Positions 1-46,124 of a stretch of DNA of 46,124 nt are shown piece after piece. Where the stretch lies: contig JAJYCS010000009.1 of the NCBI GenBank assembly GCA_021778115.1, positions 1-46,124 on the forward strand. Direction: 5' to 3'. Every line of letters begins with the position of its first letter. Positions within the stretch are counted from its first letter, which is position 1. The position numbers and the translations under genes were made by a program. The DNA comes from Deltaproteobacteria bacterium. GTDB taxonomy: Bacteria; Desulfobacterota; Desulfuromonadia; Geobacterales; Pseudopelobacteraceae. A model generated the notes under the pieces. That model worked only from the letters and a program-made list of their open reading frames with translations. It was not told the origin of the DNA and ran no database searches.

Positions 1-1047
1 CATCCCCAGGCCGACGATGGAGATCTTGCTGATGTTCTCGTCCGATTGGACCTCCTTGGCCTGGATCTCCTTGGCTGCCTCGTTGGTGATCAGGAGCGCT
101 TTTTTCAGATCGGCCTTGGTGACGGTGAAGGTGAAGTCGGTGAGCCCCTCGTGGCTGACGTTCTGCACGATCATGTCCACCGAGATGGCGGCGTCGGAGA
201 GCGGGGTCAGCAGCTTGGCGGCGATGCCGGGCTTGTCCGGCACACCCAGTACGGCGATCTTTGCTTCGTTCTTGTCGTAGGCGACCCCGGAAACGAGAAT
301 CCCTTCCATATCCTTATCCTCCTTGGTAACCATGGTACCGGTGTTGTCGTTCAGGCTGGAACGTACATGGACATCCACATCGTACTTTTTGGCAAACTCG
401 ACCGAGCGGATCTGCAGCACCTTGGCCCCCAGGCTTGCCAGTTCCAGCATCTCGTCGTAGGAGATCTTTTCCACCTTGCGGGCCTCTTTGCAGATATTGG
501 GATCGGTGGTGTAGACGCCGTCCACATCGGTATAGATCTCACAGACATCGGCCTTGAGGGCTGCGGCCAGGGCCACTGCCGAGGTGTCCGAACCGCCGCG
601 GCCCAGGGTGGTGACGTTGCCTTCCGTGTCCATCCCCTGGAAACCTGCCACGATCACGATGCTGCCCGCCTTCAGATCGGCGCGGATCCTTGTGTCTTCA
701 ATCCGTTCGATCCGGGCCTTGGCATGGGTGCTGTCGGTGATGATCGGTACCTGCCAACCCTGGTAGGATTTGGCCTTGTATCCAATCGATTTGAGGTGCA
801 TGGCCAGGAGGCCGATGGTGACCTGCTCACCGGTGGCCACCACGACATCATACTCCCGGTTGTCCGGGATATCGCACATCTCGTTGGCCAGGGCCACCAG
901 CTTGTTGGTCTCGCCGGACATGGCGGAGACCACCACCACCACCTCATTGCCTGCCTCGTAGGTCTTGATGATCCGCTTGGCAACGTTCTTGATCCGGTCG
1001 GTGGTTCCTACCGACGTGCCGCCATATTTCTGGACTACCAGTGCCAT
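1..1047 (-). CDS. lysC: Aspartate kinase (3' end outside window)
   Basis: Aspartokinase phosphorylates L-aspartate, the first step towards lysine, threonine, methionine and diaminopimelate. The N-terminus reads [14 protein letters not shown], the family signature (KYGGTS). It is followed by the kinase core with GRGGSDTSA and an [14 protein letters not shown] segment. An ACT regulatory region begins with [20 protein letters not shown] and continues to the window edge. About 349 codons are present, against roughly 400-410 for the family, so about 60 C-terminal residues lie outside. The ATG at 1047 is preceded by AAGGAG at a 6-base spacing. The gene is last in a long leftward gene series and has its own good sigma-70-like promoter in the 78-bp gap before it. 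Confidence 0.97.
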
Positions 1048-1089
1048 AGCGCACTCCTTCATGGAAATATCGAAAATGAAAGGTTTTTA

Positions 1090-1118
1090 TAGATAGCAGA
1101 ACCGGTTGGGCATGACAA
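1090..1118 (-). promoter_or_regulatory. Putative sigma-70 promoter of lysC
   Basis: On the minus strand a TTGTCA -35 box (1113-1118) and a TATCTA -10 box (1090-1095) are separated by exactly 17 bp. They lie between the tsaE stop and the lysC start, about 40 bases upstream of the lysC ATG. This suggests that lysC can be transcribed separately from the upstream gene series. Confidence 0.6.
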
Positions 1119-1125
1119 GGCTTTT

Positions 1126-1593
1126 TTAGGAGGTTTTACGGAGCTGTTCGGCCAATGCCCGGGCGTGACGACCATGGGGAAACAGGCTGATTCGGCGGCA
1201 GCTCTCGGTCAGGTGGTCAAAGCGGATCTCGAGCCGTTCCGCAGGGAGTTCGGCGGCGATCCGTTCCGGCCATTCCACCAGACAGATACCGTCACCGCTC
1301 AAGATATCAAGCAGGCCGGATTCCCGCGCATCGTCCGCGCCGCGCAGGCGGTAACAGTCGAGGTGATAGATCGGCGGGTGACCGGGGTACTGATGGAGCA
1401 GGGCGTAGGTGGGGGAGGCTACCTGATCTGCGCAGTCGGGGGCAGCGCCGTAGACCAGGCCACGGACGAAACAGGTCTTGCCGCCTCCCAGGGGACCGGC
1501 CAGGGTGATGAGATCGCCGGCCGTAAGCTGGGCGCCCAGGCGGGCGCCCAGCTGTTCGGTCTCCTCCGGCGAACGGGTTTCAAACACAGGCAC
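1126..1593 (-). CDS. tsaE: tRNA threonylcarbamoyladenosine biosynthesis ATPase TsaE
   Basis: TsaE is the small P-loop ATPase that works with TsaB and TsaD to make t6A37 in ANN-decoding tRNAs. With a GTG start at 1593 the protein is about 155 residues, the usual size. It has a Walker A motif GPLGGGKT (residues 33-40), the conserved SPTYALLHQYPG segment, an HLDCYRL stretch and the LVEWPER motif near the C-terminus. The start is not certain. A second GTG lies 6 bases downstream, no strong ribosome binding site is visible, and the gene begins just after the CBS-protein stop. Longer in-frame extensions run into the CBS gene and are unlikely to be used. Confidence 0.93.
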   Translation of the reverse strand: MPVFETRSPEETEQLGARLGAQLTAGDLITLAGPLGGGKTCFVRGLVYGAAPDCADQVASPTYALLHQYPGHPPIYHLDCYRLRGADDARESGLLDILSGDGICLVEWPERIAAELPAERLEIRFDHLTESCRRISLFPHGRHARALAEQLRKTS

Positions 1594-1598
1594 GTCGG

Positions 1599-2048
1599 CT
1601 ACACCAGGAGGGTGCGGATGATGTCGATCCGCGATACGATGCCGAGCAGTCTGCCGTTTTCCAGAACCGGCAGGGCGTTTACATGGTGGTTGCTCATCAG
1701 ATCGGCGGCGGCGCTGATGGAGGCGCCCGGCGCAATGGAGATGACCTCCCGTTGATAGATGTCGCCGGCCGTACGTCCCCCCATCTTCTTGAGTTCCCGT
1801 TCCAGGCTTTTTTCCGTCTCCAGATAGATCACCCAATCAAACAGGGTGATAACGGTGGGGAGGTGGACGTTTTTCCCCTGTTCCACCAGGTCCGACTCGG
1901 TGACGATGCCGATAACGGCGCCGGTATCGTCAACCACCGGCAGGGAGCCGATCCGTTTGGTGACGAACAGTTCGGCCAGGTCACGCACCGAGGTTGCGGG
2001 TGTGATGGTGATCACCTCACGGGTCATAATGTCAGCAACGGTCTTCAT
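1599..2048 (-). CDS. Tandem CBS-domain protein
   Basis: This is a 149-residue protein made of two CBS repeats. The first starts MKTVADIMTREVITI and contains IGSLPVVDDTGAVIGIVTESDL. The second contains HHVNALPVLENGRLLGIVSRIDIIR. Stand-alone CBS pairs bind adenosine nucleotides (AMP, ATP, SAM) and usually act as energy or ligand sensors, but the partner cannot be told from sequence. A roughly 35-residue insert between the two repeats carries the GGRTAGDIYQREV motif. The ATG overlaps the nnr stop codon (ATGA), so translation is probably coupled to nnr. The product is soluble, with no signal peptide. Confidence 0.9.
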   Translation of the reverse strand: MKTVADIMTREVITITPATSVRDLAELFVTKRIGSLPVVDDTGAVIGIVTESDLVEQGKNVHLPTVITLFDWVIYLETEKSLERELKKMGGRTAGDIYQREVISIAPGASISAAADLMSNHHVNALPVLENGRLLGIVSRIDIIRTLLV

Positions 2049-3658
2049 GGGGATACCTCGTTTCTGTAAGGTTGATGGATGGTGCGGAGCGTTCGTCGCG
2101 GCGCGTCTGCCCGATGCAGGAGGCGGTTGAAGGCCAACGGGAGCGTCTTGAGCAGATCGCCGGCGCAGAGGCCGATCTCACCCAGTTCGGCGGCCGCCAG
2201 GTCTCCGGCCAGACCGTGGGCAAAGACGCCCAGCCGGCAGGCCTGCCACGGGTGATACCCCTGAGCCAGCAGTGCGGTTATCACACCGGTCAGCAGATCC
2301 CCCATGCCGCCGCTGGCCATGCCGGGATTGCCGCTGCCGTTGATGGCCACCTGACCATCGGGGGCGGCGATGATGGTGTGAGCCCCTTTGAGCACCAGAT
2401 AGAGAGCGTGCTTGCGGGCAAACTCCTGAGCCACCGATATCCTGACTGCCGCCATATCGGGCAGGGGGGTGCCCAGCAGGCGCGCCATCTCACCGGGGTG
2501 GGGGGTGAGCACGATGACTGCGGACCGTCTCCGCTGCAGCACCGAGAGGTCCTCTGCCAGGGCGTTCAGGGCGTCGGCATCGATCACCAGGGGTTGGCTG
2601 ACGGTTGTCACCAGGCGCTGCACCAGTGCAACCGTCTCCTGATGGCGGCCGATGCCGGGGCCGAGGGCCACCGTATTTCGGGTTGCCAGCAGTCGTTCAA
2701 GCAGTGACAGGGCGGTCTCCGTCAGATACCCGGCACCGGCGTCGGGGAGGGGGGCGGTCATTGCCTCGGTGGTCTTGACCTCCAGGATCGGGTTGATGGT
2801 GGCCGGACAGGCCAGGGTCACCAGGCCGGCGCCGGCCCGGACCGCGCTGTTGGCAGCCAGGGCCGCGGCGCCGCTGGCACCCACGGCGCCGGCGATCACC
2901 AGGCAGTGGCCGAAGGTCCCTTTGTGGGCCTCAGGGGCCCGGGGGATTACCAGGGGGGCCACACAGGCCTCATCGAGGTAATCGTAGCCGTCGGTATCGC
3001 TCAGCAGCGGCGCCGGGATGCCGATATCCACCACCACCAGGCGGCCGGTCTGTTGCGCGCCGGGGTAGAGCACCTGGCCCAGTTTGGCGAGACCGAAGCT
3101 GACGGTCAGGTCGGCCTGCACTGCCTCACCCAGTATCCTTCCGGTGGTGCCATGCACCCCGGTGGGGATGTCAACCGCCACCACCATACCCGGCGTATCG
3201 TTGATCAGCGCCACCGCCTCACGGTAGAGGCCCCGCAGGTCATCCTTCAGTCCGGTCCCCAGCAGGGCATCCACCACCACCGTGGCCCGCTGCAGCTCGT
3301 CACGATACTTCGTCGCCAGCTCCCCCTCAGTCGGGCAGAAACTCAGCACGGCATCGGGGAGCAGCACCAGGTTGGTCAGGGCGTCGCCGGTGATCTCCCG
3401 GCGCCTCGCCAGGACGATCACCCCTACCTGCCACCCCTGGTCCAGCAGGTGGCGGGCGATGACATAGCCATCACCGCCGTTGTTCCCCTTGCCGGCCAGG
3501 ATGACGGCTTGTTTGTCGCGGCAGTCGGCGCAGGCCGCCACGATCTGCGCGGCGCAGGCCCGGCCGGCGTTTTCCATCAGCTCCCGGCCCGGAACGCCGT
3601 ATTCGTTGATGGCGCGGCGGTCCAGCTCCTGCATGGTATGGGCGGTGACGACCTTCAT
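2045..3658 (-). CDS. nnr: Bifunctional NAD(P)HX epimerase / ADP-dependent NAD(P)HX dehydratase
   Basis: This enzyme repairs hydrated NADH and NADPH. The N-terminal half (about residues 1-215) is the YjeF_N epimerase domain, with VPGRELMENAGRA and the GKGNNGGDGYVIARHL loop. The C-terminal half (about 225-500) is the ribokinase-like dehydratase domain, with LTPHPGEMARLLG, LVLKGAHTII and the NPGMASGGMGDLLTG nucleotide-binding segment. At 537 residues it is slightly longer than the typical ~500. The extra is a C-terminal tail of about 30 residues after the kinase-like fold. It starts 3 bp after acpS ends and overlaps the downstream CBS gene by 4 bp. Confidence 0.96.
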   Translation of the reverse strand: MKVVTAHTMQELDRRAINEYGVPGRELMENAGRACAAQIVAACADCRDKQAVILAGKGNNGGDGYVIARHLLDQGWQVGVIVLARRREITGDALTNLVLLPDAVLSFCPTEGELATKYRDELQRATVVVDALLGTGLKDDLRGLYREAVALINDTPGMVVAVDIPTGVHGTTGRILGEAVQADLTVSFGLAKLGQVLYPGAQQTGRLVVVDIGIPAPLLSDTDGYDYLDEACVAPLVIPRAPEAHKGTFGHCLVIAGAVGASGAAALAANSAVRAGAGLVTLACPATINPILEVKTTEAMTAPLPDAGAGYLTETALSLLERLLATRNTVALGPGIGRHQETVALVQRLVTTVSQPLVIDADALNALAEDLSVLQRRRSAVIVLTPHPGEMARLLGTPLPDMAAVRISVAQEFARKHALYLVLKGAHTIIAAPDGQVAINGSGNPGMASGGMGDLLTGVITALLAQGYHPWQACRLGVFAHGLAGDLAAAELGEIGLCAGDLLKTLPLAFNRLLHRADAPRRTLRTIHQPYRNEVSP

Positions 3659-3661
3659 GGC

Positions 3662-4036
3662 TTACTCCAGGATGACCAGCGCGACGGCCTGTCCTCCGTC
3701 GTGGGAGAGGGAGAGGTGGCAGCGGTTGCAGCCCTGTTGGGCGAAGCGGGCCTGGGCCGTCCCGCTCAACAGCAGGAGCGGTTTGCCCAGTGGATCGTGG
3801 TCCACCTCCATCTCAAGCCACCGGATGCCGTCCCGCAGACCGGTGCCCAGGGCCTTGACAAAGGCCTCCTTGGCGGCAAAACGGGCGGCAAGGCAGGCGG
3901 CGGCCTGTTTTTTCGGTACACAGTATTGTTGCTCGGCCGGGCTGAACAATCGGTCCAGCAGCCGTTGGTTCCCCGTATCCAGCACTCGCTGGAAGCGGGC
4001 CACCTCGACGGTATCGATGCCGGTGCCGATGGTCAT
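3662..4036 (-). CDS. acpS: Holo-[acyl-carrier-protein] synthase
   Basis: AcpS transfers 4'-phosphopantetheine from CoA to acyl carrier protein. The 124-residue protein has the family's two metal- and CoA-binding motifs. One is [12 protein letters not shown] with Asp8 near the N-terminus. The other is [16 protein letters not shown] with Glu57. FSPAEQQYC is also typical. The ATG overlaps the pdxJ stop (ATGA), the same pdxJ-acpS coupling seen in many proteobacteria. Confidence 0.97.
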
Positions 4037-4749
4037 TGCCGTAGCAGCGCCACCATCTCCCGCACCGCCCGGTCCAACCCCACCAGTATCGCCCGGGCGA
4101 TGATGCTGTGGCCGATGTTGAACTCTCTGATGCCGGGGATGACCGCCACAGGGGCGACGTTTATGTAGTTCAGGCCGTGACCGGCATGAACCGTCATCCC
4201 CAGGTTATTGCCCAGCGTGACGGCGTCACGAAGCGCCGCCAGCTCTCGCTCGCGGTCGGCCTGCCCCGTCGCCTCGGCATAGGCGCCGGTGTGCAGTTCC
4301 ACGGCGTCGGCGCCGGTCTGGGCGGCAGCCTTGAGCTGGTCCGGGTTGGGATCGATAAACAGGCTCACCACGATGCCGGCCTGCTGCAGCGCCTGCACCG
4401 CAGCGCTGACCGCCGGGAGGCTGGTGATGACGTCAAGCCCCCCCTCGGTGGTCAGCTCCTGCCGTTTTTCCGGCACCAGGGTGCACTGCTCCGGTCGCAC
4501 CCGGCAGGCGATCGCCACCATCTCCCCGGTGGCGGCCATCTCCAGATTGAGGCTGGTCTTCACGGTCCGGCGCAGCAGTTCCAGGTCGCGATCCTGGATA
4601 TGACGGCGGTCCTCCCGCAGGTGGATAGTGATCCCTGCAGCACCGGCCAGTTCGCCGATGGCGGCGGCGGTCACCGGGTCGGGCTCCATGCCACCGCGGG
4701 CCTGGCGGAGGGTTGCCACATGATCGACATTCAGGCCAAGTTTTGGCAT
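4033..4749 (-). CDS. pdxJ: Pyridoxine 5'-phosphate synthase
   Basis: PdxJ condenses 1-deoxyxylulose 5-phosphate with 3-amino-2-oxopropyl phosphate to make pyridoxine 5'-phosphate in the DXP-dependent vitamin B6 pathway. At 238 residues it is the normal length. The N-terminus [19 protein letters not shown] is diagnostic, as are [23 protein letters not shown] and the [12 protein letters not shown] phosphate-binding region. It begins 2 bp after glmM ends, inside the coupled leftward gene series. Confidence 0.98.
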
Positions 4750-4751
4750 GG

Positions 4752-6110
4752 TCAGTGTGCTCCGATCTGCTGTTTCACCAGGTCGCCGATCTCATTGGCC
4801 CAGGCGGTGATCTCGTACTTGTCCTGCCCCTCCAGCATGATCCGCAACAGCGGTTCGGTGCCGGAGTAACGGATCAAGACCCGCCCCTCGTCACCCAGCT
4901 TCTGTTCCACATCATGGATGGCGGCGGCCACCTTCGGCAGGGTCATGATATCCTTGCGCTCCTTGACCCGGACGTTGAGCAGCACCTGGGGCAGGGGGAT
5001 CATCACCCCGGCCAGCTCGGAGAGGGGCCTGCCGCGGCGGCGCATCACCGCCAGCAGCTGCAGGGCTGCCAGCACGCCATCGCCGGTGGTGTTGCTGTCC
5101 AGGAAGATCAGATGCCCGGACTGCTCCCCACCGAGATTATACCCCCCCTTGCGCATCTCCTCCACCACATAGCGGTCGCCGACCGCGGTCTTGATGATCT
5201 TGCCGCCGGCCCTGCGCAGGGCGATATCCAGCCCCATGTTGCTCATCACCGTGGCCACCAGGGTCTTTTTTTTCAAGGTCCTGCGGGCCAGCATGTCGGT
5301 GGCGCAGATCGCCATGATCTGGTCGCCGTTCACCTCGTTGCCGAATTCGTCGCAGACGATCACCCGGTCGGCGTCGCCGTCCAGGGCGATGCCGATATCG
5401 GCCCGATGGCTTTTGACCGCCTCGCTGATCATCTCGGGGTGGAGCGATCCGCAGCCGGCGTTGATGTTGCTGCCGTTGGGCTTGACCCCCAGCGGAATCA
5501 CCTCGGCCCCCAGCTCTTCGAATACCGCCGGGGCCACCTTGTAGGCGGCGCCGTTGGCGCAGTCCAGCACGATCTTAAGGCCGGCGAGGTCCAGGTCGGC
5601 CGGGAAGGTGTTCTTGAGAAAAACGATATAGCGGCCGGCGGCGTCGTCGATCCGGAAAGCCTTGCCCACCTCGGTGGCGGTGGGGCGGAGGGAGTCGATC
5701 TTTTTCGAGTCGATCAGTCTTTCGATCCTGAGTTCGATCTCATCGGGCAGCTTGAAGCCGTCGGCGGAGAAGAACTTGATGCCGTTGTCTTGGAACGGGT
5801 TGTGGGAGGCGGAGATCACCACCCCGGCGTCTGCCCGCATCGAGGTGGTGATGTTGGCGATGCCTGGGGTGGGCAGCGGCCCCACCAGCAGGACATCCAC
5901 CCCCATGGAACAGATGCCGGCCACCAGGGCGCTCTCCAACATGTAGCCGGACAGGCGGGTATCCTTGCCGATCACGATCCGGTGGCGTCGTTTGCTGGCG
6001 CTCTTGAAGATGTAGGCTGCGGCCCGTCCCAGCTGGGTCGCCATCTCGGTGGTCATGGGATGCACGTTGGCGACGCCGCGGACGCCGTCGGTGCCGAACA
6101 GTCTCTTCAT
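4752..6110 (-). CDS. glmM: Phosphoglucosamine mutase
   Basis: GlmM interconverts glucosamine 6-phosphate and glucosamine 1-phosphate on the way to UDP-GlcNAc for peptidoglycan and lipid A. The 452-residue protein starts [12 protein letters not shown]. It carries the phosphoserine loop ISASHNPF (Ser102), the metal-binding DGDADR segment, the sugar-binding GGEQSGH motif and the C-terminal [10 protein letters not shown] phosphate-binding loop. Its ATG overlaps the end of cdaA by 4 bp. This is the linkage known between c-di-AMP synthesis and cell-wall precursor synthesis. Confidence 0.98.
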
Positions 6111-6886
6111 GGTGATGTCCCTTCAGGAGCGGCCCCCGTAGCGGAACGGCGGTGGTCGAGGGCCTTTTTGATCAGCCGTTTCAGCTCGGCGGTATCGATG
6201 TCGTAGGTGATCCTGCCGTCGTGGACCGCCGAGACCTTGCCGGTCTCCTCCGAGACCACCAGCACCAGGGCATCGGACAATTCCGAAAGTCCCAGGGCGG
6301 CCCGGTGGCGGGTGCCGAAGCTCTTGGCGATATCCGGGTTGTGGGAGAGGGGGAGCAGGCAGCCGGCCCGGGTGATCTTCCCCCGCTGGATGATGACCGC
6401 GCCATCATGGATCGGTGAGTAGGGGAGAAAGATGGAGTTCAGCAGTTCGCTGGTCACCTTGGCATCCAGATCAGTGCCCACCTGCAGCAGATGGTCGATC
6501 GGCTGGTGCCGTACCAGCACCACCAGGGCCCCGATCCGGCGGCCGGCCATGTCGGCCAGGGCCCGGAGCACTTCATCCACGGCGCCGTCATCGTCATGCA
6601 GTGGCTGGTGGCTCTGACGTTTGCCGAGGGCAAGCAGGATGCGGCGCAGGTCGTTCTGGAAGATTACCGCCAGAATGATCGGCATGGAGGCGATAACGGT
6701 GTCGAGGGCGCGCACAAGGGGGAGTAGGGCGGTCAGACGGGCCATGAAGGAGGCCAGAGTGAGGAGGGCCATCAGAAAGAACAGCCGGAACGCCATATCT
6801 CGCTTGATAATCAGGGAAAAGCCGAACACCAGCAGGGCCAGTACCAGGTTGTCGATGCTGCCGGATATGTCCAGGGGCGTGTTCAT
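6107..6886 (-). CDS. cdaA: Diadenylate cyclase CdaA/DacA-type (membrane)
   Basis: CdaA makes the second messenger c-di-AMP from two ATP. The N-terminal ~80 residues contain three hydrophobic segments (about 12-27, 33-49 and 60-76). A DisA_N (DAC) domain follows, with the DGA motif at residues 161-163 in [14 protein letters not shown] and the RHR motif at 193-195 in [13 protein letters not shown]; both are catalytic or ATP-binding motifs. The length, 259 residues, is close to the family's ~270. It overlaps glmM by 4 bp. In Firmicutes a cdaR (YbbR) regulator usually lies between cdaA and glmM; there is no room for one here. Confidence 0.95.
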
Positions 6887-6897
6887 AGCGGTATCGT

Positions 6898-8097
6898 CTA
6901 GGTACTGGTGGTTGCGATATGATGGGCCATATCCGCCACATCCCGCATGGCCGCTACATCGTGGACCCGCAGGATGGCGGCCCCTTCTGTCACGGCCAGG
7001 GCCACGGTGGCGGCGGTGCCGAGCAGCCGATCCCTGGTATCGTCCCGTCCCAGGGTGGCGCCGATGAACCGTTTCCGCGAGGTCCCCACCAACAGGGGAC
7101 GACCCAGACCCCGCAGTTCCCGCAGACGGCGCAGCAGTTCCAGATTGCCGGCGGTATCCTTGCCAAAGCCGATGCCGGGATCGAGGACGATCCGTTCTGC
7201 CGGGATGCCGGCAGCAGCGGCTGTCTGCAGTGACGCTGCCAGAAATGCCGCAACGTCCCCCAGAAGGTCCTGGTACCGGGTATCCTGCTGCATCCGGTCG
7301 GGTCTGCCGCGGGTATGCATCAAGACCAGTCCTGCCTGGCGTCGGGCAACCACCTCAGACAGCGTCGGATCAAATGTCAACCCGCTGATATCGTTTATTA
7401 TTTCTGCCCCGGCAGCCAGGGTGGCCTGGGCCACCGGCGCCTTCCAGGTGTCGATGGAGATCGGCACGGTAATCTGTCCGGACAGCCGTTCCAGTACCGG
7501 CATGAGTCGCCGCAGTTCCTCCTCCGCCGTGACCAGTGGGGCCCCGGGCCGGGTGCTTTCGGCCCCGATGTCGATCAGATCGGCCCCCTGCTCCACCATC
7601 TGCAGGGCATGGTCCACCGCTGCATCGGGGGAGCAGAAACAGCCGCCGTCCGAGAAGGAATCGGGGGTTACGTTGAGGATGCCCATAATCAGCGGTCGCT
7701 GGAGCGTCAGTGTCCGTTGGGCCAGCTGCCAGCTATCGGCCGGAGCGGTCAGGTTTTGCAGCAGTTCGCGCAGCTCCTGGGCCAACGGCGCCAGGCCAAA
7801 CGGCTGCTGGGCCAGCTTGCCGCACAGAACGTGCAGTTGTTTGCGGCTGGCGATCAGCAGGGCATCGGTGGCCTCGAGGCTGCAGGCCACGGTGCCACGG
7901 GCCACCGCCGCATCGCCACCCAGCGAGAGCAGTTCCTGCTTGAGGATATTCGCTGCCGCGGGTTTGATCCGAGGGATAAGGATCGGCAGCAGTTCCAGTT
8001 TGGGCAGCATCCGGTCGATACCGGCCGGATCCACCCCGATCCGTTCCAGTTCCCGGCGGGCCTCCGCCGCAGTGCGCAGGGCCAGGGGGCGGATCAC
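6898..8097 (-). CDS. folP: Dihydropteroate synthase with N-terminal extension
   Basis: FolP condenses p-aminobenzoate with dihydropterin pyrophosphate in folate synthesis. The catalytic TIM barrel occupies roughly residues 130-399. It has [26 protein letters not shown], the PISIDTWKA segment, [11 protein letters not shown] and the LDPGIGFGK motif. The first ~125 residues form an extra region beginning [21 protein letters not shown] that is absent from compact ~280-residue DHPS enzymes. I recall similar long forms in other deltaproteobacteria and clostridia, but its role is unknown to me. The gene overlaps ftsH by 4 bp. Confidence 0.95.
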
Positions 8098-10001
8098 GCT
8101 TCGATATCCACCGGTATTGCCGGGGCCGCCTGCTCCTCTTCCTTTGCCTCGTTTGCCGCGGCAGTCGTTGTCTCGGTCTTCTTGCCGTTGCAGGGAGGGG
8201 TGATGCCGGCAATGATGTCATCAACCTCGGCGCCGGTCAGGTTCTCCTTCTCGATCAGGCAGGCCGAGAGGTTGTGCAGGGTCTGCTCGTTTTCCCGCAG
8301 TATGGTCAGGGCGCGATCGTAGCTCTCGTCAACGATCCGCTTGATCTCTTCATCGATCTTTTCGGCGGTCTCCTCGCTGTAGTTCTTGTGCATGGCCATC
8401 TCGCGGCCCAGGAAGATCGATTCATCCTTCTTGCCGAAGGAGACCGGTCCCATCCGGTCGCTCATGCCCCATTCGCAGACCATCTTGCGCGCCATCTCGG
8501 TGGCCCGTTCGATGTCGTTACCGGCCCCGGTGGTGAAGGTGTGGAAGATCAGGTCCTCGGCGGCGCGGCCCCCCATCAGCACGGCGATGCGGGCCAGCAG
8601 CGATTCCCGTGAGTAGCTGTGTTTATCCTCGATCGGCAGCTGCATGGTGACCCCCAGGGCACGGCCCCGCGGGATGATGGAGACCTTGTGCACCGGGTCG
8701 CTGCCGGGGGTCAGCTTGGCCACCAGGGTGTGGCCGGCCTCATGGTAGGCGGTGCTCTTCTTCTCCTCGTCGGAGATCACCATGCTGCGGCGCTCCACCC
8801 CCATCAGCACCTTGTCTTTGGCATCGTCGATATCCCGCATGTCCACGGTGGTTTTGTCCTTGCGGGCCGCCAGCAGGGCCGCCTCGTTGACCACGTTGGC
8901 CAGGTCGGCGCCGGAGAAACCGGGGGTGCCGCGGGCGATCACCGCCAGGTCTACCTCGGTGGAGAGTGGTACCTTCTTGGCGTGTACCTTGAGGATCATC
9001 TCGCGTCCTTTGACATCGGGGCGGGGCACCACCACCTGACGGTCGAACCGGCCTGGTCTGAGCAGGGCCGGGTCCAGCACGTCAGGACGGTTGGTGGCGG
9101 CGATCAGTATGACCCCTTCGTTGGACTCGAAGCCGTCCATCTCCACCAGCAGCTGGTTCAGGGTCTGCTCCCGCTCGTCGTGGCCACCCCCCAGGCCGGC
9201 ACCGCGATGGCGGCCGACGGCATCGATCTCGTCGATAAAGATGATGCAGGGGGCGTTCTTTTTACCTTGCATGAACAGGTCCCGCACCCGGCTGGCGCCG
9301 ACGCCGACGAACATCTCCACGAAGTCGGAACCGGAGATGGAGAAGAACGGCACCCCGGCCTCGCCGGCAACGGCCCGGGCCAGCAGGGTCTTGCCGGTGC
9401 CGGGGGGGCCGACGAGCAGCACCCCTTTGGGGATCTTACCCCCCAGGGCGGTGAATTTCTTCGGTTCCTTCAGGAAGGCGATGATCTCCTGCAACTCCTC
9501 CTTGGCCTCTTCGATGCCGGCCACATCCTCAAAGGTGATCTTCCCCTGGGCCTCGGTCAGCAGCTTGGCCCGGCTCTTGCCGAAGGACATCGCCTTGCCG
9601 CCCCCCACCTGCATCTGGCGCATGAAGAAGATCCAAATTCCCACCAGGAGCAGCAGCGGGAACCAGGAGATGAACAGGGAGAACCAGGAAAAGTGTTCTT
9701 CCTCGGGCTTTGCCTGGATCGTGACCTTTTTATCCAGGAGTTTCTGGGTCAGGTCTGCGTCAAAGGTCGGCTTGTAGGAACGGTAGGTGTGCTGCTTGCC
9801 GTCGGTAGCGGTGTAGGTGCCGGTGACATCGTTCCCCTGCAGGGTGACTGAGGTAACCTTGCCGTCCTCCACCAGGGACATGAACTCGCTGAAACTGAGC
9901 TTGTCCTCGGTCTGGTGGGGCTTCTGGAACATGTTAAACAGCAGGATCATCATCAGGCTGATGACCAGCCAGAGGGCCAGATTTTTGTAAAACTGGTTCA
10001 A
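8094..10001 (-). CDS. ftsH: ATP-dependent zinc metalloprotease FtsH (TTG start)
   Basis: FtsH is the membrane AAA+ protease that degrades misfolded membrane proteins and regulators such as LpxC or sigma-32. I chose a TTG start at 10001 because a GGAGG box lies 7 bases upstream and translation then begins at [13 protein letters not shown], the expected N-terminal membrane anchor. The protein is 635 residues. A second membrane segment (about 111-131, [16 protein letters not shown]) follows a periplasmic region. The AAA domain has Walker A GPPGTGKT (198-205), [15 protein letters not shown] and the second region of homology. The zinc motif is HEAGH (420-424). The C-terminus is Glu/Ala-rich. A weak TTGTCG-17-TTACTT promoter candidate lies in the 116-bp gap after tilS. 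Confidence 0.97.
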
Positions 10002-10117
10002 GGGGATGCCTCCGATGCGCGTATCGTGGTGATGAGTAAGTCGGTTGAAAGTAAGAAAAAGTAACATACCTTGGGCAGTTGCGACAAGGGTTTTGCGCTG
10101 TTGTATACCGTGCCTGA

Positions 10118-11527
10118 TCAGGCGCAGGGGAGGCGGTCAGCGCCAAGCAGGGTAACGCGGATGCATCGTCCGGCGCCGGCATCGAGCAGCGCGTGGCGTG
10201 AACGGCGCAGCAGCGGCAGCCAGAGAGGGCAATCCTGCTGTACCAGCAATGGCAGATAGGGACGCAGATGGCGTGGCAGTTTGGCGTCAACCAGGATATC
10301 CCGCACCGTCTGACTGCCGGTCATACCGAGTGGCGCAATCCGGTCGGCAGGTTGGGCTGGACGCAACTGCCAGGGGAAGGGGGCCTGGCGGGGGTCGATA
10401 TAGCAGACCTGGGGCGGCAGCTGATGCCACGAGACGGGGGGCGCCGTCTCCTCAACCGCCACCTGCAGGCCGTTGCCCAGATCGAAGCAGCCTGGGCCGT
10501 TGATGGTCAGGGCGCGGGGATGGCGGGGGGTGAGCAGTTCCCGACGGCTCAGGCAGAGGCGGTCGTCGGTTAAAAATGCGATCACTCCCCGGGGAAGGTT
10601 TGCCCGGTTGCCGGTCTGTTCTCGAAGCAGTAGGCGGTCAACCGACAGGTAATGGGCCCGCTCAAACCGGCGGAGGTCGCCGCAGATGGCCGTAAGGGCA
10701 TGCCGATACAGGCGCAGCCGCAATGCCGGCGTTTGTCCCTGCAAGGGGGCCTTTGACAGGGCGACCCAGCCGTCACCGGCGGTTGCCAGCTGTAGCCAGG
10801 CGGTATGGGTGATCTGCCCCAGCAGCTGTGCCTCTTCCCCCAGAAGGTCGGCAGTCGCTGCCAGACGCGTGGCAATGGCCGGGTTATAGGTGGCAAGGAG
10901 CGGCAGGAGCTCATGGCGAATCCGGTTGCGGAGGAAGGAACGGTCCTGGTTGCTGGCATCTTCACGGAACGGAAGACACCGGTCGGCCAGGTGCGCCCGC
11001 AAGGTATCCCGCGTCAGGGCCAGCAGCGGACGGATGATCCCCCTGCCGTTGCTGGGGGGCATGGCGGAGAGGCCTGTCGTCCCGGCGCCCCGCAGAAGCC
11101 GGAGCAGCAGGGTCTCGGCCTGGTCGTCGGCATGGTGGGCCACCGCCACCGCCGCGGCGCCATACTGGCGCTGAAGCTCTTCAAAGTAGGCGTAGCGGGC
11201 CTGGCGTCCCGCCTCTTCTAGCGAAAGGGCCCGCTGACGGGCAAAAGCCCGCACATCCAGGCGGCGGACCAGGCAGGGCAGACCGTAACGCTCGGCCAGT
11301 GTCCTGACGAACCGCTCGTCTTCATCGCTCTCCCGTCCTCGCAGGAGGTGGTTCAGGTGGGCAACGACCAGCCGCAGCTCCAGGTGGGGCGCCGTTGCCA
11401 GCAGGTCCAGCAGGGCCACGGAGTCGGCACCGCCGGAGACGGCAACGATCAGGGTGTCGCCGGGCCGGCAGAGCTCCTGTTCGGCGAGGATTCGGGCGAT
11501 GCGGTGGGGGAGGGGGGCTGTCGGCAT
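10118..11527 (-). CDS. tilS: tRNA(Ile)-lysidine synthetase
   Basis: TilS converts C34 of the CAU-anticodon tRNA-Ile to lysidine so that it reads AUA. The 469-residue protein starts at the ATG at 11527 ([14 protein letters not shown]). It contains the N-type PP-loop [15 protein letters not shown] (SGGADS near residue 34), [11 protein letters not shown] and [19 protein letters not shown], all diagnostic. It is full-length, including the middle substrate-binding domain and the C-terminal TilS_C region, which ends about 10118. A longer reading frame continues upstream into corA and is not likely to be coding. It lies 8 bp after the corA stop and upstream of ftsH, the common tilS-ftsH order. Confidence 0.96.
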
Positions 11528-11535
11528 AGGGGGCT

Positions 11536-12609
11536 CTACAGCCAGCGTTTGCGGCGGAAATAGGCGACCATCCCCAGGGCGAGGGCGATCATCACCAGCC
11601 AGACGTACAGATAGCCATGCTGCCACTGCAGTTCCGGCATATCCTTGAAGTTCATACCGTACAGGCCGACGATGAAGGTGAGCGGTAGAAAGACCGTGCC
11701 GACCAGGGTGAGAAACTTCATGATCTCGTTGGTCCGGTTGCTGATGCTGGATAGGTACAGATCGAGCATGCCCGACAAAAGGTCGCGGTAGGTCTCGATC
11801 GTATCGATGGCCTGGATGGTGTGATCGTAGACATCCCGCAGGTAGACCCGGGTCGGGGCGGTGATTAGGTCGTTGTCCCCCCGCTCCAGGAAGGAGAGCA
11901 CCTCCCGCAGCGGCCATACCGACTTGCGCAGGTAGATGACCTCCTTCTTCAGTTCGTTCAGCTGCACCAGTACCTGCGGGGTAGGGTGGAGCGCCACCAC
12001 TTCTTCAAGGTCGAGCAGCCGTTCGCCAAACCCCTCCAGTACGGTGAAGTAGTGGTCGACAATGGCGTCCAGCAGCCCGTAGGCCAGGTAGTCGGCCCCC
12101 TGTGACCGCAGGCGCCCCGTGCCGTGTCGCAGCCGGTCCCGGATGGTGCTGAAGGCGTCGCCGCTCAAGCCCTCCTGGAAGGTCAGGAGCCAGGTGCGGC
12201 CCAACACCAGGCTGAACTGCTCCGAAGAGAAATCGTTTTCCGGCTGTGGCCGCAGCAGCCGCATCACCAGAAACAGGTACTCCCCGTAATCCTCCACCTT
12301 CGGCCGCTGTACGGTGCTGACGATATCCTCCAGCACCAGGGGGTGCAGGTGGCGGCACTCGCCAACGGTGCGGATCGCCTCAACGTCATGGAGGCCTTCC
12401 ACGTTGATCCAGGTAACGCCGCTGCCCTCCGCAAGGGTGGCGCAATCAGGCTGCGGTGGGAGGCGGGTCTCCTGAAACGACCCTTCGTCGAACCGGAGCA
12501 GGGTGATCCCGGTCCCTGCCGGCGGGGTCTCGCCGATATGCACCAGGGCGCCGGGGGGGAGGCCGGTCTTGACGGCCCGATTTCTGAACAGCCGTGTGGT
12601 TCGCTTCAT
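11536..12609 (-). CDS. corA: CorA-family magnesium/cobalt transporter
   Basis: This 357-residue protein is an inner-membrane divalent cation channel of the CorA/MIT family. It has a large cytosolic N-terminal domain and two C-terminal membrane helices. The first helix ends in the YGMN selectivity signature (GMN at 318-320, in VGLYGMNFKDMPELQ). The second is YVWLVMIALALGMVAYF, followed by a positively charged KRWL-type end. The segment LRDVYDHTIQAIDTIETYRD is typical of the long stalk helix. It starts 2 bp after pfkA ends. A Mg2+ channel beside Mg-ATP-dependent kinases is suggestive, but the link is inference. Confidence 0.95.
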   Translation of the reverse strand: MKRTTRLFRNRAVKTGLPPGALVHIGETPPAGTGITLLRFDEGSFQETRLPPQPDCATLAEGSGVTWINVEGLHDVEAIRTVGECRHLHPLVLEDIVSTVQRPKVEDYGEYLFLVMRLLRPQPENDFSSEQFSLVLGRTWLLTFQEGLSGDAFSTIRDRLRHGTGRLRSQGADYLAYGLLDAIVDHYFTVLEGFGERLLDLEEVVALHPTPQVLVQLNELKKEVIYLRKSVWPLREVLSFLERGDNDLITAPTRVYLRDVYDHTIQAIDTIETYRDLLSGMLDLYLSSISNRTNEIMKFLTLVGTVFLPLTFIVGLYGMNFKDMPELQWQHGYLYVWLVMIALALGMVAYFRRKRWL

Positions 12610-12611
12610 GG

Positions 12612-13571
12612 TCAGATCCCCAACACCTCGGCCATCTTCAGGATCTCGTCCTGGGGGCGTTTCTCACCCCGGACCACCTCCTCCAGCAGGGTGGCCACCA
12701 GGGCATGGCAGGCGAGCCCCACCATCACCCCCGTGTTTCCCTCCAGCAGCAGTTCCACCGCCTTCTTGCCGAAACGACTCCCCAGCAGGCGGTCGAATAC
12801 CGTGGGGGAACCGCCCCGTTGATAGTGTCCCAGCACCGTCACCCGCACCTCGAAGCCGATGGCGTCCTTGATGGCGCCGGCCAGTTCATGGGCCTGACCG
12901 GCCCCCTCGGCCATGATGATCAGGGCATTGCTGCGCCCTTCCTGGTGTCGCTGGCGCAGTTGCCCGCACATCTCCGCCAGATCGAACTCCACCTCCGGCA
13001 CAATGGCAAACTCGGCGCCGGTGGCAACGGCCGCGGTGGAGGCCAGATAACCGGAGCCGCGCCCCATCACCTCAACGATGAAGGCCCGGTCGTGGGAGGA
13101 GGCGGTGTCCTTGATGCAGTCCACGGCGTAGATGATGTTGTTGAGGGCAGTGTCAACCCCCAGCGCCATGTCGGTAAACGGGATGTCGTTGTCGATGCTG
13201 GCCGGGATGCCGATCACCGGGAAACCCAGCCGGGCCAGGGCCAGGGCGCCGTTCAGGGAACCGTCGCCCCCCACCACGATCAGCCCCTCCACCCCTTCCC
13301 GCTGCAGGTTATCCAGGGCCTTGCGGCGTCCCTCCTCGGTGCGGAACTCCTGACTGCGGGCCGATTGGAGGAAGGTGCCGCCCCGCTGTAGGGTCCCCGC
13401 CACCGCCAGGGTATCCAGGGTAATGAAGTCGTTCCGGATCAGACCGGCGTACCCCTTGCGGTAGCCGATCATCTCAACGTTTTTTGAGATCGCAGTGCGG
13501 GCTGCGGCGCGGATGGTGGCGTTCATGCCGGAACAGTCGCCGCCGCTGGTCAGGATGGCCAGTCGTTTCAT
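12612..13571 (-). CDS. pfkA: ATP-dependent 6-phosphofructokinase
   Basis: PfkA phosphorylates fructose 6-phosphate in glycolysis. The 319-residue protein has the bacterial PfkA length and motifs: AILTSGGDCSGMNATIRA (residues 5-22), VVGGDGSLNGAL with Gly104, and ASIDNDIPFTDMALGVDTA with the catalytic Asp127. Glycine rather than aspartate at position 104 predicts ATP rather than pyrophosphate as phosphoryl donor. EVMGRGSGYLA is the substrate-binding MGR motif. The start has GAGGAG just upstream. This is one of two different phosphofructokinase genes within 4 kb; the other is at 15358-16452. Confidence 0.96.
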   Translation of the reverse strand: MKRLAILTSGGDCSGMNATIRAAARTAISKNVEMIGYRKGYAGLIRNDFITLDTLAVAGTLQRGGTFLQSARSQEFRTEEGRRKALDNLQREGVEGLIVVGGDGSLNGALALARLGFPVIGIPASIDNDIPFTDMALGVDTALNNIIYAVDCIKDTASSHDRAFIVEVMGRGSGYLASTAAVATGAEFAIVPEVEFDLAEMCGQLRQRHQEGRSNALIIMAEGAGQAHELAGAIKDAIGFEVRVTVLGHYQRGGSPTVFDRLLGSRFGKKAVELLLEGNTGVMVGLACHALVATLLEEVVRGEKRPQDEILKMAEVLGI

Positions 13572-13666
13572 GGCGTTCTCCTCATGTCGATAGGGACGTT
13601 TGATGCAAGTGATAATGTCGTGCCATGCAAGCAGGTTGCGTTGATTCTCTTTACCGGAGCAAAAGG

Positions 13667-13972
13667 TCAGTGCTGTTTAATGGCAGCGGTTCGTTGTCTT
13701 GTCACAAAACCGATGGTCAGACCGAACGGTGCAGCGATTTTATCCAGTGTCTCCAGGGTGGGATTGCCCCGGTCTCGTTCAATCTCCATCAACACCCTGG
13801 GGTATATCTTGAGTACCTTTTCCGCGTATTCCTTCTGGTTCATGCCAACAATACGCCGCATACGGCGTGTGGCCTGTCCCAGCGTCAGGCGGGCGGCTGC
13901 AAGATCGGCATAGAGCGCCTCTTTTTCAGCGCGGATCACTTCCGGTGTCCTGTTGGTACGCCTGGGCGGCAT
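13667..13972 (-). CDS. hipB: HipB-like Xre-family HTH antitoxin
   Basis: This is a 101-residue protein with a charged N-terminal region (about 1-43) and a Cro/C1-type helix-turn-helix spanning about 44-92 (MNQKEYAEKVLKIYPRVLME, then ERDRGNPTLETLDKIA). It lies 2 bp downstream of the HipA-like kinase gene and is almost certainly its cognate antitoxin and autorepressor. The order is toxin first, the reverse of E. coli hipB-hipA. The short C-terminal tail (TRQRTAAIKQH) could be the unstructured segment that proteases attack. The function comes from the family and the neighbour; the DNA target is inferred. Confidence 0.85.
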   Translation of the reverse strand: MPPRRTNRTPEVIRAEKEALYADLAAARLTLGQATRRMRRIVGMNQKEYAEKVLKIYPRVLMEIERDRGNPTLETLDKIAAPFGLTIGFVTRQRTAAIKQH

Positions 13973-13974
13973 GG

Positions 13975-15255
13975 CTATCCCCTTACGGCCCGCAGATCAG
14001 CGGCAATTTCATCGCAACGCTGGGTTAGTCTCTCAATGACGGCATCTTCCACACCACAGGTCAGCATGGTTTCAGGCAAACGGGCAATTGCATCCGCATC
14101 GCGGCGTAACGTGCTGCGGAGTACCTCTACATCAGCATATTCGGCCAGTGAGACGATGATAGCGTCCCAGTCGGGACGTCCAATGGTTGCTTCAAGCTTG
14201 TTGTCCCAGCGGGAGTTTCGCGGTATCCCCTCCGGGTCAAGAAACATTGGCGCAAAATCATATAATGGGGTGAGTTGTACCCTGCCGTCAGCCAGCTTGA
14301 ATAGCGCAGTGTTACGCCCGTGGTTGTCGGTATTGCGCAGGGCGCAGTTGAGTATGTCGCGGCGGAGATATTCGGTGATTTCAGTCTGTGGCTGACTGGC
14401 GTGGCGGGCAATGGTTGCGCAAAAGAGACCGTGGTCTCCCCGTTTACCGAACTCGGCAACTCCTGAGGCTGATGAAAGGCTTTCAAAGCCGTGTCGCTGC
14501 ACTCCGGCATCGGTAACGGTACGGTCAAAACGGGGGATGAACAGGGTGTCGTTGCAGAACTCAAGCGGTTGAGCAACCCGCAGGCCAAAACGACGAGCTA
14601 CCTCAAGGTAGGGGGCCTCGTTGCGCAACACGGTCCGGTCGGCATCGCTCCTGCCGCGAGGAAATTTTATCAGCCAACAGTCCAGCAACTCGTTATCCGG
14701 CAGGCTTCCGTCCGGGTGCCAGCGCTGATTGCGGTCACGACAGACCAGAAACTTGGGGGCATCTCCCTGCACATCGGTTGCGCCGGTTACCACTGCTCCC
14801 CTTTGCTCGGCATATTCAATGAAATCGGCATGTCGGGCGACAATCTCGTCCCGGCTGAAACCGGGATGCCGCTGCCCAGCCAGCGGGATTACCGCCTCTG
14901 CAATACGTATATTACCGGGAGGGTTGCCGCTTCCCCTACAGAGCAGCTCCCAATCGGCGTCGGCGTTATCTTGGCGTTCCAGACGCCGTAGCCAGACCCT
15001 GCGGCCTGCGCCGGACGGCATGATATCAAGTAAAAATGCCGGCCAACGATCACTTCTGAATAGTTCGAAAGAAACCGGGTAATTAAGTCCGGTACGCCAT
15101 TGGGGTGGGTTGTCCAGTCGGTCTACCGCGTAGTCAATGTCGTATTCAAATACGCCGCTTCCGGCAATGCCCAACCCCAGGGCGCTTTTGTCGGGTGAAA
15201 AGCGGCCCGCCGTTTGCCAGCGATAGTCGATATAGAGTTCAATAGTGACATTCAT
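13975..15255 (-). CDS. hipA: HipA-family serine/threonine kinase toxin (YjjJ-like)
   Basis: This 426-residue protein has the HipA kinase fold. The conserved positions are the ATP-binding lysine in WLIKFPRG (Lys197), the FDR segment (243-245), the catalytic loop CALRNTDNHGRN (Asp310, Asn315) and the metal-binding aspartate in LTPLYDFAP (Asp333). The Gly-rich loop region reads VVTGATDVQGDAPKF, closer to the E. coli YjjJ/HipH branch than to HipA, and lacks the serine that E. coli HipA autophosphorylates. HipA toxins phosphorylate aminoacyl-tRNA synthetases or related targets and slow growth; the target here is unknown. The module looks lower in GC than its neighbours and sits between two pfk genes, consistent with acquisition. 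Confidence 0.88.
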   Translation of the reverse strand: MNVTIELYIDYRWQTAGRFSPDKSALGLGIAGSGVFEYDIDYAVDRLDNPPQWRTGLNYPVSFELFRSDRWPAFLLDIMPSGAGRRVWLRRLERQDNADADWELLCRGSGNPPGNIRIAEAVIPLAGQRHPGFSRDEIVARHADFIEYAEQRGAVVTGATDVQGDAPKFLVCRDRNQRWHPDGSLPDNELLDCWLIKFPRGRSDADRTVLRNEAPYLEVARRFGLRVAQPLEFCNDTLFIPRFDRTVTDAGVQRHGFESLSSASGVAEFGKRGDHGLFCATIARHASQPQTEITEYLRRDILNCALRNTDNHGRNTALFKLADGRVQLTPLYDFAPMFLDPEGIPRNSRWDNKLEATIGRPDWDAIIVSLAEYADVEVLRSTLRRDADAIARLPETMLTCGVEDAVIERLTQRCDEIAADLRAVRG

Positions 15256-15263
15256 AGATAGTT

Positions 15264-15314
15264 ATTTTAATAGCATGTTTACCGTTGTATGTCGATAATT
15301 ATTGCTATTAAAAT
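15264..15314 (-). promoter_or_regulatory. 12-bp perfect inverted repeat upstream of hipA (probable operator)
   Basis: The arms ATTTTAATAGCA (15264-15275) and TGCTATTAAAAT (15303-15314) are perfect inverted copies separated by 27 bp. They lie 9-59 bases upstream of the hipA ATG in an AT-rich gap of 102 bp. This is where the hipA-hipB promoter must lie. The most likely reading is a pair of operator half-sites bound by the HipB-like repressor for autoregulation. Several TATAAT-like hexamers occur between and beside the arms, so I do not assign exact promoter boxes. Confidence 0.6.
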
Positions 15315-15357
15315 GGCTAAACATAAATAAAGTACGATTCAAAGTGGGATTAGTTGT

Positions 15358-16452
15358 TCAATCCCCAAAGCAGATCCCGATATCCCTGGCTGTCAGCACC
15401 GTATCGCCGTTGATGTCCACCCGTTTCTTGATCCCCAGGGCCTCACCCAGCGGCACCAGGGCGATATCGGGCGATTTGAGTGCCACCATATGGTCGAAGG
15501 TGCCCATTTCAATCGCCCGCACCGCGGCTGCGCCGAAACGCAGTGACAGCAGGCGGTCGAAGGTGGTGGGGGAGCCGCCCCGCTGCAGATGCCCCAGCAC
15601 CAGCGAGCGGGTGTCCTTGCCGGTGCGCTGGTTAATCTCCTTGGCCACATACTCGGCAATGCCGCCCAGCACCACATGCTGGCGGCCGTCTACCGCCTCC
15701 CCCTTGATGATCACGTCGCCCCCCTTGGGTATGGCCCCTTCGGCCACCACCACAATGGCGTACTTGCGGCCATTCAGCTCGTTTTCCATCAGTTTGTCGC
15801 AGATCTTTTCAAGATCAAAGGGGATCTCCGGGATCAGGATCACATCGGCATTGCCGGAGATGCCGCTGTTCAAGGCGATGAACCCGGCATTACGGCCCAT
15901 TACCTCCACCACCATTACCCGATCGTGGGACTTGGCCGTGGAGTGCAGCCGGTCGATCGCTTCGGTGGCGATGTTGACCGCCGTATCGAAACCAAAGGTA
16001 ATCACGGTGCCGCCCATGTCGTTGTCAATGGTCTTGGGCACCCCCACCACCGGCATTCCCTTTTCGGCGAAGCGGTGGGCGATCTCCAGGCTGCCGTCCC
16101 CCCCCACCGCCACCAGGGCGTCGAAGCGCAGGCGGCGGAAGTTGTCCATGACCTTGTCCGACAGATCACGCTGCTCACACTCGCCAGCAGCATTACAGAC
16201 CTGCATCATGAAGGGGTTGCCCTTGTTGGTGGTACCCAGGATGGTGCCGCCCACGCTGGCAATACCGTCCACCTTGTCCGGGGTGAGGTGGATGATCTCA
16301 TCGGTGTTCAACAGCCCGGCATAACCGGATTTGATACCGTAGACCTCCCACTGGCGGTTGTAGGCGGCCATGGTGACCGCCTCGATCACCGCGTTTAAGC
16401 CGGGGGCATCACCGCCGCCGGTGTTGATGCAGATCTTCATCCGCTTGGACAT
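15358..16452 (-). CDS. 6-phosphofructokinase, group III / PPi-PFK-like subfamily
   Basis: This 364-residue phosphofructokinase differs clearly from the PfkA at 12612-13571. It has CINTGGGDAPGLNAVIEA at the N-terminus, VAVGGDGSLEIAHRFAEKG (Gly120 at the ATP-type position), VPKTIDNDMGGTVITFGFDTA with Lys140 before the catalytic Asp143, and EVMGRNAGFIALN. The PKTIDND lysine is typical of the PPi and group III lineage, while glycine 120 favours ATP, so the phosphoryl donor cannot be fixed from sequence. It lies 27 bp downstream of the CHAT lipoprotein gene and is probably cotranscribed with it. It ends 102 bp upstream of hipA. Confidence 0.93.
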   Translation of the reverse strand: MSKRMKICINTGGGDAPGLNAVIEAVTMAAYNRQWEVYGIKSGYAGLLNTDEIIHLTPDKVDGIASVGGTILGTTNKGNPFMMQVCNAAGECEQRDLSDKVMDNFRRLRFDALVAVGGDGSLEIAHRFAEKGMPVVGVPKTIDNDMGGTVITFGFDTAVNIATEAIDRLHSTAKSHDRVMVVEVMGRNAGFIALNSGISGNADVILIPEIPFDLEKICDKLMENELNGRKYAIVVVAEGAIPKGGDVIIKGEAVDGRQHVVLGGIAEYVAKEINQRTGKDTRSLVLGHLQRGGSPTTFDRLLSLRFGAAAVRAIEMGTFDHMVALKSPDIALVPLGEALGIKKRVDINGDTVLTARDIGICFGD

Positions 16453-16479
16453 GCTGACCTCCGGTTCTGTTTCGTGCTT

Positions 16480-18798
16480 TTAATCCGCCGCGCCGGTCAG
16501 CTGGAAGGCCGCCCAGTAGAACGGGTGGGGGTATTTTTTCATGATCATACGCTGCGCCTGGGCCAGGGCCTGGGCCTTGTCCATCCGGGAGAGGTTTTGA
16601 TACAAGGCCACCATCATATCCCGGGTTGCCAGATCATCGACCTTCCAGAGGCTGGCAACGATGCTGCGGGCGCCAGCATACAGGAAGCCGCGGGTAAATC
16701 CCAGCAGATCATCCCCATTCGCCACCGTACTGAGTGCGGTATCACAGGCGCTTAAGGTCACCATATCGGCGTTCAGATGCAGCCGGTACAGGTCGGCGGC
16801 GCGGAGCAGACCATCGTTGCCAGGGGTCGGCGCCAAGAGTAGCGCCGAATCCAGAGGCTTCAGGGGATCAAACAGCCCATGGGCCGCTATATGCAGGCGC
16901 CTGAACAACCCTTCATTATTGATGATGGAGGCGATCGTCGCCTGAGCGCCCAACAGCATCGTTGACCCTGGCAGGATTTCCGCCAGGGCCCGGGCCTCTT
17001 CTTCTGCATGCTGCAGGGATAGGCGGTGGTCCCCCTGCTCAGGGTTGCCGAGGATCAGGGCCGGTATGGGCCAGGGCCCCCGCGCCGGGTGCAGATATTT
17101 CGTGATCCCGGCTGCGGGCAGTATCCGCAGGGTATGCCGGTCGATGAACCAGGAACCATCGGCGGCCTGCAGCGCATTGAAGGGGAGGTAATGGAGCAGG
17201 CCGTGGGGGACAATCACCACCTTGGCGGTGAGCATGTCGGCAACCGGCGCGATCAGGCGGGTATAGAGCTCCCTCGACGGTTGCAGGTAGCCGGTTGTAC
17301 GGGGATCGGCGAGCTGTTCCCGGAAGCCCTGTATCCTGGCGTCGAGGTTGTCCAGCTGGATGCTCCTCCCGCGGACTGTGGTGGGAGTGACGACGAAGAC
17401 GTACCAGTGCCGGCCTGAACCGTAGTACTCCAGCAGCGTCTCGTCGCTGGCCAGGGTGCGCTGTATCTCCTGCAGCGTGGTGTCAGTGACGGAGACCAGC
17501 GAGGCGAACTCGGGCGCTTCACGGGTGAGCTGCTGCTTCAGGGCCACGACGAGGCCTCTGGTGGCGGGTGGTGGCGTGGTGGTGCCGGTATCGGGGATGA
17601 TGGTCATATTCCGCTCAGCCTGGGCCATGGTGCTGAACGTCGCGTGGGCCGGTCCCGCGTTGGCCGTCTTGATGGTGATGCTGCCGGCTGAGGCGAGCAG
17701 GTCAACCAAGGCCCTGCTCTTGGCCCGTTCCGCATATTCAAACGCCTGCCCGACCTTGTTGGAGGCCATCAGCAGACGCACCAGCTCCTGATAGATGGCC
17801 TGCTTGTCCCCAACAAAGCCTATTCTGCCCGCTTCCGAGGCGATTGAGGAGCGCTGCTCCTCGACGACCGCTACCGCCTCCTTCAGCAGTCGTTCCGCCT
17901 GGGTGTCGTCACCCTCCCTGCTGGCTATTCTGGCCCGGTCCAGCAGCACCTGCCAGTATATGCCGCCAATCTCTTTGATGCGGGGGTGCTGTAACAGCTG
18001 GTCATAGCCCTGTTTGGCCTGCTGCAGCGCTCCGGTTTCAAACAGCGCCTTGGTTTCCATAAAGAACCGGGGGAGTTCCTGATAGGTCTGGTCGTAGAGG
18101 GAGGTGATGAGTCCAGTGACCTTTGCCTGCGGATTTTGGAGGGCCGCCAGCGCCTGGGCGTAGTTCTTCAGTGCCATATTGATTCTGGCGATGGCGACAT
18201 ACTTCTCCGGTCCCATGATCTCGGAGGAACCGACCGGCAGCCGCTGCAGCGTGCTGAGCCAGTTCAGCGCTTCAGACCGGTTGCCCTGCAACGCCTGGGC
18301 GACACCGGCTATCTCCGTAATCTGGATCAGTTGCGAGCGGAACCAGCCGTTGCTGCGTCCGGCCGGGGTGTCGATCAGGCGGTATGCCTCGGTTGCAGAT
18401 TGGACCGCCTGGTCGTAAGCGCCTTGATCGAGCGCAACGTATCCCCGCATGATCTGGGGATAGGGGAGCAGATTTCCCCCGAAAAAGCTCGTCTCCCCCT
18501 GGTTAATCTGCTTTTGCAGTAGTTGGACCGTGTTCAGGCAGCGTTGATAGTCGCGGACTTCGTAGTAGGCGCCGCTCAGGATGAACAGATCAAACGCCGA
18601 GAGGGAGACGCTGTGATCAAGCTGCGGTTGCAGAGTCCTGATGATGGCGTGGTGCTGTTTCTTCTGGGCCATGGAGCTGATCTTGATGGCCTCCAGCATC
18701 CCCCCGGTGCAGCCGGAAAGCGTTAGGCAGGCCGTCAGGATGATGGCGATCAGTCGTGACGTGTGAAGTCCAAAAGGGGGCTTGTTCATGTTAAGCAC
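16480..18798 (-). CDS. TPR-like lipoprotein with C-terminal CHAT protease domain
   Basis: This protein of about 772 residues has a signal peptide ending in a lipobox (LTLSGC), so it should be lipid-anchored outside the cytoplasmic membrane. A long alpha-helical region of TPR type follows (about 40-350; for example ALDQGAYDQAVQSATEAYRL). The CHAT domain (about 490-770) has the catalytic histidine in HIAAHGLFDP (His640) and cysteine in MVTLSACDTAL (Cys685), plus the usual GARSIVASLW. CHAT domains are caspase-like clan CD proteases. Both catalytic residues are present, so activity is plausible. The start is GTG at 18798 or ATG at 18789; neither has a strong ribosome binding site. Substrate and trigger are unknown. 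Confidence 0.92.
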   Translation of the reverse strand: MLNMNKPPFGLHTSRLIAIILTACLTLSGCTGGMLEAIKISSMAQKKQHHAIIRTLQPQLDHSVSLSAFDLFILSGAYYEVRDYQRCLNTVQLLQKQINQGETSFFGGNLLPYPQIMRGYVALDQGAYDQAVQSATEAYRLIDTPAGRSNGWFRSQLIQITEIAGVAQALQGNRSEALNWLSTLQRLPVGSSEIMGPEKYVAIARINMALKNYAQALAALQNPQAKVTGLITSLYDQTYQELPRFFMETKALFETGALQQAKQGYDQLLQHPRIKEIGGIYWQVLLDRARIASREGDDTQAERLLKEAVAVVEEQRSSIASEAGRIGFVGDKQAIYQELVRLLMASNKVGQAFEYAERAKSRALVDLLASAGSITIKTANAGPAHATFSTMAQAERNMTIIPDTGTTTPPPATRGLVVALKQQLTREAPEFASLVSVTDTTLQEIQRTLASDETLLEYYGSGRHWYVFVVTPTTVRGRSIQLDNLDARIQGFREQLADPRTTGYLQPSRELYTRLIAPVADMLTAKVVIVPHGLLHYLPFNALQAADGSWFIDRHTLRILPAAGITKYLHPARGPWPIPALILGNPEQGDHRLSLQHAEEEARALAEILPGSTMLLGAQATIASIINNEGLFRRLHIAAHGLFDPLKPLDSALLLAPTPGNDGLLRAADLYRLHLNADMVTLSACDTALSTVANGDDLLGFTRGFLYAGARSIVASLWKVDDLATRDMMVALYQNLSRMDKAQALAQAQRMIMKKYPHPFYWAAFQLTGAAD

Positions 18799-18852
18799 CG
18801 CGATGTTTCTTATGAAATCGAGCAGTCACCATAGTGAAGAAGGGGCCCCGTT

Positions 18853-18978
18853 TTATTTTGTCAGTACCACCAGATCATCGCCATCCGTGCCCAGTAATAC
18901 CGGCTGTTGCTCGTTGCCGGTCAGGCGACGGGCCATGTACGGTACTTGGTCGTTTAGATATGCCTTCATCTCTTTCAT
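18853..18978 (-). CDS. 41-residue ORF resembling the C-terminal tail of a caspase-like (C14) protease
   Basis: The frame starts with an ATG overlapping the rarA stop codon (ATGA) and reads MKEMKAYLNDQVPYMARRL, then TGNEQQPVLLGTDGDDLVVL, then TK and a TAA stop. The layout (an amphipathic 'YLNDQVPYMARR' stretch, then 'EQQPVLLG', then 'DLVVL') matches what I remember of the last ~40 residues of bacterial caspase-like peptidase C14 domains. The catalytic His and Cys would lie upstream and are absent. It is therefore either a gene remnant or a small coupled ORF. It precedes the CHAT lipoprotein gene by 54 bp. The family assignment is from memory and is tentative. Confidence 0.5.
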   Translation of the reverse strand: MKEMKAYLNDQVPYMARRLTGNEQQPVLLGTDGDDLVVLTK

Positions 18979-20315
18979 GTGTCCCCCGCCTTTTTCCCCT
19001 GCTTTTTCAACCATTCCATGCGCTCGATAATGTTTTTTTCATACCCGTGCCCCGTGGGCTGGTAGAACTTTTTGCCCTTCAGCAGGTCGGGGAGGTATTG
19101 CTGCTGTACATAGCCTCCCTCGAAGTCGTGGGCGTACCGGTAGCCCTGGTGGTAGCCCAGTTCCTTCATCAACTTAGTAGGGGCGTTGCGGATAGGCAGC
19201 GGCACCTCCAGTGCGCCTGATTTGCGTACTTCTGACAGGGCTGCATCAATGCCGATATAGGAGGCGTTTGACTTAGGCGCCGTGGCCAGGTAGGTGACCG
19301 CCTGCCCCAGGATGATACGGCCCTCCGGCATCCCCACCATCTGGAAGGCCTGCAGGGCCGCAACCGCCATCTGCAGGGCGCGGGGGTCGGCGTTGCCGAT
19401 ATCCTCCGAGGCCAGGATGATCATCCGGCGCAGGATGAACAGCGGGTCCTCGCCTGCTTCCAACATCCGGGCCAGCCAGTACAGTGCAGCATCAGGATCA
19501 CTGCCACGCATGGATTTGATGAAGGCCGAGATGACGTTGTAGTGCTCATCGCCACCCTTGTCGTATAAGAGCGCCTTTTGCTGTAGCGCCTCCTGCATGG
19601 TCTCCAGGGTGATCTGGCGCTCGGTCGTCAGCCCTGCGGCCACTTCCAGGGTGTTGAGCGCCTTGCGGCCATCTCCCTGGGCCGCCTCGGCCAGAAAGGC
19701 CAGGGCCTCTTCGCTGATGGTCAGCTCGAGGTCCCCCAGACCCTGTTCACGATCCGCCAGCGCACGCCTGATAAGGGCTGCGAGCTCGTCCGGTTGCAAC
19801 TGCTGCAGCCGCAACACCCGGCAGCGGGAGAGCAGCGGGGCGATTACCTCGAAGGAGGGGTTTTCGGTGGTGGCGCCGATGATGGTCACCAGCCCCTTTT
19901 CCACCGCCGGCAGGAAGGCGTCCTGCTGGGCCTTGTTGAATCGGTGGATCTCATCCACGAACAGGATGGTGCGGTGGCCTGCCCGGGCCGTCTCTTCGGC
20001 CTCCTTGAAGATCTCCCGCACCTCTTTGACCCCGGCCATGATGGCTGAAAAAAAGACGAAATGGGCCTTGGTCTCCTGGGCCAGAATATGGGCCAGGGTG
20101 GTCTTGCCGCAACCGGGCGGTCCCCAGAAGATGAGCGAGGGGACCCGGTCGGCCTCGATCATGGCACGGAGCGCCTTGCCCGGCCCCACAAGGTGCCCCT
20201 GACCGCAGAATTCCGCAAGGCTGCGTGGTCGCATCCGCTCGGCAAGGGGGGCGGTGCGGGCGGCCGGTACCGTCTCCCCGGTTGCCTCAAACAGAGGGGC
20301 GCTGCGGCGGCTCAC
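18975..20315 (-). CDS. rarA: Replication-associated recombination AAA ATPase RarA/MgsA
   Basis: RarA (MgsA) is a clamp-loader-like AAA+ ATPase acting at stalled replication forks. The start is a GTG at 20315 that overlaps the glgP stop (GTGA), giving 446 residues, the usual size; a longer frame reading back into glgP is rejected. Motifs are MRPRSLAEFCGQGHLVG, Walker A GPPGCGKT (65-72), Walker B ILFVDEIHRFNKAQQDAFLP, the ATTENPSFEV sensor segment and the C-terminal MgsA region with FIKSMRGSDPDAALYWLARM. The end couples to the small ORF at 18978. Confidence 0.97.
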   Translation of the reverse strand: MSRRSAPLFEATGETVPAARTAPLAERMRPRSLAEFCGQGHLVGPGKALRAMIEADRVPSLIFWGPPGCGKTTLAHILAQETKAHFVFFSAIMAGVKEVREIFKEAEETARAGHRTILFVDEIHRFNKAQQDAFLPAVEKGLVTIIGATTENPSFEVIAPLLSRCRVLRLQQLQPDELAALIRRALADREQGLGDLELTISEEALAFLAEAAQGDGRKALNTLEVAAGLTTERQITLETMQEALQQKALLYDKGGDEHYNVISAFIKSMRGSDPDAALYWLARMLEAGEDPLFILRRMIILASEDIGNADPRALQMAVAALQAFQMVGMPEGRIILGQAVTYLATAPKSNASYIGIDAALSEVRKSGALEVPLPIRNAPTKLMKELGYHQGYRYAHDFEGGYVQQQYLPDLLKGKKFYQPTGHGYEKNIIERMEWLKKQGKKAGDT

Positions 20316-22801
20316 CAGTGGAATACCCCGTGCCGTTTTATCTCCTGCGGTTCGATCCGCCAGATCTCGCTGGCGTATTCGGCAATGGTGCGGTCGCTGG
20401 AGAACTTGCCCATGCCGGCGGTGTTGAGGATGGAGCGGCGGGCCCACTGATCCGGATTCATATACAACCGGTCCACCTCCGCCTGGGCGTCCAGGTAGGC
20501 GTCAAAGTCGGCCAGCAGCAGGTAATAATCGGAGTTCAGCAGCTGATCCACCAGGGGGCGGAACAGCCCCGGATCACCGGGCGAGAACATGCCGGAGCTG
20601 ATCTGATCCAAGACCTGTTTCAGTTCCGGCAGGCGGTAGTAGTAATCGAGGGGACGGTACCCCTCGCTGCGGAGCCTGGCGGCGCCCAGGGCATCGAGGC
20701 CGAAGATGAAGATGTTGTCCCGTCCCACCTCCTCCATGATCTCGATATTGGCGCCATCCAGGGTGCCGATGGTAAGTGCCCCGTTCAGGGCGTATTTCAT
20801 GTTGCCGGTGCCGGAGGCCTCGGTGCCGGCGGTGGATATCTGTTCCGACAGGTCGGCGGCCGGGAAGATCAGTTCGGCCAGGGAGACGCTGTAGTTGGCC
20901 AGGAAGGCCACCTTCAGCTGCTGGTTGGTGGCCGGGTCGTTGTTGAGCACGTTGGCCACCCCGTTGATCAGGCGGATGATCAGCTTGGCGCTGGCGTAGG
21001 AGGGGGCCGCCTTGCCGCTGAACAGCACGGTGCGGGGCGGCAGCCCCAGGCCGGGATACTCTTTCAGCCGGTTGTACTGGGCGATGACCTGCAGGATATT
21101 GAGCAGTTGCCGCTTGTACTCGTGAATCCGTTTGGTCTGGCAGTCGAACAACGAATCAGGGGCCATCTGGATGCAGTTGTGCCGGTAGATGTAGTCGGCC
21201 AGGCGCTGTTTGTTGCGCCGTTTGATCGCCATCCAGCGCTGTCGGAACTCGTTGTCCTCCGCCAGCGGGGTCAGTTTGCGCAGCTCATCCAGGTTGCGGG
21301 TCCAGCCGTCGCCGATCGCCTCGCTGATCAGGTCGGATAGCCAGGGGTTGCAGCGACGCAACCAGCGGCGCTGGGTGATGCCGTTGGTCTTGTTGTTGAA
21401 CCGTTCCGGCCACAGCTCGTAGAAATCCCGGAACAGTTCCTCTTGCAGGATCTCGCTGTGCAGGGCCGAGACGCCGTTCACCGAGTGGCTGGCCACGATG
21501 GCCAGATGGGCCATCCGGACCCGCTTCTCGCCGGATTCGTCTATCAGCGACATCCGCCGCATCCGCTCCGCGTCGTGGGGGAAACGGCTGGCGACCTCGG
21601 TCATCAGGCGGGTGTTGATCTCATAGATCAGCATCAGGTGGCGGGGCAGAAGCCGTTCCAGCATCGGTACCGGCCAGGTTTCCAGGGCCTCCTGCAGGAT
21701 GGTGTGGTTGGTGTAGGCGAAGGTATTGGTGGTGATCCGCCAGGCTTCCTCCCAGGCCAGGCGCTTCTCGTCGATCAGGATGCGCATCAGTTCCGGCACC
21801 GCCAGCACCGGATGGGTGTCGTTCAGCTGGATCGCCACCTTGTCCGGCAGCCGGTTCAGGTCGTCATGTTTCTTGGCAAAACGGTAGAAGATATCCTGCA
21901 TGGTGGCGGAGGCCAGGAAGTACTCCTGCCGCAGGCGCAGCTCCTTCCCCTCCGCCACATGGTCGGCCGGGTAGAGCACCTTGGAGATATTCTCGGTCTT
22001 CATCTTCGATTCAACGGAACCGATGTAGTTGCCCTCGTTAAAGTAGCGCAGGTCGAATTCACGGCTTGATTTGGCGCTCCAGAGCCGCATGGTGTTCACC
22101 GTGTCGTTCCGGTAACCGGGGATCGGGAAGTCGTAGGCCAGGGCCATGACCTCGTCGTACTCCACCCAGGAATGGCGGTTGCTGCCGTCCCGGTCGGTAA
22201 AATCCACCACCCGGCCGCCGAATCGGACCGGGTGCAGGTGCTCCTGGCGGTCAAACTCCCAGGGGTTTGGATAGCGCAACCAGTTGTCCGGCACCTCTAC
22301 CTGGCTGCCATCAATCACTTTCTGGTAGAACATGCCGTACTCGTAGCGGATGCCGTAGCCGTAGGCCGGCAGTTGCATGGTGGCCATGGAGTCTAGGAAA
22401 CAGGCCGCCAGCCGTCCCAGACCGCCGTTGCCGAGACCGGCATCCCACTCCATCTCCTGCAGCTCCTCGATGTTCAGCCCCAGCTCCTTGAGGGCGGTGT
22501 CCCACTGCTCCAGCAGATCCAGATTGATCAGGGCGTTGCTCAAGGTCCTCCCCATCAGAAACTCCATTGAGAGGTAGTAGACCCGTTTGGCGTCGTTCAG
22601 GTAGTAGGATTGCTGGGTGTCCAGCCACCGTTCGGCCAGCAGGTCCCGGACGGCATAGGCCAGTGCCAGATAGCGATCGGGTCCGGTGGCGGAGTACTTG
22701 TCTTTGACCAGCGTGTGGTGCAGGTGATAGAGGAACGAACGCTGCAGATCGGCGACGGTGGGGGGAGGGCAGGAGGTCTGTGACGGCTGGGCTGGGAGCA
22801 T
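20312..22801 (-). CDS. glgP: Glycogen/maltodextrin phosphorylase
   Basis: GlgP releases glucose 1-phosphate from alpha-1,4-glucans. The ATG at 22801 (MLPAQPSQTSCPP) is preceded by AAAGGCG and gives 829 residues, the family norm; the in-frame extension upstream overlaps the promoter and is rejected. Motifs include YYLSMEFLMGRTLSNAL, DAGLGNGGLGRLAACFLDS, QLNDTHPVLAVPELMRIL and the PLP lysine in TGNMKYALNGALTIGTLDGA (Lys669). It is the first gene of the leftward series, next to two phosphofructokinases, which suggests a glycogen-to-glycolysis theme. A strong promoter precedes it. Confidence 0.97.
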   Translation of the reverse strand: MLPAQPSQTSCPPPTVADLQRSFLYHLHHTLVKDKYSATGPDRYLALAYAVRDLLAERWLDTQQSYYLNDAKRVYYLSMEFLMGRTLSNALINLDLLEQWDTALKELGLNIEELQEMEWDAGLGNGGLGRLAACFLDSMATMQLPAYGYGIRYEYGMFYQKVIDGSQVEVPDNWLRYPNPWEFDRQEHLHPVRFGGRVVDFTDRDGSNRHSWVEYDEVMALAYDFPIPGYRNDTVNTMRLWSAKSSREFDLRYFNEGNYIGSVESKMKTENISKVLYPADHVAEGKELRLRQEYFLASATMQDIFYRFAKKHDDLNRLPDKVAIQLNDTHPVLAVPELMRILIDEKRLAWEEAWRITTNTFAYTNHTILQEALETWPVPMLERLLPRHLMLIYEINTRLMTEVASRFPHDAERMRRMSLIDESGEKRVRMAHLAIVASHSVNGVSALHSEILQEELFRDFYELWPERFNNKTNGITQRRWLRRCNPWLSDLISEAIGDGWTRNLDELRKLTPLAEDNEFRQRWMAIKRRNKQRLADYIYRHNCIQMAPDSLFDCQTKRIHEYKRQLLNILQVIAQYNRLKEYPGLGLPPRTVLFSGKAAPSYASAKLIIRLINGVANVLNNDPATNQQLKVAFLANYSVSLAELIFPAADLSEQISTAGTEASGTGNMKYALNGALTIGTLDGANIEIMEEVGRDNIFIFGLDALGAARLRSEGYRPLDYYYRLPELKQVLDQISSGMFSPGDPGLFRPLVDQLLNSDYYLLLADFDAYLDAQAEVDRLYMNPDQWARRSILNTAGMGKFSSDRTIAEYASEIWRIEPQEIKRHGVFHW

Positions 22802-22843
22802 GGCTGCGCCTTTGTACCACAGGGGAGTGTGAGACACGGCTGG

Positions 22844-22872
22844 AGTATACCTGTAAAGAACGGTTGCTTCAA
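22844..22872 (-). promoter_or_regulatory. Strong sigma-70-like promoter of glgP
   Basis: On the minus strand TTGAAG (22867-22872) and TATACT (22844-22849) are separated by 17 bp, about 43 bases upstream of the glgP ATG. The -35 box sits within a small palindrome (GCTTC-AAGC-GAAGC, about 22866-22879). That palindrome could be a regulator site, though it is short. Confidence 0.7.
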
Positions 22873-22959
22873 GCGAAGCGCCGAAAAAGGGGGTGGGAGA
22901 CGGTTCTTCAGCTTTCCCGGCCGGTGTCCGAACGGGCCGTAGCAGGGGAGGTATCGCGG

Positions 22960-22989
22960 TTGACACCGTTATCTCGGTTGTATTATAGA
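22960..22989 (+). promoter_or_regulatory. Putative promoter of the ilvD operon
   Basis: A consensus TTGACA (22960-22965) is followed after 18 bp by TATAGA (22984-22989). An alternative TATTAT lies at 15 bp spacing. The start site would be near 22996, leaving a leader of about 70 bases before ilvD. No Ile/Leu/Val-rich leader peptide or T-box-like structure was recognised in it. Confidence 0.6.
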
Positions 22990-23066
22990 TAATCTTTCCG
23001 TTTGCTGCTGGCATCCGCTTGATTTGACAGCGACAAACTTACTTTTGATGGTCAGGGGTACCTGTC

Positions 23067-24728
23067 ATGCGGAGCGACATGATCAAAAAGGGGCTGGAGC
23101 GGACACCGCACCGGGCCCTGTTAAAGGCCACCGGTCTCGACGATGGCGCCTTCGAGCGGCCGTTTATCGGGGTGGCTACCAGTTTTACCGATCTGATCCC
23201 CGGTCATTCCGGGATGCGTGACCTGGAGCGGTTCATCGAGAAGGGGATCCACTCCGGCGGCGGTCAGGCCTTCTTCTTCGGGATCCCCGGGGTCTGCGAC
23301 GGCATTGCCATGGGGCACAAGGGGATGCATTACTCCCTGCCGACCCGTGAACTGATCGCCGACATGGTGGAATCGGTGGCCGAGGCCCATCGTCTGGACG
23401 GTCTGGTGCTGCTCACCAACTGCGACAAGATCACCCCCGGCATGCTGATGGCGGCTGCCCGGTTGAACATCCCCTGCATCATCGTGACCGCCGGTCCGAT
23501 GATGAGCGGGCGGGGCAGCGAGGGGCGCAAGTACTCCTTTGTCACCGATACCTTCGAGGCGATGGCCCGGTACAAGGCCGGGGTGATCGACGCCAAGGAG
23601 CTGCAGGTCTGCGAAGACAACGCCTGCCCCGGCATGGGTTCCTGCCAGGGGCTGTTTACCGCCAACACCATGGCGATTCTCACGGAAACCATGGGGATGA
23701 GCCTGCCCCGCTGTGGCACCGCCCTGGCCATATCGGCCTTGAAACGCCGGATCGCCTTCGCCTCCGGCGAGAAGATCGTGGAGCTGGTGCAGCAGGATGT
23801 CAAACCGCGGGACATCTTGACCAGGGCTGCCTTTGAGAACGCTATTCGCGTAGACCTGGCCCTGGGTGGTTCCTCCAATACCGTGTTGCACCTGTTGGCC
23901 ATCGCCCGCGAGGCCGGCGTGGAACTGCCGCTGGAGACCTTTGATGCCTTGGCCAAGGAGACACCGCAGCTGGCCTCCATGAACCCTGCTGGGCCTCATT
24001 TTATGGAGGATCTGGATGTGGCCGGCGGTGTGGCCGGGGTGCTCAAGCAGTTGGGCGACAGGATCAAGGATAACCCGACGGTGCTGGGTATCACCACCCG
24101 TCAGTTGGCTGCCAGCGTGGAGAATATCGACGAAACGGTAATCCGTCCGCTTGCCAACCCGGTCAAGAAAGAGGGGGGAATCGCGGTGTTGTTCGGCTCC
24201 ATCGCCCCCAAAGGGGCGGTGGTCAAGCAGTCTGGTGTCTCGGATGCGATGATGCGGTTTGAGGGGACGGCTCGCTGTTTCGATTCGGAAGAACTGGCCA
24301 TGGCCGCCCTGATGGAGGGCAAGGTGAAATCGGGCGATGTGGTGGTGATCCGTTACGAGGGTCCCAAGGGCGGCCCCGGCATGCGGGAGATGCTGGCCCC
24401 CACCGCCGCCATCATGGGGCTGGGCCTTGGCGATTCGGTGGCGCTGATCACCGACGGCCGGTTCTCCGGCGGCACCCGTGGCCCCTGCATCGGCCATATC
24501 TCGCCGGAGGCGGCGGAGGGCGGACCGATCGCCCTGGTGCAGGATGGTGACCGGATCCTGCTGGATATCCCCAGCCGCAGGCTGGACCTGCAGGTGGATG
24601 AGGCCACGCTGGCCGCCCGTAAGGCTGACTGGCGGGCACCTGAACCAAAAATCAAGACCGGCTGGTTGGCACGGTACGCAAAGGTGGTAACATCTGCCTA
24701 TACCGGTGCAGTGACAACTGCGGACTAA
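23067..24728 (+). CDS. ilvD: Dihydroxy-acid dehydratase
   Basis: IlvD dehydrates 2,3-dihydroxy-isovalerate and -methylvalerate to the 2-keto acids in valine and isoleucine synthesis, using an Fe-S cluster. The 553-residue protein starts [20 protein letters not shown]. It has the cluster- and metal-binding cysteines in [14 protein letters not shown] and [19 protein letters not shown], and the C-terminal [18 protein letters not shown] motif. An internal ATG four codons on (23079) is an alternative start. It is the first gene of a rightward branched-chain operon and diverges from glgP. Confidence 0.98.
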
Positions 24729-24752
24729 TCCACACGACGGAGGTATTACGCC

Positions 24753-25166
24753 ATGAAAAAGCTGCTCGTCCTGTCAGTCGCCATCTTCCTGGCTGCCGCT
24801 GTAGCCGGTTGCTCCAGTGACGAATCGGCCATGCGTGACGCAAGCTCGATGTTGCTGTCGGCGAAAGAGGTGAAGGATATCTTTGTTGGCAACACCGTTA
24901 CCTCCGCCGACGGCACGACTTACTACTTTGATCGTACCGGCGTGGTGGTGGGCAAAGGCGCCTACGGTGACAAGAACCGGGGCAACTGGAACATCACCCC
25001 CGAAGGTCAACTTTGCCTCACTAACTGGAACGCCAACTTCGCCCCCAGCGCCTGCTACAAGGTTTATTTCGACAACCTGAGCCAGCAGCGTAAACTGGTT
25101 GATGCAAACGGCGCGGTGTGGTTTACGGTTGTCAATATCCTGACCGGTAATCCCAACAATTTCTGA
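24753..25166 (+). CDS. Small lipoprotein of unknown function (DUF995-like)
   Basis: This 137-residue protein has a lipoprotein signal peptide (MKKLLVLSVAIFLAAAVAGC, with Cys20 as the lipidation site). The mature part reads LLSAKEVKDIFVGNTVTSAD, then TTYYFDRTG, GNWNITPEGQLCLTNW and a second cysteine in SACYKVYF. The pattern (a 'sAkEv..lf.GnT' opening, then a short beta-rich domain with 'G.W.i...G.LCl.W' and 'CY.vy') resembles the DUF995 family from memory. Its role is unknown. It sits between ilvD (24 bp before) and ilvB (14 bp after) with a GGAGG ribosome binding site, so it must be cotranscribed with the ilv genes although it looks unrelated to them. Confidence 0.85.
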   Translation: MKKLLVLSVAIFLAAAVAGCSSDESAMRDASSMLLSAKEVKDIFVGNTVTSADGTTYYFDRTGVVVGKGAYGDKNRGNWNITPEGQLCLTNWNANFAPSACYKVYFDNLSQQRKLVDANGAVWFTVVNILTGNPNNF

Positions 25167-25180
25167 ACTGAGGTCTGTAT

Positions 25181-26881
25181 ATGAAAATGAATGGCGCGCG
25201 TATCCTCCTCGAATCCCTGAAGCGCGAGGGGGTGGATCTGGTGTTCGGTTATCCCGGTGGCACCGTGATCAATCTGTATGACGAACTGATGAATGTGCGG
25301 GATATCCGCCACATCCTGCCCCGCCACGAGCAGGGGGGCACCCATGCGGCGGACGGCTATGCCCGGGCCACCGGCAAGGTGGGGGTGGCCATCGCCACCT
25401 CCGGCCCCGGCGCCACCAACACCGTCACCGGCATCGCCACCGCCTACATGGATTCGATCCCGATGGTGATCATCTCCGGCCAGGTTCCCATCCCGCTGAT
25501 CGGCAACGACGCCTTTCAGGAGGTGGATATGATCGGCATCACCCGGCCGATCACCAAACACAGCTTCCTGATCCGTAACCCCAAGGATATCCCGGCCATC
25601 GTCCGCAAGGCATTTTATATCGCCCGTTCCGGTCGACCCGGCCCGGTGCTGATAGACTTCCCCAAGGATGTCCAGATCGCCCAGGCCGAGTTCAAGTGGC
25701 CGGAGCAGGTGGATATCCGTGGCTACAAGCCGAATTTGGAAGGCCATCCCCGGCAGGTGGAGAAGGCGATCCAGATGATGCTGGCCGCCCGGCGGCCGGT
25801 CATCTATGTCGGAGGCGGGGTGATCCTGGCCAATGCGGCTGCCGATCTAACGGCCCTGGCCCGCAGGTTGCAATTTCCGGTCACCACCACCCTGATGGGG
25901 CTGGGCTCCTTTCCGGAGAACGATCCGCTGGCCCTGAAGATGCTGGGGATGCACGGCGCCTATGCCGCCAACATGGCCATGACCAACTCTGACCTGATTC
26001 TGGCGGTGGGTGCCCGTTTTGATGACCGGGTGACCGGTAAGATCGCCACCTTCGCCCCCCACGCCAAGATCATCCATGTGGATGTCGATCCAACCTCGAT
26101 CCGTAAAAATGTACGGGTTGATCTGCCGATTGTGGGGGATCTGCAGGATGTGCTGGCCAAGATGCTGGTAGAGCTGGATAGTCAGGCCGATGGCCTGGCC
26201 GAGCTGCTGAAAAACCTGACCGCCTGGCATGAGGATATCAGCGGCTGGAAGGAGAAGCATCCGATCGCCTACAAGCAGAGCACCAGTGTCATCAAGCCCC
26301 AGTATGTGATCCAGAAGTTGCGGGAGCTGTCGAACGACGATGCCATCATGGCCACCGATGTGGGGCAGCATCAGATGTGGGTGGCTCAGTTCTTCGGGTT
26401 TCAGCAGCCGCGGACGCTGCTTACCTCAGGAGGGCTCGGCACCATGGGCTTCGGTCTCCCCTCCGCCATGGGGGCCCAGGCCGCCTTCCCCAAACGCCAG
26501 GTGCTCTGCGTCTGCGGCGACGGCGGGGTGCAGATGAATATCCAGGAGCTGGCCACCATGGTCCAAAACCGGCTGCCGGTGAAGATCGCGATCCTGAACA
26601 ACAACTTCCTGGGGATGGTGCGGCAGTGGCAGGAGCTGTTCTTTGACAAGCGCTACTCCCAGACCTGTCTGGAGCTGCCGATCGATTTCGTCAAGCTGGC
26701 CGAGGCCTACGGCGCCAAGGGGTTGCGGACGGATAAGCCGGCAGAGGTGGAGCAGGTTGTTAAGGCTGCACTGGCTCATAACGGGCCGGTGGTGATGGAG
26801 TTCAAGATCGCCCGGGAGGAGAAGGTGTTGCCGATGGTGCCGGCCGGCGCCTCCTTGAATGAGATGGTTCTGAATGCCTAG
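25181..26881 (+). CDS. ilvB: Acetolactate synthase large subunit
   Basis: The catalytic subunit of acetohydroxyacid synthase makes acetolactate or acetohydroxybutyrate from pyruvate, using thiamine diphosphate, FAD and Mg2+. The 566-residue protein has the N-terminal NGARILLESLKREGVDLVFG and YPGGTVINLYDEL. The catalytic glutamate is in RHEQGGTHAADGYARATG. The ThDP motif starts GDGGVQMNIQELATM and ends LNNNFLGMVRQW. The start has GAGG 7 bases upstream. It is followed closely by ilvH, as usual. Confidence 0.98.
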   Translation: MKMNGARILLESLKREGVDLVFGYPGGTVINLYDELMNVRDIRHILPRHEQGGTHAADGYARATGKVGVAIATSGPGATNTVTGIATAYMDSIPMVIISGQVPIPLIGNDAFQEVDMIGITRPITKHSFLIRNPKDIPAIVRKAFYIARSGRPGPVLIDFPKDVQIAQAEFKWPEQVDIRGYKPNLEGHPRQVEKAIQMMLAARRPVIYVGGGVILANAAADLTALARRLQFPVTTTLMGLGSFPENDPLALKMLGMHGAYAANMAMTNSDLILAVGARFDDRVTGKIATFAPHAKIIHVDVDPTSIRKNVRVDLPIVGDLQDVLAKMLVELDSQADGLAELLKNLTAWHEDISGWKEKHPIAYKQSTSVIKPQYVIQKLRELSNDDAIMATDVGQHQMWVAQFFGFQQPRTLLTSGGLGTMGFGLPSAMGAQAAFPKRQVLCVCGDGGVQMNIQELATMVQNRLPVKIAILNNNFLGMVRQWQELFFDKRYSQTCLELPIDFVKLAEAYGAKGLRTDKPAEVEQVVKAALAHNGPVVMEFKIAREEKVLPMVPAGASLNEMVLNA

Positions 26882-26906
26882 GGAGAACAGCGGAGGAGAT
26901 GAGCTG

Positions 26907-27407
26907 ATGCATCACACGAGCCATACCATAGCAGTGCTGGTGGAAAACGAGTTTGGGGTGCTGGCCCGGGTTGCCGGCCTGTTTTCGGGGCGGGGGTTCA
27001 ACATCGAATCCCTGACCGTGGCCCCCACCAACGAAGAAGGGCTGTCACGGATGACCATCGTCACCCGGGGGGACGAGAATGTCCTGGAGCAGATCACCAA
27101 GCAGTTGAACAAGCTGGTGGATGTAATTAAGGTGATCGATTTCAGCGACGGCAGCGCCATCGAGCGGGAGATGGCCATCATCAAGGTGACGGCCGAGGAA
27201 GACAGCCGGGCCGAGGTGTTGCGGATCGTAGACATCTTCCGGGCCAAGATCATCGATGTCACCCCCAAGTCCTACACCATCGAGGCCACCGGCGCCCCGG
27301 CCAAGATCGACGCCATTTTAGAGCTGCTGCGGCCGTTGGGGCTGAAGGAGCTGGTGCGGACCGGCGCCGTGGCCATCGGACGCGGCCCCAAAGGATGGAA
27401 GGGGTAG
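26907..27407 (+). CDS. ilvH: Acetolactate synthase small (regulatory) subunit
   Basis: This is the ACT-domain regulatory subunit of acetohydroxyacid synthase, which activates IlvB and confers valine feedback inhibition. From the ATG at 26907 (MHHTSHTIAVLVENEFGVL), behind GGAGGAG, it has 166 residues. The N-terminal ACT domain includes RVAGLFSGRGFNIESLTV and QLNKLVDVIKVIDF. The second domain contains the E-x-L-R-I region (RAEVLRIVDIFRAKIIDV) and ends with ELVRTGAVAIGRG. It starts 25 bp after ilvB. The in-frame ATG at 26874 overlaps ilvB and is unlikely to be used. Confidence 0.97.
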   Translation: MHHTSHTIAVLVENEFGVLARVAGLFSGRGFNIESLTVAPTNEEGLSRMTIVTRGDENVLEQITKQLNKLVDVIKVIDFSDGSAIEREMAIIKVTAEEDSRAEVLRIVDIFRAKIIDVTPKSYTIEATGAPAKIDAILELLRPLGLKELVRTGAVAIGRGPKGWKG

Positions 27408-27424
27408 GGCGGGTCAGGGGCCGA

Positions 27425-28520
<1,096 letters not shown>

Positions 28521-28541
28521 TCGCCCTGTCAGCATCATCCG

Positions 28542-28570
28542 AACCCCGCTCTTTCTGGGAGCGGGGTTTT
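28542..28570 (+). terminator. Intrinsic terminator after ilvC
   Basis: A perfect 10-bp stem, AACCCCGCTC (28542-28551) with GAGCGGGGTT (28559-28568), with a 7-base loop and a run of Ts, lies 22 bases after the ilvC stop. It separates the amino acid operon from psd-pssA. Confidence 0.9.
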
Positions 28571-28607
28571 CTACGTTCTGCCTGCACGCTGTTGTTACCG
28601 GTATCCC

Positions 28608-29267
28608 ATGCGCCCATCGAATGCCCTGATAACCCCTGAAGGCTACCCGTTCATCGCCTACAGCTCCGGCCTGTTTCTGTTTCTGGCCGCCGGCAGCTGG
28701 TTGACCGGCTCGCTGGCCCTGGCGATCCCCGCAGTGATCGCCTTGCTGCTGACCGTTTTTGTGATATCGTTCTTCCGCAATCCTGAACGGCAGCCGCCGT
28801 CTGACGTCCAGTTGCTGGTTGCGCCTGCCGATGGCACGGTGGTCTATGTCGGCCCCGCCACCCAGGAACATCTGGGGGAGTGCCTGAAGATCAGCATCTT
28901 CATGTCGGTCTTCAACGTGCATGTCAACCGTGCCCCAGCCGCTGGCACGGTGGTAGAACGTTTTTACAAGGCGGGGAAGTTTTACGATGCCCGCCATCCC
29001 AAGGCCTCCTGCGAGAACGAACAGTGTGGCCTGGTGCTCAAAATCGACGGGGGAGTTAAGATCGCCTGTGTCCAGATTGCCGGGCTGGTGGCACGGCGGA
29101 TTCTCTGCTATGTGGATGCGGGTGATCGGCTGGAACGCGGCGCACGGTACGGTATGATCCGATTCGGCTCACGGGTCGATCTGTATCTGCCGGAGGGGAT
29201 TGAACCGATGGTGACCGTTGGACAGACCACCACTGCGGGGGTTACGGCGATGGCGAGGTTGCAGTGA
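28608..29267 (+). CDS. psd: Phosphatidylserine decarboxylase proenzyme (short type)
   Basis: Psd decarboxylates phosphatidylserine to phosphatidylethanolamine. The 219-residue protein is the short (~220 aa) class. Two hydrophobic stretches near the N-terminus (about 15-55) are followed by FFRNPERQPP, then VAPADGTVV, then SIFMSVFNVHVNRAPAAG. The self-cleavage site RFGSRVD has Gly187-Ser188; Ser188 becomes the pyruvoyl group. The downstream pssA overlaps it by 4 bp (GTGA), so the two consecutive steps of PE synthesis are translationally coupled. Confidence 0.96.
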   Translation: MRPSNALITPEGYPFIAYSSGLFLFLAAGSWLTGSLALAIPAVIALLLTVFVISFFRNPERQPPSDVQLLVAPADGTVVYVGPATQEHLGECLKISIFMSVFNVHVNRAPAAGTVVERFYKAGKFYDARHPKASCENEQCGLVLKIDGGVKIACVQIAGLVARRILCYVDAGDRLERGARYGMIRFGSRVDLYLPEGIEPMVTVGQTTTAGVTAMARLQ

Positions 29268-30091
29268 GCACCGATAAGGAACAGGGGCCGATGGACAGCG
29301 CCGAACAGCGGATATCAGGGCCGATTGAGAGACGGGAAAGCATCCGGCGTGGTATCTATCTGTTGCCGAACCTGATCACCGCCGGCAGCATGTTTGCCGG
29401 ATTCTACAGTATGATTGCGACCTTGAACGGCAATTACGGCACTGCCGCCACCTGGATATTCATATCGGCCATCTGTGACGGGTTGGACGGCAAGGTGGCC
29501 CGGCTGACCGGCACTACCAGCCAGTTCGGGGTGGAGTTCGATTCCCTGGCGGACCTGGTGGCCTTTGGCGTCACGCCTGGCTTGATGATGTACGCCTGGG
29601 CCCTCAAACCATTCGGTCGTCTGGGCTGGCTCGCGGCCTTCCTGTTTGTGGTCTGCGGCGCCCTGCGGCTGGCCCGTTTCAACGTGCAGGTGGCCACCGT
29701 GGAGAGCAAGCGGTTTGTCGGCCTGCCGATACCGGCCGCAGCCAGCATGGTGGCCTCAACTGTCCTGTTGTTCGACCATTTCGGCTGGCCCAGTTCCTTC
29801 AAGCGGTTGGCGATACTGACCTTGATCTATCTCCTGGCCTTTCTGATGGTCTCAAGCGTTAAGTACTATTCCTTCAAGGATCCGGAGTTAATCAAGCGTC
29901 AGCCGTTTAGTTTTCTGGTCCTCGCCGTGGTACTGCTGATCATTGTGGCCACGGAACCGGCGGTGATGGTCTTCGCACTGATGTCCTGCTATGTCCTGTC
30001 AGGGCCGGTGGGGTTCCTGGTGACCCTGCCGCGACGGCTCCGGTTGGAACGGGCTATTCACAAGGGGCATGGGGGACAGCATTCACTCTAG
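29264..30091 (+). CDS. pssA: CDP-diacylglycerol-serine O-phosphatidyltransferase
   Basis: PssA makes phosphatidylserine from CDP-diacylglycerol and serine in the membrane. The GTG start overlaps the psd stop and follows GAGG. The 275-residue protein has the CDP-alcohol phosphotransferase signature DGLDGKVARLTGTTSQFGVE then FDSLADL. Multiple hydrophobic helices follow, including LGWLAAFLFVVCGALRLARF and FSFLVLAVVLLIIVATEP. A second possible start is the ATG at 29291. The last 9 bases overlap convergently with the phosphodiesterase gene on the other strand. Confidence 0.96.
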   Translation: MSTDKEQGPMDSAEQRISGPIERRESIRRGIYLLPNLITAGSMFAGFYSMIATLNGNYGTAATWIFISAICDGLDGKVARLTGTTSQFGVEFDSLADLVAFGVTPGLMMYAWALKPFGRLGWLAAFLFVVCGALRLARFNVQVATVESKRFVGLPIPAAASMVASTVLLFDHFGWPSSFKRLAILTLIYLLAFLMVSSVKYYSFKDPELIKRQPFSFLVLAVVLLIIVATEPAVMVFALMSCYVLSGPVGFLVTLPRRLRLERAIHKGHGGQHSL

Positions 30092-30553
30092 CCGATGGAT
30101 GGTGGTGAGGATCCCGTCGGGCGTCAGGTCAAGGATGGCGTAGGAGAGGAACGGCGCTCTCCCCCAGAGGGTGCCCGGATTGAGGAGATGGATACCGTGC
30201 CGCTGTTCGGTCAACGCCTGATGGGTATGGCCGAACAGGATCAGCTCTGCCCCGAGCTCCCGGCCATGGGCGATCAGCGGTTCGAGCCCGGCCTTGACGC
30301 CGTAGCGGTCACCATGGGTGATCAGGACCTGTCGCCCGGCCAGAGTGACCAGCAGCTCCCGTGGGGCGGTGGAACCGTGGTCACAGTTGCCGGCCACCCG
30401 CAGGACGGTCACCCCCATAGTCAACGCGAGCAGTTGGGCGTCCTGTTCGCCGTCCCCGGTATGGATCACGGCCTCTACAGAGCCGGCCAGCCCATGCGCC
30501 TTGAAGAGGGTGCCGTCATTACCGTGGGAGTCTGAAACAACCAATAGACGCAT
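30083..30553 (-). CDS. YfcE/MJ0936-type metallophosphodiesterase
   Basis: This is a 156-residue calcineurin-like phosphoesterase. All metal-binding motifs are present: VVSDSHGN, HTGDGEQD, AGNCDHG, ITHGDRYG and FGHTHQA. Proteins of this subfamily hydrolyse phosphodiesters in vitro; the physiological substrate is uncertain. It is transcribed leftward against pssA and diverges from sppA across a 44-bp gap. A good AAGGAG lies 9 bases before its ATG. Confidence 0.92.
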   Translation of the reverse strand: MRLLVVSDSHGNDGTLFKAHGLAGSVEAVIHTGDGEQDAQLLALTMGVTVLRVAGNCDHGSTAPRELLVTLAGRQVLITHGDRYGVKAGLEPLIAHGRELGAELILFGHTHQALTEQRHGIHLLNPGTLWGRAPFLSYAILDLTPDGILTTIHRLE

Positions 30554-30597
30554 CCGGTGCTACTCCTTGTAAGAAGCCCCCTGCGGAGGCCTTTGTC

Positions 30598-31488
30598 ATG
30601 TCTGCCAAAAAGATGTTGCTGATCATCGTCGGGCTGTTCGCCGGCCTCTTCCTGCTGCTCGTCGGCTGTCTGCTCATGGTGCGGCTCGCGGTTACGTATG
30701 GTGAACATGACCGTGCCGACAACGCTCCCGGGGTGGGCCTGGTGGAGGTGAAGGGGATGATCGTGGACTCCCGTGAGCCGATCCGTCAACTGCGGTATTT
30801 CCTGAAGAAGGACAACGTCAAGGCCGTGGTGCTGCGGATCGATTCCCCCGGCGGTGTGGTGGGGCCGGCCCAGGAGATCTACGAGGAGGTCAAACGATTG
30901 GCCGCCAGGAAGAAGGTGGTGGTCTCCATGGGGAGTCTGGCCGCGTCAGGCGGTTATTATATCGCTGCCCCCGCCACGGAGATCTTTGCCAATCCCGGCA
31001 CCATCACCGCCAGCATCGGGGTGCTGATCAAGTTTTCCAATATCGAAGGGTTATTGGACAAGATAGGGATCACGTCCACCACCATCAAGACCGGCGCCTT
31101 CAAGGGGGCCGGCTCACCGGACAGGCCTCTCACCGCTGCGGACCGGGCCATGTTTCAGTCGGTGATCAACAACACCCACGAGCAATTTGTACGGGCTGTC
31201 GCCGAGGGACGCAAGCTGCCGGTGGCCGAGGTGCGTCGGATTGCCGACGGACGGATACTCTCCGGCGAGCAGGCCAAGGCGCTGCACCTGGTGGATCGTC
31301 TGGGTAATCTGCAGGACGCCATCGATGAGGCAGGCCGTCTTGCCGGGATCAGTGGTGAACCTGAGGTGATCCATCCGCCGAAGAAGAAGGTGAATTATCT
31401 TGACCTCCTCGCCACAGGCGCTGAGGAGACGTTCAGCAACACCGTGGGCAAGGCGGTTGGACGCGGTCTCCAGGTGGTCTACGAATAA
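30598..31488 (+). CDS. sppA: Signal peptide peptidase SppA (36K type)
   Basis: SppA is a membrane-anchored serine protease that degrades cleaved signal peptides. The 296-residue protein is the short single-domain form. An N-terminal membrane anchor (about 5-30, MLLIIVGLFAGLFLLLVGCL) precedes the ClpP-like fold with VVLRIDSPGGVVGPAQEI. The catalytic serine is in SLAASGGYYIA (Ser117) and the general-base lysine in GAFKGAGSP (Lys169). GGAGG precedes the ATG by 8 bases. It ends 11 bp from the convergent aroG gene, with no terminator visible between them. Confidence 0.95.
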   Translation: MSAKKMLLIIVGLFAGLFLLLVGCLLMVRLAVTYGEHDRADNAPGVGLVEVKGMIVDSREPIRQLRYFLKKDNVKAVVLRIDSPGGVVGPAQEIYEEVKRLAARKKVVVSMGSLAASGGYYIAAPATEIFANPGTITASIGVLIKFSNIEGLLDKIGITSTTIKTGAFKGAGSPDRPLTAADRAMFQSVINNTHEQFVRAVAEGRKLPVAEVRRIADGRILSGEQAKALHLVDRLGNLQDAIDEAGRLAGISGEPEVIHPPKKKVNYLDLLATGAEETFSNTVGKAVGRGLQVVYE

Positions 31489-31499
31489 TATTTCCCCCG

Positions 31500-32552
31500 T
31501 CAGTCACGTCGCTGCAGGCGGTGATGCATCGTAAGGAGTATCTCCTCGGTGGCCTCCCAGCTGATGCAGGCATCGGTGATGGAAACGCCGTACGTGAGGG
31601 TAGCCGGGTCGGTCGTGATCTTTTGATTGCCCTCTTTCAGCGAGCTTTCAATCATCAGGCCTGAAATGGACTGGTTGCCCGCCACGACCTGATCGATCGC
31701 CGCCTCAAGCACCTCCGGTTGACGACGGTAGTCCTTGTTTGAATTGCCGTGGCTGCAGTCGATCATAATGGTGGGGAACAGGCCGTTTTTGGTGAGCATC
31801 TCCTCAGTGTGGAGGATGTCTTCGGGGTGGTAGTTCGGTTTGCGTGATCCCCCTCGCAGGACGATATGGACATCGGGGTTGCCGGTGGTCTCAATGATCG
31901 ATGCCCGTCCCTCGCGGTTGATCCCCAGGAAGTGGTGAGCCGCTCGGGCGGCGATCATGGCGTCGATGGCGATCTGGAGGTTGCCGTCGGTGCCGTTTTT
32001 GAAGCCGATCGGAAAGGACAGTCCGCTGGCCAGTTCCCGGTGTGTCTGCGACTCCGTGGTGCGGGCGCCGATGGCCCCCCAGGAGATCAGGTCGGCCACG
32101 TATTCAGGGGTAATCGGGTCCAGCATCTCGTTGGCCACCGGTATCTCCAGGTCCGTGATCCGGCAGAGCAGGCTGCGGGCGATGCCCAGCCCCTTCGATA
32201 TCTGGTGGCTGTGGTTCATGTCCGGGTCGTTGATCAACCCCTTCCACCCCACCGTGGTACGGGGTTTTTCAAAGTATACCCGCATCACCAGCAGGAGTTG
32301 ATCGTCAACCCGCCGCGACAGGGCGCTCAAACGTTCGGCATATTCGAGGGCCATGACAGGGTCATGGATCGAACAGGGACCTACCACCACCATCAGACGG
32401 CGGTCACGGCGCTGGATGATCTCCTTGATCCGTTCCCGGCTGCGTGAGACAAACTCGCGGGCGGTGTCGGACATCGGGAAGACCTGGCGCAGGTCGGCTG
32501 GGGCGATGATGGGGGTAATACCGGATACTTTCAGGTTGTTGGTCTTGATCAT
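31500..32552 (-). CDS. aroG: 3-deoxy-7-phosphoheptulonate synthase (class I, AroG type)
   Basis: DAHP synthase condenses phosphoenolpyruvate and erythrose 4-phosphate, the entry to aromatic amino acid synthesis. From the ATG at 32552 (MIKTNNLKVSGITPIIAP), with GAGG upstream, it has 350 residues, typical of the AroF/G/H family. Motifs are VVVGPCSIHDPVMALEYAER, MRVYFEKPRTTVGWKG, IGARTTESQTHRELASG, FKNGTDGNLQIA and IDCSHGNSNKDYRRQ. The feedback class (Phe, Tyr or Trp) cannot be read with confidence. It is the only leftward gene besides yfcE in this half and diverges from gmhB. Confidence 0.97.
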   Translation of the reverse strand: MIKTNNLKVSGITPIIAPADLRQVFPMSDTAREFVSRSRERIKEIIQRRDRRLMVVVGPCSIHDPVMALEYAERLSALSRRVDDQLLLVMRVYFEKPRTTVGWKGLINDPDMNHSHQISKGLGIARSLLCRITDLEIPVANEMLDPITPEYVADLISWGAIGARTTESQTHRELASGLSFPIGFKNGTDGNLQIAIDAMIAARAAHHFLGINREGRASIIETTGNPDVHIVLRGGSRKPNYHPEDILHTEEMLTKNGLFPTIMIDCSHGNSNKDYRRQPEVLEAAIDQVVAGNQSISGLMIESSLKEGNQKITTDPATLTYGVSITDACISWEATEEILLTMHHRLQRRD

Positions 32553-32590
32553 GGCTCGGGCCTCGCTGGGCAATCTTGGCAGAATGTGCA

Positions 32591-32620
32591 TTTGTACTGG
32601 ATCGGAGCCTTCATTGTCAA
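32591..32620 (-). promoter_or_regulatory. Putative promoter of aroG
   Basis: On the minus strand a consensus TTGACA (32615-32620) is followed after 18 bp by TACAAA (32591-32596), 38 bases upstream of the aroG ATG. It lies in the 88-bp gap shared with the divergent gmhB gene. Confidence 0.5.
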
Positions 32621-32640
32621 ATTCAAACAGGCTGCAGGGT

Positions 32641-33189
32641 ATGAGACGGGCCGTCTTTCTTGACCGTGACGGGACGTTGAATCTGGAGAAGGAGTATCTG
32701 TACCGACCGGAGGAGTGTGAACTGGTCCCCGGCGCCGCTCAGGCGATCCGACGTCTGAACGAGGCCGGTTGGCTGGTGGTGGTGGTAACCAACCAGTCCG
32801 GCGTTGCCCGCGGTTACTACGGGGAGCGGGAGGTACAGCTGCTGCATCGCCATATTGCGGCGGAACTGGCGAGAGGCGGCGGGGAGGTGGCGGGCTGGTA
32901 TTACTGCCCGCACCACCCCGATGGCCTCCCACCGTACAACCGGGTCTGCAACTGTCGCAAACCGCTGCCGGGCATGCTGGAACAGGCCGCCCGAGAGTTG
33001 GAGATAGATCTGGGCAGTTCCTGGATGGTGGGTGACAAGCTGGTCGATCTGGAGGCCGGTCTGGCTGCCGGCTGCAGACCGGTGTTGGTGCGTACCGGTT
33101 ATGGACGGCTGGAGGCGGGCCGCCTGCCGCCAGGGGCGCCGGTCTGTGCCGACCTCATCGCTGCGGTCGAGATGATCCTGGCGGTTTGA
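32641..33189 (+). CDS. gmhB: D-glycero-D-manno-heptose 1,7-bisphosphate 7-phosphatase
   Basis: GmhB removes the 7-phosphate in ADP-heptose synthesis for LPS inner core. The 182-residue HAD-family protein starts MRRAVFLDRDGTLN (nucleophile Asp8, acid/base Asp10). It has VVVTNQSGVARGYY, the zinc-binding loop YYCPHHPDGLPPYNRVCNC followed by RKP, and the WMVGDKLVDLEAG motif. No good ribosome binding site precedes the ATG at 32641, but the fold begins at this methionine. It is followed after 59 bp by rmlA, another surface-sugar gene. Confidence 0.95.
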   Translation: MRRAVFLDRDGTLNLEKEYLYRPEECELVPGAAQAIRRLNEAGWLVVVVTNQSGVARGYYGEREVQLLHRHIAAELARGGGEVAGWYYCPHHPDGLPPYNRVCNCRKPLPGMLEQAARELEIDLGSSWMVGDKLVDLEAGLAAGCRPVLVRTGYGRLEAGRLPPGAPVCADLIAAVEMILAV

Positions 33190-33248
33190 CACCGCTCAAA
33201 GGCTGTGCTACTGCATAACATTTCACAGAGTGCCGGAAAGGAAGAACT

Positions 33249-34142
33249 ATGTCGCCGATACGCAAAGGGATCGTGCTGGCCGGCGGGGCAGGCAGCCGCC
33301 TCTATCCGCTGACGCTGGTGGCCAGCAAACAGCTGCAACCGGTCTATGACAAACCGATGATCTATTACCCCCTGGCCACTCTGATGGCGGCGGGGATTCG
33401 TGATATACTGCTGATCTCCACCCCCCACGATACCCCCCGGTTTCAAGCCCTGCTGGGTGACGGGTCACGCTGGGGGATCCGGCTTACCTATGCGGTCCAG
33501 CCAGAGCCGAAGGGGATCGCCCAGGCGTTTTTAGTGGGGGAATCGTTCATCAATCATGAACCGGTCTGCCTGATCCTGGGGGACAATATCTTTTACGGCA
33601 AGATGCATCTCGACCGCCTGGTGGCCGGCTTTCAGGGGGGCGCGAAGGTGTTCGGCTACTACGTGCACGATCCTGAACGGTATGGTGTGGTGGAGTTTGA
33701 TTCAGCCGACCGGGTGCTTTCCATCGAGGAGAAACCGAAGGCGCCCAAATCAAATTATGCCGTGCCGGGGCTGTACCTGTATGACGGCAATGTGGTGGAG
33801 ATCACCCGTACCATCACCCCTTCGCCCCGCGGTGAACTGGAGATCACCGATGTCAACCTGACCTATCTGCGTCGGGGCGAACTGTCGGTGGAACGTCTGG
33901 GCCGGGGGATCGCCTGGTTGGATACCGGCACCCATAAATCGTTACTGGAGGCCAGTAATTTCATAGAGACCCTGGAAGCCCGGCAGGGGTTGAAGATCGC
34001 CTGCCTGGAGGAGATCGCCCTGCATCGGGGGTTCATGGATGCTGCCGCCATGGAGGTGGTCATTGCCGCAACCCCGGCCTCATCGTACCGGGAGTATCTG
34101 CAGCGGGTACTGCAGGAGGCCCGCTGTGGCCTGACGGCCTGA
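33249..34142 (+). CDS. rmlA: Glucose-1-phosphate thymidylyltransferase
   Basis: RmlA (RfbA) makes dTDP-glucose from glucose 1-phosphate and dTTP for rhamnose and other deoxysugars of surface polysaccharides. The 297-residue protein has the nucleotidyltransferase motif [17 protein letters not shown], the [16 protein letters not shown] segment, [15 protein letters not shown] and [11 protein letters not shown]. Further on come [32 protein letters not shown] and, at the C-terminal end, AIEE-type helices, all as expected. AAGGAAG precedes the ATG. The other rml genes are not nearby, so this copy stands alone beside gmhB and mreC. Confidence 0.95.
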
Positions 34143-34160
34143 TGCTGACCCTGATTACCC

Positions 34161-34985
34161 ATGTTTGAATTTTTTCGTAAATACCTCCTCTCTCTGACGG
34201 TGGGGATCGTCCTCTTGGCGGCCCTGATCTTCTATTCCCTCAACCTGCCTCACGCCAGAGAGGCCAATATCCTTGAACGAGGTGTGGGCGCCGTGCTGGC
34301 CCCGGTGTTGACACCGGTGGCCCGCATCGCCGTCCTGCCGGAACAGCTCTGGAACAACTACCTCGATCTGGTTGGGGCGCGGCGGGAAAACCTTCGTCTG
34401 CGTGAGGATATCAAGACCCTCAATCAGTCCCTTGCCGCTGCCGGCGAGGCGCTGCATGAAAACGAACGCCTGAGGAGTCTATTGGAAATGCGCAGGACGG
34501 TGCATGACCCGACGGTTGCCGCTGCGGTGATCGGCGAGGATGTGACGCCGTGGTTCCGGACCCTGACGATTGACCGTGGCGCATCCAGCGGGATCACGGA
34601 GGGGATGCCGGTGCTGGCCGCCGGTGGCGTGGTGGGGCAGACCATCAAGGTGACGGGCAACAGCTGTCGTGTATTGCTTCTCACGGACCACGCAAGCGGC
34701 ATTGCCGCCCTTATCCAGCGATCACGGGCCCGTGGGGTAGTGCGGGGTGAGGGTGATGCACGCTGCTCATTGGAGTTCTCCATGCGGGACGAAGATGTCA
34801 CCGTGGGGGATCTGGTGGTCACCTCCGGTGTGGGCGGAGTCTTTGCCAAAGGTCTGCCGATCGGTACCGTGACCATGGTGAAAAAGGGTCAGTACGGCAT
34901 ATTTCAGACCGTTACCATCAAGCCGGCGGTGAGCATTGCCCACCTTGAAGAGGTGCTGGTGGTGCTCCGGACCCCACAGGATTGA
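34161..34985 (+). CDS. mreC: Rod shape-determining protein MreC
   Basis: MreC is the periplasmic scaffold of the rod elongation machinery that activates PBP2-RodA. The 274-residue protein has an N-terminal membrane anchor (about 8-28), a coiled-coil-like region (about 70-110, ENLRLREDIKTLNQSLAAAG then EALHENERLRSLLEMRR) and the two-barrel MreC domain with VIGEDVTPWFRTLTIDRG and VVTSGVGGVFAKGLPIG. It is the first gene of an mreC-mreD-mrdA-rodA set. MreB is not adjacent in this window. Confidence 0.97.
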   Translation: MFEFFRKYLLSLTVGIVLLAALIFYSLNLPHAREANILERGVGAVLAPVLTPVARIAVLPEQLWNNYLDLVGARRENLRLREDIKTLNQSLAAAGEALHENERLRSLLEMRRTVHDPTVAAAVIGEDVTPWFRTLTIDRGASSGITEGMPVLAAGGVVGQTIKVTGNSCRVLLLTDHASGIAALIQRSRARGVVRGEGDARCSLEFSMRDEDVTVGDLVVTSGVGGVFAKGLPIGTVTMVKKGQYGIFQTVTIKPAVSIAHLEEVLVVLRTPQD

Positions 34986-34993
34986 CGACCCCC

Positions 34994-35482
34994 ATGCGTT
35001 CATTTCTGACCGGCCTGCTGGTGCTGCTGCTGGTGGTGGCGATGCAGGCCTCCATCCTTCCGCTGTATCTTGAACCGGCCTTTAGCCCTGACCTGCTCCT
35101 GCTGCTGATGGTCTATCTGGCGTTGCGGGCCCCCACCCGCCTCAGCCTGCCGGCAGCCTACGGCCTGGGCCTCCTCAAGGACTGCCTGAGCGGTATCTAT
35201 CTCGGCCTGAACGGGTTGTCGTTTCTGGTGGTCTATCTCCTCCTCAAATCGGTCGCAGAACGGCTTTATGTACAGAGCTGCCTCCTGTTCGTGCTGACCG
35301 TGGCGGCGGCAACGGTTGGCGCCATCGTCATGAACGGCCTGTTGTTGCTGCTCTTCTCGCAGGGTACCGGCCTGTTTGCCACACTCCTCCCCCTGATCGT
35401 CCCGCAACTGCTGGTGAACGCCTTTGTGGCCTCCCTGGTGGCTGCGGTACCCGATTGCACCCCACCCAGGCCCGCGTCATGA
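34994..35482 (+). CDS. mreD: Rod shape-determining protein MreD
   Basis: MreD is a small integral membrane partner of MreC in cell elongation. From the ATG at 34994 it has 162 residues with about five hydrophobic helices, for example FLTGLLVLLLVVAMQASILP and LLFVLTVAAATVGAIVMNGL. A FSPDLLLLLMVYLALR segment and YGLGLLKDCLSGIYLGLNGL are also recognisable. A TTG at 34982, inside the mreC stop region, is an alternative start. The end overlaps the PBP2 start (ATGA). Confidence 0.92.
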   Translation: MRSFLTGLLVLLLVVAMQASILPLYLEPAFSPDLLLLLMVYLALRAPTRLSLPAAYGLGLLKDCLSGIYLGLNGLSFLVVYLLLKSVAERLYVQSCLLFVLTVAAATVGAIVMNGLLLLLFSQGTGLFATLLPLIVPQLLVNAFVASLVAAVPDCTPPRPAS

Positions 35483-37419
35483 TCAAAGAGCAACGGTATG
35501 TACGGGAGGTGGCACAGCCAAAACGGCGGATTACGCTGTTGGTCTTCGGCGTCCTGATCGTCTTCGCCCTGCTGGTGGTGCGGCTCTGGTACCTGCAGAT
35601 CCTCTATGTCGATAAATACCGGGCGCTTTCCGAAAACAACCGGTTACGCTTTCTGCCGGTGGCTGCAGCCCGGGGGGCGCTGATGGACCGTAACGGCACC
35701 GTCCTGGTCGGCAACCAGCCTTCCTTCAGCCTCACGCTGATCCCCCAGGAGATCCAGGATGTTGAGGCGACGCTGGATCGTCTGGCCAAACTGCTGGGGC
35801 TGGATCGGACCGAGATGGAGGATCGCTGGCAGAAGGGGAAGGGACGGGCCCGCTACTACCCGGTGGTGGTTGCAACCAACCTCTCCCGTGATCAGGTTGA
35901 GAAGGTGGAGGAGAACCGGTTGCGGCTCCCCGGCGTCGAGATCGCCATGAAGCCGGTCCGGGAGTACGCCTTCAAACAGTCGGCCGCCCATCTCTTGGGC
36001 TACATCGGCGAGGTCTCCGAGAAAGAGTTGGATAGTGCCCCCTACAACGAGTACAACCCGGGCGATTATGTGGGTAAGAACGGTATTGAAAAGGCCTGGG
36101 AGCAGGAGCTGCACGGAGAGGACGGCGGGCGCCAGTTGGAGGTGGACTCCCGTGGCCGGGTGCTGCGTGTCCTGAACGAGGTCCGTCCTTCCGTGGGGAA
36201 CAGTTTGGTGCTGACCATCGACGAGCGTCTCCAGCAGGCCGCTGAACGGGCCTTTGGCGATAAGGCCGGCGCCGCCGTCGTCATGGATGTCCATACGGGG
36301 GAGGTGCTGGCCTTTGTCAGCAGTCCCACCTTTGACCCCGCCCTGTTTGCCGGCAAGATCCCGACCGATATCTGGGAGAAATATCTGAAGGATCCCCGCC
36401 ACCCCCTGGAGGACAAGGCCTTGTCGGGTCTCTATCCCCCGGGCTCAACCTTCAAGATGATTACCGCGTTGGCCGGCCTTGAGGACGGCGTTATTGATGA
36501 CGCCACGACCGTTACCTGTACCGGCAGCTATACCCTGGGCAAGGCCACGTACCACTGCTGGAAACGGGGGGGGCACGGCATCGTCAATCTTCGTAGCGCC
36601 CTTAAAGAATCCTGCGATGTCTACTTCTACCAGCTGGGGGTGCGCCTGGGGATTGACCGTCTGGCTGCGATGTGCCGACAGTTTGGTCTGGGACAGGCGT
36701 TGGGGATCGGCCTGCCGGGTGAAAAGAAGGGGTTGATCCCCGACACGGCCTGGAAACTGAAACGGTTCGGTAAACGGTGGCTCCCTGGTGATACGCCGCC
36801 GGCTGCCATAGGTCAGGGCTATGTCCTGGTCACCCCGATTCAGTTGGCCTCCATGGTCTCCACCATCGCCAACGAGGGCACGGTGCTGCGGCCCCGTCTG
36901 GTCAGGGAGGTGGTGGACGCCGATGGCAAGGTGCTCAAGACCTTTGCCCCGGTGGTGCTGGAACGGGTTGCGGCCAGTCCTGCCGATTTCAGACTGGTGA
37001 AGCAGGGGCTGTATGCCGTAGTGAACGACCCCGGCGGGACCGGAGCGGCGGCCCGGCTGGGTGATCTGAAGGTTGCTGGCAAGACCGGCACCTCCCAGGT
37101 GGTCAAGCTGGGTGAGGACCGTAAGCGCCACCTCGCCTACCAGTATCAGGATCATGCCCTGTTTGCCGGTTTTGCCCCGTATGACAACCCGGAGGTGGCG
37201 GTGGCGGTGGTGGTGGAACATGGCGGCAGCGGCGGCCATGCGGCGGCGCCGATTGCCGGACAGATCTTCCGGGCCTGGGCCGATCTGAAAAAACCGGCCC
37301 CCCGCCCCCTCCCCCCTCCTGCCGATCGGACCCCCGCCGAGCCGGCGCCCGCGGCCATACTGCCGCCAGGGCAGACTGAACAGGCGGGACAGCCTGCTGC
37401 CGAGGAGCAGAACCGATGA
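35479..37419 (+). CDS. mrdA: Penicillin-binding protein 2 (elongation transpeptidase)
   Basis: MrdA is the class B PBP that crosslinks peptidoglycan during elongation together with RodA. From the ATG at 35479 (MIKEQRYVREVAQPKRR) it has 646 residues. A membrane anchor (about 18-41) is followed by the PBP dimerisation domain (LPGVEIAMKPVREYAFKQSA). The transpeptidase domain has the nucleophile in PPGSTFKM (Ser323, Lys326), the SCD motif at Ser378 (SCDVYFYQLG) and the KTGTSQV motif at Lys535. The C-terminal ~45 residues are Pro/Ala-rich and probably disordered. It overlaps rodA by 4 bp. Confidence 0.97.
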   Translation: MIKEQRYVREVAQPKRRITLLVFGVLIVFALLVVRLWYLQILYVDKYRALSENNRLRFLPVAAARGALMDRNGTVLVGNQPSFSLTLIPQEIQDVEATLDRLAKLLGLDRTEMEDRWQKGKGRARYYPVVVATNLSRDQVEKVEENRLRLPGVEIAMKPVREYAFKQSAAHLLGYIGEVSEKELDSAPYNEYNPGDYVGKNGIEKAWEQELHGEDGGRQLEVDSRGRVLRVLNEVRPSVGNSLVLTIDERLQQAAERAFGDKAGAAVVMDVHTGEVLAFVSSPTFDPALFAGKIPTDIWEKYLKDPRHPLEDKALSGLYPPGSTFKMITALAGLEDGVIDDATTVTCTGSYTLGKATYHCWKRGGHGIVNLRSALKESCDVYFYQLGVRLGIDRLAAMCRQFGLGQALGIGLPGEKKGLIPDTAWKLKRFGKRWLPGDTPPAAIGQGYVLVTPIQLASMVSTIANEGTVLRPRLVREVVDADGKVLKTFAPVVLERVAASPADFRLVKQGLYAVVNDPGGTGAAARLGDLKVAGKTGTSQVVKLGEDRKRHLAYQYQDHALFAGFAPYDNPEVAVAVVVEHGGSGGHAAAPIAGQIFRAWADLKKPAPRPLPPPADRTPAEPAPAAILPPGQTEQAGQPAAEEQNR

Positions 37420-38516
37420 TCGATCGACGTCTGGTAACCAACTATGACTGGACCCTGCTGGGGATCGTGGTGGCGATCTGTCTGTTGGGTATCATGAATA
37501 TCTACAGCGCCTCTGCCCCCTACAAACTGGTCGGGGCGCCCTATTACCTCAAACAGATCAACTGGATGGCGGCAGGTCTGCTGATCACCCTGCTGATCTG
37601 CTCAGTGGATTACCACCTGCTGGAAGACGTCGCCTATTGGTTTTACGGCTTCCTCGTACTGCTGCTGCTGGCGGTCTTGCTGGTGGGCAAGCGAACGCTG
37701 GGGGCCACGCGCTGGCTTGATCTGGGCTTCTTCACCATTCAGCCATCCGAGTTGATGAAGATAGGCATCATCCTCGCCTTTGCCCGCTTCTTCAATAATT
37801 ACCAGGTGGTAGGTGGGCTTGCCATCAAGGATATGCTCTATCCGTCGCTCCTTTTGGGGGTGCCGATCCTGCTGATCATGAAACAGCCCGATCTGGGCAC
37901 TGCGGTCCTGGTGATCCTGATCGCCCTTTCCATGGCCCTGTTCGTGGGGTTGCGCTGGAGCACCGTGTTCAGTTTTGTCCTGGTCACCGTACCGGTGGCC
38001 TGGATCGGCTGGACCTCCATTCTCAAACAGTACCAGAAAAACCGGCTCCTTGATTTCATCAACCCTGAGCGTTCGCGGCTTGGCAGCGGCTATCATATTA
38101 TTCAGAGCAAGATTGCCGTTGGTTCGGGAGGGTTCTGGGGCAAAGGGTATGTCAAGGGGACCCAGGCCCAGTTGCGTTTTCTGCCGGAGCAGCACACCGA
38201 CTTCGCCTTTTCGGTCTATGCGGAGGAGTGGGGCTTTCTGGGCTCTCTGGTGCTGATTGCGCTCTATCTCTCGCTCATCATCTGGGGGCTGACCATCGCC
38301 CGGCGTTGTAATGACCGTCTGGGGGCCCTTCTGGCCGTGGGGGTCGCGGCCATGCTCTTCTGGCACACGGTGATCAATATCGGCATGGTCATCGGCCTCT
38401 TCCCGGTGGTGGGGGTGCCGCTGCCATTTTTTTCCTATGGCGGCACCTCAATGATTACCTCCATGGTGGGGGTGGGGATACTCCAGAACATAAGTATGCG
38501 GAAATTCATGTTCTGA
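37416..38516 (+). CDS. rodA: Peptidoglycan glycosyltransferase RodA (SEDS)
   Basis: RodA is the SEDS-family polymerase of the elongasome. The 366-residue protein has about ten hydrophobic segments, the LGATRWLDLGFFTIQPSELM motif, FINPERSRLGSGYHIIQSK, the GSGGFWGKGYVKGTQ loop, LPEQHTDFAFSVYAEEWGF and the C-terminal GVPLPFFSYGGTSM. All are RodA/FtsW hallmarks, and its position after PBP2 marks it as RodA. No clear terminator follows it before the promoter at 38547. Confidence 0.97.
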   Translation: MIDRRLVTNYDWTLLGIVVAICLLGIMNIYSASAPYKLVGAPYYLKQINWMAAGLLITLLICSVDYHLLEDVAYWFYGFLVLLLLAVLLVGKRTLGATRWLDLGFFTIQPSELMKIGIILAFARFFNNYQVVGGLAIKDMLYPSLLLGVPILLIMKQPDLGTAVLVILIALSMALFVGLRWSTVFSFVLVTVPVAWIGWTSILKQYQKNRLLDFINPERSRLGSGYHIIQSKIAVGSGGFWGKGYVKGTQAQLRFLPEQHTDFAFSVYAEEWGFLGSLVLIALYLSLIIWGLTIARRCNDRLGALLAVGVAAMLFWHTVINIGMVIGLFPVVGVPLPFFSYGGTSMITSMVGVGILQNISMRKFMF

Positions 38517-38546
38517 TTTCGGGTGGACCGTGCCTGAAATGATCCG

Positions 38547-38576
38547 TTGACTTTGTGAAAACGCCAATGATATTTT
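38547..38576 (+). promoter_or_regulatory. Putative promoter of the small exported protein gene
   Basis: TTGACT (38547-38552) and TATTTT (38571-38576), or ATATTT one base earlier, have a 17-18 bp spacer. They lie in an AT-richer stretch about 90 bases before the ATG at 38666. With the terminator at 38994 this makes the gene a likely single-gene transcript. Confidence 0.6.
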
Positions 38577-38624
38577 TGTAACAATTCAGAAACACTTCGG
38601 CCACCGTACGCCACCACACCAACC

Positions 38625-38639
38625 GGGGCCGAGGGCCCC
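38625..38639 (+). other. GC-rich hairpin in the 5' leader of the small exported protein gene
   Basis: GGGGCC-GAG-GGCCCC is a perfect 6-bp stem with a 3-base loop. It lies in the predicted leader 26 bases before the ATG and just upstream of the AAAGGAG box. It has no T tract, so it is not a terminator. It may stabilise the mRNA. Confidence 0.4.
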
Positions 38640-38665
38640 ACACCCAGAAAGGAGTCATCAGTACC

Positions 38666-38968
38666 ATGAAGAAGCTCGTATCTGTTGTCGCCGTCGCTGC
38701 TATCCTCGCCGTCGCCTCCTTATCGTTTGCCGCCACCATGATGAGGGGCCCCATCTCCAAGATCGTCAAGAACAGCGACGGTACCTACACGGTTACCGTC
38801 CAGGATAGCGCCTCCGGGAAAAACGTCGTGCTGCAGATCAGCGACTCCCTGACCGTCAACAAGCTGAACGATCACCGGATCGTAAACGGTGACGACGTCA
38901 AGGTGAAGTATGAGCAAAAGGGTGGCAAGAACATCAGCGAGAAGTTCCTCAAGTCCGCCGGCTGCTAA
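38666..38968 (+). CDS. Small exported protein of unknown function
   Basis: This 100-residue protein has a clear Sec signal peptide (MKKLVSVVAVAAILAVASLSFA, cleavage after about Ala22). The mature part of about 78 residues is beta-rich and lysine-rich: RGPISKIVKNSDGTYTVTVQ, then NVVLQISDSLTVNKL, then GDDVKVKYEQKGGKN. It ends in a single cysteine (SAGC). The 'I.k......ytv.v.d......v.l.i.d.....kl..G..V.vkY' pattern looks like a small periplasmic OB-fold-type domain, but I cannot name a family. Its own promoter, AAAGGAG box and strong terminator suggest independent and possibly high expression. Confidence 0.85.
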   Translation: MKKLVSVVAVAAILAVASLSFAATMMRGPISKIVKNSDGTYTVTVQDSASGKNVVLQISDSLTVNKLNDHRIVNGDDVKVKYEQKGGKNISEKFLKSAGC

Positions 38969-38993
38969 TACCCCCTCCTGTTTGTACGTTGCG

Positions 38994-39024
38994 CAGCGCA
39001 CCCCACGGGTGCGCTGTTTTTTTT
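38994..39024 (+). terminator. Strong intrinsic terminator after the small exported protein gene
   Basis: A perfect 10-bp stem, CAGCGCACCC (38994-39003) with GGGTGCGCTG (39007-39016), has a 3-base loop and is followed by eight Ts (39017-39024). It lies 25 bases past the stop codon and isolates secA from upstream transcription. Confidence 0.95.
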
Positions 39025-39074
39025 ATGCTATCCGACCTGCCATGGGGTGAAGGAATAGTCACCCCCCTTTTCGG

Positions 39075-39103
39075 TTGAGCAACGGCTGCATCCATGGTAT
39101 CTT
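39075..39103 (+). promoter_or_regulatory. Putative promoter of secA
   Basis: TTGAGC (39075-39080) and TATCTT (39098-39103) have a 17-bp spacer. Transcription would start near 39110, about 26 bases before the secA ATG at 39136. This supports that start over the in-frame ATG at 39094, which lies inside the promoter. Confidence 0.6.
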
Positions 39104-39135
39104 CTCCCGGTTTTTATTTCAGATGGGAGAGGCAG

Positions 39136-41835
39136 ATGATCAGTTCCCTTGTCAAGATGGTGATCGGCAGCAAAAACGAGCGGGAGCTTAAAAAACTCTG
39201 GCCGATCGTTGAGAAGATAAACAGCCTTGAACCGGCCATGCAGGCGTTGTCCGATGATCAGCTGCGTGAGCAGACCGGTCGCTTCAAGGAGCGCCACCAG
39301 CAGGGTGAGACGCTGGATGCCCTGCTGCCCGAGGCCTTTGCGGCCTGTCGGGAGGCTAGTCGCCGGGTATTGGGGATGCGGCACTTCGATGTGCAGATGA
39401 TCGGTGGCATGGTGCTCCATGCCGGCAAGATCTCCGAGATGAAGACCGGTGAGGGGAAGACCCTGGTGGCGACGCTGCCGGCCTATCTGAACGCCATCTC
39501 GGGCAAAGGGGTCCATGTGGTCACGGTAAACGATTACCTGGCCAAGCGCGACTCCGACTGGATGGGGCGGTTGTACCGTTTTCTGGGGCTTCAGGTGGGG
39601 GTCATCGTCCATGGACTGGATGACGAACAGCGTCGAGAAAATTACGCCGCTGACATCACCTACGGCACCAATAACGAATTCGGGTTCGACTACCTGCGTG
39701 ACAATATGAAGTTTTCCCTTGATGATTACGTCCAGCGTGGCTTCAACTTCGCCATTGTGGACGAAGTGGACTCGATCCTCATCGACGAGGCGCGGACCCC
39801 GCTGATCATCTCCGGCCCTACCGAGGAATCCACCGATAAATACTACGCCATCAACCGGATTATCCCCCTTCTGGAAAAAGGTGAGGTCAAGGAGGTGGAT
39901 GCCAATACCCTCTCCGGTAAGCGGAAGGCCTATACCGGCGATTATACCATTGACGAGAAGGCCAAGAACGCCAGCCTGACCGAGCAGGGGGTCTCCAAGG
40001 TGGAACGCCTCCTCAAGGTGGAAAACCTGTACGATCCCCGCAACATCGAGACCTTGCACCATGTCAATCAGGCCCTGCGGGCCCACGCCATGTACCGCCG
40101 CGATGTCGATTACGTGGTCAAGGACGGTGAGGTGATCATCGTCGACGAGTTTACCGGCCGCCTCATGCCGGGTCGTCGCTGGTCCGACGGGCTGCACCAG
40201 GCGGTGGAGGCCAAGGAGGGGGTCCGTATTGAGAGCGAGAACCAGACCCTGGCCACCATCACCTTCCAGAATTACTTCCGGATGTACACCAAACTCTCCG
40301 GCATGACCGGTACTGCGGACACCGAGGCGGAGGAGTTTCACAAGATCTACAAACTGGACGTGGTGGTGATCCCCACCAACCGGCCGTTGTTACGTCCCGA
40401 CTTCCCGGATGTGATCTACAAGACCGAGAAGGAGAAGTTCGACGCGGTCATCAAGGATATCAGGGAACATTACGAGAAGGGGCAGCCCTGTCTGGTGGGC
40501 ACCATCTCCATTGAGAAATCCGAGGTCCTGTCGGAGCTGTTGCGCAAGCAGGCGGTGCCCCATTACGTGCTGAATGCCAAGCAGCATGAGAAGGAGGCCG
40601 AGATCGTGGCCCAGGCCGGCCGTAAAGGGGCCATCACCATCGCCACCAACATGGCAGGCCGCGGTACCGATATCGTTCTTGGGGGTAATCCGGAAGGGCT
40701 CCTGAGGCAGTGGCGGCTGGACTGTCCGGAGGCGACCGAGCAGCAGATCGCTGAACAACTGGAGCAGTTCAAGGCGCAGTGCGCCGCCGAGCATGACGAG
40801 GTGGTGGAGTTGGGGGGGCGAGATATCATCGGCACCGAACGTCACGAATCCCGTCGGATCGACAACCAGCTGCGGGGCCGTTCCGGCCGGCAGGGGGATC
40901 CCGGCTCATCCCGTTTTTATCTCTCTTTGCAGGACGACCTGCTCCGGATCTTCGGTTCCGAGCGGGTGGCCAAGATCATGGACTTCCTCAAGATCGAGGA
41001 GGGTGAGGCGATTACCCACGGCATGATCTCCAAATCGATCGAGAATGCTCAGAAGAAGGTGGAGGCCCACAACTTCGAGATACGCAAGCATCTGATCGAT
41101 TACGACGACGTCATGAACAAGCAGCGTGAGGTGATCTACACCCAGCGCCGCGAGATACTGGCTGGCCAGGACATCCGCGAGAGTTTCATGGAGATGCTGG
41201 ATGATACCATCGCTGATCTGGTAAAGGCCTACGCCTTTGAGAAAGATGCCCCGCAGGACTGGGACTGGGAGGAGCTGACCGAGGCTGCGGGGCGTTGTTT
41301 CGCCCTTCAGCTCGAGCTCTCCCGCGAGATGATCGGCCGGATGACCCCCGACAGCCTGCAGGAGCTGCTGCAGGAACAGGCCCATGCCATCATAGCCCGC
41401 AAGGCGGATGAACTGGGCGATGAGTTGATGGATCACCTGATCCGGGTGGTGATGCTGCAGGCCATCGACATCCACTGGAAGGATCACCTGCTGAACATCG
41501 ATCACTTGAAAGAGGGGATCGGGCTCAGGGGGTATGGCCAGAAGGATCCCAAGCAGGAGTATAAGCGGGAGGCCTTTCACCTGTTCATGGAGATGATCGT
41601 CCGGATCCGCGAGGAGACGGTGGAGAAGGTCTTCTGGGTCCAGATCGCCCATGAGGATGATGTGGAAGAACTGGAAGTGGAGCAGGTGGAGCGGAATCGG
41701 AAGATGCTCCAGACCATGACCAGCAGCGAGGAGCCAAAGGAGCGGGAGCCGGCCAAGAGCGCCAAGCTGGCGGGACGGAATGAGGCCTGCCCCTGCGGCA
41801 GCGGTAAAAAATACAAGAAGTGTTGCGGTAGATAG
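39136..41835 (+). CDS. secA: Preprotein translocase ATPase SecA
   Basis: SecA is the motor that drives proteins through SecYEG. From the ATG at 39136 ([19 protein letters not shown]) it has 899 residues. It shows Walker A in [31 protein letters not shown], the DEVD box in [51 protein letters not shown] and [18 protein letters not shown]. The C-terminal zinc-binding SecB/lipid motif has Cys885, Cys887, Cys896 and Cys897 ([16 protein letters not shown]). argJ begins 2 bp after the stop. Confidence 0.98.
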
Positions 41836-41837
41836 CC

Positions 41838-43019
41838 ATGACACCCAAAGGGTTCCAGTTTTCCGCCGTGGAGGCGGCCATCAAGAAACCGGGGCGTAAC
41901 GATCTGGCCCTGATCTGGTCCGAGACCCCGGCAGTGGCGTCAGCAGTCTTTACTACCAACAAGGTCAAGGCCGCGCCGGTGCTGCTCTCCATGGAGCGGA
42001 TCGCCTGCGGGCGGGCCCAGGCCCTGCTGGTGAACAGCGGCAACGCCAATGCCTGTACCGGGCAACAGGGGCTGGCCGACGCCGCTGAGGCCACCCGTAT
42101 CCTGGCGGAAGGGCTGGCGATCCCCGAACAGCTGGTCCAGGTCTGCTCCACCGGCGTGATCGGCGTGCCGCTTCCCATGGGACGCATGCGGGCGGCGCTG
42201 CCCAGGTTGTTGGCCGAGCGGGGCAACGCCACGCTGGACGATCTGGCCGCTGCCATCATGACCACCGACACCTGCCCCAAGATCTCGGTGCGTCAGGGGA
42301 AGGCCGGCGGCGTTGGGTATACCGTGGCCGGTGTCGCCAAAGGGGCCGGCATGATCATGCCCAACATGGCCACCATGCTTTCCTTTATCCTTACCGATGC
42401 GGCCGTGGAGCCGTTCCTGTTGGACGGCCTGTTTCGTCAGGCGGTGGGACGTTCCTTCAACGCCATCACCATCGATGGCGATACCTCTACCAACGACACC
42501 TGTCTCTGTATGGCGAACGGCGCCGCCGGCAATTCCCCTATCCTTGAAGGGAGTCCCGCTGCGGCGGCCTTTGCCACCCTGCTGGACGAGGTGCTGCTTG
42601 ACCTGGCGCGGCAGATTGTTCAGGACGCGGAGGGGGCCACCAAGTTCGTCGAGATCCGGGTCACCGGGGCGGTAGACGATGCCGACGCCCGACGGGCCGC
42701 CCTTGCCATTGCCAACTCCAGCCTGGTGAAGACCGCCTTCTACGGTCAGGACGCCAACTGGGGGCGGATCTTTTGCGCCGTGGGCTACTCGGGGGCGCAG
42801 GTGGATCCCAACCGGCTGGCGCTCTGGTTTGATGAGGTCTGCATGGCGCGGGACGGCATCTTCGCCGGTGGCGATGCCGAGGCTCGTGGTACGGCCGTGC
42901 TGCAGCAGCGCGAGCTGCGGGTGACGGTTGAGCTGGGATTGGGGAGGGGTACGGCCACGGTCTATACCTCCGACCTCTCCCATGAGTATGTCTCCATAAA
43001 TGCCGATTACAGGACCTGA
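41838..43019 (+). CDS. argJ: Bifunctional ornithine acetyltransferase / N-acetylglutamate synthase
   Basis: ArgJ transfers the acetyl group from N-acetylornithine to glutamate, and often also uses acetyl-CoA, in the cyclic arginine pathway. The 393-residue precursor has the self-cleavage site KGAGMIMPNMATML (Thr179 becomes the N-terminal nucleophile of the beta chain), LLVNSGNANACTG, TIDGDTSTNDTCLCMANG and a C-terminal end in SHEYVSINADYRT, all diagnostic. Its start lies 2 bp after the secA stop with no separate promoter visible, so it is probably cotranscribed with secA. Confidence 0.97.
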   Translation: MTPKGFQFSAVEAAIKKPGRNDLALIWSETPAVASAVFTTNKVKAAPVLLSMERIACGRAQALLVNSGNANACTGQQGLADAAEATRILAEGLAIPEQLVQVCSTGVIGVPLPMGRMRAALPRLLAERGNATLDDLAAAIMTTDTCPKISVRQGKAGGVGYTVAGVAKGAGMIMPNMATMLSFILTDAAVEPFLLDGLFRQAVGRSFNAITIDGDTSTNDTCLCMANGAAGNSPILEGSPAAAAFATLLDEVLLDLARQIVQDAEGATKFVEIRVTGAVDDADARRAALAIANSSLVKTAFYGQDANWGRIFCAVGYSGAQVDPNRLALWFDEVCMARDGIFAGGDAEARGTAVLQQRELRVTVELGLGRGTATVYTSDLSHEYVSINADYRT

Positions 43020-43029
43020 GGAGGCCTCC

Positions 43030-43422
43030 ATGAAGGCGATCTTCCCGCTTGCTGTCCTACTTCTGCTGCTTACGGTCATGGGCGCCGGCGCCGCATCGCT
43101 GACGATCACCGAGCTGGCGGTCACCACCAAGGTCTCGCGGGGCAAGCCGATCGATTCGGTGCACCGGATCTCCTATCAGGCGGTGCACGATCTGTACGGG
43201 TTTACCCGTACCCAGTCCGACCTACCCGAGGAGACCACGGTCACCCATCTCTGGTTTCGTGACGGCCAGCAGATCAAGGAGACGAAGTTGCCGATCAAAG
43301 GGCGTCGCTGGCGGGTATACAGCACACTGCCGGTGAATGCCACCAGCGTCGGTTCTTGGCGGTTCGAAGTGCGTGATGCAGCCGGTACGCTCCTTAAGAG
43401 CGCAGAATTTCAGATCCACTGA
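43030..43422 (+). CDS. Exported DUF2914-like protein
   Basis: From the ATG at 43030 behind GAGGAGG, this 130-residue protein has a signal peptide (MKAIFPLAVLLLLLTVMGAGA) and a beta-sandwich-like domain. Recognisable motifs are TVTHLWFRDGQQIKETKLPI, then GRRWRVYSTLPVNATSVGSW, then RFEVRDAAGTLLKSAEFQI. This pattern ('hlWy.dG.......l.i.g.rWR..S...i.....G.W.VeV.d..G.vl....F.i') matches DUF2914 from memory. The function is unknown; it is likely periplasmic. It starts 10 bp after argJ, and its stop overlaps the next start (TGATG). Confidence 0.85.
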   Translation: MKAIFPLAVLLLLLTVMGAGAASLTITELAVTTKVSRGKPIDSVHRISYQAVHDLYGFTRTQSDLPEETTVTHLWFRDGQQIKETKLPIKGRRWRVYSTLPVNATSVGSWRFEVRDAAGTLLKSAEFQIH

Positions 43423-44633
43423 TGCCCCGATCGTGGCGCGCGCATACCCGCATATCGCGCCTCACTATCCGCTGCTTCTGTTCCTTCGCACTCTCCCTGT
43501 CCGTTTTTATCCTGCTCCCGGCGTCTGGAAACTCTGCGGCGAGTGATCCTCTGATTGAAGCCAGCCGGGTGTCGGTCATCGATTTTCTGCTGCAGAAGGC
43601 CATCACCCAGGGCCTCATCACGGGAGCGGTGGTTGTGGTTGGTGACCATCGCGGCATCCGCTACGAACATGCCGTCGGTCTGGGCGGGTTCACCGATGAT
43701 GCCCCGCCGCTTACCACCGCCGCCGTCTTTGACGTCGCCTCCCTGACTAAGGTCTTTGCCACCACCCCCGCCATTGTCAAACTGCTGGACGAGGGGAGGC
43801 TTTCGCTCCTTGATCCCATCTCACGCTGGTTTCCCGAATTTGCCGGCAGTCAGATCACTATCCTCAATCTGCTGACTCACACCTCCGGGCTCCATGACGT
43901 AGGCCTAAACCCTGCCGCGCCGATGCAAAGCGCCATTGAGCGGGCCGCTGAGCAGATCGGTCGTGTTATCCCCGGCAGCCATTTCCTGTACGCGGATATC
44001 AACTTTATCCTGTTGGGGGAGTTGGTGCGTCGTGTCAGTGGTCTGCCCCTCAATCATTTTGCGGAAAAGAACTTCTATAAGCCGCTGAGGATGGTCTCTA
44101 CCGGTTTTCTCCCCCCCCGGAGCCCCTGTACGATCCCCACCCTCGGCAACGCCCAGATCGGGGTCGTACAGGACGGCAATGCCCGCCTGCTCGGAGGGGT
44201 TTCGGGACATGCCGGGTTGTTTAGCTCGGTGGGAGACCTGGCGCGCTTTGCCACCATGCTCCTCGATGGAGGGCAGCTGGAGGGTGTCCGGGTCCTCTCC
44301 GACCGCGCCGTGGCCCAGATGACTGCCCTCTATTTCTTTCGCAATGGCAGAATCGTACGGGGGTTGGGCTGGGATCATGCATCCCCCTTCTCCTCGCCGA
44401 AGGGGGCCATCTTCTCAGAGCTCTCCTACGGTCACACCGGTTACAGCGGCGCCTCGGTCTGGATCGACCCCGACGCCGATCTCTACGTCCTGTTGTTGAC
44501 CACCCGCCTGGATTACCAGCGGCTGCACAGTTTCAACCAACTGCGCAGCGACCTCTCAACCCTCGCGGCGGCACTGTTTGGGGGTCCTGAAAGCAGGTTT
44601 GAGCGTGAAGTGCCGGAAAATACGGGTCCTTGA
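43422..44633 (+). CDS. Exported beta-lactamase-family serine hydrolase
   Basis: This 403-residue protein has a signal-anchor or signal peptide (about 12-40) and a class C beta-lactamase/penicillin-binding-like fold. The catalytic SxxK is VASLTK (Ser107-Lys110). The second motif is YADINF (Tyr190), and the third, in the KTG position, is GHTGYSG (His338-Thr-Gly340). LLTHTSGLHD and GGVSGHAGLFSSVGDLARFA are typical of the family. Such proteins include D-aminopeptidases, esterases and peptidoglycan-modifying enzymes; the substrate cannot be told. Its ATG overlaps the stop of the DUF2914-like gene, so the two exported proteins are translationally coupled. Confidence 0.9.
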   Translation: MPRSWRAHTRISRLTIRCFCSFALSLSVFILLPASGNSAASDPLIEASRVSVIDFLLQKAITQGLITGAVVVVGDHRGIRYEHAVGLGGFTDDAPPLTTAAVFDVASLTKVFATTPAIVKLLDEGRLSLLDPISRWFPEFAGSQITILNLLTHTSGLHDVGLNPAAPMQSAIERAAEQIGRVIPGSHFLYADINFILLGELVRRVSGLPLNHFAEKNFYKPLRMVSTGFLPPRSPCTIPTLGNAQIGVVQDGNARLLGGVSGHAGLFSSVGDLARFATMLLDGGQLEGVRVLSDRAVAQMTALYFFRNGRIVRGLGWDHASPFSSPKGAIFSELSYGHTGYSGASVWIDPDADLYVLLLTTRLDYQRLHSFNQLRSDLSTLAAALFGGPESRFEREVPENTGP

Positions 44634-44658
44634 CACCCTAAAACCGGTATGCTAGTGT
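44630..44658 (+). promoter_or_regulatory. Putative promoter of the response regulator gene
   Basis: A consensus TTGACA (44630-44635), which includes the serine hydrolase stop codon, and TAGTGT (44653-44658) have a 17-bp spacer. They lie about 50 bases upstream of the response regulator ATG. Confidence 0.6.
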
Positions 44659-44709
44659 TTTCCAACTTTTAAGGCCTCATATCCGCAACGCGGCACCGGG
44701 AGGGAACCG

Positions 44710-45807
44710 ATGGGAAACATCTCGATACTGCTGGCTGATGACAGTATCACCATTCAGAAGGTGGTCGGCATTATCTTCGCAGGTGACGGTTACACCCTGA
44801 CTGTGGTGGATAATGGGGCCGCCGCCCTCCAGAAGGCCCAGGAACTGCTCCCCGATCTCCTGTTGATAGACGTCCTGATGCCCGGCATGACCGGTTATGA
44901 GGTCTGTGAGAAGATACGGAACATCCCCGCCCTGGCCACGAAACCGATCCTCCTTTTGACCGGTTCCTTTGAGGCCTTTGATGAAGCACGGGCTGCCAGT
45001 TGCGGCGCCGACGACCATATCACCAAGCCGTTCGAGTCCCAGCAGATCATCGCCAAGGTACAGGAACTGTACGCATTGGGTCAACGCCGGACCAGCGGTG
45101 CTGCACCTGCTGCCGTGGTTGAGACGGTTGCAGCGGCAACGCCGATAGCTGAACCGGCCAGTTTCATCGAACCAACCGCCGTTGCTGCCTCACCCTTTGA
45201 AACCCCGGCACCGGATGCCTCCGCCTTTGATGCGGCCGTCTTTGAGACCACCGACGTCTTTGAACCTACGGCACCGTCCGGTGAACCGGCGCCGGCCATC
45301 TCTCCTGACGATCCCTGGGGTGCCTTTACGCAGGAGCCCGCTCCATCCGCCCCGTTGGCACCACCCGCGCAGGAACAGGGGGGGCTGGAGGCCGATTTTG
45401 AACAGCCGGATGTCTTTGCCCTGATGGCGGAAGAACCGGCGTCACTGCCGCTGGAACAGCCGGAGAACCCTCATATTGGCGCTTCGTGGGTGCCGGTTGA
45501 GGAGCAGACCTTCGAGTTCCAGGAAGAGATCGCCGTGGCGCCGGCTACGGCCCTTACCGAAGATCTGCCGCTCTCAATGGCTGAAGAACCGATTTCCGAT
45601 CTCCCTGCCGCGGCAGAACCGCCGACGATGGTGGCACCTCCCACCGTGGCGGCCGGCGGTGAGGTTGCCCTCTCTGACGAGCAGTTACGGCAGGCGTTGC
45701 TGTCGGTCTCCAAGGAGACCATCGAGCGGATCGTCTGGGAGGTGGTGCCCGACCTGGCCGAGGCGATGATCAAGGAAACCATCCGCAGGATCACCGAAGG
45801 CAGGTAA
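44710..45807 (+). CDS. Response regulator with long acidic linker and conserved C-terminal helix
   Basis: This 365-residue protein has an N-terminal receiver domain (1-125): ILLADDSITIQK, phosphoacceptor Asp54 in LLIDVLMPGMTGYEV, Thr84 in LLLTGS and Lys106 in DHITKPFE. About 185 residues rich in Ala, Pro and Glu (130-315) follow and should be disordered. The last ~45 residues form a predicted helical segment (LSDEQLRQALLSVSKETIER then IVWEVVPDLAEAMIKETIRR). There is no DNA-binding or enzymatic output domain, so output is probably by protein-protein contact. I recall similar C-terminal segments in other deltaproteobacterial regulators, unverified. No kinase is adjacent. Confidence 0.88.
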   Translation: MGNISILLADDSITIQKVVGIIFAGDGYTLTVVDNGAAALQKAQELLPDLLLIDVLMPGMTGYEVCEKIRNIPALATKPILLLTGSFEAFDEARAASCGADDHITKPFESQQIIAKVQELYALGQRRTSGAAPAAVVETVAAATPIAEPASFIEPTAVAASPFETPAPDASAFDAAVFETTDVFEPTAPSGEPAPAISPDDPWGAFTQEPAPSAPLAPPAQEQGGLEADFEQPDVFALMAEEPASLPLEQPENPHIGASWVPVEEQTFEFQEEIAVAPATALTEDLPLSMAEEPISDLPAAAEPPTMVAPPTVAAGGEVALSDEQLRQALLSVSKETIERIVWEVVPDLAEAMIKETIRRITEGR

Positions 45808-45827
45808 GCGGCGCCATATACGGACAT

Positions 45828-45861
45828 GAACGGGGATGGCAACATCCCCGTTCGTTTTTTT
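45828..45861 (+). terminator. Intrinsic terminator between the response regulator and trpD
   Basis: GAACGGGGATG (45828-45838) and CATCCCCGTTC (45843-45853) form a perfect 11-bp stem with a GCAA tetraloop, followed by a G and seven Ts (45855-45861). The T run ends only 16 bases before the trpD ATG, so there is no room for a promoter between them. Confidence 0.92.
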
Positions 45862-45877
45862 AGAGGAGCTGACAGAT

Positions 45878-46124
45878 ATGATCAAGCAGACCATTGCCAA
45901 GGTGGTAGAACGTCGGGATTTGTGCGAAGGGGAGATGATCGAGGTGATGAACCAGATCATGTCCGGCGAATGTACGGCTGCCCAGATCGGTGCCTTTATC
46001 ACCGCCTTGCGAATGAAAGGTGAGACGGTTGAGGAGATTACCGGGGCAGCACGGGTGATGCGGGAGCGGGCTACCCCGATCCGGGTGGGCACCGGGGTGC
46101 TTGATATTGACCGTGATGAGATCA
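45878..46124 (+). CDS. trpD: Anthranilate phosphoribosyltransferase (3' end outside window)
   Basis: TrpD attaches the phosphoribosyl group to anthranilate in tryptophan synthesis. Only the first 82 codons are present. [20 protein letters not shown] and [20 protein letters not shown], then [14 protein letters not shown], are the TrpD N-terminal helical domain. The window ends before the GTGGD PRPP-binding loop. Pyrimidine and thymidine phosphorylases share this helical domain, but the wording '[22 protein letters not shown]' and the spacing fit TrpD better. A GAGGAG box lies 9 bases upstream. Confidence 0.9.

Follow-up and report, generated by a model that had tools for sequence, protein, structure and literature searches.

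A 41-codon reading frame between rarA and a CHAT lipoprotein gene is very probably the remnant of a caspase-like gene

Does the very short open reading frame between rarA and a CHAT protease gene in this genome encode a peptide in its own right, or is it what is left of a larger gene? The frame lies in a window (the whole stretch of 46,124 nucleotides analyzed here) at positions 18853–18978 of the minus strand and consists of 41 codons and a TAA stop, reading MKEMKAYLNDQVPYMARRLTGNEQQPVLLGTDGDDLVVLTK. Its ATG overlaps the stop codon of rarA as ATGA, just as the earlier note on this DNA had described, and is preceded by the purine-rich GGCGGGGGA. The rarA (mgsA) gene (18975–20315, minus strand), the GTG start of which was assigned by hand, encodes an AAA+ ATPase with matches to PF12002 (E = 9.1e-75), PF16193, and PF00004. 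The gene preceding it is presumably glgP, and a GTGA overlap between this putative glgP and rarA is present at positions 20312–20315. The glgP, rarA, and short frames appear to be one coupled series. On the other side, a gene that we take to encode phosphofructokinase (pfk; 15358–16452, minus strand) represents the conserved far flank of a slot with variable caspase and CHAT genes. A promoter and terminator scan identified two promoter-like sites and one terminator-like site close to the junction discussed below; searches of the window against Rfam at the gathering score and for tRNAs gave no match.

By itself, a frame of this length is meaningless, and it is the match to caspase C-termini that makes it significant. 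A search with the 41 residues in 57 genomes, comprising its own genome and those from the genus, family, and order, revealed caspase-tail matches at 12 places in eight of the 56 other genomes (E = 1.4e-17 to 1.1e-5), while nine further genomes matched at E = 0.27–0.84 only and were treated as chance. At eleven of the 12 places, the match forms the C-terminal end of an open frame (356–569 codons); one of these frames (in genome G008) is cut by a contig end. The twelfth place is a stub in genome G010. Identity over the last 38–41 residues ranges from 73 to 82% with the seven main-subfamily copies of the genus, and, judged from these comparisons, the similarity is far beyond chance. The likeness to a peptidase C14 C-terminus, which the earlier note had suggested, is borne out by the tails of the relatives' PF00656 proteins, with up to 82% identity. 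The profile search that it had proposed with the same residues was negative for Peptidase_C14: neither 41 nor 53 residues matched PF00656, and Pfam and NCBIfam together returned no match for the 41. The catalytic His (GHG) and Cys (DACFSG) motifs are absent from the 41 residues, and among the five intact genes scanned, the PF00656 match itself stops at most 12 residues from the start of the tail in three and extends 27 and 30 residues into the tail in the other two. The 41 residues are homologous to part of a gene that is intact at the same place in relatives, and no PF00656 match was found anywhere in the own genome, compared with 12 of 15 genus genomes that have one. We are therefore highly confident that the short frame is, by whatever route, the remnant of a caspase gene.

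The intact genes indicate what such a remnant would have lost. All five scanned genes bearing the tail contain PF00656, all nine intact caspase proteins examined carry both GHG and DACFSG, and a loose pattern search identified a lipobox-like motif together with both catalytic motifs in each of the seven genes of the same subfamily whose N-termini could be read. A more distant copy in G004 (G004c) has the catalytic motifs and no lipobox by the same pattern. The caspase-like Peptidase_C14 lipoproteins of the genus (in G009, G013, G004, G005, and G008) share their last 38–41 residues with the window frame, but the window copy is without the catalytic domain, the signal peptide, and the N-terminal part. 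In the main-subfamily genes, a loop that fits DxNxDGxIxxxE exactly or nearly so precedes the tail; it resembles an EF-hand loop, with weak Pfam support (PF13202, E = 0.0084 in G009 and 5.3e-6 in G004c). N-terminal of the protease domain, Pfam recognizes ankyrin repeats in G013, G005, and G004, CARDB in the distant copy of G004, and no domain in the first caspase gene of G009. Protease domains that are 79–88% identical stand behind differing N-terminal parts at loci L041, L046, L049, L051, L052, L053, and L057, a pattern that, from sequence, resembles an exchange of sensors ahead of a common protease. Two subfamily copies are present in some relatives, adjacent to each other in G009 and on two contigs in G005; G009 has three successive caspase genes, the middle one being 37–43% identical. 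For two intact relatives, the top-ranking caspase model is NF047832 (NCBIfam, EACC1-associated caspase; E = 7.4e-20 and 8.5e-19), although their scores of 71.3 and 67.9 bits fall below its cut-off of 140. PADLOC gave "caspase" matches at E = 3e-5 and 4.1e-6, and PDC-M72A at E = 5e-12 for the ankyrin part of G013. An AlphaFold2 model of the intact caspase of L060 (mean pLDDT 50.0) was too poor for placement of the tail.

Gene order across the genus, in 14 of the 15 genomes of which rarA was located, relates the short frame to its neighbors. In G013, rarA is followed by a short other frame, an intact caspase gene, and CHAT, so that the comparison of the rarA–CHAT interval in relatives suggested by the earlier note did recover an intact caspase gene there. 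An intact caspase gene also lies behind rarA in G009, and CHAT followed by caspase in G005, and within the genus the slot between rarA and pfk differs in which caspase and CHAT lipoprotein genes it contains. Read by gene order and sequence, the rarA–stub–CHAT arrangement of the window is that of G013 minus the caspase body. A caspase stub behind rarA occurs in the window genome and in G010. No caspase trace was found behind rarA in G001, G002, G003, G004, G006, G007, G011, G012, and G014, some of these having little sequence available in that region. In a search of the DNA that follows rarA at 11 other loci, G010 alone, besides the window, yielded a caspase tail. Protein-level matches in L055 (E = 0.004–0.02, 24–28% identity) were judged to be chance. 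A 38-nt match (E = 1e-4) connects upstream DNA of G004 with a gap of G013, the caspase coding of which is not certain. In G004 a CHAT–caspase pair is located approximately 90 kb from rarA on the same contig, and in G024 such a pair is on a short contig without a rarA match.

The stub of G010 (L044, G010:C168, minus strand) is built differently. Just after rarA, a lipoprotein-like signal peptide, LLFLLSLSSSGC, is joined out of frame to the caspase tail, with the middle of the gene gone and a TAG inside the tail. This is a different loss event from that of the window, and the two stubs together indicate that the locus has lost its caspase at least twice.

How the window stub arose can be approached from its first codons. 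The intact caspase gene of G009 begins ATGAAGGAA (MKE), with a start region reading ATGAAGGAATAC and an ATG that likewise overlaps the rarA stop, and the window start, ATGAAAGAG, stands at the same distance from rarA. The stretch from the MEW/MAW motif to the rarA stop is 14 residues long in the window, G009, and G011, and 10, 11, 12, or 16 residues long in ten other readable ends; G011, with the equal distance, has the pfk gene rather than a caspase behind its ATGA. The window junction reads ATGAAAGAGATGAAGG, compared with ATGGGNGARATGAARG in main-subfamily tails. Codons 1–3 (18970–18978, minus strand; ATGAAAGAG, MKE) fit better with a G009-like start than with the tail and are probably the original caspase start, with the junction here or in the next codon, whereas codons 4–41 (18856–18969, minus strand) match the C-terminal tail that follows the EF-hand-like loop of intact genes. 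The exact breakpoint is not resolvable because GAR is common to both sides.

We propose that an ancestor carried a lipoprotein caspase gene coupled to rarA by ATGA, with the CHAT lipoprotein gene next to it. An in-frame internal deletion between the first codons (ATGAARGAR) and a stretch near the end (ATGGGNGAR) would have removed approximately 1.2 kb from a gene of G009 length (442 codons) or approximately 1.3 kb from one of G013 length (472 codons), so that some three codons of the start would now stand directly before the last 38. Translation of the remnant may still begin at this former start, but its product, lacking the signal peptide, the N-terminal region, and the catalytic His and Cys, would probably be without function. 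The rarA overlap is probably old and not made by the deletion, since G009 has the same overlap before an intact caspase gene. That the deletion was internal and in frame, and that the remnant lacks a function, we infer from these comparisons, and we assign the full account, including an old rarA overlap and a remnant without function, a probability of about three in four. This confidence is tempered by the DNA directly beside the ATG: of the 45 nt that precede it, the first 33 agree with G009 at 26 positions and the last 12 at one, so that the equal rarA distance may be coincidence. In addition, the origin proposed for MKE is read from one relative, G009, the gene of which may not be the direct ortholog.

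The main rival is that the deletion also took the caspase start, so that the tail became joined directly to the 3′ end of rarA, in which case the ATG would be the internal Met of the tail (ITMGEMK) and the overlap would be new. The window ATG does align with this Met in all eight main-subfamily tails, and neither the final rarA residues (AGDT) nor the 12 nt immediately upstream of the ATG resemble those of any relative seen. However, codon 2 is AAA, near the AAG of G009, against GGN in the eight tails, and the distance from the conserved MEW of rarA to the ATG is identical to that of G009, which leaves such a fusion rather unlikely. The proposal of the earlier note that a rarA–caspase–CHAT array had lost its caspase is accordingly upheld by the G013 array and the homologous tails, but its suggestion that the deletion itself fused rarA to the remnant is improbable given the G009 overlap. 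It would also be conceivable that the contig is misjoined and that an intact caspase gene is actually present, as the draft assembly comprises 107 contigs and two subfamily copies, as in some relatives, can confuse assemblers. Against such an artefact, the assembly, with an estimated completeness of 99.26%, contains no other piece of a caspase gene of this kind, and the supposedly misjoined stretches have only few bases in common; we consider it highly improbable.

Returning to the in-frame deletion, the state of the tail bears on how much the remnant still matters. The window tail is undecayed, with three private amino acids and four private synonymous codons, compared with 1–9 and 3–8, respectively, in eight intact tails (in G005b, one of the five private residues is an earlier stop codon), and with pN of 0.14–0.23 against the others, compared with 0.08–0.26 among intact pairs. 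These comparisons left out three distant tails, those of G004c and two of G026, and, because dS is saturated, the age of the deletion cannot be estimated from dN/dS over 41 codons. A recent deletion would explain the lack of decay, and retained function also fits. The short frame could accordingly act as a small protein or couple the translation of CHAT to that of rarA: it is open, in frame, and undecayed, GGCGGGGGA stands before its ATG, and the CHAT start follows 54–63 bp on. Nevertheless, this frame is present in one of the 57 genomes, its product has no export signal whereas CHAT has a lipobox, the G010 stub reads out of frame and contains a stop codon, and a recent deletion accounts for the absent decay. 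The "small functional partner" that the earlier note had considered finds no positive support in these observations, and the conservation of the short frame after rarA in many genomes, by which that note would have dismissed a remnant, was not seen either. Since the signal peptide and the catalytic residues are missing, a function of the stub is unlikely on sequence grounds, and selection on an in-frame stub, either as a rarA-coupled frame bringing ribosomes to CHAT or as a free caspase C-terminal peptide, is highly improbable.

The CHAT gene itself is intact (16480–18798, minus strand). It starts at a GTG 54 bp downstream of the short frame, where the earlier note had placed it, or at an ATG 63 bp downstream, and its product belongs with CHAT proteases by its PF12770 match (E = 1.5e-66) and His/Cys motifs. 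H640, C685, and the lipobox Gly-Cys are invariant in four homologs, and the product is a predicted lipoprotein; its TPR matches are weak and below the Pfam cut-off. Like TPR-CHAT proteases (Csx29 of type III-E CRISPR, NF041237), it keeps the His and Cys motifs and matches the CHAT part of that model, but its 56.8 bits are far below the cut-off of 300, and it differs in being a predicted lipoprotein with TPRs below the Pfam cut-off. PADLOC gave BovA at E = 3.3e-4, and an AlphaFold2 model of the protein (mean pLDDT 57.9) was too poor for tail placement.

A search of the family (76 genomes) identified a close CHAT relative (at least 60% identity) in five other genomes. A subfamily caspase gene adjoins it in G013, G004, and G005 and lies one gene further in G024, and the fifth genome, G014, has a CHAT stub only. 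The latter (L120:107–487, G014:C192, minus strand) is a C-terminal stub of 126 codons from the first start, directly behind a gene of 728 codons to which no query matched. In G089, the CHAT protein is 37% identical, and C14 matches are on other contigs. In a Thermodesulfovibrionales MAG (L061:2004–8319), a 47% identical CHAT is found near a WD40–caspase gene, with a DUF4919 gene between them. An obligate caspase–CHAT pair was not upheld in a phylum sample of 395 genomes: eight genomes besides that of the window have a CHAT match at E ≤ 1e-130, five of which are without a C14 match, while one has C14 approximately 5 kb away on the same contig and two have it on other contigs. CHAT is therefore not an obligate partner of the caspase, and loss of the caspase need not have disabled it.

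Nothing on a rarA–caspase stub–CHAT locus was found in a literature search or in the parts of PMC10907252 and PMC4933709 covered by it. The 41-codon frame is a genuine gene remnant of an ordinary sort and not a novel class of peptide. Its value lies in demonstrating that comparison of a single locus among related genomes can trace a very short open reading frame back to a deleted gene, and in pointing to the interval between rarA and pfk as one of variable caspase and CHAT lipoprotein gene content in this genus. The function of the intact caspases, in which one C-terminal protease domain stands behind different N-terminal parts, would be the more interesting subject.
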